A DNA stretch of 64,000 nt. Origin: Streptomyces sp. Je 1-369 (GTDB taxonomy: Bacteria > Actinomycetota > Actinomycetes > Streptomycetales > Streptomycetaceae). Under the pieces are notes generated by a model, which was given only the letters and a program-made list of their open reading frames with translations, made no database searches and had not been told where the DNA came from. The stretch is taken from contig NZ_CP101750.1 in NCBI RefSeq assembly GCF_026810505.1, positions 1,889,448 through 1,953,447 of the forward strand, in the 5' to 3' direction. The position numbers were made by a program, and so were the translations under genes. This document shows, piece after piece, positions 1 to 64,000 of the stretch. The number at the start of each line of letters is the position of its first letter. Positions within the stretch are counted from its first letter, which is position 1.

Positions 1-2678
1 TGCAGGCGCCGCGTGGCCATCAGGATGAAGATGCGGAACGCCGTGTCGCTGAAGCCGAAGCCGTGCGGCGGGTTCTCGGCGAACAGGCCGACCACGGTGT
101 CGATCTCGTCGACGGAGCGGTAGACGTCCTTGAGGCGGGCCACCGTCTCGGGGTCCTGCGACAGCTCCTCGAAGCTGCGGATGCGCTGCTTGTGCAGGCC
201 CTCGCGGAAGTCGTTGTAACGGGGCACACCGCGCCTGCGGGTGCGGACGAGGTCGACGACGGACAGGTCGATGAGCTCGCCGTCGCGCTCGAACTGCTGG
301 AGCGCGCGCGGGAAGTTGTGCAGGGTGATCGCGCCGGGATGGGCGATGCCGAAGGAGTAGAGCGTGTCGGCGAGACCCGTCTTGCGGATGGCGCCCTCGG
401 CGGCGCGGCCCTGGATGTCGTTGAACCCGAGGGTCTCCAGGCGCTGCCCGAAGCGGTGCTCGCGCAGCTCGTAGTCGTCGGGGATCAGCGGGTGCATGCG
501 GTAGACGGTGACGAAGTCCTCCGTCAGGGAGTACGGCGTGCTGTGGTGGTCCGGCAGCGTGGCGGGGATGCCGGTCAGCGAGTGGGACTCGAGGAGCCAG
601 AGGCCGAGCTTGTTCAGCCAGCTGTTGGGCGGGCCCTCCCAGTTGGTGTGCAGGCCTATGTCGATCGCCTCGGTGGCGAGGATCGCCGGGGTCCACTCCA
701 CCGTATGGATCTTGGCGATGAGGGCGGAGACGACGAGGCGGGCCGTGTGGTAGACGCTCTCCTGGCCCATCGACGGGTAGGCGTGGTGCAGCGCGTCGCA
801 GACCGCGTTGTGCTCGCGGGCGAAGAGCGTGTGCATGACGCTGAGGCCCAGCCACCAGCTGTCGGCGAATCCGGTGAGCGGGACGCCGTTCTGCGCGATG
901 GGCAAGTGGCCCTCTTCGAGGCGGAGTTTGGCCCCGCCGTCCGGCTCGCGCAGGAACCTGGCGGTGTGTTCGTTCTCGCCGTACACCTCGGAGCCGTCCC
1001 ACCAGTGCGACGCGGTGTTGGCGAAGAGGACGGGCGGCTGGTCGCCGGGGAGTTCGATGCCTTCGTTGTCGGCGAAGCGCATCACGTGCTCCGCGGGCCC
1101 GCCGGGGGTGTTGTGCCAGCTGGTGCCGGGCGGCAGCGGCACCTCGACGGACTTGCCGCCGGGCTTGTACCGCCGGTGGTTGACCCAGTCGTGGACCTGG
1201 AACTGGATCCAGGCGGCGGCCAGGACGTTCAGGGACGGCGCGGGCAGGAAGGTGTCGCGGTGCAGGAGCTGGCGGCTGACCGTGACGAGGTTCGGGACGT
1301 CGAAGAGGTCGGGCCGGTAGACGGGCTTGAGGTTGCGGCCGAATGCGGCGCCCACGGCTCCCATGGACGGCTTGGACAGGTCGTTGTACGTCCCGTCGTA
1401 GGACCGGGCGGTGCGCAGCTGCTCGTCGACGGGGGCGGGCACCCGCGTGGTCTTGGGCGGCGCCTCGTGCACGTCGGTGTCGATGAGGTTGAGGCGGCGC
1501 AGGGCCTTGCGGAGGAAGACGAGGTTGAGCAGGCTCGCCTCGACCGGCAGCTTGTGCCAGGGCACGTACCGGTTCAGGAGCCGGAAGGCGGCGGAGACGG
1601 GCACCCCGAGCACCGTGTTGCGCAGCGGTTCGTCGGTGACGAAGCGCAGGCCGTGGCGGTGTGCGGCGCTCGCTTCGTAGGTTGCCTTGCGGGCGCGGTT
1701 GAGGTTGCCGAGCGGACGGAACTCGTCCGTGGTGAACCACGGGTTGAAGCCGGTCACTTCGACGCGGCCGCCGGCGGCGCGCGCCTCGGCCGTGTCCAGG
1801 TCCTGGCTCGGCACGGTGAGGGTGGCGACGGGCACGGCGGGGGCCACCGACTCCAGCCACTCCACGGAGCCGTCCTCGACGGGGGTGCGCCGCTCGTCGA
1901 CGTACCGCTGCACGCACAGGTCGAAGGTGACGTCCTGCCGGGCCAGCCGGGTCTCCAGCTCGCGGCGCAGGTACTGCGGGTCACGGCGCTCGGGGTCGGA
2001 GCGGGTGGCGGTGGCGCTGCCGCCCGCGGGCCGCAGCAGGTAGCGGACCGGTCCCGCCTCGCCCCACAGGATGGCGCTGCGGCTCCAGTACGTCTCCGCG
2101 GCGAGGCTGTTCACGGTGTGCCGGGCAGCGGCGCGGACGTTGCGGCGCATGCGGGTGGCGGTGGCGACGCCGACGGCGAGCGGCAGCTTCACGAAGAGGC
2201 CGACGGCCTTCTGGAGCGTGGTCGTGGCGCCCGCCATGGCCTTGGCGAAGGCGACGAACTCGCGGGCGTCGCGGGCGTGCGAGACCGGATGGTTGGTGGC
2301 GAGCAGGTCGTGGCTCTCCTCGGCGGACACGGTGACGCGCACGGCGGCGCCGCGCAGGTCGGGCGCGCCGTCGGCCTGCCGGATGCCGCTCGCGTTGGAG
2401 AGCCGCACGGTCGCCTGATATTCGGCGCCGGGCTGCGCGAAGCCGCAGCGCAGGGGGGCGAGCAGGTCGTCGTGGAAGCGCAGGCGGGCGTTCTCGACGC
2501 CGAGTGCGGCCTTGGCGTGCAGGGCGCGCTCGGGTGTGGCCGCCCGTGCCCCGCGCCGGTTCTTCTCCTGGACCTTCATCAGTTCCTTGGCCATGCGCTC
2601 GAAGAGGCGTCGCTCCGCTTCCGGGCTGCCGCCCATGTAGCGCTCGTAACTCTGCTGGTGCTGTCCGGTGTCGGCCAT
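1..2678 (-). CDS. Catalase-like/alpha-dioxygenase fusion heme enzyme (3' end outside window)
   Basis: At least 892 residues, cut by the left edge. Residues 1 to about 320 look catalase-like: VRLSNASG, PDLRGAAVRV and a LLATNHPVSHARDAREF stretch match the catalase core order, and NRARKATYEAS resembles the end of catalase-family domains. The rest resembles plant and bacterial fatty-acid alpha-dioxygenases of the animal heme peroxidase/cyclooxygenase superfamily: FQVHDWVNH near residue 496 (distal His), FAREHNAVCD near 618, SALIAKIHTVEWT, and VYRMHPLIPD near 724, where Y and H of YRMH correspond to the catalytic Tyr and proximal heme His. Expected reaction (family inference): alpha-dioxygenation of a fatty acid. 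No signal peptide is seen, so it is probably cytosolic or membrane-associated. ATG at 2678 is preceded by AAGGAAGAGG. It is divergent from a lipase, which could supply free fatty acid. Confidence 0.85.
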   Translation of the reverse strand, partial: MADTGQHQQSYERYMGGSPEAERRLFERMAKELMKVQEKNRRGARAATPERALHAKAALGVENARLRFHDDLLAPLRCGFAQPGAEYQATVRLSNASGIRQADGAPDLRGAAVRVTVSAEESHDLLATNHPVSHARDAREFVAFAKAMAGATTTLQKAVGLFVKLPLAVGVATATRMRRNVRAAARHTVNSLAAETYWSRSAILWGEAGPVRYLLRPAGGSATATRSDPERRDPQYLRRELETRLARQDVTFDLCVQRYVDERRTPVEDGSVEWLESVAPAVPVATLTVPSQDLDTAEARAAGGRVEVTGFNPWFTTDEFRPLGNLNRARKATYEASAAHRHGLRFVTDEPLRNTVLGVPVSAAFRLLNRYVPWHKLPVEASLLNLVFLRKALRRLNLIDTDVHEAPPKTTRVPAPVDEQLRTARSYDGTYNDLSKPSMGAVGAAFGRNLKPVYRPDLFDVPNLVTVSRQLLHRDTFLPAPSLNVLAAAWIQFQVHDWVNHRRYKPGGKSVEVPLPPGTSWHNTPGGPAEHVMRFADNEGIELPGDQPPVLFANTASHWWDGSEVYGENEHTARFLREPDGGAKLRLEEGHLPIAQNGVPLTGFADSWWLGLSVMHTLFAREHNAVCDALHHAYPSMGQESVYHTARLVVSALIAKIHTVEWTPAILATEAIDIGLHTNWEGPPNSWLNKLGLWLLESHSLTGIPATLPDHHSTPYSLTEDFVTVYRMHPLIPDDYELREHRFGQRLETLGFNDIQGRAAEGAIRKTGLADTLYSFGIAHPGAITLHNFPRALQQFERDGELIDLSVVDLVRTRRRGVPRYNDFREGLHKQRIRSFEELSQDPETVARLKDVYRSVDEIDTVVGLFAENPPHGFGFSDTAFRIFILMATRRL

Positions 2679-3096
2679 CGGGCGCCTCTTCCTTCGCACG
2701 GCTGGGCTGCGCGGGACTGCGTGGATCGGGACTGCTTACGGGACAGGGGGCAGGCAGACGCTACTGGTGGCGCCGGGCGGCCGCAGCGACGGTTCCCGCC
2801 TATGTGCGCGGCCGCCCCGAGCCGTCGAACAGGCGGGCGGGGTAGGGCGTTTGGGCCCGTGGGCGGCGGTCCGCCGGGTGCGCCGTGCCGGGCCGGGCGG
2901 CCGGATCACACCCCGTGTGAATCCCCGCTCCCCACCAGCCCCACGTGCGGGGCGCGCGCGGTGGCCGGGTCCCGTCGGGTGACCGCCGTGCGGGAGCCGC
3001 CGAGTTGACGGTGCGCCGGGCCGGTGGTGTGCTCGCAGCTCCGGTGCGGCCCCCGCGCGTCGTGGGGGCGGCCGCCGCTCGCCGTGGGGGGACACC
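2679..3096. promoter_or_regulatory. Divergent intergenic region, dioxygenase and lipase
   Basis: These 418 bp contain no convincing gene and must hold the promoters of both divergent genes. The clearest element is the perfect inverted repeat TCACAC-CCC-GTGTGA at 2906-2920, placed about midway. GC-rich hairpins lie just before the lipase start. Confidence 0.5.
2906..2920. promoter_or_regulatory. Perfect inverted repeat, candidate operator
   Basis: TCACACCCCGTGTGA has 6-bp arms with a 3-bp centre. It stands roughly 230 bp from the dioxygenase start and 180 bp from the lipase start, so a regulator bound here could control both. No regulator gene adjoins, so the binder is unknown. Confidence 0.35.
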
Positions 3097-4368
3097 ATGC
3101 GGGACGACTTCGCCAGAGGACCGGGCTTCGCAGAGCTGCGCCCGCTCAAGGAGCCCACCGAGGGCGGGCCGGGCGGTTTCCCGGTCCACAAGGATCTGGT
3201 GGATCTGCTCGCCGCGGCGAAGGGGCCGCCCGAGACGGAGGGCCCCGTCCCGCACACCATGGCGACCTGCGCGGCGTACGCGTACGCCGGGGCCGGGCGG
3301 GTCGGTGACCCCGGCACCGTCGCGATGATCATGTCGCGGCTCGGACTGGAGGAGAACCGCTGCCGGGTCTTCGAGCAGCGCGTCGACGCCATGTACATCG
3401 CATCGGCCGCCTATCTGATCCAGGACAAGGACCGCCGCGTGGTGATCCTCTGCTACCGCGGCACCCAGCCCGAGGACATCATCAGCATCCTCACGGACGC
3501 CGACGTGCGCCCCGAGACGCTCTCCGTGGAGCTGGCGGGCACGCGCCACCAGGTCCACGCCGGTTTCTACCGCAACATGCGCGCCACCCGGCACCTCATC
3601 ATGCAGGCCCTGGAGCGGGCGGCGCGCGGCGAGTCGGTCGACCCCACGGAGAAGGGCGTGCGCGGCGACGGCATGGAGGCGCTGTACATCACCGGGCACA
3701 GCCTGGGCGGGGCGATGGCCGCGCTGATGGGGGTGGTCCTGACCCACGAGCCGCGCTACCACGCCGTCGCCGAACGCCTGCGGGCCGTCTACACCTTCGG
3801 GCAGCCGCTGCTCGGCGGCCCCGAGTTCGCCGAGGCGTGCGCGGCGGCGACCGACCACCGCGGCGAACACGTCCTGCGGGACCGGCTCCTGCGCTACATC
3901 TTCGACCGTGACGTCGTGCCCGCGCTGCCGCCCCGGCCCGTGGGGCCGTACGCCCCGTTCGGCCGCGAATTCCACTACCGCAGGCCGCGCGGGGTGACGG
4001 AGGGCGCGCTCGCCTTCGCCGCGGAGACGGCCATCGACGCGGTCTCGCTGCCGGGTGACCTGCTCTGCGGGCAGCTGCGCCGCAACGCGGGGCGCAGGGC
4101 GCGGGCCGCGGGGCGCTCGCTGTCCGAGCTCGCGCGGGGGCCGCGGGAGGGCGGCTGGGCCGAGGTGCACGACCCTGGCCTGCACTATCCGCAGATGGAC
4201 AGCCTCGCGGGGCTCGCGGTGGTGGCGCCGCTCGCGTTCTTCGCGGCGCGTCTCGCGCTGACGCGGACGATCCCGTTCACGTACTCCTTCGAGGACCACG
4301 GGCCCGGCCACTACGTCAACGCGCTGGCTCCGGAGGGGGCCGTCAGCGAGTACGGGGACGTGCTGTGA
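3097..4368 (+). CDS. Class 3 lipase family protein
   Basis: 423 residues. The nucleophile elbow GHSLGG (residues 200-205, Ser202) follows a beta strand LYIT, and the upstream RVVILCYRGTQ is the class 3 lipase stretch that carries the oxyanion-hole region. GQPLLGG and RDVVPALPP match the conserved segments that precede the catalytic Asp in this family, and a C-terminal His lies in DPGLHYPQMD. A hydrophobic segment near residues 370-385 may touch the membrane. No signal peptide is present, so an intracellular or membrane-bound lipid hydrolase is likely. ATG follows GGGGGGA. It sits divergently beside the alpha-dioxygenase-like gene, suggesting release of fatty acids for that enzyme (inference). 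Confidence 0.85.
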   Translation: MRDDFARGPGFAELRPLKEPTEGGPGGFPVHKDLVDLLAAAKGPPETEGPVPHTMATCAAYAYAGAGRVGDPGTVAMIMSRLGLEENRCRVFEQRVDAMYIASAAYLIQDKDRRVVILCYRGTQPEDIISILTDADVRPETLSVELAGTRHQVHAGFYRNMRATRHLIMQALERAARGESVDPTEKGVRGDGMEALYITGHSLGGAMAALMGVVLTHEPRYHAVAERLRAVYTFGQPLLGGPEFAEACAAATDHRGEHVLRDRLLRYIFDRDVVPALPPRPVGPYAPFGREFHYRRPRGVTEGALAFAAETAIDAVSLPGDLLCGQLRRNAGRRARAAGRSLSELARGPREGGWAEVHDPGLHYPQMDSLAGLAVVAPLAFFAARLALTRTIPFTYSFEDHGPGHYVNALAPEGAVSEYGDVL

Positions 4369-4395
4369 CCGTCCCGGTCCCGGTGCGGCCCCGCC

Positions 4396-4803
4396 TCAGT
4401 CGATGAAGTCGCCGTCCACGTACAGCCACGAGCCGTCCACGCGCTCGAACCTGCTCTTCTCGTGCAGGGAGTCCGGGCGGCCGCTGTCGGTGTACCGGGC
4501 GCGGAACGTCACCGTGCCGGTGGTGTGGAACGCGGAGCCCTCGGTGGTCTCCTCGATCTCCAGGCCGACCCAGCGCATCGCCGGGTCGAACTCGACGAGG
4601 GGCGGCCGGGTGCGGGGGTGCCAGGTGCGGAGCAGGTACCCCTCGTCCCGTACGGCGAAGGCGCTGTAGCGGGAGCGCATCAGCTCTTCGGGGCTGCTCG
4701 CGGCGGCCTCGCCCCGGTGCAGCCTTCCGCAGCACTTCTCGTACGGCTGGGGGTGCCCGCAGGGGCAGGACGTGGTGGCGGGGCGGCGGGCGCGTCGGGA
4801 CAT
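4396..4803 (-). CDS. YchJ family SEC-C metal-binding protein
   Basis: About 135 residues from the ATG at 4803; in-frame starts at 4812 and 4818 are also possible. The N-terminus has CPCGHPQPYEKCCG (Cys13, Cys15, Cys24, Cys25), the zinc-binding SEC-C-type motif of the UPF0225/YchJ family, followed by RSRYSAFAV and a cystatin/NTF2-like fold ending in SWLYVDGDF, all typical of the family. The molecular role is unknown. It converges with the lipase gene, with 27 bp between stops. Confidence 0.85.
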   Translation of the reverse strand: MSRRARRPATTSCPCGHPQPYEKCCGRLHRGEAAASSPEELMRSRYSAFAVRDEGYLLRTWHPRTRPPLVEFDPAMRWVGLEIEETTEGSAFHTTGTVTFRARYTDSGRPDSLHEKSRFERVDGSWLYVDGDFID

Positions 4804-4878
4804 GGCGCCCATTGTCACCGACGGGGGCGGGCTCTCGGTCGCAGGGGCTGAGGATGCTGTGGCTCCCTCGCCCGCAAG

Positions 4879-4923
4879 GCCGGTGGTCCCCGGTCTCAGG
4901 GGCCGGTGGTCCCCGGTCTCAGG
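4879..4923. repeat. Two tandem copies of a 22-bp repeat
   Basis: The segment GCCGGTGGTCCCCGGTCTCA plus GG occurs at 4879-4900 and again at 4902-4923. The second copy covers the stop codon of the adjacent GntR gene, so the duplication may be a recent slippage event that touched a 3' end. Confidence 0.8.
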
Positions 4924-5620
4924 GCGCGAGGATGTCCAGTTCCTCCAGGGCGCCCAGCGCGATCTCCCGCGTCAGGGCCTCCGCGCGGACCGCGTCGCCC
5001 TCCCTGACCGCCTCGGCGACCTGGACGTGCAGGGTGACGGCGGGCGGGTCCGGGTCCTCGAACATCACCTGGTGTGCGGTACGTCCCGTCAGGACCTCGG
5101 CGACGACATCGCCGAGCCGGGCGAACATCTCGTTGCCGGAGGCGTTGAGGATGACCCGGTGGAAGGCGACGTCGTGCTTGAGGTAGCCCTCCAACTGGTG
5201 CCCCCGCGAGTGGGCGACCATGCCGAGCGCGCACTCGGTGAGCTGCGCGCACTGCGCCGCCGTGGCGTACCGCGCGGCGAGCCCCGCGGCGACCGGCTCG
5301 ACGGCGGACCGCAGGACGGTCAGCGAGCGCAGCTGCCGCGGCCGGTCGGCGCCGGCCAGCCGCCACCGGATGACCTGCGGGTCGTAGACATTCCACTCCT
5401 CGGTGGGCAGCACGGTGACGCCCACGCGGCGGCGTGACGCGACGAGGTGCATGGACTCCAGGACCCGGACGGCCTCCCGCATCACGGAGCGGGACACCTC
5501 GAAGCGCTGCGCCAGCTCGTCCGTGCGCAACACGCTGCCCGGCGGGTACTCGCCGGCGGTGATGGCGGGCCCGAGGCTTTCCAGTACGCGGGAGTGCAGC
5601 CCTCGGGCCTGTGCGGTCAT
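4919..5620 (-). CDS. gntR: GntR/FadR-family (FCD) repressor, probable gluconate operon regulator
   Basis: 233 residues. An N-terminal winged helix-turn-helix (about residues 10-75; VLRTDELAQRFEVSRSVMREAVRVL) is followed by an FCD ligand domain (about 85-225) with the D/H pattern HDVAFHRVILNASGN that binds metal and a carboxylate effector in this subfamily. It is transcribed divergently from gluconokinase and the GntP permease, so it very likely represses them until gluconate or a phosphorylated derivative is present. The intervening 60 bp carries palindromic GTCnGAC elements suited to FCD proteins. Confidence 0.85.
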   Translation of the reverse strand: MTAQARGLHSRVLESLGPAITAGEYPPGSVLRTDELAQRFEVSRSVMREAVRVLESMHLVASRRRVGVTVLPTEEWNVYDPQVIRWRLAGADRPRQLRSLTVLRSAVEPVAAGLAARYATAAQCAQLTECALGMVAHSRGHQLEGYLKHDVAFHRVILNASGNEMFARLGDVVAEVLTGRTAHQVMFEDPDPPAVTLHVQVAEAVREGDAVRAEALTREIALGALEELDILAP

Positions 5621-5654
5621 GACGGAAGCCTACGAGGAGTGACACGGGAACAAT

Positions 5655-5697
5655 AAGTCAGACTTTTACGTCACAGGCTCTTGAATTTGTCTGACCT
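5655..5697. promoter_or_regulatory. Candidate GntR operators, two GTCnGAC palindromes
   Basis: AAGTCAGACTT at 5655-5665 is a perfect 11-bp palindrome. TTGTCTGACCT at 5687-5697 shares the GTC-N-GAC core. Their centres are 32 bp apart, about three helical turns, which fits two dimers on one DNA face. They lie between the divergent repressor and kinase genes. Confidence 0.55.
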
Positions 5698-5758
5698 AAT
5701 GGGTTTCAGTGACGTGAACAACCGACCGATGTCGATGAAGACAGCGAGGCAGTACGCG

Positions 5759-6274
5759 ATGCAGGAACGGCGCACCCCCCACGTCGTCGTAGTCATGGGC
5801 GTGGCAGGGACCGGCAAGACCACGATCGGCCCCCTGCTCGCGGACCGGCTCGGCGTTCCGTACGCCGAGGGAGACGACTTCCACCCGCCGGCGAACATCC
5901 AGAAGATGTCGTCCGGCACGCCGCTCACCGACGACGACCGGTGGCCCTGGCTCGACGCGATCGGGTCCTGGGCGCACGGGCGGGCGGGGCTCGGCGGGGT
6001 GGTCAGCAGCTCCGCGCTCAAGCGTGGCTATCGCGACCGGCTGCGCGCGGCCGCGCCCGACGTCGTCTTCGTCCACCTCACCGGTGACCGGGCCCTCATC
6101 GAGGACCGGATGTCGCACCGGCAGGGTCACTTCATGCCTACGGCGCTGCTCGACTCCCAGTTCGCCACGCTTCAGCCTCTCGGGGCGGATGAGGCGGGCG
6201 TCGCCGTCGATGTCGCCGGTAGCCCGGATGACATCGCCGACCGGGCCGTCGAGGCGCTCGGTCGGCTCGGCTGA
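5759..6274 (+). CDS. gntK: Gluconokinase
   Basis: About 171 residues from the ATG at 5759, close to the usual GntK length. In-frame starts at 5729 and a TTG at 5681 exist, but the TTG would overlap the operator region. The P-loop GVAGTGKTT lies near the N-terminus, followed by EGDDFHPPANIQKMSSGTPL, the gluconokinase substrate-binding signature, then DDDRWPWL and the lid-region RQGHFMPTALLDSQ. It phosphorylates gluconate to 6-phosphogluconate, feeding the pentose phosphate pathway. It is followed 69 bp later by the GntP permease on the same strand. Confidence 0.92.
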   Translation: MQERRTPHVVVVMGVAGTGKTTIGPLLADRLGVPYAEGDDFHPPANIQKMSSGTPLTDDDRWPWLDAIGSWAHGRAGLGGVVSSSALKRGYRDRLRAAAPDVVFVHLTGDRALIEDRMSHRQGHFMPTALLDSQFATLQPLGADEAGVAVDVAGSPDDIADRAVEALGRLG

Positions 6275-6343
6275 GCGCTCCCGCCGGAAGGCTTTGATCC
6301 GCGCCCCTACGGGGCGCCCCGCACCCACGTACAAGGAAGCACC

Positions 6344-7741
6344 GTGACCCATCTCAGCGTCGAGATGTTGGCAGCGGAGTCCGTCGAGCCGATCACCTCG
6401 GCGGGCCATGCCCAGCTGGGGATCGCCGTCCTCGCGGGCATCGCCGTCATCGTCCTGCTCATCACCAAGTTCAAGCTGCACGCGTTCCTCGCGCTGACCG
6501 TCGGGTCGCTCGCGCTCGGCGCCTTCGCGGGCGCCCCGCTCGACAAGGCCATCACCAGCTTCACCGCCGGGCTCGGCTCGACGGTCGCCGGTGTGGGCGT
6601 GCTCATCGCGCTCGGCGCGATCCTCGGCAAGCTGCTCGCGGACTCCGGGGGCGCCGACCAGATCGTCGACACGATCCTCGCGAAGGCGGGCGGGCGCGCC
6701 ATGCCGTGGGCGATGGTCCTCATCGCCTCCGTCATCGGTCTGCCGCTCTTCTTCGAGGTCGGCATCGTGCTGCTGATCCCGGTTGTCCTGATGGTCGCCA
6801 AGCGCGGCAACTACTCGCTGATGCGGATCGGCATCCCGGCCCTCGCCGGTCTCTCCGTGATGCACGGGCTCATCCCGCCGCACCCCGGCCCGCTCGTCGC
6901 GATCGACGCGGTCAAGGCCAACCTCGGTGTCACGCTCGCGCTCGGTGTCCTCGTCGCCATTCCGACGGTGGTCATCGCGGGGCCGCTGTTCTCGAAGGTC
7001 GCGGCCCGCTGGGTGGACGTTCCCGCGCCCGAGAAGATGATCCCGCAGCGTCCCTCGGAGGACCTGGAGAAGCGCCCCGGCTTCGGCGCGACGGTGGCCA
7101 CCGTGCTGCTGCCCGTCGTCCTGATGCTGGCCAAGGCGCTGGTGGACATCGTGATCGACGACCCCGATGCCACCGTGCAGCGGGTCTTCGACGTCATCGG
7201 GTCGCCGCTGATCGCGCTGCTCGCCGCGGTGATCGTGGGCATGTTCACGCTGGGCCGCGCGGCCGGGTTCACCAAGGACCGGCTCTCGACGACCGTCGAG
7301 AAGTCGCTCGCCCCGATCGCGGGCGTCCTGATGATCGTGGGCGCGGGCGGCGGCTTCAAGCAGACGCTCATCGACGTGGGCGTGGGCCAGATGATCCTGG
7401 ACTTCTCCAAGGACTGGTCGATCCCGGCGCTGCTCCTCGCCTGGCTGATCGCGGTGGCGATCCGCCTCGCGACGGGTTCCGCGACGGTGGCGACGATCTC
7501 GGCGGCGGGCCTCGTGGCCCCGCTGGCCGCGGACATGTCGACGTCGCACACGGCCCTGCTCGTCCTCGCCATCGGTGCGGGTTCGCTGTTCTTCTCGCAC
7601 GTCAACGATGCGGGGTTCTGGCTGGTCAAGGAGTACTTCGGGCTGGACGTCGGTCAGACGATCAAGACGTGGTCCGTCATGGAGACGATCATCTCCGTGG
7701 TGGCGGGCGGCCTGGTGCTCCTGTTGTCCCTGATCATCTAG
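6344..7741 (+). CDS. gntP: GntP family gluconate:H+ symporter
   Basis: 465 residues, hydrophobic, with 12 or more predicted membrane segments. FFEVGIVLLIPVV, GLSVMHGLIPPHPGP and ATGSATVATISAAG are conserved GntP family segments, and SHVNDAGFWLVKEYFGL near the C-terminus is characteristic. GTG at 6344 follows AAGGAAG with good spacing. It imports gluconate for the kinase upstream. The transcript is expected to end at the strong hairpin at 7780-7822. Confidence 0.93.
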   Translation: MTHLSVEMLAAESVEPITSAGHAQLGIAVLAGIAVIVLLITKFKLHAFLALTVGSLALGAFAGAPLDKAITSFTAGLGSTVAGVGVLIALGAILGKLLADSGGADQIVDTILAKAGGRAMPWAMVLIASVIGLPLFFEVGIVLLIPVVLMVAKRGNYSLMRIGIPALAGLSVMHGLIPPHPGPLVAIDAVKANLGVTLALGVLVAIPTVVIAGPLFSKVAARWVDVPAPEKMIPQRPSEDLEKRPGFGATVATVLLPVVLMLAKALVDIVIDDPDATVQRVFDVIGSPLIALLAAVIVGMFTLGRAAGFTKDRLSTTVEKSLAPIAGVLMIVGAGGGFKQTLIDVGVGQMILDFSKDWSIPALLLAWLIAVAIRLATGSATVATISAAGLVAPLAADMSTSHTALLVLAIGAGSLFFSHVNDAGFWLVKEYFGLDVGQTIKTWSVMETIISVVAGGLVLLLSLII

Positions 7742-7779
7742 CGACAGCTGACAGCTGACCGTACAGAGCAGTACCCACG

Positions 7780-7822
7780 AGCCCGACGGCCGCGCTGCAC
7801 TTCGCAGCGCGGCCGTCGGGCT
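7780..7822. terminator. Bidirectional rho-independent-like hairpin
   Basis: A perfect 19-bp inverted repeat (arms 7780-7798 and 7804-7822, loop ACTTC) lies between the converging gntP and APC permease genes. Streptomycete terminators often lack a U-tract, and this one does too. Confidence 0.85.
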
Positions 7823-7834
7823 TACCGGAACCCG

Positions 7835-9400
7835 TTACGCCTTCGGCGAGGCCGACGCCTTCTCCAACTGGAACGCCTCGTTGCCGAGGCCGATCCTCGC
7901 GTGTGCCGCCGGGTTCCTGCTCCGCAGGACCGCCCCGTACACCACGCCGATCACCGCCGCCAGGAAGATGATGCCCGGCAGCGCCCAGCTGAGAGCCGAG
8001 TCGGGGCCCGCGCCCACCAGGACGTCGAAGTCCTTGACGGTGTAGCCGGCGATGACCAGGAGGCCGACCGCGGCGAGCGCGGAGGCCGCGATGCGCCAGG
8101 CCTGGGCGCGGGCCGCGCCCCTGCGGGCGAAGAAGACGATGACGGCGACGGACGCCGTGGCCATCAGCAGGATCACGCCGAGTGCGCCGATGTTGCCGCC
8201 CCACGTGAACAGGTGCAGGACGGGTGCGGTCGGGTCGCCCGCCTTGCCGTCGTCGGCGACGGCGAAGCCGATCACGACCACGACGGAGACGACGGTCTGG
8301 AGCAGCGAGCCCGTGCCCGGCGCGCCCGTGGACGTATTCGTGCGGGCGAACGCGGCGGGGAGCAGGCCCTCGCGGCCCATCGCGAACGCGTACCGCGCGA
8401 CGACGTTGTGGAAGCTGAGGATCGCCGCGAACATGCCGGTCACGAAGAGGACGTGGAGCACGTCGGTGAAGGTGCCGCCCAGCCGGGACTCGGTGAGGCC
8501 GAAGAGCAGCCCCGCGCTCTGCTCCTGCGCCGCGGGGACAATGCCGGAGGGGCCCGCCGCGACGGTGAGCGCCCAGGAGCTGAACGCGAAGAAGACGGCG
8601 ACGAAGCCGACGGCGAAGAACATCACGCGGGCGACGACGACCTGCGGGCGGCTGGTCTCCTCCGCGTACACGGGGGCCTGCTCGAAGCCGGTGAAGGCCG
8701 CGATGCAGAAGCAGAGCGAGGTGGCCACGCCCGCGCCGGTGAGCGTGTCCGGGTTGAACGCGTGCAGCGACAGGCCCTCCTTGGCCGGGTCGACGACGGC
8801 GGCGATGTCGAAGATGACGACGAGGGCCACCTCGATGAGGAGCAGCACGCCGAGCACGCGCGCGTTGAGGTCGATCTTCATCCAGGCGAGGACGCCGACG
8901 ACGGCCACGGTGGCCAGCGCAGGGACCCACCAGGCGACCTCGACCTCGAAGTAGGTCTGGAGGAGCCCGGACACCTCGAAGCCGAGCAGCCCGTAGAGGC
9001 CCGCTTGCAGGGCGCTGTAGGCGACGAGTGCGACCAGCGCGGCGCCCGCGCCCGCGGTGCCGCCGAGGCCGCGGGATATGTACGCGTAGAACGCGCCGGC
9101 GTTGTGCACGTGGCGGCTCATCTCGGCGTACCCGAGGCTGAAGAGCGCGAGGACGACGCCGAGGATGAGGAAGAGGAGGGGCTGTCCGACGATGCCCATC
9201 ACGCCGTACGTGGTGGGCATGACGCCGGCGACGACCATCAGGGGCCCGGTCGCGGCGAGCACGGAGAGCAGCAGTCCCGCGGTGCCGAGCCTGCCCGCGC
9301 GGAGCGCCTGCTCCTGTCCCTTGTACGTACTGATCCCGGTGCCACCCGTTGGGTCGCCGGGGGATCTGGTTCCGCTCGGGCTCGAACTTCCCGTCGCCAT
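7835..9400 (-). CDS. APC superfamily amino acid/amine permease
   Basis: 521 residues with about 12 to 14 membrane helices. ATGPLMVVAGVMPTTYGV (first helix, substrate-binding glycine-rich part), AEMSRHVHNAGAFYAYISRG and CIAAFTGFEQAPVYAEET match the APC family. The substrate cannot be read from sequence. The N-terminus before the first helix is about 40 residues, hydrophilic and Ser/Gly rich. It faces gntP across a shared terminator and has no other linked catabolic gene. Confidence 0.85.
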   Translation of the reverse strand: MATGSSSPSGTRSPGDPTGGTGISTYKGQEQALRAGRLGTAGLLLSVLAATGPLMVVAGVMPTTYGVMGIVGQPLLFLILGVVLALFSLGYAEMSRHVHNAGAFYAYISRGLGGTAGAGAALVALVAYSALQAGLYGLLGFEVSGLLQTYFEVEVAWWVPALATVAVVGVLAWMKIDLNARVLGVLLLIEVALVVIFDIAAVVDPAKEGLSLHAFNPDTLTGAGVATSLCFCIAAFTGFEQAPVYAEETSRPQVVVARVMFFAVGFVAVFFAFSSWALTVAAGPSGIVPAAQEQSAGLLFGLTESRLGGTFTDVLHVLFVTGMFAAILSFHNVVARYAFAMGREGLLPAAFARTNTSTGAPGTGSLLQTVVSVVVVIGFAVADDGKAGDPTAPVLHLFTWGGNIGALGVILLMATASVAVIVFFARRGAARAQAWRIAASALAAVGLLVIAGYTVKDFDVLVGAGPDSALSWALPGIIFLAAVIGVVYGAVLRSRNPAAHARIGLGNEAFQLEKASASPKA

Positions 9401-9417
9401 GGCGCGGTCGTCCTTTC

Positions 9418-9490
9418 GGAGGTTCTTCAGAGGTTCTTCGGAGCTTCTTCGGAGGTTCGGAGGGTGCTTCAGGCTTCAGGCTTCAGGCCG
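9418..9490. repeat. Short direct repeats, GAGGTTCTTC and GGCTTCA
   Basis: Degenerate copies of GAGGTTCTTC(A/G) run from about 9418 to 9470, followed by three GGCTTCA units. The array fills the space between the APC gene start and the end of the next gene upstream; the last bases enter that gene's 3' end. Confidence 0.6.
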
Positions 9491-10445
9491 AGCCGAACGC
9501 TGCGGCCCGTGCGGCGGTGAACGCCGCGTAGGGGTCCCTGTCCGGGTACGACCAGGGGGCCGGGGTCGCGTTCCGTCCGATGCGGTGGAAGAGCGCGGCG
9601 GCTTCGGCCGCCCTGCCCTCGCAGGACTTCGCGTGGGCAAGGAAGTTGAGGTCGACGTGGCAGCGGGGGTGGCCGGGGTCGTCGGGTGTCTCCCACTCCA
9701 GCCACCAGTCGAAGGCGGCCTTCATGACGCCGCGGGCGCGGCGCCCGATCCAGTGTCCGGACGCGGCCGGGTCCGCGGGTTCGAGGCCCGCGTGGGCGAG
9801 GACGCGGTAGCGCTCGGCGTGTGCGACGACGGGCAGGACGGCGAGCGGCGAGTCGGCGGGGGCCTGTTCGGCCGCCCAGGATGCGAAGTCGTACACCTCG
9901 TGCATCGGGTCCTGGCCCGCGCCGGGGCGACGTTCGGCGAGGCGGGCCACCATCAGGTGGTGGGCGTGGTGGTGTTCGGGGTGGCGGTGCCTGATCTCGT
10001 CGAAGAGGCGTACGACGTCCTCCTCGTGGCCCAGTGCGCGTTCGAGGATGAGCAGCGCGAGCCACGGCGTGGGGTCGGCGGGCACGCGGGCCGCGGCCTC
10101 GCGGCACCGCTCGCGCACCTTGCCCGAACGTTCCTTCCCGCGCAGCGCCTTGTGTACGGCGGCGAAGGCGAGCAGCACCTCGGCGTCGTGGCTCTCGGGC
10201 TCGGCGAGCCGCCAGTCGCGCGCCCACGCGGTGGTGGTGGGCTCCTGTGCGAGGACGTCGACGCGGTGTCCCCTGCGGTCCCAGTCGTCGCCGGTGGCGG
10301 CGAGCAGCGCGCGGACCTCGGTCCAGCGGCCCTGCGCCAGGGCCGCGCGTGCGGCGACGAGTTCGGCGTCGTCGAGTGCGGCGTCGAAGGCGTGCCCCGC
10401 GGCTTTCTTGCGGGACCGGCCCAGTGGGGGCGGGGGTGGTGACAC
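9483..10445 (-). CDS. Conserved hypothetical protein, TPR-like helical
   Basis: 320 residues, soluble, Ala/Arg rich, with repeated helix pairs (for example ARAALAQGRWTEVRALLAA and AEAAALFHRIGR) that resemble tetratricopeptide units. HRHPEHHHAHHLMVARLAERR is a histidine-rich stretch near the middle. No catalytic motif is recognised. The first residues MSPPPPPLGRSRKK are proline-rich and basic. I do not recognise a function; gene structure and codon use are those of a real Streptomyces gene. Confidence 0.7.
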   Translation of the reverse strand: MSPPPPPLGRSRKKAAGHAFDAALDDAELVAARAALAQGRWTEVRALLAATGDDWDRRGHRVDVLAQEPTTTAWARDWRLAEPESHDAEVLLAFAAVHKALRGKERSGKVRERCREAAARVPADPTPWLALLILERALGHEEDVVRLFDEIRHRHPEHHHAHHLMVARLAERRPGAGQDPMHEVYDFASWAAEQAPADSPLAVLPVVAHAERYRVLAHAGLEPADPAASGHWIGRRARGVMKAAFDWWLEWETPDDPGHPRCHVDLNFLAHAKSCEGRAAEAAALFHRIGRNATPAPWSYPDRDPYAAFTAARAAAFGSA

Positions 10446-10644
10446 CGCGGGACGTCCTCCCCGAGGCGGCTTGCGTACGGATGATCACGCACAGCAAAGC
10501 GGTAGGCACTGCTCCACGTCAAGGCCCGGTGGTCGCAGCGCCTTCACCAACTCGACTCACATTCCACAGACTTCATCCGTCACCGGGGCGAACTCCCCTA
10601 CCAAGCACCACTGGAGCAACAGTCGAATCATGATCGCGTCGCGC

Positions 10645-12300
10645 TCACTTCACCGCGCGGGCGGCGGCGCGGCCCGCCGTGCGGCCCGAGAAGAGGCAGC
10701 CACCGAGGAACGTCCCTTCGAGCGAGCGGTAGCCGTGGACTCCCCCGCCGCCGAATCCGGCGGCCTCCCCGGCGGCGTACACGCCCGGCAGCGGCCGCCC
10801 GCCCTCGGTCAGGACGCGCGAGGAGAGGTCGGTCTCCAGGCCGCCGAGGGTCTTGCGGGTGAGGATGTTGAGGCGTACGGCGACGAGCGGGCCCGCCTTC
10901 GGGTCGAGGATGCGGTGCGGGGCGGCGGCCCGGATGAGCCGGTCGCCGAGGAACTTGCGGGCGCCGCGGGCGGCCATCACCTGGAGGTCCTTGGTGAAGG
11001 GGTTGGCGATCTCGCGGTCGCGCGCGGCGATGGTGCGGCGCAGGGTGTCCTCGTCGATGAGGGGCTTGTCGGTGAGTGCGTTCATGCCGCGCACGAGGGC
11101 GCCCAGCTCCCTTTCGACGACGAAGTCGACGCCGTGGTCCATGAACGCCTTGACGGGCCCCGGCACTTCGGAGCGCGCGCGGTCGATGACGCCGCGCACG
11201 GACTTGCCGGTCAGGTCGGGGTTCTGCTCGGAGCCACTGAGGGTGAACTCCTTGCCGATGATGCGCTGGTTGAGCACGAACCACGTGTAGTCGTGCCCGG
11301 TCTTCATGATGTGTTCGAGGGTGCCGAGCGTGTCGAAGCCGGGGAACAGCGGCACGGGCAGCCGGTCGCCGCGCGCGTCGAGCCAGAGCGAGGAGGGGCC
11401 GGGCAGGATGCGGATGCCGTGCCGGTCCCAGATGGGGTTCCAGTTCTGGATGCCCTCGGTGTAGTGCCACATGCGGTCGCGGTTGATGAGGTGCGCGCCC
11501 GCGCCCTCGGCGATGCCCAGCATCTTGCCGTCCACGTGGGCGGGGACGCCGGAGATCATCCTCTGGGGCGGGGTGCCGAGCCGCTCGGGCCAGTTGGCGC
11601 GGACCAGGTCGTGGTTGCCGCCGATGCCGCCGGACGTGACGATCACCGCCTGGGCCCGGAACTCGAAGTCGCCGGTCACCACGCGGCTGCTCGCCTCGCC
11701 CCGCGCGACGGCCGACGGTTCGAGGACCTCACCGGTGACCGTGTCGACGCTGCCCGCGCTGCGCGAGAGACCCGTGACGCGGTGCCGGAACCTCAGCTGG
11801 ACGAGGCCGCGCGCGACCCCCGCCCGTACCCGCCGCACGAACGGTTCGAGCAGCCCCGGGCCCGTGCCCCAGGTGATGTGGAAGCGCGGCACCGAGTTGC
11901 CGTGCCCCTGCGCGTCGTACCCGCCGCGCTCGGCCCAGCCCACGACGGGGAAGAACCGGACGCCCTGCCCGTGCAGCCAGGACCGCTTCTCACCGGCCGC
12001 GAAGTCGACGTACGCCTCCGCCCACTTGCGCGGCCAGCGGTCCTCCGGGCGGTCGAACGCCGCCGTCCCCATCCAGTCCTGGAGGGCGAGCGCGTGCGAG
12101 TCCTTGATGCGCATCCGCCGCTGCTCGGGCGAGTCGACGAAGAACAGGCCGCCGAAGGACCAGTGCGCCTGACCGCCGATCGCGTGCTCGGGCTCCTGGT
12201 CGACGAGGATGACCCGACGGCCCGCGTCGACGAGCTCCGCGGTCGCCGCGAGTCCGGCGAGCCCTGCCCCGATCACGATCACATCTGCGTCGTACGCCAT
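10645..12300 (-). CDS. FAD-binding dehydrogenase, 3-ketosteroid dehydrogenase/fumarate reductase-like
   Basis: 551 residues from the ATG at 12300, which follows GGAGGACGACC. The N-terminal Rossmann motif VIVIGAGLAGLAATAEL binds FAD, GGQAHWSFGGLFF follows, and the C-terminal GGGGVHGYRSLEGTFLGGC is the second FAD-contacting segment of the fumarate reductase/KstD flavoprotein family. It likely dehydrogenates a ring or chain substrate. It is divergent from a TetR regulator and a 20-beta-hydroxysteroid dehydrogenase, which favours a steroid-like substrate (inference). Confidence 0.85.
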   Translation of the reverse strand: MAYDADVIVIGAGLAGLAATAELVDAGRRVILVDQEPEHAIGGQAHWSFGGLFFVDSPEQRRMRIKDSHALALQDWMGTAAFDRPEDRWPRKWAEAYVDFAAGEKRSWLHGQGVRFFPVVGWAERGGYDAQGHGNSVPRFHITWGTGPGLLEPFVRRVRAGVARGLVQLRFRHRVTGLSRSAGSVDTVTGEVLEPSAVARGEASSRVVTGDFEFRAQAVIVTSGGIGGNHDLVRANWPERLGTPPQRMISGVPAHVDGKMLGIAEGAGAHLINRDRMWHYTEGIQNWNPIWDRHGIRILPGPSSLWLDARGDRLPVPLFPGFDTLGTLEHIMKTGHDYTWFVLNQRIIGKEFTLSGSEQNPDLTGKSVRGVIDRARSEVPGPVKAFMDHGVDFVVERELGALVRGMNALTDKPLIDEDTLRRTIAARDREIANPFTKDLQVMAARGARKFLGDRLIRAAAPHRILDPKAGPLVAVRLNILTRKTLGGLETDLSSRVLTEGGRPLPGVYAAGEAAGFGGGGVHGYRSLEGTFLGGCLFSGRTAGRAAARAVK

Positions 12301-13992
<1,692 letters not shown>

Positions 13993-14029
13993 CCGGCCCG
14001 TCGGTCCCGTCTCGCCGGAGTGGGGTTGG

Positions 14030-14575
14030 ATGGGCGGCATGACTGCCGCCAGTGGGCCCGTGCCCGACCCCAGCGAAGAGATGATCACCATCGTCGACGA
14101 GCACGACGAGGTGACCGGCGAGGCCCCGCGCGGTGAGGCGTATGCGCGCGGGCTGCGCCACCGCTGCGTGTTCATCCTGGCGCGCGACGCCGAGGGGCGC
14201 GTCTTCGTGCACCGCCGCACCCCGACCAAGCTGGTCTTCCCCTCGCTGTACGACATGTTCGTCGGCGGCGTGGTCGGCGCCGGGGAGTCCTGCGACGACG
14301 CGGCGCTGCGCGAGGCGGAGGAGGAGCTCGGCGTCCACGGGCTGCCGCGGCCCACCCCGCTGTTCACGTTCCTGTACGACGACGGCGCCGGGAAGTCCTG
14401 GTGGTCGTACCTCTACGAAGTCCGCTGCGAGTTGCCCGTACAACCACAGGCCGAGGAGGTCGCCTGGCACGCGTTCGTCACGGAGGACGAGCTGGAGCGG
14501 CGGCTGGACGAATGGGAGTGGGTGCCGGACGGGCTCGCTGCCTACCACCGCTTGAAGGCCTTCCGCGCGGCATGA
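14030..14575 (+). CDS. Nudix hydrolase
   Basis: 181 residues (a second start at 14039 would shorten it by three). The Nudix box begins GGVVGAGES and continues REAEEELGV, fitting GX5EX7REUXEEXGU completely. VDEHDEVTGEAPRGEAYARG and HRRTPTKLVFPSLYD resemble the isopentenyl-diphosphate-isomerase-like YfcD group, so the substrate is probably a nucleoside or other diphosphate; it cannot be narrowed. It lies 37 bp after the SDR gene on the same strand. Confidence 0.88.
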   Translation: MGGMTAASGPVPDPSEEMITIVDEHDEVTGEAPRGEAYARGLRHRCVFILARDAEGRVFVHRRTPTKLVFPSLYDMFVGGVVGAGESCDDAALREAEEELGVHGLPRPTPLFTFLYDDGAGKSWWSYLYEVRCELPVQPQAEEVAWHAFVTEDELERRLDEWEWVPDGLAAYHRLKAFRAA

Positions 14576-14598
14576 GCGGCATGAGCGGCATGAGCGGC
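14572..14598 (+). repeat. Three tandem ATGAGCGGC units
   Basis: Three exact 9-bp copies start inside the Nudix stop region (the first ATG contains TGA). Each unit offers an ATG, but none opens a supported gene. Confidence 0.8.
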
Positions 14599-14662
14599 AA
14601 GCGCCGTGAGCGCGGCATGGCGTGACCGGCGCACCTTGATCGACACCGCCTATGGTGCGGCC

Positions 14663-15055
14663 GTGAGCAATTTCGTACAGAGCATGAAGCTGTGGTTCGC
14701 GCCCGAGCGGATCCGCGAGGACGGCGACACCCCCGACTACCGCTTCTCCCTCGCCAACGAACGCACCTTCCTCGCCTGGCTGCGCACCGCGCTCGCGCTG
14801 ATCGGCGGCGGCTTCGCCGTGGACCAGTTCCTGCCGGACCTGCGCTGGGGGTGGCGGATCGGGCTCGCGCTCGCGCTGCTCGCGGCGGGCGTCCTGTGCT
14901 CGCTGCGCGCGGTCAACCACTGGGTGCGCTGCGAGCGGGCCATGCGGCGCGGCGACGACCTGCCGTCGAGCCGCTTCCCGACGGTGCTGAGCCTGGCGGT
15001 CGCGGTGGTCGCGCTCGCCATGGTGGTGGTCGTGCTGTTCGGGTGGGAGGGGTGA
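14663..15055 (+). CDS. DUF202/YidH family membrane protein
   Basis: 130 residues. PDYRFSLANERTFLAWLRTALALIGGGFAVDQF is represented by the family signature NERTFLAWLRT, followed by three membrane helices. The family is of unknown function. GTG at 14663 lacks a Shine-Dalgarno sequence; TATGGT at 14651-14656 lies about 6 bp upstream, so the mRNA may be leaderless. The stop overlaps the next DUF202 gene (GTGA), making a two-gene operon of paralogous membrane proteins. Confidence 0.88.
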   Translation: MSNFVQSMKLWFAPERIREDGDTPDYRFSLANERTFLAWLRTALALIGGGFAVDQFLPDLRWGWRIGLALALLAAGVLCSLRAVNHWVRCERAMRRGDDLPSSRFPTVLSLAVAVVALAMVVVVLFGWEG

Positions 15056-15474
15056 CGGAGGGGGCGGGGGCCGGGCCCGGGGCTGGTCCCGGGGCTGGTC
15101 CCGGGGCTGGTCCCGGGGCTGGTCCCGGGGCTGGTCCCGGGGCTGGTCCCGGGGCTGGTCCCGGGGCCGCGCAGGTCCGTGACCCCGGTCTGCAGCCGGA
15201 GCGCACCCGCCTCGCGTGGCGGCGTACGACCCTGTCGTGCACGGTGGCCGCGGTGCTCGCCGCCCGCGCGGTCCTGCACGACGGGGCGACCGCGCTCGGC
15301 GTGCTGGCCTGCGCGCTGTGCCTGCTGCTCTGGCTCGGCTTCCTGGCGGTGGCCCACCGCCGGATGGTCACGCTGACGGCGCCCCGGCCCCGGACGATGT
15401 CGCTCCGGGCGGCGCGGGCGGCTGCGCTGTGCACGTTCGCGCTGGCGGTGTGCGCGATGGTGATGCTCTTCTGA
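15052..15474 (+). CDS. Second DUF202 membrane protein with AGPG-repeat N-terminus
   Basis: 140 residues. GTG at 15052 overlaps the stop of the first DUF202 gene. After six residues come eight AGPG units, then LQPERTRLAWRRTTLS, the DUF202 signature, and three membrane helices. Pairs of DUF202 genes are common in actinomycetes, the second carrying ERTxLAWxRT. The low-complexity cytosolic extension is encoded by an almost perfect 12-bp minisatellite and probably varies in length between strains. Confidence 0.85.
   Translation: MTEGAGAGPGAGPGAGPGAGPGAGPGAGPGAGPGAGPGAAQVRDPGLQPERTRLAWRRTTLSCTVAAVLAARAVLHDGATALGVLACALCLLLWLGFLAVAHRRMVTLTAPRPRTMSLRAARAAALCTFALAVCAMVMLF
15070..15165 (+). repeat. 12-bp coding minisatellite, 8 copies
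   Basis: The unit GCTGGTCCCGGG occurs in seven perfect copies (15082-15165) after one diverged copy. It encodes AGPG repeats within the second DUF202 protein. Because the unit is a multiple of three, changes in copy number keep the frame. Confidence 0.95.
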
Positions 15475-15520
15475 GGGGCGGTTGGGGCCCGTTGGGGGGG
15501 CACCCGAGGGGGCGTTCCCC

Positions 15521-16456
15521 TCAGTCCCCCCAGTCCACCGTCACCACGATCTTCCCCCTGGCCCGCCCCTCCTCGCTCAGCCGGTGCGCGTCGGCGGCCC
15601 GCTCCAGCGGGAACGTCTTGTCCACGTGGACGGTCACGACGTCCTGCTCGGCGAGTTCGGACAGGTGCTTGAGGTCCGCGGCCACGGGACGTACGAAGCA
15701 GTAGTGGCCGCCGAGGCCGATCACGCCGCCGTCCGCGATGGACGCGAGGCGGCCGCCGGGCGAGAGGAGTTCCGCGGACGCCTTCAGCGTGTCGCCGCCC
15801 ACCGTGTCGAACGCCGCGTCGACACCCTCCGGGGCGAGTCCGCGGACCCGGTCCACCAGACCGTCCCCGTACGTGACCGGCTCGGCGCCCAGTTCGCGCA
15901 GGAAGTCGTGGTTGCGTTCGCTCGCGGTGCCGATCACGCGGGCGCCCGCGTGCCGGGCCAGCTGCACGGCGATCGAGCCGACGCCGCCCGCCGCCGCGTG
16001 CACGAGGACGACGTCGCCCTCGGTGACCTCCAGCGCCTGGTGGATGACCTGGTACGCGGTTAGACCGGCGAGCGGCAGCCCGGCGGCCTCCTCGAAGGTG
16101 AGGTTGCGCGGCTTGCGGGCCAGGGTGCGGATCGGCGCGGCGACGTACTCGGCGAACGTGCCGCGGGAGAGGAAGTCCTCGCGTACGTAGCCGATGACCT
16201 CGTCCCCGACCGCGAACTCCGGCGCCGCCGCGCCCGGCTGGACCACCACACCGGCGACGTCCCAGCCGGGGATCACGGGGAAGACCGGGTCCAGGAGGCC
16301 GTCGAGGTGGCCCTCCCTGCACTTCCAGTCGACGGGGTTCACTGCGGCGGCGCGGACCTTCACGAGGACGGAGTCGGGGCCGACCTTGGGGTCGCGCACC
16401 TCTCCGTACTCGAGGACTTCGGGCCCGCCGTAGCTGCGGTAACTGATCGCCTTCAT
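15521..16456 (-). CDS. NADPH:quinone oxidoreductase-like MDR alcohol dehydrogenase
   Basis: 311 residues, zinc-independent MDR fold. The N-terminal GroES-like domain has AAAVNPVDWKCREG and GWDVAGVVV; the Rossmann motif is VHAAAGGVGSIAVQLA (NADP-binding AxxGGVG). HVDKTFPLERAADAHRLSE and GKIVVTVDW are the usual C-terminus. It lacks the cysteines for catalytic and structural zinc. It probably reduces quinones or enones. Monocistronic; converges with the second DUF202 gene. Confidence 0.9.
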   Translation of the reverse strand: MKAISYRSYGGPEVLEYGEVRDPKVGPDSVLVKVRAAAVNPVDWKCREGHLDGLLDPVFPVIPGWDVAGVVVQPGAAAPEFAVGDEVIGYVREDFLSRGTFAEYVAAPIRTLARKPRNLTFEEAAGLPLAGLTAYQVIHQALEVTEGDVVLVHAAAGGVGSIAVQLARHAGARVIGTASERNHDFLRELGAEPVTYGDGLVDRVRGLAPEGVDAAFDTVGGDTLKASAELLSPGGRLASIADGGVIGLGGHYCFVRPVAADLKHLSELAEQDVVTVHVDKTFPLERAADAHRLSEEGRARGKIVVTVDWGD

Positions 16457-16471
16457 GAGGGGTCGCCTTCG

Positions 16472-16542
16472 CGGAGGTCAGTGGAGGTCAGTGGAGGTCA
16501 GTGGAAGACTGGGGAAGACTGGGGAAGACTGGGGAAGACAGG
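16472..16542. repeat. Two adjacent 10-bp tandem repeats
   Basis: Three copies of GGAGGTCAGT are followed by about four copies of GGAAGACTGG directly upstream of the MDR dehydrogenase start. The decamer period is near one helical turn, so the array may matter for promoter geometry, or may be plain slippage. Confidence 0.85.
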
Positions 16543-16649
16543 GGGAAACACCTACGAGCCTGACAACACTCGCATACGGGAAATAACTGGGCATCAGGGG
16601 CTAGCCTGAGAGGGTCAACCCTTCCCCGCAGCCACAGAAGGTGCGCGCC

Positions 16650-16946
16650 ATGACGACCCTCCACCACGAACACCCGGTGCACGACCATGTCCACGGCCCG
16701 GCCTGCGGCCACCCCGAGGTGCCGCACGGCGACCACGTCGACTACGCGCACGACGGCCACATGCACCGCCTGCACTCCGACCACTACGACGAGTGCGAGC
16801 CGTCCGGCCACACCGCGCACCAGGGCCACGACCACCAGCACGGGGACGGCTGCGGCCACGACTCCGTGACGCACGACGACCACGTCGACTACGTGCACGA
16901 CGGTCACCGGCACGCGGCGCACGACGGGCACTGGGACGACCACTGA
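16650..16946 (+). CDS. Histidine-rich metal-binding protein with a duplicated module
   Basis: 98 residues from the ATG at 16650; 28 are His and 3 are Cys. Two homologous units of about 30 residues are visible: the first begins CGHPEVPHGDHVDYAHDGH, the second CGHDSVTHDDHVDYVHDGH, sharing C-G-H-x3-V/x-H-x-D-H-V-D-Y-x-H-D-G-H. A composition like this binds Zn, Ni or Co. There is no signal peptide or membrane segment, so it is probably a cytosolic metal store or chaperone. No transporter adjoins it. Confidence 0.85.
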   Translation: MTTLHHEHPVHDHVHGPACGHPEVPHGDHVDYAHDGHMHRLHSDHYDECEPSGHTAHQGHDHQHGDGCGHDSVTHDDHVDYVHDGHRHAAHDGHWDDH

Positions 16947-17005
16947 GACTCGCGCCCGGCGCTCCGCCCGCGCCCCGCGCCGGGGCGCGGTAGCCTCTGG
17001 ACGGC

Positions 17006-17023
17006 ATACCGACTGGTCGGCAT
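17006..17023. promoter_or_regulatory. Candidate TetR operator, left end of acyl-CoA cluster
   Basis: ATACCGACTGGTCGGCAT is a 14/18 palindrome, 55 bp before the APH-like kinase start. Its half ATACCGACTGGT recurs exactly on the minus strand at 22653-22664, before the converging operon of the same cluster. Confidence 0.6.
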
Positions 17024-17078
17024 CATGGAGGGCACGCCACCCCGCAGTGGCACGCCACCACGCCGATCAGGAGCGAAG

Positions 17079-18101
17079 ATGAGCTCAGACCACCCGCCGG
17101 GCCTCGACCTCGACCAGCTGCGCGGCCACCTCGACCGCGAGCGGCCCGGCCTGGTCGGCGGCCCGCTCTCCGCCCGCCTCATCGAGGGCGGCCGGTCGAA
17201 CCTCACGTACGCCGTCACCGACGGCACGTCGCGCTGGGTGGTCCGGCGTCCCCCGCTGGGCCACGTCCTCGCCACCGCGCACGACATGAAGCGCGAGCAC
17301 CGGGTGATCGCGGCCCTGCACCCGACGGACGTGCCGGTGCCCGCGCCCGTGCTGCTCTGCGAGGACGACACCGTCATCGGGTCGCCGTTCTACGTGATGG
17401 AGTTCGTGGACGGAACCCCGTACCGCACCGCAGAGGAGCTCGCGCCGCTCGGCCCCGAGCGCACCCGTGACGCGGTCCTCGGCCTCGTCGACACCCTCGT
17501 CGACCTGCACGCCGTCGACCCGGCGGCCGTCGGGCTCGGCGACTTCGGGCGGCCCGACGGATTCCTGGACCGGCAGCTGCGCCGCTGGGGCAAGCAACTC
17601 GACGCGTCCCGCAACCGCGAGCTCGCCGGCATCGACGAGCTGCACGCGGCGCTCGGCCGTTCGCTCCCCGACTCCCCCGCGCCCACCGTCATCCACGGCG
17701 ACTACCGCCTGGACAACGTGCTGATAGGCGACGGCGACCGGATCAAGGCCATCCTCGACTGGGAGATGTCCACGCTCGGCGATCCGCTCACCGACCTGGG
17801 CCTGCTCGTGATGTACAGCGCGAAGCTGGAGGTGCCCGACTCCCCCGTCAGCACCACGGCGGGCGCACCGGGCCACCCGGATCCGGCCGAGCTGATCGAG
17901 CGGTACGCCGCGCGCTCGGGGCGCGACGTGTCGGCCGTCTCCTGGTACACGGCGTTCGCGTGGTTCAAGCTCGCCGTGATCCTGGAGGGCATCCACTACC
18001 GCTACACGCTGGGCCAGACGGTCGGCGCGGGCTTCGACAGGATCGGCGAGCTGGTGCCCGTGTTCATCCAGCACGGTCTGACGACCCTCCAGGAAGGCTG
18101 A
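17079..18101 (+). CDS. APH-like phosphotransferase, acyl-CoA dehydrogenase-associated
   Basis: 340 residues from the ATG after AGGAGCGAAG. The kinase-like fold is shown by RLIEGGRSNLTYAV (nucleotide loop), the catalytic HGDYRLDN and the metal-binding ILDWEMSTLGDP. Such proteins form the N-terminal half of human ACAD10/11, where they phosphorylate 4-hydroxyacyl-CoAs before an acyl-CoA dehydrogenase completes the conversion; here the partner dehydrogenase starts only 6 bp downstream. Operon position therefore supports a role in hydroxy-fatty-acid catabolism rather than antibiotic resistance. Confidence 0.9.
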   Translation: MSSDHPPGLDLDQLRGHLDRERPGLVGGPLSARLIEGGRSNLTYAVTDGTSRWVVRRPPLGHVLATAHDMKREHRVIAALHPTDVPVPAPVLLCEDDTVIGSPFYVMEFVDGTPYRTAEELAPLGPERTRDAVLGLVDTLVDLHAVDPAAVGLGDFGRPDGFLDRQLRRWGKQLDASRNRELAGIDELHAALGRSLPDSPAPTVIHGDYRLDNVLIGDGDRIKAILDWEMSTLGDPLTDLGLLVMYSAKLEVPDSPVSTTAGAPGHPDPAELIERYAARSGRDVSAVSWYTAFAWFKLAVILEGIHYRYTLGQTVGAGFDRIGELVPVFIQHGLTTLQEG

Positions 18102-18107
18102 TCCACT

Positions 18108-19346
18108 GTGGACTTCGCGTACGACGCCCGCACCGAAGAGCTGCGCGGCAAGCTGCTCGCCTTCATGGACGAGCACGTCCACCCGGCCGAGGCCGTCGCC
18201 GACGAGCAGCGCGCCGCGCTCGCCTCCCCCTGGGACACCCCCGCCGTCGTCGGGGAGTTGAAGGCCGAGGCGCGCAGGCAGGGCCTGTGGAATCTCTTCT
18301 TCGTGGACCAGCACACCCTGCCCGGCGCGGAGCACGGCGCCGGGCTCACCAACCTCCAGTACGCGCCGCTCGCCGAGATCACCGGCCGCTCCCCGCAACT
18401 CGCCCCCACCGCGCTGAACTGCGCCGCGCCCGACACCGGCAACATGGAGGTGCTCGCGCAGTTCGGCAGCGAGGCGCAGCGCAAGCAGTGGCTCGAGCCG
18501 CTGCTCGCCGGTGAGATCCGCTCGGCGTTCGCGATGACCGAGCCGGAGGTCGCCTCCTCCGACGCCACGAACATCACGACGCGCATCGAGCGCTCCGCCG
18601 ACGGCTCCGAGTACGTCATCAGCGGGCGCAAGTGGTACATCTCGGGGGCGATGAACCCGGACTGCAAGATCTTCATCGTGATGGGCAAGACCGACCCCGA
18701 CGGTGCGGACATCCGCCGCCAGCAGTCGATGGTGCTCGTCCCGCGCGACACCCCCGGACTCGAAGTCCGGCGCGCCATGCGGGTGTACGGGTATGAGGAC
18801 CACTACCACGGCGGTCACGCCGAGGTCGTCTTCGACCGCGTCCGCGTCCCCGTGTCGAACCTGATCGGCGAGGAGGGCGGCGGCTTCGCCATCGCGCAGG
18901 CCCGGCTCGGTCCCGGCCGCATCCACCACTGCATGCGGCTGATCGGCATGGCGGAGCGGGCGATCGAGCTGATGTGCCGCCGGGCCGTGTCGCGTACGGC
19001 GTTCGGGAAGCCGCTCGCCCAGCAGGGCGTCGTGCAGGAGTGGATCGCGGACGCGCGGGTCGCCGTGGAGCAGCTGCGCCTGCTGGTCCTGAAGACGGCG
19101 TGGCTGATGGACACGGTCGGCAACAAGGGGGCGCACACGGAGATCCAGTCCATCAAGATCGCGACGCCGCGCGCGGTGGTGGACATCCTCGACCGCGCGG
19201 TGCAGCTGCACGGCGCGGGCGGCGTGAGCCAGGACTTCCCGCTCGCCGAGCTGTGGGCCGCGGCGCGGACGCTGCGCTTGGCGGACGGGCCGGACGAGGT
19301 GCACCAGCGGTCCCTCGCCCGGCGCGAACTGAAGCGGTACGTGTAG
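18108..19346 (+). CDS. Acyl-CoA dehydrogenase, ACAD10/11-like
   Basis: 412 residues, GTG start 6 bp after the APH-like gene. FAMTEPEVASSDATNI is the FAD/acyl-CoA loop, GYEDHYHGGHAEVVFDRVRVP the middle beta domain, and VQLHGAGGVSQDFPLAELW with RTLRLADGPDEVHQ the C-terminal helix domain. The motif set is that of the ACAD11-type branch. With the adjacent kinase-like protein it probably handles 4-hydroxyacyl-CoAs; substrate chain length is unknown. Confidence 0.92.
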   Translation: MDFAYDARTEELRGKLLAFMDEHVHPAEAVADEQRAALASPWDTPAVVGELKAEARRQGLWNLFFVDQHTLPGAEHGAGLTNLQYAPLAEITGRSPQLAPTALNCAAPDTGNMEVLAQFGSEAQRKQWLEPLLAGEIRSAFAMTEPEVASSDATNITTRIERSADGSEYVISGRKWYISGAMNPDCKIFIVMGKTDPDGADIRRQQSMVLVPRDTPGLEVRRAMRVYGYEDHYHGGHAEVVFDRVRVPVSNLIGEEGGGFAIAQARLGPGRIHHCMRLIGMAERAIELMCRRAVSRTAFGKPLAQQGVVQEWIADARVAVEQLRLLVLKTAWLMDTVGNKGAHTEIQSIKIATPRAVVDILDRAVQLHGAGGVSQDFPLAELWAAARTLRLADGPDEVHQRSLARRELKRYV

Positions 19347-19475
19347 CCCCGTCAGGGGCGCGGGGAACCGCGCGAGCGGCCCGCGACGAGCCGCACTCGC
19401 CGTAGACCCTGCCGTGGCAGACGCGACCGCGCCCCGGCGGGGGCTGAGCGCGCAGTTCCCCGCGCCCCTACGGGA
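19347..19475. terminator. Streptomyces-type dispersed inverted repeat between converging operons
   Basis: GGGGCGCGGGGAAC at 19355-19368 and its exact complement GTTCCCCGCGCCCC at 19455-19468 bracket an 86-bp centre with partial extensions on both sides. This sequence family occurs many times in intergenic regions of streptomycetes. Its position between two stop codons suits a bidirectional terminator. Confidence 0.75.
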
Positions 19476-19483
19476 CGCGCCCG

Positions 19484-20089
19484 TTACGGGGCCCGCAGGG
19501 CCCGGAGGAGGAGGTCCGCCAGGTGGTCCGCCACCTGCCGCGGGGAGAGCGGGCCCTCCGGGCGGTACCACGTGGACAGGTGGTGGACCGAGCCGAAGTG
19601 GTAGTCCACCACCAGGTCCGCGGGCGTCGCCTTGGAGAAGACGCCCGAGGCCTGGCCCTCCTCGATCAGGGCCCGGAAGCGTTCGTGGTAGCGGCGCCGC
19701 TCCGCCCGGACCTGCTTGTTCTTCTCCGGTCCGAGGTGGTGCATGGAGCGGAAGAAGATCGACGCGTCGTCGAGGTTGTCGATCGTGCTGACGACGACGT
19801 CCGCCGCGGCGTCGCGGACCCGGTCGGCGACCGGCGCGTCCGCGTCGGCGATGGCGTCGAGCCGCTCCTGCTGGACGCGGAGCAGCCGGGCGTAGACCTC
19901 GTGGAGCAGGTCGTCCTTGGAGCCGAAGTAGTGGTAGAGCGCGCCCTTGGTGACGCCGGCCGCCTCCACGATCTCCTGGACCGACGTGCGGTCGTAGCCC
20001 TGGTCGGCGAAGAGCCTGGTGGCGGCGGCGAGGAGTCGCTGCGGGACGGGCGTGCCGTCACCGTCCGTCGTTCGGGCCACTGCCGCCAC
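19484..20089 (-). CDS. TetR family regulator of acyl-CoA cluster
   Basis: 201 residues. The HTH region (AATRLFADQGYDRTSVQEIVEAAGV and KGALYHYFGSKDDLLHEVYARL in two parts) is typical TetR, and the C-terminal part fits the fatty-acid FadR-like TetR group. It is the last gene of the SDR, acyl-CoA synthetase, TetR operon, starting 12 bp after the synthetase stop. The repeated ATACCGACTGGT sites at both cluster ends are its likely operators, with an acyl-CoA as ligand (inference). Confidence 0.88.
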   Translation of the reverse strand: MAAVARTTDGDGTPVPQRLLAAATRLFADQGYDRTSVQEIVEAAGVTKGALYHYFGSKDDLLHEVYARLLRVQQERLDAIADADAPVADRVRDAAADVVVSTIDNLDDASIFFRSMHHLGPEKNKQVRAERRRYHERFRALIEEGQASGVFSKATPADLVVDYHFGSVHHLSTWYRPEGPLSPRQVADHLADLLLRALRAP

Positions 20090-20101
20090 CTGCCTTTCGC
20101 G

Positions 20102-21847
20102 TCACTTGCTGTCGGTCGGGCGGGAACGCAGTTCCCGCCGGAGGATCTTCCCACTTGTCGTCTTCGGCAACTCCTCCAGTACCTCGACCTCGCGCGGATA
20201 CTTGTACGCGGCGAGCCGTTCCTTGCAGTACGCGGTCAGGTCGTCGGGCCGGGTGTCGCTGCCGGGGCGGAGGCTGACGTACGCCTTCACGGTCTCGCCG
20301 CGGTAGCTGTCGGGGATGCCGACGACGGCCGCCTCGCGGACGGCGGGGTGGGTGTAGAGGACGTCCTCGACCTCGCGGGGCCACACCTTGAAGCCGGACG
20401 CGTTGATCATGTCCTTCTTGCGGTCGACGACGTAGAGCCAGCCCGCCGGGTCCATGAACCCGATGTCGCCGGTGCGCAGTTCCCCGTCGGGGAAGGCTTC
20501 GGCAGTGGCGTCGGGGCGCTGCCAGTACCCCGGGACGACCTGGGGTCCGCGGACGACGATCTCGCCGTGCTCCCCGAACGGCACCTCTTCGCCGAGGTCG
20601 TCCAGGATGCGTACGACCGTCTCGGGGCCCGGGACGCCGACGGCGAGGGTGCCGGAGACCGGGTCGACGGGGGACTCCAGTCCCGGCGGCACGGAGGCGC
20701 AGGGGGCGGTGCACTCGGTGAGGCCGTACCCGTTGTGGAGGTAGGGGCCGAAGGAGGCGCGGAATTTCTCGACGAGGGCCGGGGGCAGCGGCGCGCCGCC
20801 GGAGGAGATCATCGCGAAGGAGTCGAAGTGGGCGCGGGTCACCGAGGGGTGGGCGGCGAGCGCCATGAAGGCGGTGGAGGGGCCGACGGTGTACGCGGGC
20901 CGGTGCTCGGCGAAGGCGTCGAGCACCACTCCGGCCTCGAAGCGGTAGGCGAGCGCGAGCGTGCCCGCGTTGGCGATGCAGGCGGCGACCTGCGCGACCA
21001 TGCCGGTGATGTGGAAGAGCGGCGCCATCGCGAAGTAGCAGGCGCCTTCGGGTATGCCGGATCCGGTGCGCTGGCGCTCCGCGTTGTAGGTGATGTTGCC
21101 GTGGGTGTTCATGGCGCCCTTGGGGGTGCCGCTGGTGCCCGACGTGTAGCTGATCAGCGCCACGTCGGAGGGGGCGTGAGCGCGGTCGTCCGGGGCGGGG
21201 GTGCCCTGGCGGGCGACGGCGATCAGGTCTTCGGCGTCGTCGGCGACGGGCAGGCGTTCGAAGTCGAGGACGCGGGTGTCGTTGCGGGTCTGCAGGTCGA
21301 GCTGGCAGGCGGTGAGGACGACACGGACCGGCGAGTCGGCGGCGGTGTCGCGCAGGTACGTCTCCCAGGCACGGTCGGAGCAGATCAGCGCGGTCGCTCC
21401 GGCGTCGGCGAGGACGTGCCGTACCTCCGCCGTGCGGTACATGGGGTTGACGGGGACGACGGTGGCGCCCGCCTTCCACGCGCCGAGGAGCGCGAGCACG
21501 AAGTGCGGGGTGTTCTGGAGGAGGATCGCGACGCGGTCGCCGCGGGCGACGCCCCGTGCGGCGAGGTGGCCAGCGACGGAGTCGCTGAGGGCGTCGGTCT
21601 CGCGGTAGGTCAGGCGGCCGTCGAAGTAGGCGAGCGCGGTGTGTTCGGGGGCCCGTGCGACGGCGGCGCGGAAGGCGTCGGTCACGGAGGGAGCGGGGTG
21701 GACGGTGGCGCGCTGGGCGTCGTTGAGCCGGGCCAGCCAGGGCTTGGCGGCGTACGGGGACCCGGTGGGCATGGGGGCGTTCACCGCTTCGGCCTGGGCG
21801 TTCACCGCTTCGGCCCGGGCGTTCACCGCTCGCGTGGAGTCGTTCAC
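20102..21847 (-). CDS. Long-chain acyl-CoA synthetase (AMP-binding)
   Basis: 581 residues from the GTG at 21847, which overlaps the SDR stop (GTGA). YTSGTSGTPKGAM is the AMP-binding P-loop, NGYGLTECTAP the A5 motif, ELRTGDIGFMDPAGWLYVVDRKKD the A7/A8 region given here in part as TGDIGFMD and DRKKD, and LPKTTSGKILRREL carries the catalytic Lys. It activates a fatty or other carboxylic acid. The first 25 residues are a repeat-derived extension (VNA-AEA units); the ATG at residue 26 is an alternative start. Confidence 0.92.
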   Translation of the reverse strand: MNDSTRAVNARAEAVNAQAEAVNAPMPTGSPYAAKPWLARLNDAQRATVHPAPSVTDAFRAAVARAPEHTALAYFDGRLTYRETDALSDSVAGHLAARGVARGDRVAILLQNTPHFVLALLGAWKAGATVVPVNPMYRTAEVRHVLADAGATALICSDRAWETYLRDTAADSPVRVVLTACQLDLQTRNDTRVLDFERLPVADDAEDLIAVARQGTPAPDDRAHAPSDVALISYTSGTSGTPKGAMNTHGNITYNAERQRTGSGIPEGACYFAMAPLFHITGMVAQVAACIANAGTLALAYRFEAGVVLDAFAEHRPAYTVGPSTAFMALAAHPSVTRAHFDSFAMISSGGAPLPPALVEKFRASFGPYLHNGYGLTECTAPCASVPPGLESPVDPVSGTLAVGVPGPETVVRILDDLGEEVPFGEHGEIVVRGPQVVPGYWQRPDATAEAFPDGELRTGDIGFMDPAGWLYVVDRKKDMINASGFKVWPREVEDVLYTHPAVREAAVVGIPDSYRGETVKAYVSLRPGSDTRPDDLTAYCKERLAAYKYPREVEVLEELPKTTSGKILRRELRSRPTDSK

Positions 21848-21856
21848 CGCTCGCTC
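21778..21856. repeat. Repeats at the 5' end of the acyl-CoA synthetase gene
   Basis: GCGTTCACCGCTTCGGCC occurs twice in tandem, followed by two shorter GTTCACCGCTCG copies. The array encodes the low-complexity N-terminus of the synthetase and includes the overlap with the SDR stop codon. Confidence 0.8.
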
Positions 21857-22608
21857 TCCTCCCACTTCTGCTGGATGTGGTTCATGCCCTTCAGCCACTT
21901 GTCGGGAGTCTCGGCGCGGGCCCGGTAGAACGCGGCCACCTCGGGGTGCGGCAGGACGAGGAAGCGGTCCTCCGCCATGCCGGCGAAGAGCGCGGCGGCG
22001 ACGTCGTCCGGTTCGATGGCCGTGGGGGTGAGCACGAGGTCGCCCGCGGTGCCGGTGGCGGCGAGCATGTCGGTGCGGACGCCCTGCGGGCAGATCGCGT
22101 GGACCTTGATGCCGCGGTGGCGGTACGTGAGGGAGAGCCACTCGGCGAAGGCGTACGCGCCGTGCTTGGTGACGCTGTAGGGCGCGGCGCCGATCATGGT
22201 GAGCAGACCGGCCGCGGAGACGGTGGAGACGAAGCGGCCGCTGCCGCGCTCCAGCCAGTCGGGGAGCAGCGCGTGGGCCGCCCGCACGTGGGCCATGACG
22301 TTGACGTCCCAGGCGGCGGCCCAGACCTCCTCGGGCGCGGCCTCGCTGCCGCCGGAGCCGAGCCCGGCGTTGGCGCAGTACACGTCGACGGTGCCGCCGA
22401 GCGCCTCGCGGGCCTCGGGCACGATCGTGGACGCGTCGCCGGGCACGGCGATGCCGCCGATCTCGTCGGCGACGGCCTTCGCCTTGGTGCCGTCGAGGTC
22501 GTTGACGACGACGCGCGCCCCTTCGGCGGCGAAGCGGCGGGCGAGTGCGGCCCCTATGCCGCCGCCTCCGCCCGTGACGACGACTCCCTTGTCCAGCAGG
22601 GTTTCCAC
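21844..22608 (-). CDS. SDR family oxidoreductase
   Basis: 254 residues from the GTG at 22608, which follows AGGAGA. TGGGGGIG is the NAD(P) glycine motif, CANAGLG stands for the NNAG element, and Ser/Tyr/Lys fall in STVSAAG and YSVTKHGAYAF. HAICPQGVRTDML continues the classical SDR pattern. The C-terminal tail (about 20 residues ending QQKWEESER) is longer than in minimal SDRs. First gene of the operon with the acyl-CoA synthetase and TetR, so a 3-hydroxyacyl-type or hydroxysteroid-type oxidation is likely. Confidence 0.9.
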   Translation of the reverse strand: METLLDKGVVVTGGGGGIGAALARRFAAEGARVVVNDLDGTKAKAVADEIGGIAVPGDASTIVPEAREALGGTVDVYCANAGLGSGGSEAAPEEVWAAAWDVNVMAHVRAAHALLPDWLERGSGRFVSTVSAAGLLTMIGAAPYSVTKHGAYAFAEWLSLTYRHRGIKVHAICPQGVRTDMLAATGTAGDLVLTPTAIEPDDVAAALFAGMAEDRFLVLPHPEVAAFYRARAETPDKWLKGMNHIQQKWEESER

Positions 22609-22650
22609 GATGGTTCTCCTTCGGCCCGCGGCTCGACTTCGCTGGCAGAC

Positions 22651-22665
22651 TAACCAGTCGGTATG
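22651..22665. promoter_or_regulatory. Candidate TetR operator, right end of acyl-CoA cluster
   Basis: On the minus strand this reads CATACCGACTGGTTA; the core ATACCGACTGGT is identical to the site at 17006. It is 43 bp before the SDR start, so both converging operons appear to be controlled by one regulator. Confidence 0.6.
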
Positions 22666-22730
22666 TTGCGGCGAAAGAGGGGCGGAGGGCCGGAGTACGG
22701 TTCTTCGGGAGCCCTGAGGAGCCCGGGGCC

Positions 22731-23432
22731 CTACGGCCTGCCGGTCACGCTCGCGTGCAGGATCCGTGCCAGTTCGCGCGGCTGGGAGAACATCGGCCAG
22801 TGCCCGGTGTCCATCTCGACGAGCCGCCAGTGCTCGCTCTTGAGCAGGTCGGCCACGTCGTCGCCCGGCTCCTCGCCGTCGAGCAGGCACTTGACGTACG
22901 TCGCGGGCACACCGTCGAGCGAGCGTTCCAGTACGGCGGGCTCGGTCAGGGTGGCGCCCGGGTGCGGTGTCCCGCCGCTCGCGATTCTGGCGACCTGCTC
23001 GCTGTCGAGCCCCTGCCCGTCGAACTCCGCCGCGTTCAGGAGCCACGCGCCGTCGCCGTCGTCGAGCAGGGACTCGAACGCCGGTTGGCCCTGCCACCAC
23101 AGGGAGGCGAACGACTCGCCGTCGACGGGCACGACCGCGTCCACGAACACGACGCGGGCCAGCCGGTCACCGATGCGCTCGGCCGCCTGTCCGACGGGGA
23201 TGCCCGCGTAGCTGTGCCCGACGAGGACGACGTCGCGCAGGTCGAGGCGTTCGACCTCGTCGACGATGTCGCGTACGTGGGTCTGCTGTCCGGCAGGGAC
23301 GTCCTGCTTGTCGGCGAGGCCGGAGAGGGTCAGGGGGTGGGCGCCGTGTCCGGCGGCCCGCAGGTTCCGTGCCACGTCCTCCCACACCCAGGAGCCGAGC
23401 CACGCGCCTGCCACCAGTATGTATTCCGCCAT
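22731..23432 (-). CDS. Alpha/beta hydrolase
   Basis: 233 residues from the ATG at 23432. VAGAWLGSWVWEDV holds the oxyanion-hole HG-like segment (here GAW), VLVGHSYAG the nucleophile elbow (Ser74), and MDTGHWPMFSQP the catalytic His. The pattern resembles esterase/HNL-type hydrolases of the salicylate-esterase group. Substrate unknown. It is divergent from the MHS transporter. Confidence 0.85.
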   Translation of the reverse strand: MAEYILVAGAWLGSWVWEDVARNLRAAGHGAHPLTLSGLADKQDVPAGQQTHVRDIVDEVERLDLRDVVLVGHSYAGIPVGQAAERIGDRLARVVFVDAVVPVDGESFASLWWQGQPAFESLLDDGDGAWLLNAAEFDGQGLDSEQVARIASGGTPHPGATLTEPAVLERSLDGVPATYVKCLLDGEEPGDDVADLLKSEHWRLVEMDTGHWPMFSQPRELARILHASVTGRP

Positions 23433-23558
23433 GGCGGAGAACGTACACGCTCGGGGCGAATCGGGGCAGACCCCTACGGTGGCCGTCGTCGCACGCACGT
23501 CTCAGTGACCGAGACCAGCCGTATCAGCTATTGACTGCCCCGTACACGCACCACGAGA

Positions 23559-24875
23559 GTGCCGCACGTGCACAGCGAAGCGACAGCAACATCGAAACAG
23601 CAGGTCGGCAGCGGCGAGAGCATGCGCCGGGTGGCGGTGGCCTCGTTCATCGGGACGGCCATCGAGTTCTACGACTTCTACATCTACGGCACCGCCGCCG
23701 CCCTGGTCCTGAACGAGACGTTCTTCCCGACCCTCGACCCGGTCAACGCCACCCTCGCGTCGTTCTCCACCTACGCGGTGGCGTTCGCGGCCCGCCCCAT
23801 CGGTTCGGTGATCTTCGGGCACTTCGGCGACCGCGTGGGCCGCAAGTCCGTCCTGGTGGCCTCGCTGCTCCTGATGGGCCTCTCGACCGCCCTCGTCGGG
23901 CTCCTGCCCGGCTACGGCACGTGGGGCGTCTGGGCGCCGCTGCTGCTCATCCTGCTCCGCTTCCTGCAAGGCATCGGGCTCGGCGGCGAGTGGGGCGGCG
24001 CGGCGCTGCTCGCGGTGGAGCACGCGCCGAAGAAGAAGCGCGGGATGTACGCGGCGTTCCCGCAACTCGGCCCGTCCGTGGGGTTCTCCGCGGCGACCGG
24101 CGTCTTCTGGCTGCTGTCGGCCGCGCTCTCCGACGACGCGTTCCGCTCGTGGGGCTGGCGCGTGCCGTTCCTGCTCTCCTTCCTCCTTGTCGGCGTCGGC
24201 CTCTTCGTGCGGCTGCGGATCAGCGAGACGCCGGTGTTCGCGAAGGTCATGGCGGCGCAGGAGGCGAGCAAGGTGCCCGCGCTCGACGTGTTCCGCCGCC
24301 ATCCGCGCGAACTGCTGCTCGGTGCGGGCGGCATGGTCGTCGCGTACGGCCTCTTCTACACGGCCACGACGTACTGCCTCTCGTACGCCACCGGCACCCT
24401 GCACATCTCCCGTAACACCATGCTGGGCCTCTCCCTCGTGGCCTGCCTCTTCCTCGCCGCGGGCACCTGGCTCGCCGCGACGCGCTCCGACGGCGCGGGG
24501 CGCCGCAGGCTGGTCCTCGTGGGCTCGGCGCTCGCGGTGGTGTGGGGGCTCGTGCTCTTCCCGCTCCTGGACACCGAGCAGCCGGTGCTCGTCGCCCTGG
24601 CGATCGGCGGCGCGCTGTTCTGCATGGGCGTGGTGTACGGCCCGATGGGCGCCTATCTGCCCGAGCTGTTCGGGGCGAACGTGCGCTACTCGGGCGCCTC
24701 CCTCGCGTACAACCTGGGCGGTGTCCTCGGCGGCGCGGTCTCGCCGCTGGTGGCGACCCGGCTGCAGTCGGCGTTCGGTTCGTCGTCGGTGGGCTGGTAC
24801 GTGAGTGCGATGGCGGTCGTGTCGCTGTTGTGTGTCCTCGCCCTGCCCGAGACGCGGGAGCGGGAACTCGCGTGA
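23559..24875 (+). CDS. MFS transporter, metabolite:H+ symporter (MHS) family
   Basis: 438 residues, 12 membrane helices. GTAIEFYDFYIYG in helix 1, FGHFGDRVGRKSVLV between helices 2 and 3, FLQGIGLGGEWGGAALL in helix 4/5 and the ISETPVF loop are MHS (shikimate/proline-betaine/dicarboxylate) signatures. The substrate is not readable. GTG at 23559 is used; a second GTG three codons on is possible. Divergent from the alpha/beta hydrolase. Confidence 0.9.
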   Translation: MPHVHSEATATSKQQVGSGESMRRVAVASFIGTAIEFYDFYIYGTAAALVLNETFFPTLDPVNATLASFSTYAVAFAARPIGSVIFGHFGDRVGRKSVLVASLLLMGLSTALVGLLPGYGTWGVWAPLLLILLRFLQGIGLGGEWGGAALLAVEHAPKKKRGMYAAFPQLGPSVGFSAATGVFWLLSAALSDDAFRSWGWRVPFLLSFLLVGVGLFVRLRISETPVFAKVMAAQEASKVPALDVFRRHPRELLLGAGGMVVAYGLFYTATTYCLSYATGTLHISRNTMLGLSLVACLFLAAGTWLAATRSDGAGRRRLVLVGSALAVVWGLVLFPLLDTEQPVLVALAIGGALFCMGVVYGPMGAYLPELFGANVRYSGASLAYNLGGVLGGAVSPLVATRLQSAFGSSSVGWYVSAMAVVSLLCVLALPETRERELA

Positions 24876-24930
24876 ACGTGCCCCTGCCGCGCATCTGGCC
24901 AGGTGGCCCGGGCGGCAGGACCATACCGGC

Positions 24931-26196
24931 GTGGAGCCCTACTGGGAATTGACCTTCGACGCCGACGGCGACGTCGACACCGCGCAGCGCGCGCAGCTGC
25001 TGTCCGGCGCGGAACGTGAACGCGTCACCGATCTGCTGGTCTTCGCGCACGGCTGGAACAACGAGAAGAAGGACGCCAGGAAGCTGTACGGGCGTTTCTT
25101 CACCCCCTGCCAGGACCTCGCGGGGACGGGGGTGCGCCTCGGCTACGTGGGGGTGATGTGGCCCGCGATCCGCTTTCCCGACGAGTCGATCCCCGACTTC
25201 GACCCGTCGGCCGCGCCCGTCCCCGCCACCCCGCCGGGCGAGCCCGTCCTCGACGCGACCACCCGGGAGGCGCTCGACCGCGCCTTCCCCGACCACGCGG
25301 CGACCCTCGACCGGATCGCCGAACTGCTCGCCGAGCGCTCCGAAGTACCGACCCGCATCTACGAGTTCGGGCGGCACGTGCGCGAGCTGGTGTCCCTGCG
25401 CGAGACCCATCCGGCCCGGCACTTCGGCCAGGACACCGGGGCGGGCGAGCCCGCCATGCTCACCGACGACGCGGTCAAGGTCTGCGAGGTGTTCGCCGCC
25501 GCACGCGCGGACACCGGCGAGCCCCTCCTCCTCAGCGACCTGCGCAACCGAATGTGGGACGGCGCGTACGAACTGCTGCGCCAGGGCACGTACTACGCGA
25601 TGAAGCGCCGTGCGGGCGCCGTCGGCCAGCTGGGGCTCGGGCCCGCGATCGGTCTGCTCGCCGCGGACGTGCCGAGGGTGAGGGTGCACCTCATCGGGCA
25701 CAGCTTCGGCGGCAGGCTCGTGTCGTACGCGCTGCGCGGGATGCCCGCCGACGTGCGGGCGGTGAAGTCGGTGACGCTCCTCCAAGGCGCGTTCTCGCAC
25801 TACACGTTCGCCGAGCGGCTGCCCCACGACAAGTCGCGGAGCGGGGCGCTGCACGGGATACAGAAGCGGATCGACGGCCCGCTGGTCGCCTGCTACTCGC
25901 GCCACGACGACGCCCTCGGCCGGCTGTACCCCCTCGCGTCGAAGCTGGCCGGGGACTCCTCCGGCTTCCTCGGCCTGTGGGAGAGGTGGGGCGCCATCGG
26001 CTACAACGGCGTCCGCTCCGTGACCGGCACCAAACGCATCAAGCTGGGCGAGAAGGTGCCGGCCAAGGGGTGCGTGAGCATCGACGCGGCGTCGGTGGTG
26101 CGCCGGGGCGGTCCGCCCTCCGGCGCGCACAGCGACGTGTGCCACGAGGAGCTGGCACGCGTCGTGTTCGCGGCGGGACGGATCGCCCGGTCCTGA
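24931..26196 (+). CDS. Alpha/beta hydrolase-fold serine esterase
   Basis: 421 residues from the GTG at 24931. LLVFAHGWNNEKKDAR carries the oxyanion motif, and VHLIGHSFGGRLVSYAL the nucleophile elbow (Ser258). DVCHEELARVVF near the C-terminus may contain the catalytic His. An insertion of roughly 130 residues between these elements is unusual and mostly helical. No signal peptide, so probably intracellular. It starts 55 bp after the MHS transporter, and co-transcription is possible. Confidence 0.75.
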   Translation: MEPYWELTFDADGDVDTAQRAQLLSGAERERVTDLLVFAHGWNNEKKDARKLYGRFFTPCQDLAGTGVRLGYVGVMWPAIRFPDESIPDFDPSAAPVPATPPGEPVLDATTREALDRAFPDHAATLDRIAELLAERSEVPTRIYEFGRHVRELVSLRETHPARHFGQDTGAGEPAMLTDDAVKVCEVFAAARADTGEPLLLSDLRNRMWDGAYELLRQGTYYAMKRRAGAVGQLGLGPAIGLLAADVPRVRVHLIGHSFGGRLVSYALRGMPADVRAVKSVTLLQGAFSHYTFAERLPHDKSRSGALHGIQKRIDGPLVACYSRHDDALGRLYPLASKLAGDSSGFLGLWERWGAIGYNGVRSVTGTKRIKLGEKVPAKGCVSIDAASVVRRGGPPSGAHSDVCHEELARVVFAAGRIARS

Positions 26197-26223
26197 GAGC
26201 CTGTCCTTGAGGGCGGGACCGGT

Positions 26224-29064
26224 CTACCGGTGGCGGGGGAACTCGACGACCTGCTGGTACGTCGGGCGGTTCTGCCACTGGATCGGCTTGTGCGTGATGC
26301 CGCCGAGCGCCCGGTGGATGACGGAGTCCGCGCACCACTGGTCGCCCGCCTTGCAGGAGTCGTCACCGGGGTAGACCTCGGTGGCGGGCTTCGCGGCGGC
26401 CTGCCCGAGGGTGGTGAGCAAGGCGTCGCGGCAGGCGTCGAGATTGCCGCCGCCGCAGTAGGTGTCGGCGAGCTCGCCCTTCACCGGCTGCCCGAGGACC
26501 TTGCGCAGGTCCTTGTCGGCGTAGCCCCACCAGCCGTACTGGAAGGCCGATCCGGCGTGCGCCCCCGTCGGCCCGTGCCCGGCGGAGGGTGCCTCGTCGG
26601 TGGCGAGCTGGGAGGTGAGGGCGTCGTACAGCTCCTTGCCGAGGCCCGGCTCGAACTCGGCCTCGATCAGCCGCGGCCACCAGGCGTCCATGATGCGCAC
26701 GGCGTCGGGATGTGCGTACGTCTTGGACCCCGCCGACGTCTGGTTGCGCTGGGCCCCGGCCTTGCCCCAGGCCTCCAGCTGCTGGACCGCCTTGGCCTGT
26801 TGCGGGTCGGTGATCGGTTTGCTGCGCAGCACCTTCAGGAGCTCGGGCAGTACCTGTTCGCCGCGCAGGTCGGTGACGGCGGCCTCGGACATGGCCCGGG
26901 TGAGCGAGGCGCGGGTGACACCGCCTGCCTCGGTGAGCTTCTTGACGCGCCCGTCGAGCAGGTCGCCGCGGTGCACGGCGCTGACGCCGAAGCCCGCCGT
27001 GCTGAAGTCCTTGGCCTGCTTGTTGTTCCAGGAGATGTAGTAGTCCTGGTTGACGGACTGCGGGTGCTGGGCGGGCGGGGTCTGCGCCGAGGTGTTGTCC
27101 TCGGGGTCGAAGTCGCGCCATTCGAGGCCCTGTTGGGCCTCGACCGGCAGGGCCGGGTCGACGCTGTCGGCGCGCTCGGGGTTGGCGCCGCTGTTGTAGT
27201 ACGCGATGTCGCGCGAGTCGGCGTAGAACCAGTTGAAGGCGTAGCTGATGTTCTGCGCGGCCTTCTTGAACGTCGCGGAGTCCTTGACGTACGTGGGGTC
27301 GTTCAGCATCTGGAAGCCGATGATCGAGTCGGCTTCGTGGCGGTAGGTGGAGCGCAGCGAGACGTACGCGACGGGTTTTCCGTCAATGCTCGCGCGGTGC
27401 GTGACGATGCCGTACTTCGTGCGGAAGACCTGCATGCGGTAGGAGCCCGCGGCCGTGGAGTCGGCGACGGTCGGCTTCCAGGCGTTCTTGCGCTCCATCT
27501 TCTCCATGGGTGTGCAGGTGCCCCGGTACAGGTAACCGGCCGACTGCTTGGTGGGCGCTCCGCCGCCCGGCTCGCACAGCTCCACGGCGTACGTATCGGT
27601 GATGTCCTGCCCCGCGGACGTGGCCGACCAGGCGTAGTCCTGGCCGCGCCCCAGCTGGACGTACATGCCGACACCCGCGAAGGAGACGCCGCGCGCGCTG
27701 ATGCCGGGGCCCTGGAGCTCCTGCTGCATGAGGAGCTGCGGCGCGAAGTAGCCGGTCTGGGGGCCGAAGACGGCGACGGGGTTGCCGCTCGCGGTGTGCT
27801 TCCCGGCGACGAGCAAGGCGTTGGACATGCCCTTCTTGTGGCCGTCGGCCCGGAACAGGTCCGGGGGCAGCACGCCCTTGTCGTACATGCCCTGGACCGG
27901 CTTCAGCTTCTTCGGCGCCTTCACGGGGTCCTTGGCGCCGCTCTTGGCGCCGCCCTCGCGGTCGTACACGAGCTGTTCGCGCTCGACCGAGCCGGGGTCG
28001 GGCATGGCGGTGCCGCGCGCCTTCTCCGGCTTGCCCGCGTACGGGAAGCTCGTGCCGTCGTGGATGGTCCGGACGGCCTCGGGGTCGTTGCGGGCGCGGA
28101 AGGACTCCCAGACCTTCGTGCCCTTCTCGACGCCGTACTTCTTCTGCGACTCCAGGAGGGAGAGGGCGGACTCGACCTCTCCGCCGCCGCCGTTGCCGAA
28201 GAGCCCACCGACCACGGAGGCCAGCGCGATCATGTCGGTGATCTTGAAGGGCTCTATCTCGCCGACGTTGGTGATCGCGTCTATCTTGCCGGTCAGGACG
28301 TACTCGCCGGGGAAGTAGCGGCCGTTCTTCGACTTCGTGCGGTACGCGTTGAGGCCGTCGATGTAGGCCTGTGCATCCTCCATCGCCTGCTTGCCGCGCT
28401 CGCCCTGCGTCGACCGGATGTACTCGACCTGCTTCTCCAGGTCCTTCTCCGTGTACGGGGCCTGCGGCCAGAACTGCTGCTCCAGGCCCTGGTTGGCGGG
28501 CGCGCCGCCCGCGAACGACGTCAGCTGACCGCGCCCGATGTGCCGGAAGAGGTCGATGAGCCAGAGCCGGTCCTGCCCGGCGGCGAAGCCCGCGCCGAAC
28601 TCGGTGCCGTAGCGCGTGGTGCCCTTGATGTGCGGGACGCCGTACTTCTTGTCCCGGGTGATCGTGACGTCGTCGCGGGGTTTGGTGACGGAGGCTGTCC
28701 GGTCGCCGGGCACCCCGAAGGAGGCGTCGTTGAAGAACTCGGTGAGCTTGTCGTCGGTGAGCGACGGATAGCCGGAGGAGAGCGCGTCGTACGGACCCAA
28801 CTGGTCGTCTGCGTGCTTGGGCTGGGTGCCGAGGACGCGGTGGGCGAGGATCTCGGCGAGCGTCGCGTTGCCATTGGCGCCGGGCGGCAGGACGTCCGCG
28901 CACTGACCCCCGCAGTAGTCCGTGTCGTCGGCCGCGGTGCGCCCTTCGGGCGCCGGCGCCCCGGGACCGGCGACGGCGCCCGGCAGGGGCGCGAGCAGGG
29001 AGGCGCCGAGCGCGAGCGCCGCCCCCGCGGTGAGTGTTCTGAGCCTGACGATGCGTCGTCGCAT
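26224..29064 (-). CDS. Secreted penicillin-acylase family Ntn hydrolase
   Basis: 946 residues with an N-terminal Sec signal (LTAGAALALGASLLAPLPGAVA). The alpha-chain part has YGVPHIKGTTRYGTEFGAGF and QDRLWLIDLFRH, typical of penicillin G/AHL acylases. The mature beta chain should begin at Ser414 in KKGMSNALLVAG, the expected autoproteolysis site and nucleophile. GPQTGYFAPQ and WSATSAGQDITDTYAVEL follow in family order. It probably cleaves N-acyl bonds outside the cell (acyl-homoserine lactones, antibiotics or lipopeptides). Monocistronic. Confidence 0.9.
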   Translation of the reverse strand: MRRRIVRLRTLTAGAALALGASLLAPLPGAVAGPGAPAPEGRTAADDTDYCGGQCADVLPPGANGNATLAEILAHRVLGTQPKHADDQLGPYDALSSGYPSLTDDKLTEFFNDASFGVPGDRTASVTKPRDDVTITRDKKYGVPHIKGTTRYGTEFGAGFAAGQDRLWLIDLFRHIGRGQLTSFAGGAPANQGLEQQFWPQAPYTEKDLEKQVEYIRSTQGERGKQAMEDAQAYIDGLNAYRTKSKNGRYFPGEYVLTGKIDAITNVGEIEPFKITDMIALASVVGGLFGNGGGGEVESALSLLESQKKYGVEKGTKVWESFRARNDPEAVRTIHDGTSFPYAGKPEKARGTAMPDPGSVEREQLVYDREGGAKSGAKDPVKAPKKLKPVQGMYDKGVLPPDLFRADGHKKGMSNALLVAGKHTASGNPVAVFGPQTGYFAPQLLMQQELQGPGISARGVSFAGVGMYVQLGRGQDYAWSATSAGQDITDTYAVELCEPGGGAPTKQSAGYLYRGTCTPMEKMERKNAWKPTVADSTAAGSYRMQVFRTKYGIVTHRASIDGKPVAYVSLRSTYRHEADSIIGFQMLNDPTYVKDSATFKKAAQNISYAFNWFYADSRDIAYYNSGANPERADSVDPALPVEAQQGLEWRDFDPEDNTSAQTPPAQHPQSVNQDYYISWNNKQAKDFSTAGFGVSAVHRGDLLDGRVKKLTEAGGVTRASLTRAMSEAAVTDLRGEQVLPELLKVLRSKPITDPQQAKAVQQLEAWGKAGAQRNQTSAGSKTYAHPDAVRIMDAWWPRLIEAEFEPGLGKELYDALTSQLATDEAPSAGHGPTGAHAGSAFQYGWWGYADKDLRKVLGQPVKGELADTYCGGGNLDACRDALLTTLGQAAAKPATEVYPGDDSCKAGDQWCADSVIHRALGGITHKPIQWQNRPTYQQVVEFPRHR

Positions 29065-29367
29065 GGGTGCTCCTCCGGTTCCTGCGGAAGACCGATGCGG
29101 CGGAGGCTACTGGCGGGTTGCCCAACGTGAAAGATGAACAAGCGTCGCCTTTTCCGAATCACCACAACGCGCCCCCCATGCGCCTGCATCACCGCAGCTC
29201 GTGCGGGCAGGCGAAAAACGGTCGCGCGATGAGGGAGCCGAATCGCGTGTCGATACGTCTACTCGGCGACGTCGTGACGAACTCGATGGACTCGACTCGA
29301 CATCGACGCCGGCGAATGCGGAACACGGGTACCAGTACGGAAGTACGTGTGACGGAGGTGCAGGGCG
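29065..29367. other. Divergent intergenic region, no gene seen
   Basis: 303 bp of lower GC than the neighbours between the Ntn hydrolase start and the next gene. It should hold both promoters. GGGTACCAGTACGGAAGTAC near 29325-29344 has repeated GTAC steps but no clear regulator site. Confidence 0.4.
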
Positions 29368-29976
29368 ATGGCCGGATTCCGGAGTCTCGCGAGACAGGTG
29401 CGTGATCCGAAGAGCGACCTGGCACTGCGGCGGTACTCGCTGCGCAAGTGCCTGGAGAGGTTCGCCCCCTACGGCCACCGGGCGACCTGGGACCATCTGT
29501 GCGCCCGGGCGGGGTTCGGGCCCGAGGACAGGTCACCCGACCCGGTGCGGCTGGTGGCGGCACTGAACGAACTGGAAGCGGCACGGGCGGTGTGGCTCGC
29601 CTACGAGGCGGGCTTCGCCGAACGCCGCCGCAAGGAGAAGCACGACGGGCTCAGGCGCCCGGGCAGCGTCGACGACTGGCACCGCTGCACCTGGGGCGGG
29701 TGCGGCGTGGCCTGGTGCGACGACCCCGACATCCACCCGGACGAGCCCCTCGCCGAGGTGCTCCGGCGGCTCATCGCGGCGCTGGAAAGGGAGCCGGGCA
29801 CGACCTGCCCCGTCTGTGCGGACACCGCCCTCACCTGGAAGCACGGCCTGGCGCACGAGCCGTCGTCGGGAGCGGTCTGCACGGGCTGCGGCATCGTCGT
29901 GCCCGGCCCGGTCCTCACCGCCGACGCCGTGGACCGGGCGCGCGCGAGGCGGCTGCGGCCCCTGGTGTCGGCGTGA
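29368..29976 (+). CDS. Hypothetical protein with zinc-ribbon-like cysteines
   Basis: 202 residues, ATG preceded by GGAGG. The basic helical N-terminal half (RSLARQVRDPKSDLALRRYS) contains no known motif. The centre has CTWGGCGVAWC, and the C-terminal third has CPVC and CTGC about 30 residues later, which looks like a treble-clef or zinc-ribbon pair. I do not recognise the family. It converges with the next gene. Confidence 0.65.
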   Translation: MAGFRSLARQVRDPKSDLALRRYSLRKCLERFAPYGHRATWDHLCARAGFGPEDRSPDPVRLVAALNELEAARAVWLAYEAGFAERRRKEKHDGLRRPGSVDDWHRCTWGGCGVAWCDDPDIHPDEPLAEVLRRLIAALEREPGTTCPVCADTALTWKHGLAHEPSSGAVCTGCGIVVPGPVLTADAVDRARARRLRPLVSA

Positions 29977-29988
29977 GGAGCGGCGCGG

Positions 29989-30507
29989 TCAGGGCGTGAC
30001 CACATCCGTGTGGATCGCCAGCTTGAACTGGGCGTGGATCAGCGGCGTGCGGAGCTTCACGTCTCCCACGCCGCGTGCCGAGATCTTCAGGCCGAGCGGC
30101 GTGCCCGGGTGCACGAACATCTGCCAGAGGTAGGTCCTGTACTGCCCTCCCCTGGTCGGCGCCGAGTCGGTCGTCGCGGTCGAGTCGTACCCGGTCGAGT
30201 GGTTGAGCGGGTCACGGACGTACCGCGAGCGGAACTCGGTCGCCTTCGCGTCCGGCTCCCAGAAGACCATCGCGGAGAGCATGCCCCAGCCGTCGTGGCT
30301 CGGCCATATCAGCCCCGAGCGCGCGTCCGGGTACTCCGAAGGGCTCGTGAAGCCCTTCGCCGGGTCGTGCATGTGCCACGGATCGTAGGACTCGTCACCC
30401 GCGCCGTACGGGAAGCGCACCAGGTGGTAGCCGTCACTGTCGTACTTGACGGTCTGCCTCCCGTGGCGTGCGGCGTCCCACAGCAATGAGCAAATGGCGA
30501 CGGACAT
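29989..30507 (-). CDS. Hypothetical protein
   Basis: 172 residues from the ATG at 30507, which is preceded by GGGGGAGAGCC; a longer version to 30624 lacks a ribosome site. It is rich in aromatic residues (DSYDPWHMHDP-like segments, SHDGWGMLSAMVFWEPD) and probably beta-rich. No signal peptide, membrane segment or catalytic motif is seen. I do not recognise the family. It lies beside a decayed gene, so local rearrangement is possible. Confidence 0.6.
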   Translation of the reverse strand: MSVAICSLLWDAARHGRQTVKYDSDGYHLVRFPYGAGDESYDPWHMHDPAKGFTSPSEYPDARSGLIWPSHDGWGMLSAMVFWEPDAKATEFRSRYVRDPLNHSTGYDSTATTDSAPTRGGQYRTYLWQMFVHPGTPLGLKISARGVGDVKLRTPLIHAQFKLAIHTDVVTP

Positions 30508-30624
30508 CGGCTCTCCCCCGTTCTGTGTCGACGTGCTGGATGCGTGCTTCCTTACGTAGAACACACGTTGGTACGCCGGGCCCGGTTGCGGCCAGACGTA
30601 GCACAGGGAAATTCCGGTGGTCAT

Positions 30625-30960
30625 GCCGCGACGTGGAGTCGGCGCCCGATCTGCTGCCGTGGGTCGACATCGAGAACATCCAGCGCTATCCGGACATCTT
30701 CGAGCCGGGTGAGCCGGTCGTCCTGACCGAGAAGCTGTACTGGCGCGCGGTCCGCGGCCACGAGGTCGCGGCCGCGGCGGCGAAGCTCGCGGAGCGGCTC
30801 GGGGCGCGCCGGATCGGGATCTTCGGCGAGGTGTACGGCGACGGGGTGCAGGACCTCACCTACGGCGCGGCCGGCCGCCGCGACACGCTCGGGTACGCGG
30901 TGTTCGACGGAGCGGCACAGCCCGGTGACGGGCGGGCGGGCCATCGCTCACGGATGTACG
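30625..30960 (+). pseudogene. Remnant of a DRB0094-type RNA ligase gene
   Basis: The frame reads DVESAPDLLPWVDIENIQRY, then GEPVVLTEKLY, WRAVRGHEVAAAAAKLAERL, IGIFGEVYGDGVQDLTYG and TLGYAVFDGAA before similarity ends. These are family segments of DRB0094-like ATP-dependent RNA ligases (EKLHG nucleophile motif I; GEVYG motif IV). The N-terminus has no start in context, residues between EKL and YWRAVRGH are missing so motif I has lost its HG, and the C-terminal third is gone. The internal loss is in frame. I infer a deletion-derived, inactive relic. Confidence 0.75.
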
Positions 30961-30974
30961 GGGCCCCGGGGGCG

Positions 30975-31445
30975 TCACTTCTCCCGGGGCCTGCGGTCCA
31001 CCAGGAGCCGGGAACCGGTGTGCCGCTCGCCGAAGACGTCGTCGGGGTTGGAGAGCACACACGTGTCCAGGGACAGGCAGCCGCAGCCGATGCAGTCCGT
31101 GAGGTGGTCGCGCAGCCTGCCCAGCTGCTTGATGCGCTTGTCCAGCTCCGAGCGCCAGCCCTCGGAGAGGCGCGCCCAGTCCTCGCGGTTGGGCGTGCGC
31201 TCCTCGGGGAGCGAGTCGAGGGCCTCGCGGATGGTGGAGAGCGGGATGCCGACGCGCTGGGAGGCGCGGACGAAGGCGACGCGCCGGAGCGTGTCCCGGT
31301 GGTAGCGGCGCTGGTTGCCGGAGGTGCGGCGGCTGGTGATGAGGCCCTTGGACTCGTAGAAGTGCAGGGCGGACACGGCGACGCCGCTGCGGTCGGCGAG
31401 CTGGCCGACCGTGAGTTCGTGGACCTTCTCCGGTATCTGGGGCAC
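30975..31445 (-). CDS. soxR: SoxR, redox-sensing MerR family activator
   Basis: 156 residues. The N-terminal MerR winged helix (about residues 10-80; [20 protein letters not shown]) is followed by a dimer helix and the [2Fe-2S] motif [12 protein letters not shown] (Cys118, 121, 123, 129; CX2CXCX5C). The cluster is oxidised by redox-active compounds and the protein then activates target genes; in Streptomyces these are mostly oxidoreductases and exporters rather than soxS. Divergent from the MaoC gene. I could not see a clear SoxR box in the 94 bp between them. Confidence 0.95.
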
Positions 31446-31497
31446 GCCTCAAACCTACTGGCTGGTCCGTTGACACGCGTCGGCCCACGCACCATGC

Positions 31498-31512
31498 TGA
31501 GCAAGCGCTTAG
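31498..31512. promoter_or_regulatory. Candidate TetR operator before the MaoC gene
   Basis: TGAGCAAGCGCTTAG, 28 bp before the MaoC start, is repeated identically at 32678-32692 before the TetR gene. With the next base it reads AGCAAGCGCTTAGT, close to the AnCAAGnnCTTGnT pattern I recall for the mycobacterial cholesterol regulator KstR2. Confidence 0.65.
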
Positions 31513-31539
31513 TCTGCATACGTCTAGGAGGCCAGGGAC

Positions 31540-32004
31540 ATGGCGGAGCCAAGGATCTTCACGTCGCCCGAGGAGCTGCGCGCCGGTGTCGGCGAGCAGC
31601 TCGGGTACAGCGACTGGCTGGAGATCGACCAGAAGCGGATCGACCTCTTCGCGGAGGCGACCGGCGATCACCAGTGGATCCACGTGGACGCGGAGAAGGC
31701 GGCGCAGGGCCCCTTCGGGACGACCATCGCGCACGGCTATCTGACGCTGTCGCTGCTGCCGGTCCTGGTGCCGCAGACACTGCGCGTCGAGGGCATGAAG
31801 ATGGGCCTCAACTACGGCACGGAGAAGGTCCGCTTCCCCTCCCCCGTGCCGGTCGGCTCGCGGCTGCGCGCGACCGCCGTGCTCACGGACGTCACGCCGA
31901 CCAAGGACGGCGGCGTGCAGGTGACCGCCAAGGTCACCGTGGAGCGCGAGGGCGGCGACAAGCCGGCGTGCGTGGCGGAGTCGGTGTCGCGCTACTACTT
32001 CTGA
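31540..32004 (+). CDS. MaoC family enoyl-CoA hydratase
   Basis: 154 residues, single hot-dog domain. FAEATGDHQWIHVD contains the catalytic Asp/His of the (R)-specific hydratase motif, and GPFGTTIAHGYLTLSLLP is the conserved second segment. It should hydrate trans-2-enoyl-CoA to (R)-3-hydroxyacyl-CoA. Its 3' end overlaps the converging TetR gene by 10 bp, and both genes carry the same upstream operator-like sequence. Confidence 0.93.
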   Translation: MAEPRIFTSPEELRAGVGEQLGYSDWLEIDQKRIDLFAEATGDHQWIHVDAEKAAQGPFGTTIAHGYLTLSLLPVLVPQTLRVEGMKMGLNYGTEKVRFPSPVPVGSRLRATAVLTDVTPTKDGGVQVTAKVTVEREGGDKPACVAESVSRYYF

Positions 32005-32633
32005 GGCTCCCCGGGCCTGGCGCCCACCATGCGCAGCACGAGGTCGGCGTAGAGCGCGCCGACCTCGTCCGGCGTGCGGTGTCCCGCCACGTTGAACCAG
32101 CGGGCGACGTCGATGCAGAGCGACAGGACGGCGAGCGTGGTGCCCGGCACGTCGGGGACGTCGAACTCCCCCGTCCGCACCCCGTCGTTGATGATGTCCC
32201 GCACGGCCGCGTCCGACTTGCGGCGCAGCGCCACGATCTCCGTACGGTGCTCGTCGCCGAGCGCGTCCAGCTCGTACTGCACGACGCGCGCGGTCGTGTG
32301 GTGCGCGGCGTGCCAGCCGACGAAGGAGCGCACGGCCGCCTCAAGACGCTCGGCGGGGCCGCCCTCGCCGTCCGCCGCGGTCCGCAGGATCGTCAGGGCC
32401 TTGTCGTGGCCGATCCTGCTGATGCGGTGGAGCAGCTCTTCCTTCGTCTTGTAGTGGATGTAGAGCGCGGCGGGGCTCATGCCTGCGCGGCCCGCGATGT
32501 CCCGGGTCGTCGTCGCGTGGTACCCGCGCTCGGCGAAGGCCTCGACGGCGGCGACCAGCAGCCGCCTGGCCGCGTCGGGGCTGACCTCGCCCCACGGCTG
32601 CTCCTCGCCGGGCGTCTCCTCCGCCGTACCCAT
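31995..32633 (-). CDS. TetR family regulator of the MaoC gene
   Basis: 212 residues from the ATG at 32633, preceded by GAAGGAG; a longer reading to 32684 would overlap its own operator. The HTH has FAERGYHATTTRDIAGRAGM and PAALYIHYKTKEELLHRI. The ligand domain has WHAAHHTTARVVQYELDAL, found in TetR proteins of fatty-acid and steroid catabolism. It ends with 10 bp of overlap with maoC, and probably represses itself and maoC through the shared TGAGCAAGCGCTTAG. Confidence 0.9.
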   Translation of the reverse strand: MGTAEETPGEEQPWGEVSPDAARRLLVAAVEAFAERGYHATTTRDIAGRAGMSPAALYIHYKTKEELLHRISRIGHDKALTILRTAADGEGGPAERLEAAVRSFVGWHAAHHTTARVVQYELDALGDEHRTEIVALRRKSDAAVRDIINDGVRTGEFDVPDVPGTTLAVLSLCIDVARWFNVAGHRTPDEVGALYADLVLRMVGARPGEPQK

Positions 32634-32677
32634 GTCCGCTCCTTCACCGTTCGGGAGGGACACCATACCCCCGACGG

Positions 32678-32692
32678 TGAGCAAGCGCTTAG
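32678..32692. promoter_or_regulatory. Candidate TetR operator, autoregulatory copy
   Basis: TGAGCAAGCGCTTAG, 45 bp before the TetR start, is identical to the site before maoC 1.2 kb away. Confidence 0.65.
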
Positions 32693-32711
32693 CGCCTCGG
32701 CCGGATCGGGG

Positions 32712-32734
32712 CAGGTCAGGTCAGGTCAGGTCAG
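32712..32734. repeat. GGTCA pentamer tandem repeat
   Basis: Four to five GGTCA units run into the 3' end of the YiaA-like gene. Confidence 0.8.
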
Positions 32735-33018
32735 GGCTTGGCGAACGGGTCGTGTTCGGCGAGGATCCGGTCGACGCGGGCCTGGTCGACCCTGCTGACG
32801 ATCTGCTCCACCTCCTGCCGGTCCCTGATCACCTTGGCGAGGGTGAACGCGGAGGTCGTCAGGTAGAGCACGGCGATGGCGAGGAAGCCCCGCACCCAGG
32901 CCGACGCGTCCAGGTAGCCGATGCCGACGGTGACGGCACCGATGGAGATCGCGAAGGAGGCCACGGCCTGGCCGTAGAAGGCGTTGGTGGTCTGCTGTTT
33001 GACGGGCGGCTCGGTCAT
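32731..33018 (-). CDS. YiaA/YiaB family two-helix membrane protein
   Basis: 95 residues. NAFYGQAVASFAISIGAVTV and RGFLAIAVLYLTTSAFTLAK form the two membrane helices and match the yiaA/B domain; a charged helix (RDRQEVEQIVSRVDQARVDR) follows. Function of the family is unknown. Single gene between a TetR and an acyl-CoA dehydrogenase, both on the same strand but with their own promoters. Confidence 0.88.
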   Translation of the reverse strand: MTEPPVKQQTTNAFYGQAVASFAISIGAVTVGIGYLDASAWVRGFLAIAVLYLTTSAFTLAKVIRDRQEVEQIVSRVDQARVDRILAEHDPFAKP

Positions 33019-33078
33019 GCGGACAGCTTCGGCGAGAGTGGGCGCGACCGGTATCCGCTCACGTACTCATGTCGGTAC

Positions 33079-34230
33079 TCAGAAGGCCGAAACCCCTGTC
33101 AGCGCACGGCCGATGACGAGCTTCTGCATCTGGCTGGTGCCTTCGTAGAGGGTCATCACGCGCGCATCGCGCAGCAGCTTGCCCGCCGGGTACTCGTCGA
33201 TGTAGCCGTAACCGCCGAAGACCTGGAGGGCGTTGTTGGCGGCGCGCACGGCGGCCTCGGAGGCGAACAGCTTGGCCTTGGAGGACTCCGTGGCGAACGG
33301 CTGCCCCCGGTCGATGAGGTCGGCGACCCGCCAGGTCAGCAGGCGCGCGGCGTCCACGTCGACGGCGATGTCGCTGATCAGCTCCTGCACCAGCTGGTGG
33401 TGGGCGATGGTCTTCCCGAACTGCTCGCGCTCGGTGGCGTACCGCACCGCCGCGTCCAGGGCGGCCTGCGCGATGCCCACGCAGCCCGCCGCCACCGACA
33501 TCCGCCCCTTGGCGAGGGCCGACATGGCGACGGAGAAGCCCTTGCCCTCGGGCGCCATCATGGCCGACGCGGGTACGCGCACGTCCTCCAGGACGAGTTC
33601 GGCGGTGGCCTGGCCGCGCAGGCCCAGCTTGCCGTGCAGGGTACGGCGGGTGAGGCCGGGGGTGTCGGTGGGGATCAGGAAGGCGGAGACGCCCTTGTGG
33701 CCGGGGGCGTCGCCGGTGCGGGCGAAAAGGAGCACGACGTCGGCCCAGGTGCCGTTCGTGATGAACATCTTGGTGCCGTTGACGACGTACGAGTCGCCGT
33801 CGCGCACCGCCTTGGTGGTGAGGCTGCCCGCGTCGGAGCCGGTGCCCGGCTCGGTGAGCCCGAAGCATCCGACGTACTCGCCTGAGGTGAGCCCCGGCAG
33901 CCACTGCCGCTTCTGCTCCTCGCTGCCCCAGTGCGCGATGGTCTTGGCGACCAGGCCGAGCGAGACGGAGACGATGCCGCGCACGGAGGAGTCCCCGCGC
34001 CCGAGCTCCTCGGTCACCAGGCAGTACGCGAGGTGGTCGCCGCCGGAGCCGCCGTACTCCTCGTCGATGGTGAGCCCCAGGAAGCCGACCTCGCCGAGCT
34101 TCTTCACGAGGGCGCGGTCGACGCTCTCCGCGCGGTCCCACTCGACGACGTGCGGTGCGATCTCGCGCGCGACGAAGTCCTCGGCCAGCTCCCGGACGGC
34201 GGTCTGCTCGTCGCTGAGCTCCAGGTTCAT
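33079..34230 (-). CDS. Acyl-CoA dehydrogenase, short/medium-chain type
   Basis: 383 residues. CFGLTEPGTGSDAGSLTT is the FAD/substrate loop, FITNGTWADVVLLFART follows, and the catalytic base is the Glu of MTLYEGTSQMQKLVIGRAL, placed as in SCAD/MCAD. QVFGGYGYIDEYP is the FAD-adenine segment. It oxidises a saturated acyl-CoA to the 2-enoyl form, passing electrons to ETF. Divergent from a TetR, with a palindromic site between. Confidence 0.94.
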   Translation of the reverse strand: MNLELSDEQTAVRELAEDFVAREIAPHVVEWDRAESVDRALVKKLGEVGFLGLTIDEEYGGSGGDHLAYCLVTEELGRGDSSVRGIVSVSLGLVAKTIAHWGSEEQKRQWLPGLTSGEYVGCFGLTEPGTGSDAGSLTTKAVRDGDSYVVNGTKMFITNGTWADVVLLFARTGDAPGHKGVSAFLIPTDTPGLTRRTLHGKLGLRGQATAELVLEDVRVPASAMMAPEGKGFSVAMSALAKGRMSVAAGCVGIAQAALDAAVRYATEREQFGKTIAHHQLVQELISDIAVDVDAARLLTWRVADLIDRGQPFATESSKAKLFASEAAVRAANNALQVFGGYGYIDEYPAGKLLRDARVMTLYEGTSQMQKLVIGRALTGVSAF

Positions 34231-34280
34231 CGGGGCACCTCTCCGGTCGGGAACGTGTCGAGTGTGTGACGTCGAATTTT

Positions 34281-34300
34281 AAATTAGCACTGCTAGTTTG
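34281..34300. promoter_or_regulatory. Candidate TetR operator between acyl-CoA dehydrogenase and TetR
   Basis: AAATTAGCACTGCTAGTTTG is a near-palindrome (AATTAGCA against TGCTAGTT). It matches the minus-strand sequence at 39901-39920, before the aldehyde dehydrogenase gene, at 16 of 20 positions. It sits 51 bp from the dehydrogenase start and 26 bp from the TetR start. Confidence 0.7.
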
Positions 34301-34325
34301 TTCCGGCAGCCCTACTATGTGCCGC

Positions 34326-34973
34326 ATGGCCCGACCGCGCAAGCCCCTCCTCAGCCGAGAACGCATCGTCGAGACGGCGCGCGCACTCGTGGACTCCGAG
34401 GGGCTCGCGGCCGTCTCGACGCGCCGCCTCGCCGCCGAGCTCGGCGTCAGCGGACCGTCCCTCTACAACCACTTCCGCACCAAGGACCAGATCCTGGAAG
34501 CGGTCGCGGACTCGGTGAGCGCGCAGGTCGACCTGTCGATGTTCGACGCCGACGACGCGCGGGACTGGCGCACGGCACTGCACGACTGGGCGGTCTCCTA
34601 CCGGGCGGCCCTCACCCTGCACCCGAACATCGTGCCGGTGCTCGCACGCGGCCCCGGGCGCCGTCCGGCCGGGCTGCGGCTCGCGGACGCGGTGTTCGGG
34701 GCGATGGTCGACGCGGGCTGGCCCGCCGCGCAGGCCACGTCGATCGGCGCGCTCATGCGGTACTTCGTCATGGGCTCCGCGATCGGCTCGTTCGCCGGGG
34801 GCTTCGTGGACGACGAAGCGGCGTACGACCCCGCCGACTACCCGCACCTCGGCCAGGCCCACCTGCTCGCCGACCGTCAACAGGTCATCGACGAGCGGGC
34901 TTTCGAGGCGGGCCTGCAGGCTCTGCTGGACGGGCTCGCGCTGCAGTACGAGCAGGCGGCGGCGCGGACGTAA
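34326..34973 (+). CDS. TetR family regulator (TetR_C type)
   Basis: 215 residues from the ATG at 34326. ETARALVDSEGLAAVSTRRL and GPSLYNHFRTKDQILEAV form the HTH. The C-terminal domain has LHPNIVPVLARGPGRRP and resembles the tetracycline-repressor C-terminal class. It is divergent from the acyl-CoA dehydrogenase and probably controls that gene, itself and the aldehyde/alcohol dehydrogenase operon at 37.3-39.9 kb through related sites. Confidence 0.9.
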   Translation: MARPRKPLLSRERIVETARALVDSEGLAAVSTRRLAAELGVSGPSLYNHFRTKDQILEAVADSVSAQVDLSMFDADDARDWRTALHDWAVSYRAALTLHPNIVPVLARGPGRRPAGLRLADAVFGAMVDAGWPAAQATSIGALMRYFVMGSAIGSFAGGFVDDEAAYDPADYPHLGQAHLLADRQQVIDERAFEAGLQALLDGLALQYEQAAART

Positions 34974-34993
34974 GGTTCAGCCCCCGATCCGCG

Positions 34994-35578
34994 TCACTCC
35001 GTGACGATGCGCTCCACGGCGGCCGCGACGAGGGCGTCGCGCTCGGCGCCCGAGAGGACGTCGGGCAGGGTGAGCTGTTCGACGATGAGCCAGTTGAAGG
35101 CCAGGTAGAGCAGCTTGACGGCGGTGGCGTCGCCGGGGAGCCCCGAGGCCTCGTGGTACGAGAGGTTCGCCGCCAGGTCGGCCCGGACGCGCTCGGTGAG
35201 GACGGCGCGGAGCTCCGGGCGCCGGGTGGCTTCCAGGCGGAGTTCGAGCAGCGCCAGGTAGCCCGTGCGGAAACCGCTGACGCGGCCGACGACCTCGCGC
35301 ATCAGCTGGACGTAGGTCTCCTTGTCCGGCTTGGCGGCACGCTGCCGTTCGACCTCGGCGGGTTCGGGCGTGAGGCGTTCGTAGACCCGGGCGCCCGCCT
35401 GTGTGAGCAGGTCGTCGCGGTTGCCGAAGTAGTTGGACGCGGTCCCGGTGGGCACGCCCGCCTCGGTGTCCACGGCCCGGAACGTCAGCCCGCGCGCACC
35501 CTCCCTGGCCAGCACCTCGATGGCGCCGTCGACCAGGGCCGCCCGCCGCCCGTCATTCCTGCGCACCATTGACACCAC
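34994..35578 (-). CDS. TetR family regulator of the adjacent reductase
   Basis: 194 residues (191 if it begins at the Met at 35569). LVDGAIEVLAREGARGLTFR and GTASNYFGNRDDLLTQAG form the HTH. It converges with the previous TetR and is divergent from the RibD-like reductase, with repeated AGTACTAC sites between, so it probably represses that reductase. Confidence 0.88.
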   Translation of the reverse strand: MVSMVRRNDGRRAALVDGAIEVLAREGARGLTFRAVDTEAGVPTGTASNYFGNRDDLLTQAGARVYERLTPEPAEVERQRAAKPDKETYVQLMREVVGRVSGFRTGYLALLELRLEATRRPELRAVLTERVRADLAANLSYHEASGLPGDATAVKLLYLAFNWLIVEQLTLPDVLSGAERDALVAAAVERIVTE

Positions 35579-35587
35579 TCCATTCGC

Positions 35588-35623
35588 AGTACTACGTTCC
35601 GACCACTACAGCATGAGTACTAC
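35588..35623. promoter_or_regulatory. Paired AGTACTAC sites, candidate operator
   Basis: AGTACTAC occurs at 35588-35595 and 35616-35623 in direct orientation, 28 bp apart, with a third ACTAC between. The region separates the TetR gene from the reductase gene. Confidence 0.5.
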
Positions 35624-35638
35624 AGGGGGAGTAACCGT

Positions 35639-36229
35639 ATGCGCAAGCTGGTCTACTACATCGGCGCTTCCATCGACGGATACATCGCGGGCCCCGAAGG
35701 CGAGTACGACTTCTACCCGGTGGGCGACGCGGACCGGGCCGCCGACTACGCCGCCCGGGTCAACGCCCGCTACCCCGAGACCGTCCCCACGTCCCTGCGC
35801 CCCCACGTCGGCCTCGCGGACGCCGCCAATCTCCGCTTCGACACGGTCCTGATGGGCCACGGAACCTACCGGCAGGCACTGGCCCACGGCACTCCGAGTC
35901 CGTACGCGCACCTGCGCCAGTTCGTCCTGTCGAACTCGCTCGCCGCCTCCCCCGACCCGGCGGTCACCGTCGCCGCCGGTGATCCGCTCGCGTTGGTCCG
36001 CGACCTCAAGCGGCAGCAGGGACAGGACCTCTGGCTGTGCGGCGGCGGCCGGGTCGCGGCCGCGCTGCTTCCCGAGCTCGACGAGCTGATCGTCAAGAGC
36101 TACCCCGTGGTCGCGGGGGCGGGAATCCCCGTCTTCGGCGGCCGGTTCGACCCCACGCGGTTCCGCGTCACGGCCCGCGAGTCGTTCGACAACGACGTCC
36201 TGATGACGTGGTTCGAAGCGGTGCGGTAG
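35639..36229 (+). CDS. Dihydrofolate reductase/RibD C-terminal family protein
   Basis: 196 residues. KLVYYIGASIDGYIAGPEGE is the N-terminal strand and NADPH loop, VLMGHGTYRQAL the second, and LWLCGGGRVAAALLPELDEL the conserved glycine-rich segment of the RibD_C/YyaP group. Such proteins are NADPH reductases of unknown substrate, often next to a dedicated TetR, as here. The divergent TetR presumably responds to the substrate. Confidence 0.88.
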   Translation: MRKLVYYIGASIDGYIAGPEGEYDFYPVGDADRAADYAARVNARYPETVPTSLRPHVGLADAANLRFDTVLMGHGTYRQALAHGTPSPYAHLRQFVLSNSLAASPDPAVTVAAGDPLALVRDLKRQQGQDLWLCGGGRVAAALLPELDELIVKSYPVVAGAGIPVFGGRFDPTRFRVTARESFDNDVLMTWFEAVR

Positions 36230-36287
36230 ATGTAATCTGCATCCGTCCCGTCGGGCGGTGCGAGCCGGACGGTTGAGGGACAGGGGG

Positions 36288-37334
36288 ATGGCCGTGGGGC
36301 ACGCGATGGACGCGCTGGATGCCGGTGGTCCGGCCGGGGGGCCGGGGGACTCGGCCGGGAGCGGGGGCCGGGCGGCCGGGGCGTCCCGTGCGCGGCTCTT
36401 CGCCGCTCAGGTGCTGCGCGGCCAGGCGCAGGTCACCTTCCTGCCGAACGCCGCCACAGGCGCCCTCTTCGCCGTGGCGCTCTTCGCGGCGGGCTGGGAG
36501 TACGGGGTGTACGGGCTGGCCGGCACCGCCGTGGGGACGGCCACCGCACGGCTCCTCGGCGTGGACGGCGGCCGCGTCGCGGCCGGGCTGGAAGGCTTCA
36601 ACGCCTGCCTGACAGCGCTCTGTTTCGCGGTCTTCCTCGGCGCGGCCCACCTGTCGACGGCGCTGCTCGCGGTCGCGGGGTGCGTGGTCGTCACGGTCGT
36701 GACCGCGGCCGTGGTCCGGCTCCTCGGCGTCTGGGGCCTGCCCTCGCTCACGCTCCCGTACTGCCTGCTCGCCACCGCGGTGACGATCGCCGCGCCCGGC
36801 TTCGGACGGCTCTGGCACACGGGGCAGGGCGTGGCCGCGCTCCCGCTTCCCGCGTCGGGCACGACGGCCGTCGAACCGGCCGGACTCGCCCGGGGGTTCC
36901 TCGCCGGTTTCGCCCAGATCTTCTTCATGCCCCAGTGGTACGTGGGCGCGCTGCTGCTGCTCGGCCTCCTCGTCGCCGGACCCCGCACGGCCGCCGTCGC
37001 GTGCCTCGGCAACGCCGTGGGCGTCGCGACCGCGTGGGCCCTCGGCGCGCCCGCGGCGCGGATCGCCGACGGCACGATGGGCTACAACGCGGTGCTCGTG
37101 GCCCTCGCCCTGTGCGGCGTCTTCCTGCCGGCGCGGGCGGCGACCCTCGCGTACGCACTCGTGGGAGCCGCCGCCGCGACGGCACTCGGCCCCGCGGTCT
37201 CGGCCCTCTTCGCACCGTCCGGCGGCCACGCCTTCACCTGGCCGTTCGTCCTGACGACGGTCGTGTTCCTGGCGGGTGCCAAGTCCTTTCCGCGGCTGAC
37301 GGGTTCGGGGACGGAGGCGGGGGCCGGGCACTGA
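36288..37334 (+). CDS. Urea transporter
   Basis: 348 residues from the ATG at 36288, which follows a GGGGG ribosome site. LRGQAQVTFLPNAATGALF is the first pore-loop segment, and LEGFNACLTALCFAVFLG with MGYNAVLVALALCGVFL are the two repeated N-A-x-L motifs of the UT family, giving two internally homologous halves. It allows passive urea movement. No urease gene is visible nearby. The N-terminal 40 residues are Gly/Ala rich. Its stop directly abuts that of the alcohol dehydrogenase (0 bp between). Confidence 0.9.
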   Translation: MAVGHAMDALDAGGPAGGPGDSAGSGGRAAGASRARLFAAQVLRGQAQVTFLPNAATGALFAVALFAAGWEYGVYGLAGTAVGTATARLLGVDGGRVAAGLEGFNACLTALCFAVFLGAAHLSTALLAVAGCVVVTVVTAAVVRLLGVWGLPSLTLPYCLLATAVTIAAPGFGRLWHTGQGVAALPLPASGTTAVEPAGLARGFLAGFAQIFFMPQWYVGALLLLGLLVAGPRTAAVACLGNAVGVATAWALGAPAARIADGTMGYNAVLVALALCGVFLPARAATLAYALVGAAAATALGPAVSALFAPSGGHAFTWPFVLTTVVFLAGAKSFPRLTGSGTEAGAGH

Positions 37335-38420
37335 TCAGAACACCACCAGCGCCCGGCCCCCCTTGCCCGCGAGCATGTTCTCGAACGCCGCCGGGATGCC
37401 GTCGAGACCGATCCTGTCGGTCACCAGGACGCCCAGGTCGAAGCGGCCCGCCCTGATGTGTTCCGCGAGGACCGGCAGGTCCACCACCGGGTCGCAGTTG
37501 CCGTACACGCAGCCGGACAGGGTCCTGCCCCAGTGGAAGAGTTCCAGGGCGTTGAACGTGACCTGCTGGTCCTTGCCGCCGATGCCGACGACCGTGGTGC
37601 GGCCGCCGCGCCGCGTCGACTCCCAGGCCGTGCGGATCGTCACCGCGCGGCCCACGCACTCCACCGCCACGTCGACGCCCTGGCCGCCGGTGAGCTTGCG
37701 GATGGCGCGGGCCGTCGTCTCCGAGGCCACCACGTAGTCCGTGGCGCCGGCCGCGCGGGCCAGCTCCTCCTTCTCCGGGGAGACGTCGACGGCGACGATC
37801 CGCCCGGCACCCGCGATCCGTGCCGCCTGCAGCGTGGCGAGGCCCACTCCGCCGACGCCGAAGACCGCGACGCTCTCGCCCTCGCGGACCCGCGCCGAGT
37901 GGTGCACGGCGCCGTATCCGGTCAGGACGGCGCAGCCGAGCAGCGCCGCGTCGGTGAGCGGCACGCCGTCCGGCGCCGGCAGGACGCAGTTGGCGGCGAC
38001 CACCGTCTCCTCGGCGAACGCGGCGACGTTCAGGCCGGGGTGCAGGTCGCTGCCGTCGGGGCGCCGGGCATAGACGTCCGCGGCGCCCGCGAGGGCGTTG
38101 CCGCACAGCCACACCTCGCCGATGGAACAGGCGTGACAGCTGCCGCAGGACGGCGCCCAGTTCAGGACGGCCCCGTCGCCCGGCGCGACATGCGTGACGC
38201 CCTCGCCGACGGAGACCACGGTGCCCGCTCCCTCGTGACCGAGGACGGCGGGCACCGGCACCCGCATCGTGCCGTTGGACAGGGACAGGTCGGAGTGGCA
38301 GACCCCGGCGGCTGCGAGGCGTACCCGGACCTGGCCGGGGCCCGGCTCGGGGAGGTCGATCTCCGCGATCTCCAGCGGGGAGCCGACGGCGGGCAGGATG
38401 GCGGCGCGGACCACGTTCAC
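37335..38420 (-). CDS. Zinc-dependent alcohol dehydrogenase, class III-like
   Basis: 361 residues, GTG start after AAGGAG. GVCHSDLSLSNG and LGHEGAGTVV carry the catalytic zinc ligands, CGSCHACSIGEVWLC the four structural-zinc cysteines, and VFGVGGVGLATLQAARIAGA the NAD-binding motif. The pattern is that of MDR enzymes oxidising primary alcohols or glutathione/mycothiol adducts. It follows the aldehyde dehydrogenase gene by 46 bp on the same strand, giving an alcohol-to-acid route. Confidence 0.92.
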   Translation of the reverse strand: MNVVRAAILPAVGSPLEIAEIDLPEPGPGQVRVRLAAAGVCHSDLSLSNGTMRVPVPAVLGHEGAGTVVSVGEGVTHVAPGDGAVLNWAPSCGSCHACSIGEVWLCGNALAGAADVYARRPDGSDLHPGLNVAAFAEETVVAANCVLPAPDGVPLTDAALLGCAVLTGYGAVHHSARVREGESVAVFGVGGVGLATLQAARIAGAGRIVAVDVSPEKEELARAAGATDYVVASETTARAIRKLTGGQGVDVAVECVGRAVTIRTAWESTRRGGRTTVVGIGGKDQQVTFNALELFHWGRTLSGCVYGNCDPVVDLPVLAEHIRAGRFDLGVLVTDRIGLDGIPAAFENMLAGKGGRALVVF

Positions 38421-38466
38421 GTACTCCTTGGATTGGGGTCGGGGGATGGTGGCGACATACGAGCGG

Positions 38467-39861
38467 TCAGAACTGCAGTGATTTCGTCTGGAGGTACTCG
38501 GTCAGGCCGTGCGCGCCCAGTTCGCGGCCGACACCCGACTGCTTGTACCCGCCGAAGGGTGCCAGGGGGTTGAAGCTGCCGCCGTTGATGTCGACCTGGC
38601 CGGTGTCCATGCGGCGGGCGAACGCCACGGCTTCCGCGTCGTCGGCCGCCCACACCGCGCCCGCGAGCCCGTACACGGTGCCGTTGGCGATGCGCAGGGC
38701 GTCGTCCTCGTCCTCGTACCGGATGATCGAGACCACCGGGCCGAAGATCTCCTCCTGGGCGATGGCCATCTCGGGTGTGACGTCGGCGAAGACGGTGGGC
38801 CGGACGAAGTAGCCCTTGTCCTTGCCCTCGGGTGCCTCGGGGCCGCCCGCGACGATCCGGGCGCCGTCCTCGACGCCCTTCTCGATGTAGCCGCGCACGC
38901 GTGCCTGCTGCTTGGCGTTGACGACGGGGCCGATGCGGTCGCCGTACTTGGCGGCCGCGGCCGCGGCGAGCTCCACCGCCTCGTCGTACCGGTCGGTGTG
39001 CACCAGCATGCGGGTCCACGCGCTGCACGTCTGGCCGGAGTTGGACATGACGTTGGCGACGCCCACGTTGACGGCCTTGGCGAGGTCCGCGCTCGGCAGG
39101 ATGACGTTGGCGGACTTGCCGCCGAGCTCCAGCGCGACGCGCTTGACGGCCGCGCCCGCGGTGGCGCCGATCCGCCTGCCGACCGCCGTCGACCCGGTGA
39201 ACGAGACGAGGTCGACACCCTCGTGCTCGGCGAGTGCCTGCCCCGCGACCGGACCGAGACCGGTGACGAGGTTGAACACGCCCGCGGGCACGCCCGCCTC
39301 GTGGACGGCCTCGGCGAAGAGCTGGGCGGTGAGGGGCGTGTCCTCGGCGGGCTTGAGGACGACCGTGCAGCCCGCGGCGAGCGCGGGGGCCACCTTGTTG
39401 ACGATCTGGTGGAGGGGGTAGTTCCAGGGGGTGATCGCGCCGACCACGCCGACCGGCTCCAGGTAGACGGTGGAGTTGCCGACCTTCTCCTGGAAGGGGT
39501 GGGTCGCGGCGAGCTCGGCGTACGAACCGGAGACCAGGATCGGTACGCCCGCGTGCACGGCCTGCGAGAACGGCAGCGGCGCGCCGAGCTCCGCGGTGAC
39601 GGTCTCGGCGACCTCGTCCTTGCGGGCGACGAGGCGGTCGCGGAGCGCGCCGATCAGGGCGGCGCGTTCGGCGGGCGGGGTGGCGGCCCAGCCGGGCAGG
39701 GCGGCGCGGGCGGCACGGACCGCGGCGTCGACGTCCTCCGCGGTGCCGGCGGGGACCTGGCCGACGGGCTGTTCGTCGGCGGGGTTCAGGACCGTGATGG
39801 TGCCGGTGCCCGCGGCAGGCCGCCAGGCGCCGTCGATGTACATCCCGTCGTGGGCCTTCAT
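38467..39861 (-). CDS. NAD(P)-dependent aldehyde dehydrogenase
   Basis: 464 residues, ATG at 39861 after [25 protein letters not shown] contains the catalytic Asn, [11 protein letters not shown] the cofactor loop, [12 protein letters not shown] the catalytic Glu, and [13 protein letters not shown] the nucleophile Cys. It oxidises an aldehyde to the acid. First gene of an operon with the alcohol dehydrogenase; the operator-like site at 39901-39920 links it to the TetR at 34.3 kb. Confidence 0.94.
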
Positions 39862-39900
39862 GACATTCCTCCAGGTGGACGAGCGGTGGACGACCGCCTA

Positions 39901-39920
39901 CAAACTAGCGCTGATAGTTT
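39901..39920. promoter_or_regulatory. Candidate TetR operator before the aldehyde/alcohol dehydrogenase operon
   Basis: CAAACTAGCGCTGATAGTTT, 40 bp before the aldehyde dehydrogenase start. Its reverse complement matches the 34281 site at 16 of 20 positions, including GCTAGTTTG without mismatch. TCCGGCA follows both TAGTTT elements closely. Confidence 0.65.
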
Positions 39921-40001
39921 TCCGGCACCAGGGGCATCTGGTGCGGGGGGCGGGGGTGTGCTGAGGTGCACAGGTCGGCACACCCGAGTCCGTCCGAGTT
40001 C

Positions 40002-40050
40002 ACCGCACCCGCACCCGCGCCCCGCACCCCGCACCCCGCACCCCGCACCC
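40002..40050. repeat. CACCCCG-type short repeats
   Basis: CACCCGC and CACCCCG heptamers run for nearly 50 bp just before the sulfotransferase gene. Confidence 0.8.
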
Positions 40051-40070
40051 GTGCGACATGCCCCCGGAGA

Positions 40071-41126
40071 GTGACCTTGCGCAATCTGACCTTCGTCATC
40101 GGGACCGGCCGCAGCGGTTCCACCGCGCTGTCCCGCATCCTCAACAGCCACCCCGACGTGCTCAGCCTCAACGAGTACATGGCCTCGGTCGGCGATGCGG
40201 CCTTTCCCGAAGGCGTGCTGCCGGGCGCGGAGTTCTGGGAGACCCTCTTCCGGCCCACCCCGTACTTCGCGGGCATGCTCCGCAGCGGGGTGCCGATGCC
40301 GGAGTTCCTCTACACCCGCACGCCCGGGGGCCGCTACGCACCGGAGACCACCGGCATCCCCGCCCTCTCCCTCATGGTGCTGCCCCACCTCACGGACGAC
40401 CCCGACGGCCTGCTCGACGCGGTCCGTGCGGCGGTCGTCGAGTGGCCCGTCCGCACCGCCGCCGCGCACCACGAGGCGCTCTTCGACCTCCTGGCCGCCC
40501 GGTTCGGGCGGTCCGCCGTCGTGGAGCGCTCCGGCTACTCGACGGGCTGGGTGCCGGGGCTGCGTGCGGCGTTCCCGTACGCGAAGTTCGTGCACCTCTT
40601 CCGGGACGGTCCTGACTGCGCGCTGTCCATGAGCCGCCACCCCGGGTACCGCGTGATCACTCTGATGCGGGAGATCGCGGAGCGGACGGGCGCCGAGAGC
40701 CTCGGCGACCTCACGGACGAGCAGGTGCGCTCCCTGCCGCCGGAGCTCGCGCCGCTGCTCGGCGAGCGCTTCGACCCCGCGCTCGTACGGGACCGCGCCT
40801 TCCCGGTGCGGCCGTTCGGCGACCTGTGGTCCGAACTCGTCGTCCAGGGCGTACGTTTCCTCGGCGACGTACCGGCGGATCAGTGCATGACGCTCGGGTA
40901 CGAGGACCTGCTCGACGCCCCGCAGGACGAACTCACCCGGCTCGCGGCCTTCGTCGGGGTGGACCCGGACCCGCACTGGCTGAAGAACGCGTGCACCCGA
41001 CTCGACCCCAGCCGCCGCGGCTCCGCACGGAAGCAGCTGACCGCCACCGAGTACGACGGCTTGCGAGCCGCCTGCACGGAGGGCACCCGGACCTTGCTTC
41101 AGGCGGCGCCGGGCGAACCGGGGTGA
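40071..41126 (+). CDS. Sulfotransferase family protein
   Basis: 351 residues from the GTG at 40071, preceded by CGGAGA. LTFVIGTGRSGSTALSRIL is the PAPS-binding 5'-phosphosulfate loop; HLFRDGPDCALSMSRHPGY holds the 3'-phosphate-binding Arg/Ser region; LGYEDLLDAPQDELTRLAAF is the usual late segment. It transfers a sulfuryl group from PAPS to an unknown acceptor. It is divergent from the aldehyde dehydrogenase operon. Confidence 0.88.
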   Translation: MTLRNLTFVIGTGRSGSTALSRILNSHPDVLSLNEYMASVGDAAFPEGVLPGAEFWETLFRPTPYFAGMLRSGVPMPEFLYTRTPGGRYAPETTGIPALSLMVLPHLTDDPDGLLDAVRAAVVEWPVRTAAAHHEALFDLLAARFGRSAVVERSGYSTGWVPGLRAAFPYAKFVHLFRDGPDCALSMSRHPGYRVITLMREIAERTGAESLGDLTDEQVRSLPPELAPLLGERFDPALVRDRAFPVRPFGDLWSELVVQGVRFLGDVPADQCMTLGYEDLLDAPQDELTRLAAFVGVDPDPHWLKNACTRLDPSRRGSARKQLTATEYDGLRAACTEGTRTLLQAAPGEPG

Positions 41127-41127
41127 A

Positions 41128-41155
41128 CGGCGCGGCGGCCGGGTGCGCCGCGCCG
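41128..41155 (+). terminator. Hairpin terminator after the sulfotransferase
   Basis: CGGCGCGGCG and CGCCGCGCCG form a perfect 10-bp stem with an 8-base loop, beginning 2 bp after the stop codon. Confidence 0.75.
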
Positions 41156-41419
41156 GTCCGGCCGAGCGCTCCACCGTACGCCGAGCTCCGCTCCAGCTCG
41201 TCTTAAGGCCTGCGCAAGGCCTCCGACCAGCGATTTGTCCGCCCAGCGGACAGTACGGGGTGCGTGCCCGGCACACGCACCCCGCGCCGCCGCGAGCCGT
41301 TTTCCGGACACACCCCACGCATTCGGCCCGTATTCGGTTTCAGAAACGTGAAAGTGGCATGACAAGGCGTCAACTCTCTTGCCCGGGACGGGTGGAGCGG
41401 CCACGCTACTGATCGCGAC

Positions 41420-41441
41420 GGGAGCGGCACACACCGCTCCC
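41420..41441 (+). promoter_or_regulatory. Leader hairpin before the subtilisin gene
   Basis: GGGAGCGG-CACACA-CCGCTCCC is an 8-bp stem about 85 bp before the protease start. It may stabilise the mRNA or attenuate transcription; a terminator role is less likely because it lies upstream of a strongly expressed gene type. Confidence 0.4.
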
Positions 41442-41526
41442 ATCTGTGTGTGCGATTCCGCGCGCACCCCCCACAGTCGCGTCGCCCCACCCCGGGCACG
41501 CCGCCTATGAGGAGGACTCCCTCGTA

Positions 41527-42741
41527 ATGGCCATGCTTCGCAGCAAGAAGACTGTGATCGCCGCCGCGATCTCGACCGCCACCGCCGCCGCCGTCCTCGG
41601 TGCGGTCACCGCCCTGCCCGCCCAGGCCGCGCCCGCCGAGGGCCACGTGATCGCGGCGGGCTCCGCCGACGCGGTCAAGGGCAGCTACCTCGTCACGCTG
41701 AAGGACGGCTCCGGCCTCAAGGCCGCCACGAGCCAGGGCAAGGACCTCATAGCCGAGTACGGCGGCTCGGTGCAGAAGACCTTCAAGTCCGCGCTCAACG
41801 GCTACTCCGTGAAGCTGAGCGCCGCGGAGGCGCGGAGACTCGCCGCCGACCCGGCCGTCGCCTCGGTCGAGCAGAACCAGAGACTCCACGTCGACGCGAC
41901 CCAGTCCAACGCCCCCTGGGGCCTGGACCGGATCGACCAGACGAAGCTGCCGCTGTCCGGCACCTACACCTACCCGGACAGCGCCGGTTCCGGCGTCACC
42001 GCGTACGTCATCGACACCGGCGTGCGGATCACGCACTCCGAGATCAGCGGCCGCGCGGTGAACGGCTACGACGCCGTCGACGGCGACAACACCGCCCAGG
42101 ACGGCAACGGCCACGGCACGCACGTCGCCACGACCATCGCGGGCACGACGTACGGCGTCGCGAAGAAGGCCAAGATCGTGGCCGTCCGCGTGCTCGACAA
42201 CAACGGATCCGGCACCACCGCCGGTGTCGTCGCGGGCATCGACTGGGTGACGAGCAACCACGCCGCGGGCGCCCCCGCCGTGGCCAACATGTCGCTCGGC
42301 GGCGGCGCGTCCACCACGCTCGACAACGCGGTGAAGAAGTCCATCGCCGACGGCGTCACCTACGCGGTCGCGGCGGGCAACGCCAACACCAACGCCGCCA
42401 ACACCTCGCCCGCCCGCGTGCCCGCGGCCATCACGGTCGGCGCCACCAGCAACACGGACGCCCGCGCCAGCTTCTCCAACTACGGCTCGGTCCTGGACAT
42501 CTTCGCGCCCGGCGTGAACATCAAGGCGGGCTGGAACACCGGCGACACGGCGACCAACACCATCTCCGGTACGTCGATGGCCACCCCGCACGTCGCGGGC
42601 GCCGCCGCCGTCTACCTCGCGGGCCACACCTCGGCCACGCCGTCGCAGGTCTCCTCGGCGCTGGTGAACGGTGCCACGCCGAACGTGGTGACCAGCCCCG
42701 GCTCGGGGTCGCCGAACAAGCTGCTCAAGATCGTCTCGTAA
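41527..42741 (+). CDS. Secreted subtilisin-type (S8) serine protease
   Basis: 404 residues. Signal peptide ([20 protein letters not shown], ending near AQA), then an inhibitor I9 propeptide ([15 protein letters not shown] to about residue 115), then the peptidase domain with Asp163 (VIDTGV), His196 (NGHGTHVA) and Ser350 ([12 protein letters not shown]). The mature part resembles proteinase K-type Streptomyces proteases. ATG at 41527 lies behind AGGAGG; the ATG two codons on is also possible. Expected to be exported and self-activated. Its 3' end overlaps the converging MFS gene by 17 bp. Confidence 0.96.
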
Positions 42742-43963
42742 CACTCCGCTCGACACGGTCAGCAGTGCCCCGGAGGCGGCCGGCGCCGCCTCCGGGGCGC
42801 TTCCGTACGCCGAGCCCCGCCGCGGCGAACAGCAGCCCGCCCAGCATCACGAACGGCGCCGCCACACCCGCGACGCCCGCGATCAGGCCCGCCGCAGCGG
42901 GCGCCGCGACCTGCCCGAGCCGGTTGCCGGTGAGCCGCAGCGCGAGCGCCGTGGAGCGCGCGCCGTCCGGTGCCGCCTGGACGACGGTCGTCATGGAGAG
43001 CGGCTGCCCGACGCCGAGGCAGAAGCCGAGCACCGCGAGCACCAGCGCGAGGCCCCACACCGGCAGCGGCAGCGCGATGCCCGCGCAGAGCAGCCCGGCG
43101 AGGAGGCAGGTGGTGGTCAGCAGGACCGTCCTGCCCAGGAGCCGGATGAGGGGCGTCATCACCAGGCGGCAGGCGATGGTCGCCGCCGCCCGCAGGGACA
43201 GGAGCAGCCCCACCGTGGCGGGCGCGATGCCCCGATGCTCGCCGACCACCGGCAGGTACGCCGTGAGGATGTCCGTCGCGGAGAGCACGGCGAGGCTGAT
43301 GAAGATGCCCGCGGGCACGCCCCGGGTGCGCAGGATGCCGAGGACCGGGACGCGCCCGGCACGCTCCGGGGCGGCGGACCGCGGCCGCCTGTGCTCGATG
43401 CGCCAGAGCGAGGCGAGGGAGACGGCGCCGACCGCCGCCGACACGAGCAGGGCGAGCGCACTCGTACGGTCCATGTCGCCGCCGATCAGCGCTCCGGCGG
43501 CGATCGGCCCGACCAGCTGGCCGAGGGAGGCGCCGATGGTGAAGTGGCCGAAGTTGCGGTCCTGTTCGGCGGGCGCGGACTGCCGGGCGACGATCGACTG
43601 CGCGCCGATCACGAAGCAGAGGTGTCCGAGCCCCATCACACCGCTCCACGCCGCCATCGCGGTGAGCGAGCCCGCGACGCCGCTGAGGGCGCAGCCGCCG
43701 GAGATGAGCACGACGCCGACGGGCAGCAGCGGCGCGCACCGTCCGTGATCCGTCCGGCGCCCGAGCGGTACGGCGGCGAAGAGCGGGAGCAGGGCGTAGA
43801 CACCCGCGATGACGCCGATGGCGCGCTCGTCCGCGCCAAGGGCGAGGGCCCGGTAGGAGACGGCGGGCCGCGCCATCGACACCGCCCCCTGCGCGAAGCT
43901 GAAGGCGATGACGAGACGGAGCAGCCAGCCCCTGCCACCGGGCCCGGACGACGCGTTCGGCAT
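42725..43963 (-). CDS. MFS transporter
   Basis: 412 residues, 12 membrane helices. LRLVIAFSFAQGAVSMARPA starts helix 1, VPLGRRTDHGR is the MFS loop 2-3 motif, and LGVGQPLSMTTVVQAAPDGA a conserved late segment. The start codon overlaps the stop of the CitMHS gene (ATGA), so the two transporters are co-translated. Substrate unknown; the pairing suggests an organic acid or a metal chelate. Confidence 0.88.
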   Translation of the reverse strand: MPNASSGPGGRGWLLRLVIAFSFAQGAVSMARPAVSYRALALGADERAIGVIAGVYALLPLFAAVPLGRRTDHGRCAPLLPVGVVLISGGCALSGVAGSLTAMAAWSGVMGLGHLCFVIGAQSIVARQSAPAEQDRNFGHFTIGASLGQLVGPIAAGALIGGDMDRTSALALLVSAAVGAVSLASLWRIEHRRPRSAAPERAGRVPVLGILRTRGVPAGIFISLAVLSATDILTAYLPVVGEHRGIAPATVGLLLSLRAAATIACRLVMTPLIRLLGRTVLLTTTCLLAGLLCAGIALPLPVWGLALVLAVLGFCLGVGQPLSMTTVVQAAPDGARSTALALRLTGNRLGQVAAPAAAGLIAGVAGVAAPFVMLGGLLFAAAGLGVRKRPGGGAGRLRGTADRVERSVTRRS

Positions 43964-45405
43964 CAGATGATGCCGAAGAGGATTCCGGCGCCGAGCACCA
44001 CCAGCGAGGTGAGCACGGCCCATTTGACGGTGAACTTGGTGTGGTCGCCGAACTCGACCTTGGCCATGCCGACGAGGACGTACACGGCGGGCACGAGCGG
44101 GCTCGACATGTGCAGGGCCTGTCCGGCGATGGAGGCGCGGGCGATCTCCAGGGTGCCGACGCCGTGCGCCTGCCCGGCCTCGGCGAGGACGGGCAGGACG
44201 CCGAAGTAGAAACCGTCGTTGGACATGAAGTAGGTGAGCGGGATGGAGAGCAGCCCGGTGACCAGGCCCATGTGCGGTCCCATGCCCTCGGGGATGGCGT
44301 CGACGAGCCAGTCGGCCATGTGGTCGACCATGCCGGTGCCCTGGAGCACGCCGGTGAAGACGGCGGCCGCGAAGACCATGCCGGTGACGTTGAGGACGTT
44401 CTCGGCGTGGGCGCCGATGCGGGCCTTCTGGTCGGGCATGTGCGGGAAGTTGACGGTGAGGGCGAGCGCGGCGCCGAGCAGGAAGAGGACGGGGATCGGC
44501 AGCCACTCCATGATCATGGCGGTGAGCAGGAGGACGGTGAGGGCGGCGTTGAACCAGTAGAGCTTGGGGCGGAGGGTGGGGCGGTCGGGGTCGAGGCCCT
44601 GGAAGCCGTCGTCGTCGCCTTCGCTGTCGCCGTGGCTGCCGCTGTCGCTCCTGGGTGCGTCCGCGTCGGTGCCGCCGCCCGCATCTCCGGTGGTGTTCTT
44701 GGTGAGCGACGTACGCCCGTCACCACCTGCCGTACCCACCAGGACCGTCTCCCCGGCCGTCTCCTTCTCCAGGACCTCGTCCAGCGAGAGGATGCCGAGC
44801 CGCTTGCGCTCGCGCAGACCCAGTGCGTACGCGAGGAGGAAGACGGCGACGAGGCCCATGGCGAGCGCCGGGATCATCGGTACGAAGATGTCGGAGGCGT
44901 CGACCTTGAGCGCGGTCGCGGCGCGGGCGGTCGGGCCGCCCCAGGGCAGGGTGTTCATGACGCCGTTGGCGGTCGCGGCGACACCCGTCATCACGACGAG
45001 GCTCATCTTGAGGCGCTTGTACAGCGGATACATCGCCGAGACCGTGATCATGAAGGTCGTCGAGCCGTCGCCGTCGAGGGAGACGATCGCGGCGAGCACG
45101 GCGGTGCCGACCACGATGCGCACCGGGTCCGCCTTGCAGAAGCGCAGGATGCCCCGGACGATCGGGTCGAAGAGGCCGACGTCGATCATGACGCCGAAGT
45201 ACACGATGGCGAACATGAGCATGGCCGCCGTGGGCGCGAGATTGCCGATGCCTTCGAGGACGTAGTCCCCGAGATGGGCTCCCTTTCCTACGAACACGCA
45301 GAAGAGCGCGGGGATCAGCACCAGTGCCGCGATCGGCGACATCTTCTTCATCATGATCAGCACCAGGAAGGTGGCGATCATGACGAATCCGAGGATTGTC
45401 AGCAT
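43963..45405 (-). CDS. CitMHS family citrate/metal:H+ symporter
   Basis: 480 residues. FGVMIDVGLFDPIVRGILRF, LAAIVSLDGDGSTTFMI and NTLPWGGPTARAATAL are CitMHS signatures. A hydrophilic loop of about 90 residues (near 200-290, rich in Asp/Gly/Ser: GGGTDADAPRSDSGSHGDSE) separates the two membrane halves and is longer than needed. It imports citrate complexed with Mg2+ or Ca2+. First gene of the operon with the MFS transporter; an inverted repeat lies in its leader. Confidence 0.92.
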   Translation of the reverse strand: MLTILGFVMIATFLVLIMMKKMSPIAALVLIPALFCVFVGKGAHLGDYVLEGIGNLAPTAAMLMFAIVYFGVMIDVGLFDPIVRGILRFCKADPVRIVVGTAVLAAIVSLDGDGSTTFMITVSAMYPLYKRLKMSLVVMTGVAATANGVMNTLPWGGPTARAATALKVDASDIFVPMIPALAMGLVAVFLLAYALGLRERKRLGILSLDEVLEKETAGETVLVGTAGGDGRTSLTKNTTGDAGGGTDADAPRSDSGSHGDSEGDDDGFQGLDPDRPTLRPKLYWFNAALTVLLLTAMIMEWLPIPVLFLLGAALALTVNFPHMPDQKARIGAHAENVLNVTGMVFAAAVFTGVLQGTGMVDHMADWLVDAIPEGMGPHMGLVTGLLSIPLTYFMSNDGFYFGVLPVLAEAGQAHGVGTLEIARASIAGQALHMSSPLVPAVYVLVGMAKVEFGDHTKFTVKWAVLTSLVVLGAGILFGII

Positions 45406-45413
45406 GGGGGCTA

Positions 45414-45467
45414 CCTAACGTTCACCATCGAACTCCCACCAGGTCTGGCGGTCCGGACGACGTTAGG
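45414..45467. promoter_or_regulatory. Inverted repeat flanking the CitMHS leader
   Basis: CCTAACGT at 45414-45421 and ACGTTAGG at 45460-45467 are perfect inverse copies 38 bp apart, enclosing the palindrome GTCCGGAC (45451-45458). The first copy is only 9 bp from the start codon. It could be a regulator site pair or a leader hairpin. Confidence 0.45.
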
Positions 45468-45556
45468 ACTCGCCATCAAGCGTTAACAAGATGTTGACGC
45501 GCGAGCAATAAGCGCAAAACTCCTGGTCACGGCTGGGTCTCGGGGACGTCCAGGAG

Positions 45557-46282
45557 TCAGTCCAGGGACCGCGCGAAGTAGGCGTGGAGCAGGATCCGCG
45601 CTTCGTCGACGAGTGCCGGGTCCCCCGACGGGTCGGCGCGGAAGGCGAGCTGGAGGACCGCGTCGACCGCCTCGACGCCGACGAGGATGGTGCGGCGCAG
45701 CGCGGCGTCGAGCGGGCGGTTCAGGTGGAGGGCGAGCAGGGCGGCCACCCGGTCGGCGACCTGCGAGTTGGCGTCGGGCATCGCGTCCGGTGCGGAGGGG
45801 ACGCCGAAGTCCACGAGGCCGAAGCCGGGGACGGTGCGCATCATCACCAGGTACTCGTCGAAGGCCGCGTCGACGGCGCCGCGCCAGTCGCCGTGCTCGA
45901 TGCCGGTGACGCGGGCGGCCACTCGTTCGGCGTACGCGTCGAGGTTGCGGTGGGCCAGCGCGTCGGTGAGGGCCCGCTTGTTGCCGAAGAAGCGGTAGAC
46001 GGAGCCGATGGGGACGCCGGCGCGCTGGGCGACGGCGCGGGTGGTGAGGCCGTCGTAGCCGGTCTCGTCCAGGACGGCGGCGCAGGCGTCGAGGATCCGC
46101 GTCAGGCGCTCCGCGCTGCGCTCCTGCACGGGGAGGCGGCGCATGGCGGACGACTGGGCACGGGGGCCTGGCCGCGAGTCGCGGGACGGGCCCTGCGACG
46201 GGTCCGGGGACGGGCCCTGCGACAGGTCCTGGGACGGGTCCTGGGACGGGTTCGGGTGGGGCATTCCGGGAGAGTAGAGCAT
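45557..46282 (-). CDS. TetR family regulator with repeat-derived N-terminus
   Basis: Up to 241 residues; starts at 46282, 46264 or 46144 are possible. The domain proper begins at RRLPVQERSAERLTRILDAC, with GVPIGSVYRFFGNKRALTDAL completing the HTH. The preceding 45 residues are low-complexity PSQDPSQ/GPS units encoded by a GGGACGGG-type repeat, so the true start may be the Met at 46144. Divergent from homogentisate dioxygenase, which it may regulate. Confidence 0.85.
   Translation of the reverse strand: MLYSPGMPHPNPSQDPSQDLSQGPSPDPSQGPSRDSRPGPRAQSSAMRRLPVQERSAERLTRILDACAAVLDETGYDGLTTRAVAQRAGVPIGSVYRFFGNKRALTDALAHRNLDAYAERVAARVTGIEHGDWRGAVDAAFDEYLVMMRTVPGFGLVDFGVPSAPDAMPDANSQVADRVAALLALHLNRPLDAALRRTILVGVEAVDAVLQLAFRADPSGDPALVDEARILLHAYFARSLD
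46180..46250. repeat. CTGxGACGGGTC-type repeats
   Basis: About five degenerate copies of a GGGACGGGTCCTG-like unit lie at the 5' end of the TetR gene and account for its PSQDPSQ-type leader. Confidence 0.75.
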
Positions 46283-46318
46283 CGCTCACATTCCCGCTTC
46301 CTCTTGCGGAAGGAAAAA

Positions 46319-46348
46319 GTGAATCCTACGGTGTCCCATAGGAATCAC
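46319..46348. promoter_or_regulatory. Near-perfect inverted repeat before hmgA
   Basis: GTGAATCCTA-N10-TAGGAATCAC has 9 of 10 paired positions and is centred about 34 bp before the hmgA start and 50 bp before the TetR start. It is the obvious operator of the divergent pair. Confidence 0.65.
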
Positions 46349-46366
46349 TGATGAGGGAGCGGTGTG

Positions 46367-47722
46367 ATGAGCGGGGACCACGCAGGCAACGCGGACCGGA
46401 CGGACGCGTACGACGCAGACGCACGCAAGACCGCCGAAGGGCTGGCCTACCTCTCCGGCTTCGGCAACGAACACAGCTCCGAAGCCGTGCCCGGCGCACT
46501 GCCGCACGGCCGCAACTCCCCGCAGCGCGCGCCCCTCGGGCTCTACGCCGAGCAGCTGAGCGGCAGCGCCTTCACCGAGCCCCGCGCGCACAACCGCCGC
46601 TCGTGGCTGTACCGCATCCGCCCCTCGGCCGCGCACCCGCGGTTCACCCGCGCCGACAACGGAGCGCTCCGCACGGCCCCCTTCGCGGAGTCGGTGCCCG
46701 ACCCGAACCGGCTGCGCTGGAACCCGCTCCCCGAGCCCGCGCCCGGCACGGACTTCCTTGCGGGCCTGTGGACGCTGGGCGGCAACGGCGACGCGACGCA
46801 GCGCACCGGCATGGGCATTCACCTGTACCACGCCAACTCCTCGATGCGGGAACGGGTGTTCAGCGACGCCGACGGCGAGCTGCTCATCGTGCCCGAGCGC
46901 GGCGGGCTGCTCCTGCGCACCGAGTTCGGGCTGCTGCACGCCGAGCCCGGCGAGGTCGCGCTGATTCCGCGCGGCGTCCGCTTCCGCGTGGAGCTCCTCG
47001 ACGCGAGCGCCCGCGGGTACGTGTGCGAGAACTACGGCGCCCCGTTCCAGCTCCCCGACCTCGGCCCGATCGGTGCCAACGGGCTCGCCAACGCGCGTGA
47101 CTTCCGGGCGCCCGTGGCCGCGTACGAGGACGTCGAGGGCCCGGTGGAGGTGGTGAACAAGTTCTGCGGGAACCTGTGGCGCGCCACGTACGACCACTCG
47201 CCGCTCGACGTGGTCGCCTGGCACGGCAACCACGTCCCGTACGTCTACGACCTGCACCGCTTCAATGTGATCGGCTCGATCAGCTACGACCACCCGGACC
47301 CGTCGATCTTCACCGTGCTCACCTCGCCGTCCGACACCCCGGGCCTCGCGGGCGTCGACTTCGTGGTGTTCGCGCCGCGCTGGCTGGTGGGCGAGGACAC
47401 GTTCCGTCCGCCGTACTTCCACCGGAACGTGATGAGCGAGTACATGGGCCTGATCGAGGGTGCGTACGACGCCAAGGCGGAGGGCTTCGTGCCCGGCGGC
47501 GGCTCGCTGCACAACATGATGTCGGCGCACGGCCCGGACCGCGAGACGTTCGAGAAGGCGTCCGCCGCGGAGCTGAAGCCGCAGAAGATCGACGACGGTC
47601 TCGCCTTCATGTTCGAGACGCGGTGGCCGGTGACGGCGACGGAACAGGCGGCCGGGGCGTCCCACCTGCAGCGCGGCTACGACGACGTATGGCAGGGTCT
47701 GGAGCGCCACTTCCGCAACTGA
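46367..47722 (+). CDS. hmgA: Homogentisate 1,2-dioxygenase
   Basis: 451 residues from the ATG at 46367 (a GTG one codon earlier is equivalent). [19 protein letters not shown] is the diagnostic N-terminus. The iron ligands are His352 and Glu358 in [15 protein letters not shown] and His388 in MMSAHGPD, matching human HGD His335, Glu341 and His371. It opens the homogentisate ring to maleylacetoacetate in tyrosine/phenylalanine catabolism. The other pathway enzymes are not in the window. Confidence 0.97.
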
Positions 47723-47749
47723 CGCGACGCCACCTGATTCGGAGAGATT

Positions 47750-48499
47750 GTGACCGCTTTCGCCCCGGACTCGATCGTCCTGAATCGGAAGCTGCCGCTC
47801 TGGTATCAGGTGTCGCAGTCCCTGCGCGCCTCGATACTGGGCCGCTCCCCCGATGCCCCGCTCCGGCTGCCCACCGAGGAGCAGCTGGCGGGGCATTACG
47901 GGGTGAGCGTGCTGACCATGCGGCAGGCGCTCAAGGAGCTGGAGGACGAGGGTCTCATCACCCGCCACCGGCGGCGCGGCACCTTCATCGAGCCGAGCGC
48001 GCGGCGCGGCGCCCCCGTCCGCCTGCTCGGCTCGGTCGACGCGATCGTGGCCCAGCAGTCGGGCATGACCACCCGCCTCCTCGGCCACGGCGCCGCCACG
48101 CCCCCCGCCGACCTCGCCGGGCACTTCCCGGGCTCGGCGGAGGTCGCGACGTACCACCGGCTGCGCTGCGACGAGAAGACGGGCGAGCCCACCAACCACG
48201 CCCGCAACTACATCCGGCCCGAACTGGCGTCCCGCATCGACCTGGACGACCTCGTGCGCTGGCCCATGACGAAGGTCCTGCGCGACGTGGTGGGCGTCCG
48301 CATCAGCCGTATCACCGACACCGTCGAGGCCACGCTCGCCGACCCGGAGACCGCGCGGCTCCTCGAAGTGCCGCTGCTCAGCCCGATCCTGCACTACACC
48401 GGCATCACGTACGACGAGGACGGCCGCACCCTGGACGTCGCCCGCATCCACTACCGCGGCGACCGCTTCTCGTTCTCGGTCACGCTCGACGCGACGTGA
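47750..48499 (+). CDS. GntR family regulator, HutC/UTRA type
   Basis: 249 residues, GTG start after GGAGAG. LWYQVSQSLRASIL and LPTEEQLAGHYGVSVLTMRQ form the winged helix, and the UTRA domain follows (about 95-245; EVATYHRLRCDEKTGEPTNH, SPILHYTGITYDEDGRTLDV). It lies 28 bp after hmgA on the same strand, so it may sense an aromatic intermediate and regulate the homogentisate pathway. Confidence 0.9.
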   Translation: MTAFAPDSIVLNRKLPLWYQVSQSLRASILGRSPDAPLRLPTEEQLAGHYGVSVLTMRQALKELEDEGLITRHRRRGTFIEPSARRGAPVRLLGSVDAIVAQQSGMTTRLLGHGAATPPADLAGHFPGSAEVATYHRLRCDEKTGEPTNHARNYIRPELASRIDLDDLVRWPMTKVLRDVVGVRISRITDTVEATLADPETARLLEVPLLSPILHYTGITYDEDGRTLDVARIHYRGDRFSFSVTLDAT

Positions 48500-48533
48500 C
48501 GTGACCGGGCGGACACGTCGTACGATGCCGGGC

Positions 48534-49730
48534 GTGACGCACGACGAAGCGCCGCTGCTCGCGGACCTCATGCCGTGGTCCGTCGCACCGCTCCGGCCGG
48601 GCCGCGGGTGGCCGATGGGCCCGGACCCGGCATCCCTGCAAGCCCGTTGGAACGCCTTCGTCCGCGCCGCGGGGCCGGACCGCGAGGCCCTCTTCCGCCC
48701 CACCCGCGCCCGCACCCTGCACACCGCGGTCGCCCAGCTGCCCGGCCACGGCGGCGGCACGGGCCGCCTGGCGAGGGAGGCGGGACCCTGCCCCGAGCCC
48801 GTGCGCGTCCTGCACGGCCCCTTCGACGAGCAGTGGCTGATCCCGGACCACCGCCTCATCGACGTCGCCCGCCCCGAGCTGTGGCGGGTGGCGGGCGAGG
48901 GCCAGCTCTTCGCCGTCGAGCAGGGTTACGTTCCCGGGGCGGCGGGCCCCGCCGTCCTCGCGTCCCTCGTCCTCCCGGACGGCCGCTCCCCGGCAGGGCG
49001 CCCGGGACGGATACGCCCCCTGTTCCGGCGCCCCGGAGGCCGGGAGCCCAACGTGGCCCCGGGCCTGCTCGCCCACCTCTCGAACGTCCTCGGCAGCCAC
49101 GAGGTCACCGCACGCGACCTCCTCGCATGGGTACTCGCCACCGGCACCGGCTCCGCGGCGGGCTGCCGGGTGCCGCTCACCCGCGACGCCGACGTCTGGA
49201 CGCGCGGCGTGGCACTCGGCCGACGCCTGCTCCGGCTCCACTTGCGCGGCAACGGGGAGCGCCCGAAGCTGCCCGGCGGCCGCAGGCCGTACGTCAGGGC
49301 ACCGCTGCCCGCCCGCCCCGCCGCCCTGTCGTACGACGCCGACGAGCAGATCTTGTACGTCGGCGACGAGGGCGTCATCTCGCCGGTGCCGCGGGAGGCG
49401 TGGGAGTACGAGGTGAGCGGCGTACGCGTGGTCGAGCGCTGGTTCGCGCAGCGCACGGAGGCGGGCGAGGCGGGCACGCTGGAGGCGATCCGCCCCACGG
49501 CGTGGCCCCAGACGTGGACGTCCGAACTCCTGGAACTCATCACGGTGCTGGCCCTGCTCGCGGAACTCTCCCCCGAGCAGGAGGAGTTGAGGTCGCCCCC
49601 GGAAGCCGCGGTCACCGGTCCCGAACTGCACGACGCGGGCATCCTGCCCGTACCCGACACCGCCCGCCGCCCCGCATCCGTCCTCGACCACCACGAAGAG
49701 GGCCCGGACGGCCAGTTCGCCCTGCTCTAG
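48534..49730 (+). CDS. Orphan type ISP restriction-modification C-terminal domain protein
   Basis: 398 residues. MPWSVAPLRPGRGWP, FRPTRARTLHTAVAQLPG, PFDEQWLIPDHRLIDVARP, GGREPNVAPGLL and PASVLDHHEEGPDGQFALL match the C-terminal specificity region of type ISP enzymes as I remember the family. No helicase, nuclease or methyltransferase motif is present, and no such gene adjoins. TACGAT at 48521-48526 lies 7 bp before the GTG, which suggests a leaderless mRNA and supports this start over the ATG at 48525. Its role without the other domains is unknown. Confidence 0.7.
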   Translation: MTHDEAPLLADLMPWSVAPLRPGRGWPMGPDPASLQARWNAFVRAAGPDREALFRPTRARTLHTAVAQLPGHGGGTGRLAREAGPCPEPVRVLHGPFDEQWLIPDHRLIDVARPELWRVAGEGQLFAVEQGYVPGAAGPAVLASLVLPDGRSPAGRPGRIRPLFRRPGGREPNVAPGLLAHLSNVLGSHEVTARDLLAWVLATGTGSAAGCRVPLTRDADVWTRGVALGRRLLRLHLRGNGERPKLPGGRRPYVRAPLPARPAALSYDADEQILYVGDEGVISPVPREAWEYEVSGVRVVERWFAQRTEAGEAGTLEAIRPTAWPQTWTSELLELITVLALLAELSPEQEELRSPPEAAVTGPELHDAGILPVPDTARRPASVLDHHEEGPDGQFALL

Positions 49731-49733
49731 TCT

Positions 49734-50462
49734 CTAGTCCCTTCGGCCTTCCGAACGGAACGAGTCGAGGAGCCTGCGCAGCGCCCGCTCGTAGCTCTCG
49801 TCCGCGTTCCCCGGCGGCGGCGCCTGCGCCATCATCCCCGCGAGCCGCGGATACGCCCCGCCCGCCAGCCGCCCGGCCAGATAGGCGGACCGCACCTCCT
49901 GCTCCTGCTCCGGCGACCAGGGCAGGCCCCTGGTGCGCTCGGCGGCGGCGATCTCGTTGGCCACGGACGTCATCGCCGTGCCGTTGACCATGGCGATGAG
50001 CTCCATCTTCGTACCGTAGGGCGCGTCGAGGCGCTCCAGGACACCGAGGCAGTGCTCCAGGTAGCGCAGCGCGTTCGGGCTGGAGCCGTGGACCGTCGAC
50101 ATCACGCGCACGAGCCACGGGTGCCGGTGCAGGATGGCCCGGGTCTGCCGGCCGAGGCCGAGCATCCCGTCGTACCAGTCGCCGCCCTCGGCGTCCGCCG
50201 CCAGCTCGTACTCCCCGCTGACCGCGTCGACCATCAGCTCGTACAGGTCCTCTTTGCGCGGCACGTAGTTGTACAGCGACATCGTGCCGCAGCCCAGCTC
50301 CGCCGCCACCCGCCGCATGGACACCGCGTCGATGCCGTCCGCGTCGGCGATGCGGACGGCCGCCGCCGCGATGTCGGCCCTGCTGTACGCGGGCTTGGGG
50401 CCGCGGCCCGCACGCTCGGGGCGCGCCCAGATCACTTCGGGAGTGGCCGCTCGGCCCGCCAT
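49734..50462 (-). CDS. TetR family regulator of the ABC exporter
   Basis: 242 residues. ADIAAAAVRIADADGIDAVS and CGTMSLYNYVPRKEDLYELM form the HTH; the C-terminal domain (TetR_C-like) has HPWLVRVMSTVHGSSPNAL. It converges with the ISP gene (3 bp between stops) and is divergent from a two-gene ABC exporter. A perfect palindrome directly upstream and a second copy at the exporter start make autoregulated repression likely. Confidence 0.9.
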   Translation of the reverse strand: MAGRAATPEVIWARPERAGRGPKPAYSRADIAAAAVRIADADGIDAVSMRRVAAELGCGTMSLYNYVPRKEDLYELMVDAVSGEYELAADAEGGDWYDGMLGLGRQTRAILHRHPWLVRVMSTVHGSSPNALRYLEHCLGVLERLDAPYGTKMELIAMVNGTAMTSVANEIAAAERTRGLPWSPEQEQEVRSAYLAGRLAGGAYPRLAGMMAQAPPPGNADESYERALRRLLDSFRSEGRRD

Positions 50463-50490
50463 TGATCATCACCTCGCCCACCATGTTAGT

Positions 50491-50507
50491 TACGTACAGC
50501 GTACGTA
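50491..50507. promoter_or_regulatory. TetR operator 1, perfect palindrome
   Basis: TACGTAC-AGC-GTACGTA, 7-bp perfect arms, 29 bp from the TetR start and 20 bp before the exporter ATG. Confidence 0.75.
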
Positions 50508-50526
50508 GTGAGGTACCGTGCAGCAC

Positions 50527-51459
50527 ATGACTTCTACGTACGCTGTACTTAGTGAGGGTCTGGAGAAGCGCTTCGGCTCCGGCGACACCGCCGTCCGCGC
50601 GCTGCGCGGCCTGGACCTGGCCATTCCCGCGGGCACCGTCTGCGGACTCCTCGGCCCCAACGGCGCGGGCAAGACCACGGCGGTGCGGGTGCTCACGACC
50701 CTGCAGACACCCGACGCCGGGACCGCCCGGGTGGCGGGGTACGACGTGGTGCGGGACGCGGCGGCGGTCCGCGGGCAGATCGGCGTCATCGGCCAGTACG
50801 CGTCCGTCGACGGCGACCTGACGGGCCGCGAGAACCTGCGCCTCTTCGCCCGGCTGCTGCGGGCGCCGCGCGGCCGCGCCGACGAACTCCTGGAGCGGTT
50901 CGGGCTCACCGAGGCGGCGCAGCGGCCCGCACGGACGTACTCGGGCGGCATGCGGCGCCGCCTGGACCTCGCGGTCGGCCTGATCACCCGGCCCGCCGTG
51001 CTCTTCCTCGACGAGCCCACCACGGGCCTGGACCCGCACAGCAGGAACGCCATCTGGGACTCCGTGCGGAAGCTGGCCGGGGAGGGCACGACGGTGCTGC
51101 TCACGACCCAGTACCTGGAAGAGGCCGATCAGCTGGCCGACGACATCGTGCTGATCGACGGCGGCCGCGCGGCGCACCGCGGCACACCCGCGGAGCTCAA
51201 GGCGCGGATCGGCAGTTACGCGGAGGTCGTCGTCGCCGAGGACGCGGCGCTGCCCGCGGCGGCGGTGGTCCTGGACCAGCTGACGGGGGCGGAGCCCGTG
51301 CTCGACGCGGCGGCCCGCACCGCCGGAGTGATCACCCTCGACCCCGCGCTCACGCTGCCGCGCCTCGTCCGCGAACTGGACGCGGCGGGGGTGCCCGTGG
51401 TCGACGTGAGCCTGCGGCGGCCCTCGCTGGACGACGTCTTCCTGCGCCTCATCGCGTGA
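50527..51459 (+). CDS. ABC exporter ATPase, DrrA-like
   Basis: 310 residues from the ATG at 50527 (GTG at 50518 possible). Walker A GPNGAGKTT (43-51), Q-loop, signature YSGGMRRRLDLAVG, Walker B LFLDEPTTGLD and switch His region TTQYLEEADQLADDI are complete. The C-terminal extension of about 90 residues ending RRPSLDDVFLRL is the DrrA-type tail of drug-resistance ATPases. With the downstream permease it probably exports a drug or lipid. Regulated by the adjacent TetR. Confidence 0.94.
   Translation: MTSTYAVLSEGLEKRFGSGDTAVRALRGLDLAIPAGTVCGLLGPNGAGKTTAVRVLTTLQTPDAGTARVAGYDVVRDAAAVRGQIGVIGQYASVDGDLTGRENLRLFARLLRAPRGRADELLERFGLTEAAQRPARTYSGGMRRRLDLAVGLITRPAVLFLDEPTTGLDPHSRNAIWDSVRKLAGEGTTVLLTTQYLEEADQLADDIVLIDGGRAAHRGTPAELKARIGSYAEVVVAEDAALPAAAVVLDQLTGAEPVLDAAARTAGVITLDPALTLPRLVRELDAAGVPVVDVSLRRPSLDDVFLRLIA
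50535..50551. promoter_or_regulatory. TetR operator 2, inside the exporter 5' end
   Basis: TACGTAC-GCT-GTACTTA, one arm mismatch, 44 bp from operator 1 and followed by the same AGTGAGG. It covers codons 3 to 9 of the ATPase gene, so it would act as a downstream roadblock. Confidence 0.65.
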
Positions 51460-51515
51460 GCCGGTCCGTCCGCCGCCAAGCCCCCGTCCCGACCCGACCT
51501 CCGGAGGTCACCCCC

Positions 51516-52298
51516 ATGAGCGCCATCCTCTACGACGGCACCACCATGCTCGGCCGGCATCTGCGGCGCATCCGGCACGCGCCCGCGATCCTCGTCATGA
51601 CCCAGACGATGCCCATCGTCTTCCTGCTCTTCTTCGGCTACGTCTTCGGCAGCGCCCTCGCCATGCCCGGCTCCGACTACCGCGCCTTCCTGGTGCCGGG
51701 GATGCTCGTCGCGACCGCCGCCAACGGCATCATGACCGGCATGTTCACCGCCGCCCAGGACACCCACCGCGGCGTCATGGACCGGCTGCGGACGCTGCCG
51801 ATGAGCAGGGCGGCCGTGCCGCTCGGGCAGGCACTCGCCGATCTGGTGACGACCGCGCTGGGGCTCGTGCCGCTGGCGCTCGTCGGGCTCGCCATGGGGT
51901 GGCGGATCGAGGGCGGGCCGTTCGCCGCCGCGGGCGCGTTCGGGCTGCTGCTGCTCTTCCGGTACGCGACCACCTGGGTCGGGATCCTGCTGGGTCTCGC
52001 CTCGCAGAGCGAGGAGGCGGCGGGGCAGCTGGGGAGCGCGACGTTCATGCTGCCGCTGCTCTCGGACGCGTACATCCCGACCGACGGGCTGCCGTCCTGG
52101 CTGCGTCTCGTCGCCGAGTGGAATCCGATCAGCGCGGTGGCGACGGCGGTGCGCGACCTGTTCGGCAACGCCCCGGTCCCCGCGGACGCGGCCTGGCCGG
52201 TCACGCATCCGGTGGCGGGGTCGGTCCTGTGGTCGCTCGCGCTGCTCGCGGTGTGCGTCCCGCTCGCCGTCCGGCGCTGTGCGCGCGGCCCGCGCTGA
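51516..52298 (+). CDS. ABC-2 type exporter permease, DrrB-like
   Basis: 260 residues from the ATG at 51516, which follows GGAGGTCACC; an overlapping GTG at 51456 lacks a ribosome site. Six membrane helices; TMPIVFLLFFGYVFGSAL, GVMDRLRTLPMSRAAVPLGQ and WNPISAVATAVRDLFGN are ABC2_membrane/DrrB signatures. It pairs with the upstream ATPase. Confidence 0.92.
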   Translation: MSAILYDGTTMLGRHLRRIRHAPAILVMTQTMPIVFLLFFGYVFGSALAMPGSDYRAFLVPGMLVATAANGIMTGMFTAAQDTHRGVMDRLRTLPMSRAAVPLGQALADLVTTALGLVPLALVGLAMGWRIEGGPFAAAGAFGLLLLFRYATTWVGILLGLASQSEEAAGQLGSATFMLPLLSDAYIPTDGLPSWLRLVAEWNPISAVATAVRDLFGNAPVPADAAWPVTHPVAGSVLWSLALLAVCVPLAVRRCARGPR

Positions 52299-52531
52299 AC
52301 CACGAACGGACGACGAGTACAGGAACCAAGTACGGCAAAACCGCACCGACCGGGGGAGTTTGGGCGATTCGGCCCGGCGGTCGATGCGGTTCTGGCTGAA
52401 ACTCTGCGGTTTGAAAGGTGCACGCGGCACGGGTGATGCGTGCGGGGGCCGATGGGTGACTACGGAGCGGAGCGGAGTGGGGGGAAAGATCCGCCGCGGA
52501 GCGGCGGTTCAGTCCCGGGGACCACCCGCGG
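52299..52531. other. Intergenic, no feature seen
   Basis: 233 bp between the exporter permease and the end of the converging small gene. Slightly lower GC; no hairpin or regulator site convincing enough to list. Confidence 0.4.
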
Positions 52532-52801
52532 TCAGCGTCCGCCGAACAGCGAACGCCGCAACCGGCGCAGTGGCGCGAAGAGCGAGACCCGGCTCACTCG
52601 GACACCCCTGCTGCTGCGGGCGTGCGCGGCGTCACGTGAGGTCAGCTCACGCATCAGCAGCGTCGCCTCGTGCGCCTCGCGCTGCGGGACGGCGGGGCCG
52701 CCCAGCACCGAAAGGTGACGATCGAGACGCGAGCTGCTCGCGCTGCTGCCACAAGTGATCGCAGGGACACGCGCCCTGCTGCGCACTGTTATCTGTTCCA
52801 T
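52532..52801 (-). CDS. Small Arg-rich conserved hypothetical protein
   Basis: 89 residues from the ATG at 52801, preceded by GGGAG; a longer reading to 52894 is less likely. MEQITVRSRARVPAITCGSS begins it, LLMRELTSRDAAHARSS follows, and LSLFAPLRRLRRSLFGGR ends it, an amphipathic basic tail. I believe similar small proteins are widespread in Streptomyces but know no function. A 12-bp palindrome lies upstream. Confidence 0.6.
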   Translation of the reverse strand: MEQITVRSRARVPAITCGSSASSSRLDRHLSVLGGPAVPQREAHEATLLMRELTSRDAAHARSSRGVRVSRVSLFAPLRRLRRSLFGGR

Positions 52802-53268
52802 GTCACTCCCCACCCGTACGAGGGCACCCGGCCCAGGGCAGGTTAACCCTATCGCCCCATCGGTACACGCGTGTATCCCGGTCACAGGAATCACCTACCC
52901 CGTAAGGAGGTTGACGATTACTCTCCGAATCCAACTGATTCCAGGGCGAGTTGGACAAAGGGACCGACAGTGGGTCGGAGGGAGCCCGATCGCCCTGCTC
53001 CGGCGGGCGGAGGCCGGTCTCGCCGCGCGTGCGGGCGGACCGGGACGTGGGCTATCTCACGTGCGGTTTCCGCCTCTCGCGGCGCGCCGATGATGACGGA
53101 AGCGGGGAGAAGGGACCGGCTCGGGCACGCACACCTGCCGGTGACCTGCCGGGGCGTTCGGCGTAGGGCAGCCCGGCCCGTTTCCGCAGGGCGGGCGGCG
53201 CCGGGGCGGAGGCCGCGCACGCCAGGCGTACGGGGGACTTCCCGCCCCCTCGGCCCCACAAGTCGGCC
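52802..53268. other. Intergenic region between small gene and sigma factor
   Basis: 467 bp. It contains the palindrome at 52864-52875 and a ribosome-site-like AAGGAGG at 52904-52910 on the plus strand with no ATG or GTG at the right distance. No gene is supported. An anti-sigma gene, which often follows an ECF sigma gene, is absent here. Confidence 0.45.
52864..52875. promoter_or_regulatory. Perfect palindrome TACACGCGTGTA
   Basis: A 12-bp perfect palindrome 63 bp before the small Arg-rich gene, in a locally AT-richer stretch. Candidate operator of an unknown regulator. Confidence 0.4.
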
Positions 53269-53811
53269 TCACAGGGCGGCTTCCAGGCAGTCCCGCAGCC
53301 GCAGCAGCCCGTCGCGCATCCGGGTCTTGACCGTGCCGAGCGGCACGGAGAGGCGCCGGGCCACCTCCCGGTAGGTGCAGCCGTCGTAGTAGGCGAGCAC
53401 GACCGCCTGCCGTTGCAGGTCGGTGAGGCTGCCGAGACAGCCGCGCACCCACTCGCGCTCCAGACCCGCCTCGACCTCCTCGGCGACCTGGTCGTAGGCG
53501 GGGCCCTCGCCGCGCCGCGCCGCCCGCGCCTCCCGGTCGGCCGCCGCCCGCACGCTGCGGACCCGGTCCACCGCCCTGCGGTGCGCGAGCGTGAGGATCC
53601 ACGGCAGGGCGCGGCCGCGGGCCGGGTCGAAACGGGGAGCGCAGCGCCAGAGTTCGACGAGCACTTCCTGGGTCACCTCCTCGGACTGCGCGTGATCGCG
53701 CAGCACCCTGCGCACGAGGCCGAAGACCTGCCCCGCCACCCGGCCGTACAGCTCCTCGAACGCCTCCTGGTCCCCTTTCGCGACCCGCGGCAGCAACTCG
53801 TCCGCTTCCAT
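53269..53811 (-). CDS. sigK: ECF RNA polymerase sigma factor, SigK type
   Basis: 180 residues from the ATG at 53811. Region 2 (about 15-85) has ELYGRVAGQVFGLVRRVL and FDPARGRALPWILTLAHRRA; region 4 (about 120-175) has LGSLTDLQRQAVVLAYYDGC and VPLGTVKTRMRDGLLRLRD. These match SigK/ECF19-type factors. No anti-sigma (RskA-like) gene is adjacent. It is divergent from the DUF4331 operon, and both carry the same promoter architecture ATCC-N15-CCGAAT, so it probably transcribes itself and the operon. Confidence 0.9.
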   Translation of the reverse strand: MEADELLPRVAKGDQEAFEELYGRVAGQVFGLVRRVLRDHAQSEEVTQEVLVELWRCAPRFDPARGRALPWILTLAHRRAVDRVRSVRAAADREARAARRGEGPAYDQVAEEVEAGLEREWVRGCLGSLTDLQRQAVVLAYYDGCTYREVARRLSVPLGTVKTRMRDGLLRLRDCLEAAL

Positions 53812-53861
53812 CCGCTCCCCCGTCCCCCGACGCCTGACGGCCGCTCGTGCGGCTGTCCGGC

Positions 53862-53888
53862 ATTCGGCGCGGGCGCCCTGACGGATGG
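53862..53888 (-). promoter_or_regulatory. SigK-type promoter for sigK
   Basis: On the minus strand: CCATCC (53888-53883), 15 bp, CCGAAT (53867-53862), about 50 bp before the sigK start. I recall CCATCC and CCGAAT as the -35 and -10 of mycobacterial SigK promoters. Confidence 0.65.
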
Positions 53889-53897
53889 AAACCCGGG

Positions 53898-53925
53898 CCA
53901 ATCCGCCCCCGCGGCGGCCCCGAAT
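53898..53925 (+). promoter_or_regulatory. SigK-type promoter for the DUF4331 operon
   Basis: CCAATCC (53898-53904), 15 bp, CCGAAT (53920-53925), about 75 bp before the DUF4331 start. The element ATCC-N15-CCGAAT is the same as on the opposite strand before sigK; the two promoters are arranged back to back. Confidence 0.65.
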
Positions 53926-54001
53926 GGCCTGTGTCAGTCGACCCGTGCGCACCAGTCGGCCGGGTCGGAACAGGTTCATCGGACACGCAAGGACGGATGC
54001 G

Positions 54002-55555
54002 ATGACAGCACATGCCAGGAGCCGGCGGGGGCCTCGCGGCCTCGCCGCGCTGGTCTGCGGCGCACTCGCCGCCGGGGGGCTCGCAGCCGCCGGGGCGAGT
54101 GCGCTGGAGCCCGGCTCCGCGCGGGCCTCCAGCCACCGGGAGGCCCCGCTGATCTCGGGTCAGCCGCAGTACGACAACACGGACGTGTACGCGTTCGTCA
54201 GCCCCGACAAGCCGGACACCACGACGCTCGTGGCGAACTGGACCCCGTTCGAGGAGCCGGCGGGCGGGCCCAACTTCTACCCCTTCCCGGAGGATGCCCA
54301 GTACGACATACACATCGACAGCGACGGCGACGCCCAGGGCGATCTGGTCTACCGCTGGACGTTCGACAGCAAGGTCAAGAACGGCAACACCTTCCTGTAC
54401 AACACCGGCCAGGTGACGAGCCTCGACGACCCCGACCTCAACTTCACGCAGACGTACGACATCGACCTGCTGAAGCTGAAGGACCAGAAGGTCGTCTCCA
54501 CCAAGAAGCTCGCGAACAACCTGCCGGTCGCGCCGTCGCGGGTGGGCGACGCCTCGATGCCCGACTACAAGAAGCTCCGCGACCAGGCGGTGCGGAAGGT
54601 CGCGGGCGGCGGCACGTCGTACGTCGGACAGGCCGACGACCCGTTCTTCCTCGATCTGCAGGTGTTCGACTCGCTGTACGGCGGCGACCTCTCGCAGGTC
54701 GGCGACGACACCCTCAAGGGGTACAGCGTGAACTCGGTCGCGCTGCAGGTCCCGACCGCCGAGATACGCCAGTCGGACAAGCAGCCGACCGTCGGCGTCT
54801 GGTCGACGACCCAGCGCAAGAACGCCAAGGGCGACTACACGCAGGTCTCGCGGCTCGGCAACCCGCTGGTCGACGAGCTCGTGGTGCCGCTGCGCGACAA
54901 GGACAAGTTCAACGCGTCCTCGCCGTGGAACGACGCCGACTTCCTGCCGTACGTCCAGAAGCCCGAGCTGCCGAAGCTCCTGGAGAAGGTCTACGGCATC
55001 AAGGCACCGGCCGAGCCCAGGAAGGACCTGGTCTCCGTCTTCCTGACCGGCGTGAAGGACCTCAACCAGCCGCCGAACGTACGCCCGGCGGAGGCCCTGC
55101 GGCTCAACACCTCCATCAAGCCGTCGGCCGACCCGAAGCGGCTCGGCGTCCTCGACGGGGACACCGCGGGATTCCCGAACGGGCGGCGGCTCGCCGACGA
55201 CGTCGTCGACATCGAGCTGCAGGCCGTCGCGGGTGAACTCGTGGGCAACAAGAACGACCTGGGCGACGCGGTGGACGCGAACGACCGGGCGTTCGGCCAG
55301 ACGTTCCCGTACCTGGCACTGCCCACGTCCCCGACGCACGCGCCGGCGGCCAAGGGCGGCGACGACAACACCTCGATGCGCGGCGCGCTCGGGGGCGGGG
55401 CGGACGTGCAGGCCCCGTCGTCGTCCGACGGGTCCGGCGGGTCCGACGCGGTACTGATCGCCTCCGCGGCGGCCGGGGCCGCGGGTGTGCTGCTCGTCGG
55501 GCTCGGGCTCGCGTGGTGGCGGACGCGCAGGCGGGGGGCCGGCGGGGTCGTCTGA
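54002..55555 (+). CDS. DUF4331 secreted/membrane-anchored protein
   Basis: 517 residues from the ATG at 54002. Signal peptide (LAALVCGALAAGGLAAAGAS), then SSHREAPLISGQPQYDNTDV, the hallmark start of DUF4331, DVYAFVSPDKPDT, and FGQTFPYLALPTSP at the domain end. A Gly/Ser linker, one membrane helix (about 475-500) and the basic tail WWRTRRRG anchor it at the C-terminus. Domain function is unknown. First gene of the presumed SigK-dependent operon with the TPR protein and NicO transporter. Confidence 0.9.
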   Translation: MTAHARSRRGPRGLAALVCGALAAGGLAAAGASALEPGSARASSHREAPLISGQPQYDNTDVYAFVSPDKPDTTTLVANWTPFEEPAGGPNFYPFPEDAQYDIHIDSDGDAQGDLVYRWTFDSKVKNGNTFLYNTGQVTSLDDPDLNFTQTYDIDLLKLKDQKVVSTKKLANNLPVAPSRVGDASMPDYKKLRDQAVRKVAGGGTSYVGQADDPFFLDLQVFDSLYGGDLSQVGDDTLKGYSVNSVALQVPTAEIRQSDKQPTVGVWSTTQRKNAKGDYTQVSRLGNPLVDELVVPLRDKDKFNASSPWNDADFLPYVQKPELPKLLEKVYGIKAPAEPRKDLVSVFLTGVKDLNQPPNVRPAEALRLNTSIKPSADPKRLGVLDGDTAGFPNGRRLADDVVDIELQAVAGELVGNKNDLGDAVDANDRAFGQTFPYLALPTSPTHAPAAKGGDDNTSMRGALGGGADVQAPSSSDGSGGSDAVLIASAAAGAAGVLLVGLGLAWWRTRRRGAGGVV

Positions 55556-55709
55556 GCCCTCCCGGACGCCTTCCGGACCCCTACCGGGTGTCCTGCGGGC
55601 TCCTCCTCGAACGGGCGCGGTCCGCACCTTGATCCCCCTGCGGGCCGCGCCTTTCCCCTTCCCCTCTCACCCTCTCTGCTTCCGCTTCTTCGAACGATTG
55701 GTCTTCTCC

Positions 55710-57047
55710 ATGGCACGCATCTCCGTACGGAGCGCCGTGGCCGTCGTCGCACTGGCCCTCGCGCTCACCTCGGGCGCCGTCATCGTCAACGGCGGTGACG
55801 GCGACGACGGGGCGGGGCGTTCGACGCCCGCAGCGGTCGGACCCGCGGCGCCGCTCGACGGTCTGCGCGGCGGCGACCTGGACCGGGGCGTGGAGGCGCT
55901 CCGGACCAGGCTGCGCGACCAGCCGAAGGACTTCACGTCCTGGGCCACGCTCGGCACGGCCTACGTCGAACAGGCCCGCACCCGCGGCGACCCCGCCCTC
56001 TACCGCGCCGCCGACCGCGCCCTCGACCGCTCGCTGGAGCTGCGCCCCGACTACGACGCGGCGCTCGCGGGGCGCGCCGCCGTCGCCGCCGCCCGGCACG
56101 ACTTCCGCGGCGCCCTGCGCCACGCCAAGGCCGCGCTCGCCGAGAACCCGTACAGCGAACGGGCGCTGGCCACCCGCATCGACGCCCTCGTCGAACTCGG
56201 GCGCTACGGCGAGGCGTCCCGCGCGGCCGACGAGGCGGACGAGCGGCGGCCCGGCGTCCCGGTCTTCACGCGGTACGCGTACGTACGGGAGCTGCGCGGC
56301 GACACGGCGACCGCGCGACGCGTCCTGGAGCGGGCGCTCGACGGGGCGACCGCGCCCGGCGACATCGCGTACGTGGCGACCGCCCTCGGACAACTGGCGT
56401 GGCGGCAGGGTGAGTACGGGGCCGCGCTGCGCCACTGCGGGGCGGCGCTGCGGGCCGACTCCACGTATCTGCCCGCCCTGGAGTGCCGGGCCAGGGCGCG
56501 GGCCGCCAGGGGCGGGACCGCCGCGGCGGTGGCCGGGCTGCGCGATGTCGTCGGGCGGCAGCCGCTGCCGGGTCCTGTCGTCGCGCTCGGCGAGCTGTAC
56601 GAGGCGAAGGGCGACCTGGCGCGGGCTCGCGAGCAGTACCGACTCGTGGACGCGTGGGCCGCGCTGGCCCGCGCCAACGGGGTCGACCCGGACCTCGACA
56701 CGGCGCTCGCCTCGGCCGACCACGGGGACGAGGCGGCGGCGCTGCGGGCGGCGCGGGCCGAGTGGGAGCGGCGCAGGACGGTCCACACGGCGGACGCGCT
56801 CGGGTGGGCGCTGCACGTGAACGGGCGGGACGAGGAGGCGCTGCGGTACGCGCGGCGCGCCACGGCCACGGGGTTCGAGGAGGCGGCGTTCCGCTACCAC
56901 CGCGGGATGATCGAGCGGGCCGTGGGGGACAAGGCGGCCGCCCGCGAGTCGCTGACGTCGGCGCTGCGGCTGAACCCCGGGTTCTCGCCGGTGGGTGCGC
57001 GCGAGGCGCGGGAGGCGCTGCGGTCGCTCGGGGGTGACGCGTCATGA
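55710..57047 (+). CDS. Exported TPR-repeat protein
   Basis: 445 residues from the ATG at 55710. An N-terminal membrane/signal segment (AVAVVALALALTSGAVIV) is followed by about ten tetratricopeptide units from residue 60 on, for example ADRALDRSLELRPDYDAAL, ALRHAKAALAENPYSERAL and EALRYARRATATGFEEA. It is likely a scaffold on the outer face of the membrane. The stop overlaps the NicO start (ATGA), so the two are translationally coupled. The 154-bp gap from DUF4331 is pyrimidine-rich, with no clear terminator. Confidence 0.88.
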   Translation: MARISVRSAVAVVALALALTSGAVIVNGGDGDDGAGRSTPAAVGPAAPLDGLRGGDLDRGVEALRTRLRDQPKDFTSWATLGTAYVEQARTRGDPALYRAADRALDRSLELRPDYDAALAGRAAVAAARHDFRGALRHAKAALAENPYSERALATRIDALVELGRYGEASRAADEADERRPGVPVFTRYAYVRELRGDTATARRVLERALDGATAPGDIAYVATALGQLAWRQGEYGAALRHCGAALRADSTYLPALECRARARAARGGTAAAVAGLRDVVGRQPLPGPVVALGELYEAKGDLARAREQYRLVDAWAALARANGVDPDLDTALASADHGDEAAALRAARAEWERRRTVHTADALGWALHVNGRDEEALRYARRATATGFEEAAFRYHRGMIERAVGDKAAARESLTSALRLNPGFSPVGAREAREALRSLGGDAS

Positions 57048-58486
57048 GGCGCCGGACGCTGTGGGCGGTGTGGGCCGGTGTGGTGCTCGGGGTGGTCGTC
57101 GCGCTGGGCGGTCCCGGCGGCACCGCGCACGCGCACCCGCTGGGCAACTTCACCGTCGGCCGGTACGACGGACTCGTCGCCGGGCCGGGGCGCCTCACGG
57201 TCGACCACGTGGAGGACCTCGCCGAGATCCCCGCCGCCCAGGCCGCCCCCCGCATCCGTGCGGCGGGCCGCGCCGCCTGGGCACGGCAGCGCTGCCGGGA
57301 CGCGGCCGACGATGCCCGTGTCACCGTGGCGGGACGGGCCGCGGAGCTGACCCTGGGCGCCGCGCGGGCCCGCGTCCGGCCGGGGCAGGCGGGGCTCGAC
57401 ACCCTCCGCGTGGAGTGCACCCTCACCGCTGCCCTGCCACGGGAGGACGGGGTGAGCGTCGAGTTCCGGAGCGGCGCGCGGGACGGCACCGGCTGGCGGG
57501 AGATCACCGCCCGCGGCGACCGGGCGACCCTCACCCGCTCCGACGTGCCGGAGACGTCCGCGTCCGAGCGGCTCACCCGCTACCCGAAGCGGCTGCTCTC
57601 CGCCCCGCCCGACACCGCGTCCGCGTCGCTGCGGATCACGCCGGGCGGCCCCGCCCTCTCGGACAGCCGCCCCGAGGAGAGGGGTAGCGGCGTGGCCTCC
57701 GTGCTGCCGCGTGGAGCCGACCGGTGGGCGCGGGCCCTCACCGGCCTCGTCGGCCGGCACCCGCTCACCCCGGCCTTCGCGGCGCTCGCCCTCGGCACCG
57801 CCGTGCTCCTCGGCGCCCTGCACGCGCTCGCGCCGGGCCACGGCAAGACACTCATGGCCGCCACCGCGGCGGCCCGCGGCCGTGCCTCCGTACGCGACGT
57901 GCTGCCGCTCGCCGCATCCGTGACCGTCACGCACACCCTGGGCGTGCTCGCCCTCGGCCTGCTGGTGAGCGGGGGCTCCGCCGCGGGTCCTTCGGTGGTC
58001 GCCTGGCTCGGCGTGGTCAGCGGGCTGCTCGTCACGGGCGCGGGGGTGCTGCTGGTGCGCAGGGCATGGCTGCGACGGCGCAGGACGGGCCGCCACGAGC
58101 ACACACATGACCACGGTCACACGCATCATCACGACCACGGCCACCACCACTCCCCCGGCACCGGCCTGCGCGGCATGCTCTTCCTCGGGTTCGCCGGGGG
58201 TCTGGTGCCGAGCCCGTCCGCCGTCGTCGTGCTCGTCGGTGCCGCCGCGCTCGGCGAGGCGTGGTTCGGGCTGTCGCTCGTGCTGGCGTACGGGGTGGGG
58301 CTCGCCGTGACGCTGACGGCCGCCGGGTTCCTCGTCGTGCGCGTGGGCGCGTTCGCGGGGCGGCGCGTGGGTCCGGAGTGGGTGCGCCGCGGCACCCGGC
58401 GGTTCCTGCCGCTCGGTTCGGCCTGCGTGGTTCTCGCCCTTGGGTGTGGATTGGTGTTCAAGGGGGCTGCAACGGCGCTCGGTTGA
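57044..58486 (+). CDS. NicO/RcnA-type nickel/cobalt transporter
   Basis: 480 residues. An N-terminal signal and HAHPLGNFTVGRYDG begin an exported domain of about 210 residues. The membrane part starts near 235 with LLGALHALAPGHGKTLM, the NicO signature, followed by ASVTVTHTLGVLALG. A His-rich cytosolic loop at residues 351-369 has 12 His. FAGGLVPSPSAVVVLVGAA completes the family pattern. It probably moves Ni2+ or Co2+; direction is not certain. ATGA overlap with the TPR gene. Confidence 0.92.
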   Translation: MRRRTLWAVWAGVVLGVVVALGGPGGTAHAHPLGNFTVGRYDGLVAGPGRLTVDHVEDLAEIPAAQAAPRIRAAGRAAWARQRCRDAADDARVTVAGRAAELTLGAARARVRPGQAGLDTLRVECTLTAALPREDGVSVEFRSGARDGTGWREITARGDRATLTRSDVPETSASERLTRYPKRLLSAPPDTASASLRITPGGPALSDSRPEERGSGVASVLPRGADRWARALTGLVGRHPLTPAFAALALGTAVLLGALHALAPGHGKTLMAATAAARGRASVRDVLPLAASVTVTHTLGVLALGLLVSGGSAAGPSVVAWLGVVSGLLVTGAGVLLVRRAWLRRRRTGRHEHTHDHGHTHHHDHGHHHSPGTGLRGMLFLGFAGGLVPSPSAVVVLVGAAALGEAWFGLSLVLAYGVGLAVTLTAAGFLVVRVGAFAGRRVGPEWVRRGTRRFLPLGSACVVLALGCGLVFKGAATALG

Positions 58487-58530
58487 GCTACTTTTGTGGA
58501 GAATCGCACCGCTGCGGATGGGGGGCGCCC

Positions 58531-60201
58531 GTGAGCCGGCCAGAGCACGTGATCGCCGGGCGGTACCGGCTCCTGGCCCCGTTGGGCGAGGGCGGCATGG
58601 GCACGGTGTGGCGGGCCCGTGACGAGGTGCTCGGCCGCGAGGTCGCCGTCAAGGAAGTGCGCGCGCCCGCCGGGCTACCGGCACCCGACGTGGACCGGCT
58701 GTACGTGCGCCTCGAGCGGGAGGCCTGGGCGGCCGCCCGCATCCCGCACCGGAACGTGGTGACGGTCTACGACGTGGCGAGCGAGGACGGCCGTCCCTGG
58801 ATCGTCATGGAGCTGGTGCGCGGCCTGTCGCTCTCCGACGTACTGGCGGCCGAGGGCGCGCTGACCCCGCAGCGGACCGCCGAGATCGGTGCCGAGATCC
58901 TCGGCGCGCTGCGTGCCGCGCACGACGCCGGGGTCCTGCACCGCGACGTGAAGCCCGGCAACGTACTCGTCGCGAACGACGGCCGCGTGGTCCTGACGGA
59001 CTTCGGGATCGCGCTGGTCGAGGGGAGTTCGGCGCTGACGATGACCGGCGAGGTCGTCGGGTCGCCCGAGTTCCTCGCCCCGGAGCGTGCGTTGGGGCAG
59101 CGTCCGGGGCCCGCGTCCGACCTGTGGTCGCTCGGCGTGCTGCTGTACGCCGCGGTGGAGGGCAGCTCACCGTTCCGCCAGGACACGCCGTTGAGCACGT
59201 TGCGCGCGGTGGTGGACGAGGAGTTGCCGCCCGCCCGCCGCGCCGGTCCCCTCACGTCGGTCATCGAGGGGCTGCTCCGCAAGGATCCGGCCGAACGGAT
59301 GTCCGCCGCCGAGGCCGAACGCGATCTGCGGATCGTGGCCGGGGGCGGCACCCCGCGCACGGAGGCGGCGTTCCCCTACCTGCCGACGACCACGGCCGAG
59401 CGGCCGCCCTCCGGGGCGACGCCGCCCACCCCCTTCCCCGTGCCGCCACCGGGACCCGCCACGGTCGTCGGCACCCCGGCGGACGAGCCGCACCGGGACC
59501 GCCGTGCGAGGGTCGCCCTGGTGGCGGGGCTCGTCGCGCTGGCGCTCGCCCTGGGCGGCATCACGTACGCCCTGGTCGGCCGGGACGGCGACGGCGGGGG
59601 CGGCGACGACAAAGGGAGCCAGAACAGCGGCGCCGGGTCCACCGGGTCCACCGGCGACAAGGACGGGAACGGGTCGGCCGGGTCCACGGGCGGCGGCACC
59701 GGAGGCAACGGCGGCACCGGAGGCAACGGCAGCACCGGAGGCAGTGGCGGCAACAACGGCGGGAACAACGGAACCGGTGGCGACAACGGCGGTAACGGCG
59801 GCAGCACCAAGCCGCCCGCCCAGAGCGTGAAGGTGCACGTCGTGGGCGCCCACACGCAGTACGAGGGCGCGTGTCCGCCGGGCGCCGGTCAGGCGCCGTC
59901 GTTCACCGCGACGTTCACGGTGGGGCGCGTCCCCGCCACCGTCGAGTACCGCTGGGTCACGGCGTCCGGCGAGTCCGGCGACCCGGGCTGGAAGACGCTG
60001 TCCCTCTCCTCCGGCGGCGGGAAGTCCCGGCAGGTCAACCACGTGGAGACCGCGTACGACCAGGGCGGAGGGACGTATCAGAACTCCGTCCACGTCCAAG
60101 TGCGCCGGCCGGTGTCGGCGACGTCGAACTCGGTGGCGTACACGGTGTCCTGTGAGCAGGAGACCCCGACGGGCGGGGCCTCCTACACACCGAACGGATA
60201 G
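58531..60201 (+). CDS. Transmembrane Ser/Thr protein kinase with extracellular sensor domain
   Basis: 556 residues, GTG start after GGGGG. Kinase domain 12-270: LGEGGMGTVW, Lys41 (VAVKEV), Asp139 (HRDVKPGN), Asp157 (DFG), and GEVVGSPEFLAPER as activation loop end. A Pro-rich juxtamembrane stretch precedes one membrane helix (ARVALVAGLVALALALGGIT, near 325-345). Outside, a long Gly/Asn/Thr linker leads to an Ig-like domain of about 110 residues with two Cys (YEGACPPG and TVSCEQE). It starts 45 bp after NicO and may read the same envelope condition. Confidence 0.94.
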   Translation: MSRPEHVIAGRYRLLAPLGEGGMGTVWRARDEVLGREVAVKEVRAPAGLPAPDVDRLYVRLEREAWAAARIPHRNVVTVYDVASEDGRPWIVMELVRGLSLSDVLAAEGALTPQRTAEIGAEILGALRAAHDAGVLHRDVKPGNVLVANDGRVVLTDFGIALVEGSSALTMTGEVVGSPEFLAPERALGQRPGPASDLWSLGVLLYAAVEGSSPFRQDTPLSTLRAVVDEELPPARRAGPLTSVIEGLLRKDPAERMSAAEAERDLRIVAGGGTPRTEAAFPYLPTTTAERPPSGATPPTPFPVPPPGPATVVGTPADEPHRDRRARVALVAGLVALALALGGITYALVGRDGDGGGGDDKGSQNSGAGSTGSTGDKDGNGSAGSTGGGTGGNGGTGGNGSTGGSGGNNGGNNGTGGDNGGNGGSTKPPAQSVKVHVVGAHTQYEGACPPGAGQAPSFTATFTVGRVPATVEYRWVTASGESGDPGWKTLSLSSGGGKSRQVNHVETAYDQGGGTYQNSVHVQVRRPVSATSNSVAYTVSCEQETPTGGASYTPNG

Positions 60202-60227
60202 GTGGGGCAGGTTGGGTCGGGCGGGGG

Positions 60228-61049
60228 TCAGGCCGCCGCGGTGAACACCGGGAGGTAGCCACCGGACTGGCCGGCGGCGGTGGGGTGGTAGGACTCGCCG
60301 ATGTTGGTCCAGTTCACGCTGTGCAGCCATGGGCTGCCCGAGCAGATCTCGTGCCCGGCGAAGGCCGACGCGACGTCGCCGAACGCGAAGCCGTGGTCGG
60401 CGGCGCGCTTGGCGGTGGCCGTGTTGAGGTAGTCGGAGGCGTCGTTGATGGCGGTCCGCTCACGCTCGGAGAGGCCCGCGAGACAGCTGCCGCTCAGCTT
60501 GTAGAAGCGGGGGTAGCCGAGCACCACGACGCGGGCGGAGGGTGCCTTCGCGCTGATCGCGTCGTACACCTTGTCGAGGTTGCCGGGGAGTGTGGAGTCC
60601 ACGTACTGGCGTGCCTTGTCGATGCGGGCGATGCAGTTGCTCTCGGACTGCAGCACGCAGGTCGTCATGACGTCGGCGAAGCCCGCGTCGTTGCCTCCGA
60701 TGGAGATCGAGACGAGTCCGGTGCCGCTGCCGAGCGGGCCCAGCTGGTTCGCCAGAACATCACCCGTACGAGCGCCCGAGCAAGCCGTGAAGTTGAAGCC
60801 TGCGGGTGAGTGGGCCTTCGCCCACAGAGCGGGGTAGGCGCGGGTGCTGCGCTTGCAGTCGCCGCTTCCGCTGTCGTAGCTTCCCGCGCCGACACCCGAG
60901 GAGTAGGAGTCGCCGAGGGCCACATAACCGGTGGCCGTGGCCGTCCGGTCGGTCGTCTGGTCCGCGTGGGCCGCTGCCGCGCCGGTGAGCGCGAAGGCGG
61001 CCGCAAGGAGGAGCGAGGACATGTATGCCGTGATGCGGGACAATTTCAT
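60228..61049 (-). CDS. Secreted SGNH lipase/esterase
   Basis: 273 residues from the ATG at 61049, after AGGGAGGTTCC. Signal peptide cleaved near AHA-DQ (residues 27-31). Block I GDSY (Ser48), block III GGND and block V SYHPTAAGQ give the Ser/His catalytic set; six cysteines probably form three disulfides. Segments such as FNFTACSGARTGDVLANQLG resemble the S. rimosus lipase closely as I remember it. It hydrolyses lipids or esters outside the cell. Confidence 0.94.
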   Translation of the reverse strand: MKLSRITAYMSSLLLAAAFALTGAAAAHADQTTDRTATATGYVALGDSYSSGVGAGSYDSGSGDCKRSTRAYPALWAKAHSPAGFNFTACSGARTGDVLANQLGPLGSGTGLVSISIGGNDAGFADVMTTCVLQSESNCIARIDKARQYVDSTLPGNLDKVYDAISAKAPSARVVVLGYPRFYKLSGSCLAGLSERERTAINDASDYLNTATAKRAADHGFAFGDVASAFAGHEICSGSPWLHSVNWTNIGESYHPTAAGQSGGYLPVFTAAA

Positions 61050-61108
61050 GGAACCTCCCTTAGCAGGATTTCTGCCTCGACCGTGGTAGCACCGCTCCCC
61101 GGCCGCCG

Positions 61109-61136
61109 ATAGTGTCCATGTCAATGAATTCCTCAA
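61109..61136 (-). promoter_or_regulatory. Candidate vegetative promoter of the SGNH lipase
   Basis: On the minus strand TTGAGG (61136-61131), 16 bp, CACTAT (61114-61109), giving a leader of roughly 50 bases. The match to TTGACA/TANNNT is moderate. Confidence 0.4.
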
Positions 61137-61283
61137 CAATTCCCTTGCCCACGTGGGAAGTTCATCTACCGCTCAGGGGGGTGGCGGGGAACATCTGCAC
61201 ACCTCCTCCGCATCTTGACGGGCTGCCCGGGACTGCGCGACATTGAGGCCCGGCATCCGGTGCGTCGGGGGGCAAAGTCACCA

Positions 61284-61709
61284 ATGCAGACCATCAGGAT
61301 CAAATCTCCGTCATCAGACACGGGGCAACAGACCGGACAGGGCACGGAGAAGGACCTGCTGCCGCTGCTCGCCGGGGCGGCCGTCGCCGTGGGCGGCGTC
61401 GGCGCGGTGCTCGCGCTCATCGACCTGAGCTCCCCGCTGCGCGGCCCCTTCACCCTCTTCTTCCTCCTCGCCGCACCGGGCGCCGCGATCGGTGCGGCGC
61501 TGCGCGCCCTCACGCCGTGGGGCCGGGCCGTCGCCTCCGTTTCCGGCGCGATGGCCGTCAACCTGCTCGTCGCGCAGGGGATGCTGGCGCTGCACGTGTG
61601 GTCGGTGCGCGGGGGCGTCGTCGCGGTCGCGGTCCTCAGCTCGCTCATCCTCCTGCTGACAGCGGGACAGCGGCTGCGCCACCGCGCGGCGAAGAGGTGG
61701 ACCTCCTGA
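61284..61709 (+). CDS. Small membrane protein
   Basis: 141 residues from the ATG at 61284 (upstream in-frame start at 61215 is less likely). Four hydrophobic segments: LLAGAAVAVGGVGAVLALID, FTLFFLLAAPGAAIGAAL, SGAMAVNLLVAQGMLALHVW and GGVVAVAVLSSLILLL. No known domain. It lies 1 bp before the CelD-like acetyltransferase, so the two are one operon in what looks like a surface-glycan region. Confidence 0.75.
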   Translation: MQTIRIKSPSSDTGQQTGQGTEKDLLPLLAGAAVAVGGVGAVLALIDLSSPLRGPFTLFFLLAAPGAAIGAALRALTPWGRAVASVSGAMAVNLLVAQGMLALHVWSVRGGVVAVAVLSSLILLLTAGQRLRHRAAKRWTS

Positions 61710-61710
61710 C

Positions 61711-62832
61711 GTGAACATCACCGTGCACCGTCCCGGCGAACTCACCGCGGCCGACCGGGCGGCGTGGACCGCGTTGCAGTCCAAGGCGCACCTCGACGGC
61801 TCGCCCGAGCTCGCCAACCCCTTCCTCTCCCCCGAGTTCGCGCTCGCGATCGGGCACGAGCGGCGCGGGGTGCGGATCGCCGTCGTACGCGAGGAGAGCG
61901 AGCGCGCCGCGTTCCTGCCCTTCCAGCGGTCCGTCGCCGGCGTCGGCCGCGCCATCGGCCTCGGCGTCTCGGACTGCCAGGGCCTGGTGCACCGGCCGGG
62001 CTTCGACTGGGACGCGCGGGACCTGCTGCGGGCCTGCGGTCTCTCGGTGTGGGAGTTCGATCACCTGGTGGGCGGGCAGACCCCGTTCGAGGCGAGCGCG
62101 TCCGGCTCCTTCCCGTCCCCCGTCATGGACGTCGACCGGGGCTATGAGGCCTATCTCGGCCAACTCCGCGCGGCGGCACCGAAGTTCACTCGCACCACAC
62201 TGGCCAAGGAGCGCAGGCTCGACCGCGATCACGGCCCGGTCCGCTATGTGCACGACGAGCGCGACCCCGCGGTCCTCGCCACCCTGATGGGCTGGAAGTC
62301 CGCGCAGTACCGCAGGACGGGCCGCAGCGACCGATTCGCGCATCCGTGGATCGCCCGCCTGGTGGACCGGCTCTTCCACACCCGCTCCGACTCCTTCGCC
62401 GGACTCCTCTCGGTCCTCTACGCCGGGGACGCGCCGATCGCCGCGCACTTCGGGCTGCGCTCCGAGCAGATCCTCGCCTGCTGGTTTCCCGCGTACGACC
62501 CGGCGTTCGCCAAGTACTCGCCCGGCTTGGTCCTGCATCTGCGCATGGCCGAGGCCGCGGCGGCCGACGGCATCGCCCACCTCGACCTCGGCCGCGGCCA
62601 GAAGGCGTACAAGGACTCCCTCAAGACCCGCGATCTGACCGTCTCGGAGGGGTGGGTGGCGCTCCGCCACCCGGTGGCGTTCGGACACCTCGCGCGGCGC
62701 GGCCCGGTCAGGGCGCTGCGGAACACTGTGCAATCACGACCGGAATTCTTCGAACCGGCTGACAAAATGCTCAAGCGGATGGGTCGAATTCGATCTAGGG
62801 GCGGAGAATTTCGATCTAGGGACAAGGAATAA
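61711..62832 (+). CDS. CelD/BcsL-type GNAT acetyltransferase
   Basis: 373 residues, GTG start 1 bp after the membrane protein stop. NPFLSPEFALAIG and KFTRTTLAKERRLDRDHGPV are typical, and the second GNAT half (about 185-320) includes FAGLLSVLYAGDAPIAAHFG and LHLRMAEAAAADGIAHLDLG of the Acetyltransf_6/FemAB-like group. It probably acylates a sugar in polysaccharide synthesis. The last 15 codons contain a 13-bp direct repeat (TTCGATCTAGGG twice, 62788-62822). Confidence 0.88.
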   Translation: MNITVHRPGELTAADRAAWTALQSKAHLDGSPELANPFLSPEFALAIGHERRGVRIAVVREESERAAFLPFQRSVAGVGRAIGLGVSDCQGLVHRPGFDWDARDLLRACGLSVWEFDHLVGGQTPFEASASGSFPSPVMDVDRGYEAYLGQLRAAAPKFTRTTLAKERRLDRDHGPVRYVHDERDPAVLATLMGWKSAQYRRTGRSDRFAHPWIARLVDRLFHTRSDSFAGLLSVLYAGDAPIAAHFGLRSEQILACWFPAYDPAFAKYSPGLVLHLRMAEAAAADGIAHLDLGRGQKAYKDSLKTRDLTVSEGWVALRHPVAFGHLARRGPVRALRNTVQSRPEFFEPADKMLKRMGRIRSRGGEFRSRDKE

Positions 62833-63194
62833 GGCAGTCCGAATGTGATCGCATAGATTACTCAAATCATGTGAAACGTGGGGCCACGTTCCAGGTCTTG
62901 CCATACAGTCTCAATCATCAATACCGTCGTACATCCACCCGCAACGGTCCATCACGCAATGCGATCCGGGGGAGGGCTCAGGATCGCGATGGCACCCGAG
63001 CGGGGCGCGGTAGGGGGGTGCCGTGCTCGGTGACCGCTCTTCGGCCGAGTCACGTCCCGCGCAATGCCAGCTCACTCGGCATGCACGGAGATCCATTTCG
63101 TCATGCTCAAGTGTGAACCCCCCTTTCGAACCGGATCAATTGCCGGACCGCCCGGGGGCGGGCGGTCCACCGGACGAGAGGGACCACCGGACTC
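62833..63194. other. Promoter region of the glycosyltransferase gene
   Basis: 362 bp without a gene. The first 150 bp are AT-rich for this genome and hold a candidate promoter at 62898-62927; the rest would be a long leader. Confidence 0.45.
62898..62927 (+). promoter_or_regulatory. Candidate promoter
   Basis: TTGCCA (62898-62903), 18 bp, TACCGT (62922-62927), within the AT-rich part of the gap before the glycosyltransferase gene. Confidence 0.35.
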
Positions 63195-64000
63195 ATGAGT
63201 TCGTTTGTGCGCCCGGCAGACGCCGGACAAGACCCGTCGAAAGAGATCTCCAGAAACTACCGTCCGATCTCCACGCATTTGGCGATCACACCGCCGGTCA
63301 GTGTGGTCATACCCGCCATGAACGAAGCGGAGAACCTTCCGTACGTCTTCAAGACACTGCCCGACTGGATCCACGAGGTCGTCCTCGTGGACGGCAACTC
63401 CACCGACGACACGGTCGCCGTGGCCCGTGACCTGTGGCCGGACGTGAAGGTCGTCCGCCAGCTCGGCAAGGGCAAGGGTGACGCGCTGATCACCGGCTTC
63501 GCCGCGTGCACGGGCGACATCATCGTGATGGTCGACGCCGACGGCTCGGCCGACGGCCACGAGATCGTCTCCTACGTCTCCGCCCTCGTCTCGGGCGCGG
63601 ACTTCGCCAAGGGCTCCCGCTTCGCCAACGGCGGCGGTACGGACGACATGACGCCGATCCGCAAGCTCGGCAACCACGTCCTGTGCTCCGTCGTGAACAC
63701 CAAGTTCGGGGCCCGCTACACCGACCTGTGCTACGGCTACAACGCCTTCTGGCGCCACTGCCTCGACAAGATCGAGCTCGACTGCACCGGCTTCGAGGTC
63801 GAGACCCTGATGAACATCCGGGTCGTCAAGGCGGGGCTCAAGGTCCAGGAGATTCCGAGCCACGAGTACCTGCGGATCCACGGCACCAGCAACCTCAGGG
63901 CCGTCCGTGACGGCATCCGCGTCCTGAAGGTGATCCTGTCCGAGCGCTCCAATCGCGACAGACGCGGCGGGCGGCGCAAGCCCGCCCGCGCACTGCCCCT
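63195..64000 (+). CDS. Family 2 glycosyltransferase (3' end outside window)
   Basis: At least 268 residues from the ATG at 63195, cut by the right edge. VSVVIPAMNEAENLPYVFKT starts the GT-A fold near residue 35, EVVLVDGNSTDDTVAVA follows, VMVDADGSADGHEIVSYV holds the DxD motif, and KFGARYTDLCYGYNAFWRHC with GFEVETLMNIRVVKAGLKV continues as in dolichyl-phosphate mannosyltransferase-like GT2 enzymes. No membrane segment is seen in the visible part. With the CelD-like gene it suggests an exopolysaccharide or cell-wall glycan cluster continuing to the right. Confidence 0.92.
   Translation, partial: MSSFVRPADAGQDPSKEISRNYRPISTHLAITPPVSVVIPAMNEAENLPYVFKTLPDWIHEVVLVDGNSTDDTVAVARDLWPDVKVVRQLGKGKGDALITGFAACTGDIIVMVDADGSADGHEIVSYVSALVSGADFAKGSRFANGGGTDDMTPIRKLGNHVLCSVVNTKFGARYTDLCYGYNAFWRHCLDKIELDCTGFEVETLMNIRVVKAGLKVQEIPSHEYLRIHGTSNLRAVRDGIRVLKVILSERSNRDRRGGRRKPARALP

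What the first reader, a model, noticed from the sequence alone, without database searches (positions are those of the whole stretch)
53262..58486. SigK-type sigma factor with back-to-back SigK-type promoters and an envelope metal operon, but no anti-sigma
Sequence: minus strand CCATCC-N15-CCGAAT before sigK and plus strand CCAATCC-N15-CCGAAT before the DUF4331 gene share ATCC-N15-CCGAAT exactly. Known (from memory): SigK of mycobacteria reads CCATCC/CCGAAT promoters and is held by RskA. Here no RskA-like gene lies next to sigK; the divergent operon is DUF4331, exported TPR protein, NicO transporter. Inference: an autoregulated SigK regulon for nickel/cobalt or an envelope signal in which one of the exported proteins may replace RskA.
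Basis: partly seen in the sequence, partly recalled or inferred. Interest (0 to 1): 0.7.

Follow-up and report, generated by a model that had tools for sequence, protein, structure and literature searches.

The report
Streptomyces SigK that lost its anti-sigma
In one small group of Streptomyces the gene for the protein that normally holds the gene switch SigK in check has rotted away, while SigK, its own promoter and its main target promoter have been kept, which makes a natural test of whether SigK can work alone.

Summary
The motif pair is real: ATCC-N15-CCGAAT occurs twice in the window (0.02 expected) and six times in the 8.82 Mb genome. The sigma factor is a SigK, divergent from a DUF4331-TPR-NicO operon. 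The missing anti-sigma has a simple explanation. In 79 of the 80 best-matching Streptomyces loci rskA follows sigK; the 80th is a contig end. In the window that place holds a decayed rskA: the anti-sigma domain and membrane helix are gone and three ordered scraps remain. S. atriruber shares one scrap, and two more relatives have SigK tails that look like read-through into another. SigK keeps both cysteines of the RskA-controlled type and is under purifying selection (dN/dS 0.17), though it evolves faster than in relatives. Most likely SigK now runs without RskA, governed by its own promoter. Replacement by an exported neighbour is not supported: they coexist with rskA in relatives and lack its zinc-finger motif. 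Nickel or cobalt control is untested. No expression data were available.

The parts
53269..53811 (-). sigK, ECF sigma factor of the SigK family, 180 aa, conserved Cys125 and Cys175
   Evidence: NCBIfam SigK 285 bits over cut-off 226; aligns to M. tuberculosis SigK 4nqw over 176 residues
53862..53888 (-). SigK-type promoter of sigK: CCATCC-N15-CCGAAT
   Evidence: both hexamers and the N15 spacing identical in S. atriruber L009
53898..53925 (+). SigK-type promoter of the DUF4331 operon: CCAATCC-N15-CCGAAT
   Evidence: ATCC-N15-CCGAAT in 68 of 81 upstream regions of 400 bp
53161..53233 (-). rskA remnant A: linker just after the anti-sigma domain (VRLACAASAPAPPALRKRAG at 53231-53172), in another reading frame than B and C
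   Evidence: blastn hits in 59 of the 80 loci searched, S. atriruber included; best with an intact gene 84% over 55 bp; frame
53023..53064 (-). rskA remnant B: AREIAHVPVRPHAR, the segment after the membrane helix
   Evidence: blastn hits in 23 of 80 loci, between A and C by median position
52918..52977 (-). rskA remnant C: RPTVGPFVQLALESVGFGE and stop, the RskA C-terminus
   Evidence: blastn hits in 77 of 80 loci; RskA profile positions 239-261, E 7e-4
54002..55555 (+). DUF4331 protein with signal peptide and C-terminal membrane anchor (topology by eye)
   Evidence: PF14224, 519 bits
55710..57047 (+). exported TPR protein (export by eye)
   Evidence: Pfam TPR families
57044..58486 (+). NicO-family membrane protein with a His-rich loop; start overlaps the TPR stop
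   Evidence: PF03824, 31.7 bits over cut-off 27.7; sequence
52532..52801 (-). next reading frame downstream of the remnant, 89 aa, no Pfam or NCBIfam family
   Evidence: a matching ATG lies 114-137 bp after the rskA stop in 67 of 77 relatives

Best explanation
This is a SigK/RskA locus that has lost its anti-sigma factor. Shown from sequence: relatives have sigK-rskA divergent from DUF4331-TPR-NicO; in the window the start and anti-sigma domain of rskA and its membrane helix are missing and the rest is decaying; sigK and both SigK-type promoter sequences are kept. Inferred: SigK is no longer held at the membrane and binds RNA polymerase whenever it is made, so its activity follows its own amount. 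That amount is set by its autoregulated promoter and by basal transcription, which gives a standing, signal-independent expression of sigK and of the DUF4331 operon. By analogy with tested SigK proteins this would be the Low-On state unless SigK has adapted.
For: The window has three ordered rskA scraps in two reading frames and no hydrophobic segment (best 19-residue hydropathy 0.94, against 2.02-2.82 in the ten relatives' RskA printed). The only full-length RskA found in the genome lies at 7.19 Mb beside a second SigK-like gene. S. atriruber shares remnant A, 85% over 132 bp. Among 120 SigK proteins, 108 tails could be parsed: the three longest (22, 13, 11 residues; the other 105 have 8 or fewer) belong to three of the nearest relatives, and two of them end in KPHVR, which the window encodes before a stop in the alternative frame at remnant B. 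SigK is kept with dN/dS 0.17, Cys125 and Cys175 are invariant in 71 of 71, and the sigK promoter hexamers and spacing are identical between the window and S. atriruber although the two promoters are 14 bp apart in the one and 59 bp in the other.
Against: No expression data. In tested SigK/RskA pairs RskA is also needed for full activity (PMC7509140), so a two-cysteine SigK without RskA may be weak. SigK evolves faster here (non-synonymous rate relative to DUF4331 plus TPR is the highest of 22 sister pairs), which also fits a gene on its way out. Several close DUF4331 relatives (S. kanamyceticus, NPDC052114, NPDC004732, NPDC029674) are not named in the 120 best SigK hits; clusters hide members, but this could mean sigK loss, and their loci could not be fetched. 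An unadjacent anti-sigma could act on SigK. The sigK-side promoter is strict in only 11 of 81 regions.
Confidence: 0.6

Rival explanations
1. Another anti-sigma factor in the genome, first of all the RskA at 7.19 Mb that sits beside a second SigK-like gene, now also holds this SigK.
For: One intact RskA exists next to a SigK-like paralogue; other proteins match the RskA N-terminal part weakly (3.43 Mb E 6.5e-8; 8.06, 3.91 and 2.15 Mb weaker).
Against: That RskA has a median identity of about 37% to the RskA of this locus in relatives. A passage of PMC7406223 says anti-sigma factors of one ECF group were found mostly orthogonal.
Confidence: 0.2
2. SigK needs RskA as its activator, is almost inactive without it, and is slowly being lost; the DUF4331 operon is driven by another promoter.
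For: Tested SigK alone is only Low-On (PMC7509140); faster SigK evolution; possible sigK loss in close DUF4331 relatives.
Against: SigK dN/dS is 0.17; its cysteines, reading frame and promoter sequence are intact; SigK is kept in the window's species, S. atriruber, NPDC046465 and NPDC058308, and in S. venezuelae P0242, where the state of rskA was not seen.
Confidence: 0.15
3. One reading: one of the exported proteins of the divergent operon replaces RskA.
For: They are exported or membrane proteins next door (export by eye).
Against: Of 79 loci with an RskA match 77, 75 and 72 also have DUF4331, TPR and NicO; none of the three window proteins has the H-x3-C-x2-C motif or, by eye, a sizeable cytoplasmic N-terminus.
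Confidence: 0.03

Closest known systems
SigK-RskA of Mycobacterium tuberculosis and Yersinia (PMC7509140: abstract, two of three Results parts, section 12 and Discussion read)
   Same: Same sigma family, both conserved cysteines; relatives of the window have the sigK-rskA operon
   Different: RskA is gone here; in M. bovis and M. orygis RskA is mutated and activates SigK
Nocardia SigK with truncated RskA (PMC7509140, section 12)
   Same: RskA lost its membrane and outer part while SigK stayed
   Different: Nocardia keeps the N-terminal 81 residues, which still inhibit, and its SigK lost both cysteines; here the N-terminal part is lost, a C-terminal scrap stays and the cysteines are kept
ECF19 with anti-sigma group AS19-1 (PMC7406223: passages and part 1 of 2 of section 7 read)
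   Same: RskA of 12 aligned relatives has HSLAxPYALDAL and, in the consensus, RRFERHL, like the AS19-1 consensus HTLAGAYALDAL and LDDERAAFERHL
   Different: This domain is deleted in the window

Membership tests
SigK (ECF sigma factor) | Sigma-70 regions 2 and 4 and a match over the curated SigK cut-off | tested here: met
   285 bits, cut-off 226
SigK (ECF sigma factor) | Two cysteines equivalent to C133 and C183 of M. tuberculosis SigK | tested here: met
   Cys125 and Cys175, 71 of 71 sequences
SigK (ECF sigma factor) | CCATCC/CCGAAT promoters (consensus recalled, not found in a held paper) | tested here: inconclusive
   sequence present; no 5' ends mapped
SigK-RskA sigma/anti-sigma system | Adjacent gene for a membrane protein with an N-terminal anti-sigma domain | tested here: not met
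   decayed remnant only
SigK-RskA sigma/anti-sigma system | SigK held inactive until RskA is cleaved or altered | not testable with these tools
   needs expression and binding tests
Nickel/cobalt efflux transporter (NCBIfam NF007454) | Match over the curated cut-off of the model | tested here: not met
   86.9 bits against 195; the broader Pfam NicO is met narrowly

The most novel reading that the evidence does not exclude
A clade of Streptomyces runs a two-cysteine SigK with no RskA at all, so SigK here has become independent of the activator-inhibitor partner that tested SigK proteins need for full activity, and is controlled only by how much of itself it makes.
Probability: 0.35. Interest if true: 0.6.

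Novelty: new variant of a known kind. Interest (0 to 1): 0.42.

Why it matters
PMC7509140 reports that RskA both blocks and activates SigK and that 98% of SigK proteins with both cysteines have an RskA. A lineage that lost the inhibiting and activating domain while keeping SigK, its cysteines and its promoter sequences lets that model be tested with natural variants, and shows one way in which an orphan ECF sigma factor arises.

Tried and rejected
Considered and rejected: an assembly artefact (a separate record, S. atriruber, has the same sequence after sigK); a translated short RskA (remnant A lies in another frame than B and C, no hydrophobic segment); a moved RskA (the only full-length one found in the genome has a SigK-like gene of its own).

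Left open: the size of the regulon. Outside the locus the relaxed pattern has 5 matches. The 4 strict ones were read: each lies in one or more open frames of over 150 codons, and two (8.35 and 8.53 Mb) have, by eye, a possible gene start shortly downstream. The fifth (0.53 Mb) was not examined.

Led nowhere: finding more genomes of the clade (searches gave G081, that is S. atriruber, and genomes further away, beside the own genome where it was included); the 3' part of the remnant in S. atriruber (one search found neither it nor the next gene, so the region may be missing from that assembly); literature on DUF4331 (0 papers); the SigK consensus in print; a consensus scan for ordinary promoters and terminators (none).

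Results against the reading: the sigK-side promoter is strict in only 11 of 81 regions; one loose exploratory pattern of the seven gave 5 and 4 matches against 2 and 2 in the reversed control; the relaxed genome pattern has one control match; SigK is accelerated (Fisher p 0.014 on one clade, not corrected).
Full report
What is there. The sigma gene at 53269-53811(-) has sigma-70 regions 2 and 4 and passes the NCBIfam SigK model (285 bits, cut-off 226). Divergent from it lie a DUF4331 gene, a TPR gene and a NicO-family gene. ATCC-N15-CCGAAT occurs once before each side and nowhere else in the 64 kb window (0.02 expected); the genome has 6 exact matches and the reversed pattern none. With G or C at the first -10 base there are 7, reversed control 1. 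The four strict matches outside the locus each lie in at least one long open frame; two of them (8.35 and 8.53 Mb) have by eye a possible gene start shortly downstream, and the fifth outside match, at 0.53 Mb, was not examined. I infer a small regulon, centred on this locus; this was not tested.

Conservation. DUF4331 is matched in 78 of 80, TPR in 76 and NicO in 73, on the strand opposite to sigK in every locus with a match, and in the same order by median position. In 81 upstream regions (80 loci and the window; 400 bp; spacer 14-17 allowed) the element is found on the operon side in 68, always with N15, and on the sigK side in 11, ten of them with N15; shuffled regions gave 2 of 1620 and 0 of 1620. 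In 250 bp regions, with any base at the first -10 position, the sigK side is found in 44 of 81 and the operon side in 66 of 81, with 0 for the reversed control. So the operon promoter is well conserved, and the sigK promoter is a weaker version in many species. The window and S. atriruber have the strict element on both sides. The two elements are 14 bp apart in the window and 59 bp apart in S. atriruber.

The missing anti-sigma is a decayed gene. An RskA match follows sigK on the same strand in 79 of 80 loci; 77 of the 79 are full-length frames with a stop. The exception is S. atriruber L009, whose contig ends 212 bp after sigK. The two relatives' RskA proteins scanned carry RskA_C, RskA_N and zf-HC2 domains. 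In the window the stretch after sigK still aligns with rskA in three ordered pieces. Against the 80 loci, hits sorted by their midpoint fall as follows: A, the linker after the anti-sigma domain, in 59 (S. atriruber included); B, the segment after the membrane helix, in 23; C, the C-terminus with its stop codon, in 77. The alignment shows that the start and the whole anti-sigma domain are missing, and so is the membrane helix (that alignment misplaces piece B; searches place it). Piece A is in another frame than B and C, and no frame holds a hydrophobic segment. A profile of 12 RskA proteins finds one full-length RskA in the genome, at 7.19 Mb beside a SigK-like gene, and piece C in the window, E 7e-4.

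Who shares the loss. S. atriruber shares piece A (85% over 132 bp). Two relatives known here only as proteins, NPDC046465 and NPDC058308 (SigK 85 and 84% identical), have SigK tails ending in KPHVR; the window encodes KPHVR and a stop at piece B in the alternative frame, and 38 of 79 rskA genes of relatives read HVR there. I infer that in these two the sigK reading frame runs into rskA debris. Among the 120 best SigK hits these two and S. atriruber have the three longest tails of the 108 that could be parsed. None of the seven DUF4331 proteins nearest to the window's (P0001-P0007) has its contig length or species among the 120 best RskA hits, while seven of the next sixteen (P0008-P0023) do (my comparison; lists are capped and clusters hide members, so suggestive only).

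Why a scrap of rskA is left. In the last 12 codons of rskA third-position identity is 0.9-1.0 at ten positions and 0.5 at two, against 0.53-0.73 in the other 15-residue stretches, and the ATG of the next reading frame follows at 114-137 bp in 67 of 77 loci. Piece C is thus probably kept as DNA for the next gene (52801-52532, no known family), not as protein. This is inference.

SigK after the loss. Against S. atriruber dN/dS is 0.166 for sigK; the 21 other sister pairs range from 0 to 0.19. SigK non-synonymous change relative to DUF4331 plus TPR is 0.44, the highest of 22 pairs (next 0.295); Fisher test against DUF4331 alone p 0.014. On a tree of the 71 of 81 sequences that had all three genes at more than 85% length, SigK tip lengths of the window and S. 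atriruber are 0.104 and 0.111 against 0.048 and 0.065 for DUF4331, while whole-tree lengths are 5.5 and 6.7. SigK is therefore under weaker but real constraint. Cys125 and Cys175, equivalent by alignment to C133 and C183 of M. tuberculosis SigK (numbering from PMC7509140), are invariant in 71 of 71.

Mechanism. Shown: the loss of the anti-sigma domain and the retention of sigK and both promoter sequences. Established for other SigK proteins (PMC7509140; I read the abstract, two of three Results parts, section 12 and the Discussion): full RskA gives Off, SigK alone gives Low-On, and certain RskA mutants and truncations give High-On; 98% of two-cysteine SigK have an RskA. Inferred: in this clade SigK is free, its activity follows its own autoregulated synthesis, and the DUF4331 operon is expressed without the ancestral signal. 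The rivals are control by a non-cognate anti-sigma and a SigK on its way to loss. The proposal that an exported neighbour took over is not supported.

Novelty. Natural alteration of RskA is known (M. bovis, M. orygis, Nocardia; PMC7509140). Loss of the inhibiting and activating domain with a retained two-cysteine SigK is a different variant. I found no report of it in the searches (listings seen, some cut to the best rows; two papers opened), which cover open-licence papers only.

Noticed in passing
window 52900-52986 and 52532-52801 (-): The 3' end of rskA and the stretch up to the next small reading frame are strongly conserved at DNA level across Streptomyces, even in the pseudogene; probably the control region of that 89-aa gene of unknown family.
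   Followed up: partly
L007, genome C1:7188228-7191671: A second SigK-like gene with rskA in the same genome; upstream of its sigma gene lies CCAATCC-N15-ACGTAT (by eye), a variant of the same promoter.
   Followed up: partly
upstream regions of sigK in the related loci: A third conserved element, GATCCGTAAC, lies upstream of sigK in 42 of 81 regions and is, by eye, missing in the window.
   Followed up: no
L043, L046, L051, L061, L068, L083, L088: By eye the operon promoter of these loci has CCGTAT in place of CCGAAT, with a spacer of 16 where an ATCC is present, a lineage variant.
   Followed up: no
window SigK residue 145: A tyrosine present in 69 of 69 other relatives is cysteine here and in P0242 and P0245, phenylalanine in P0244, tyrosine in S. 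atriruber.
   Followed up: no
window 58531-60201 (+): A serine/threonine kinase gene follows the operon; similar kinases are matched in 65 of 80 related loci, not checked for orthology.
   Followed up: no
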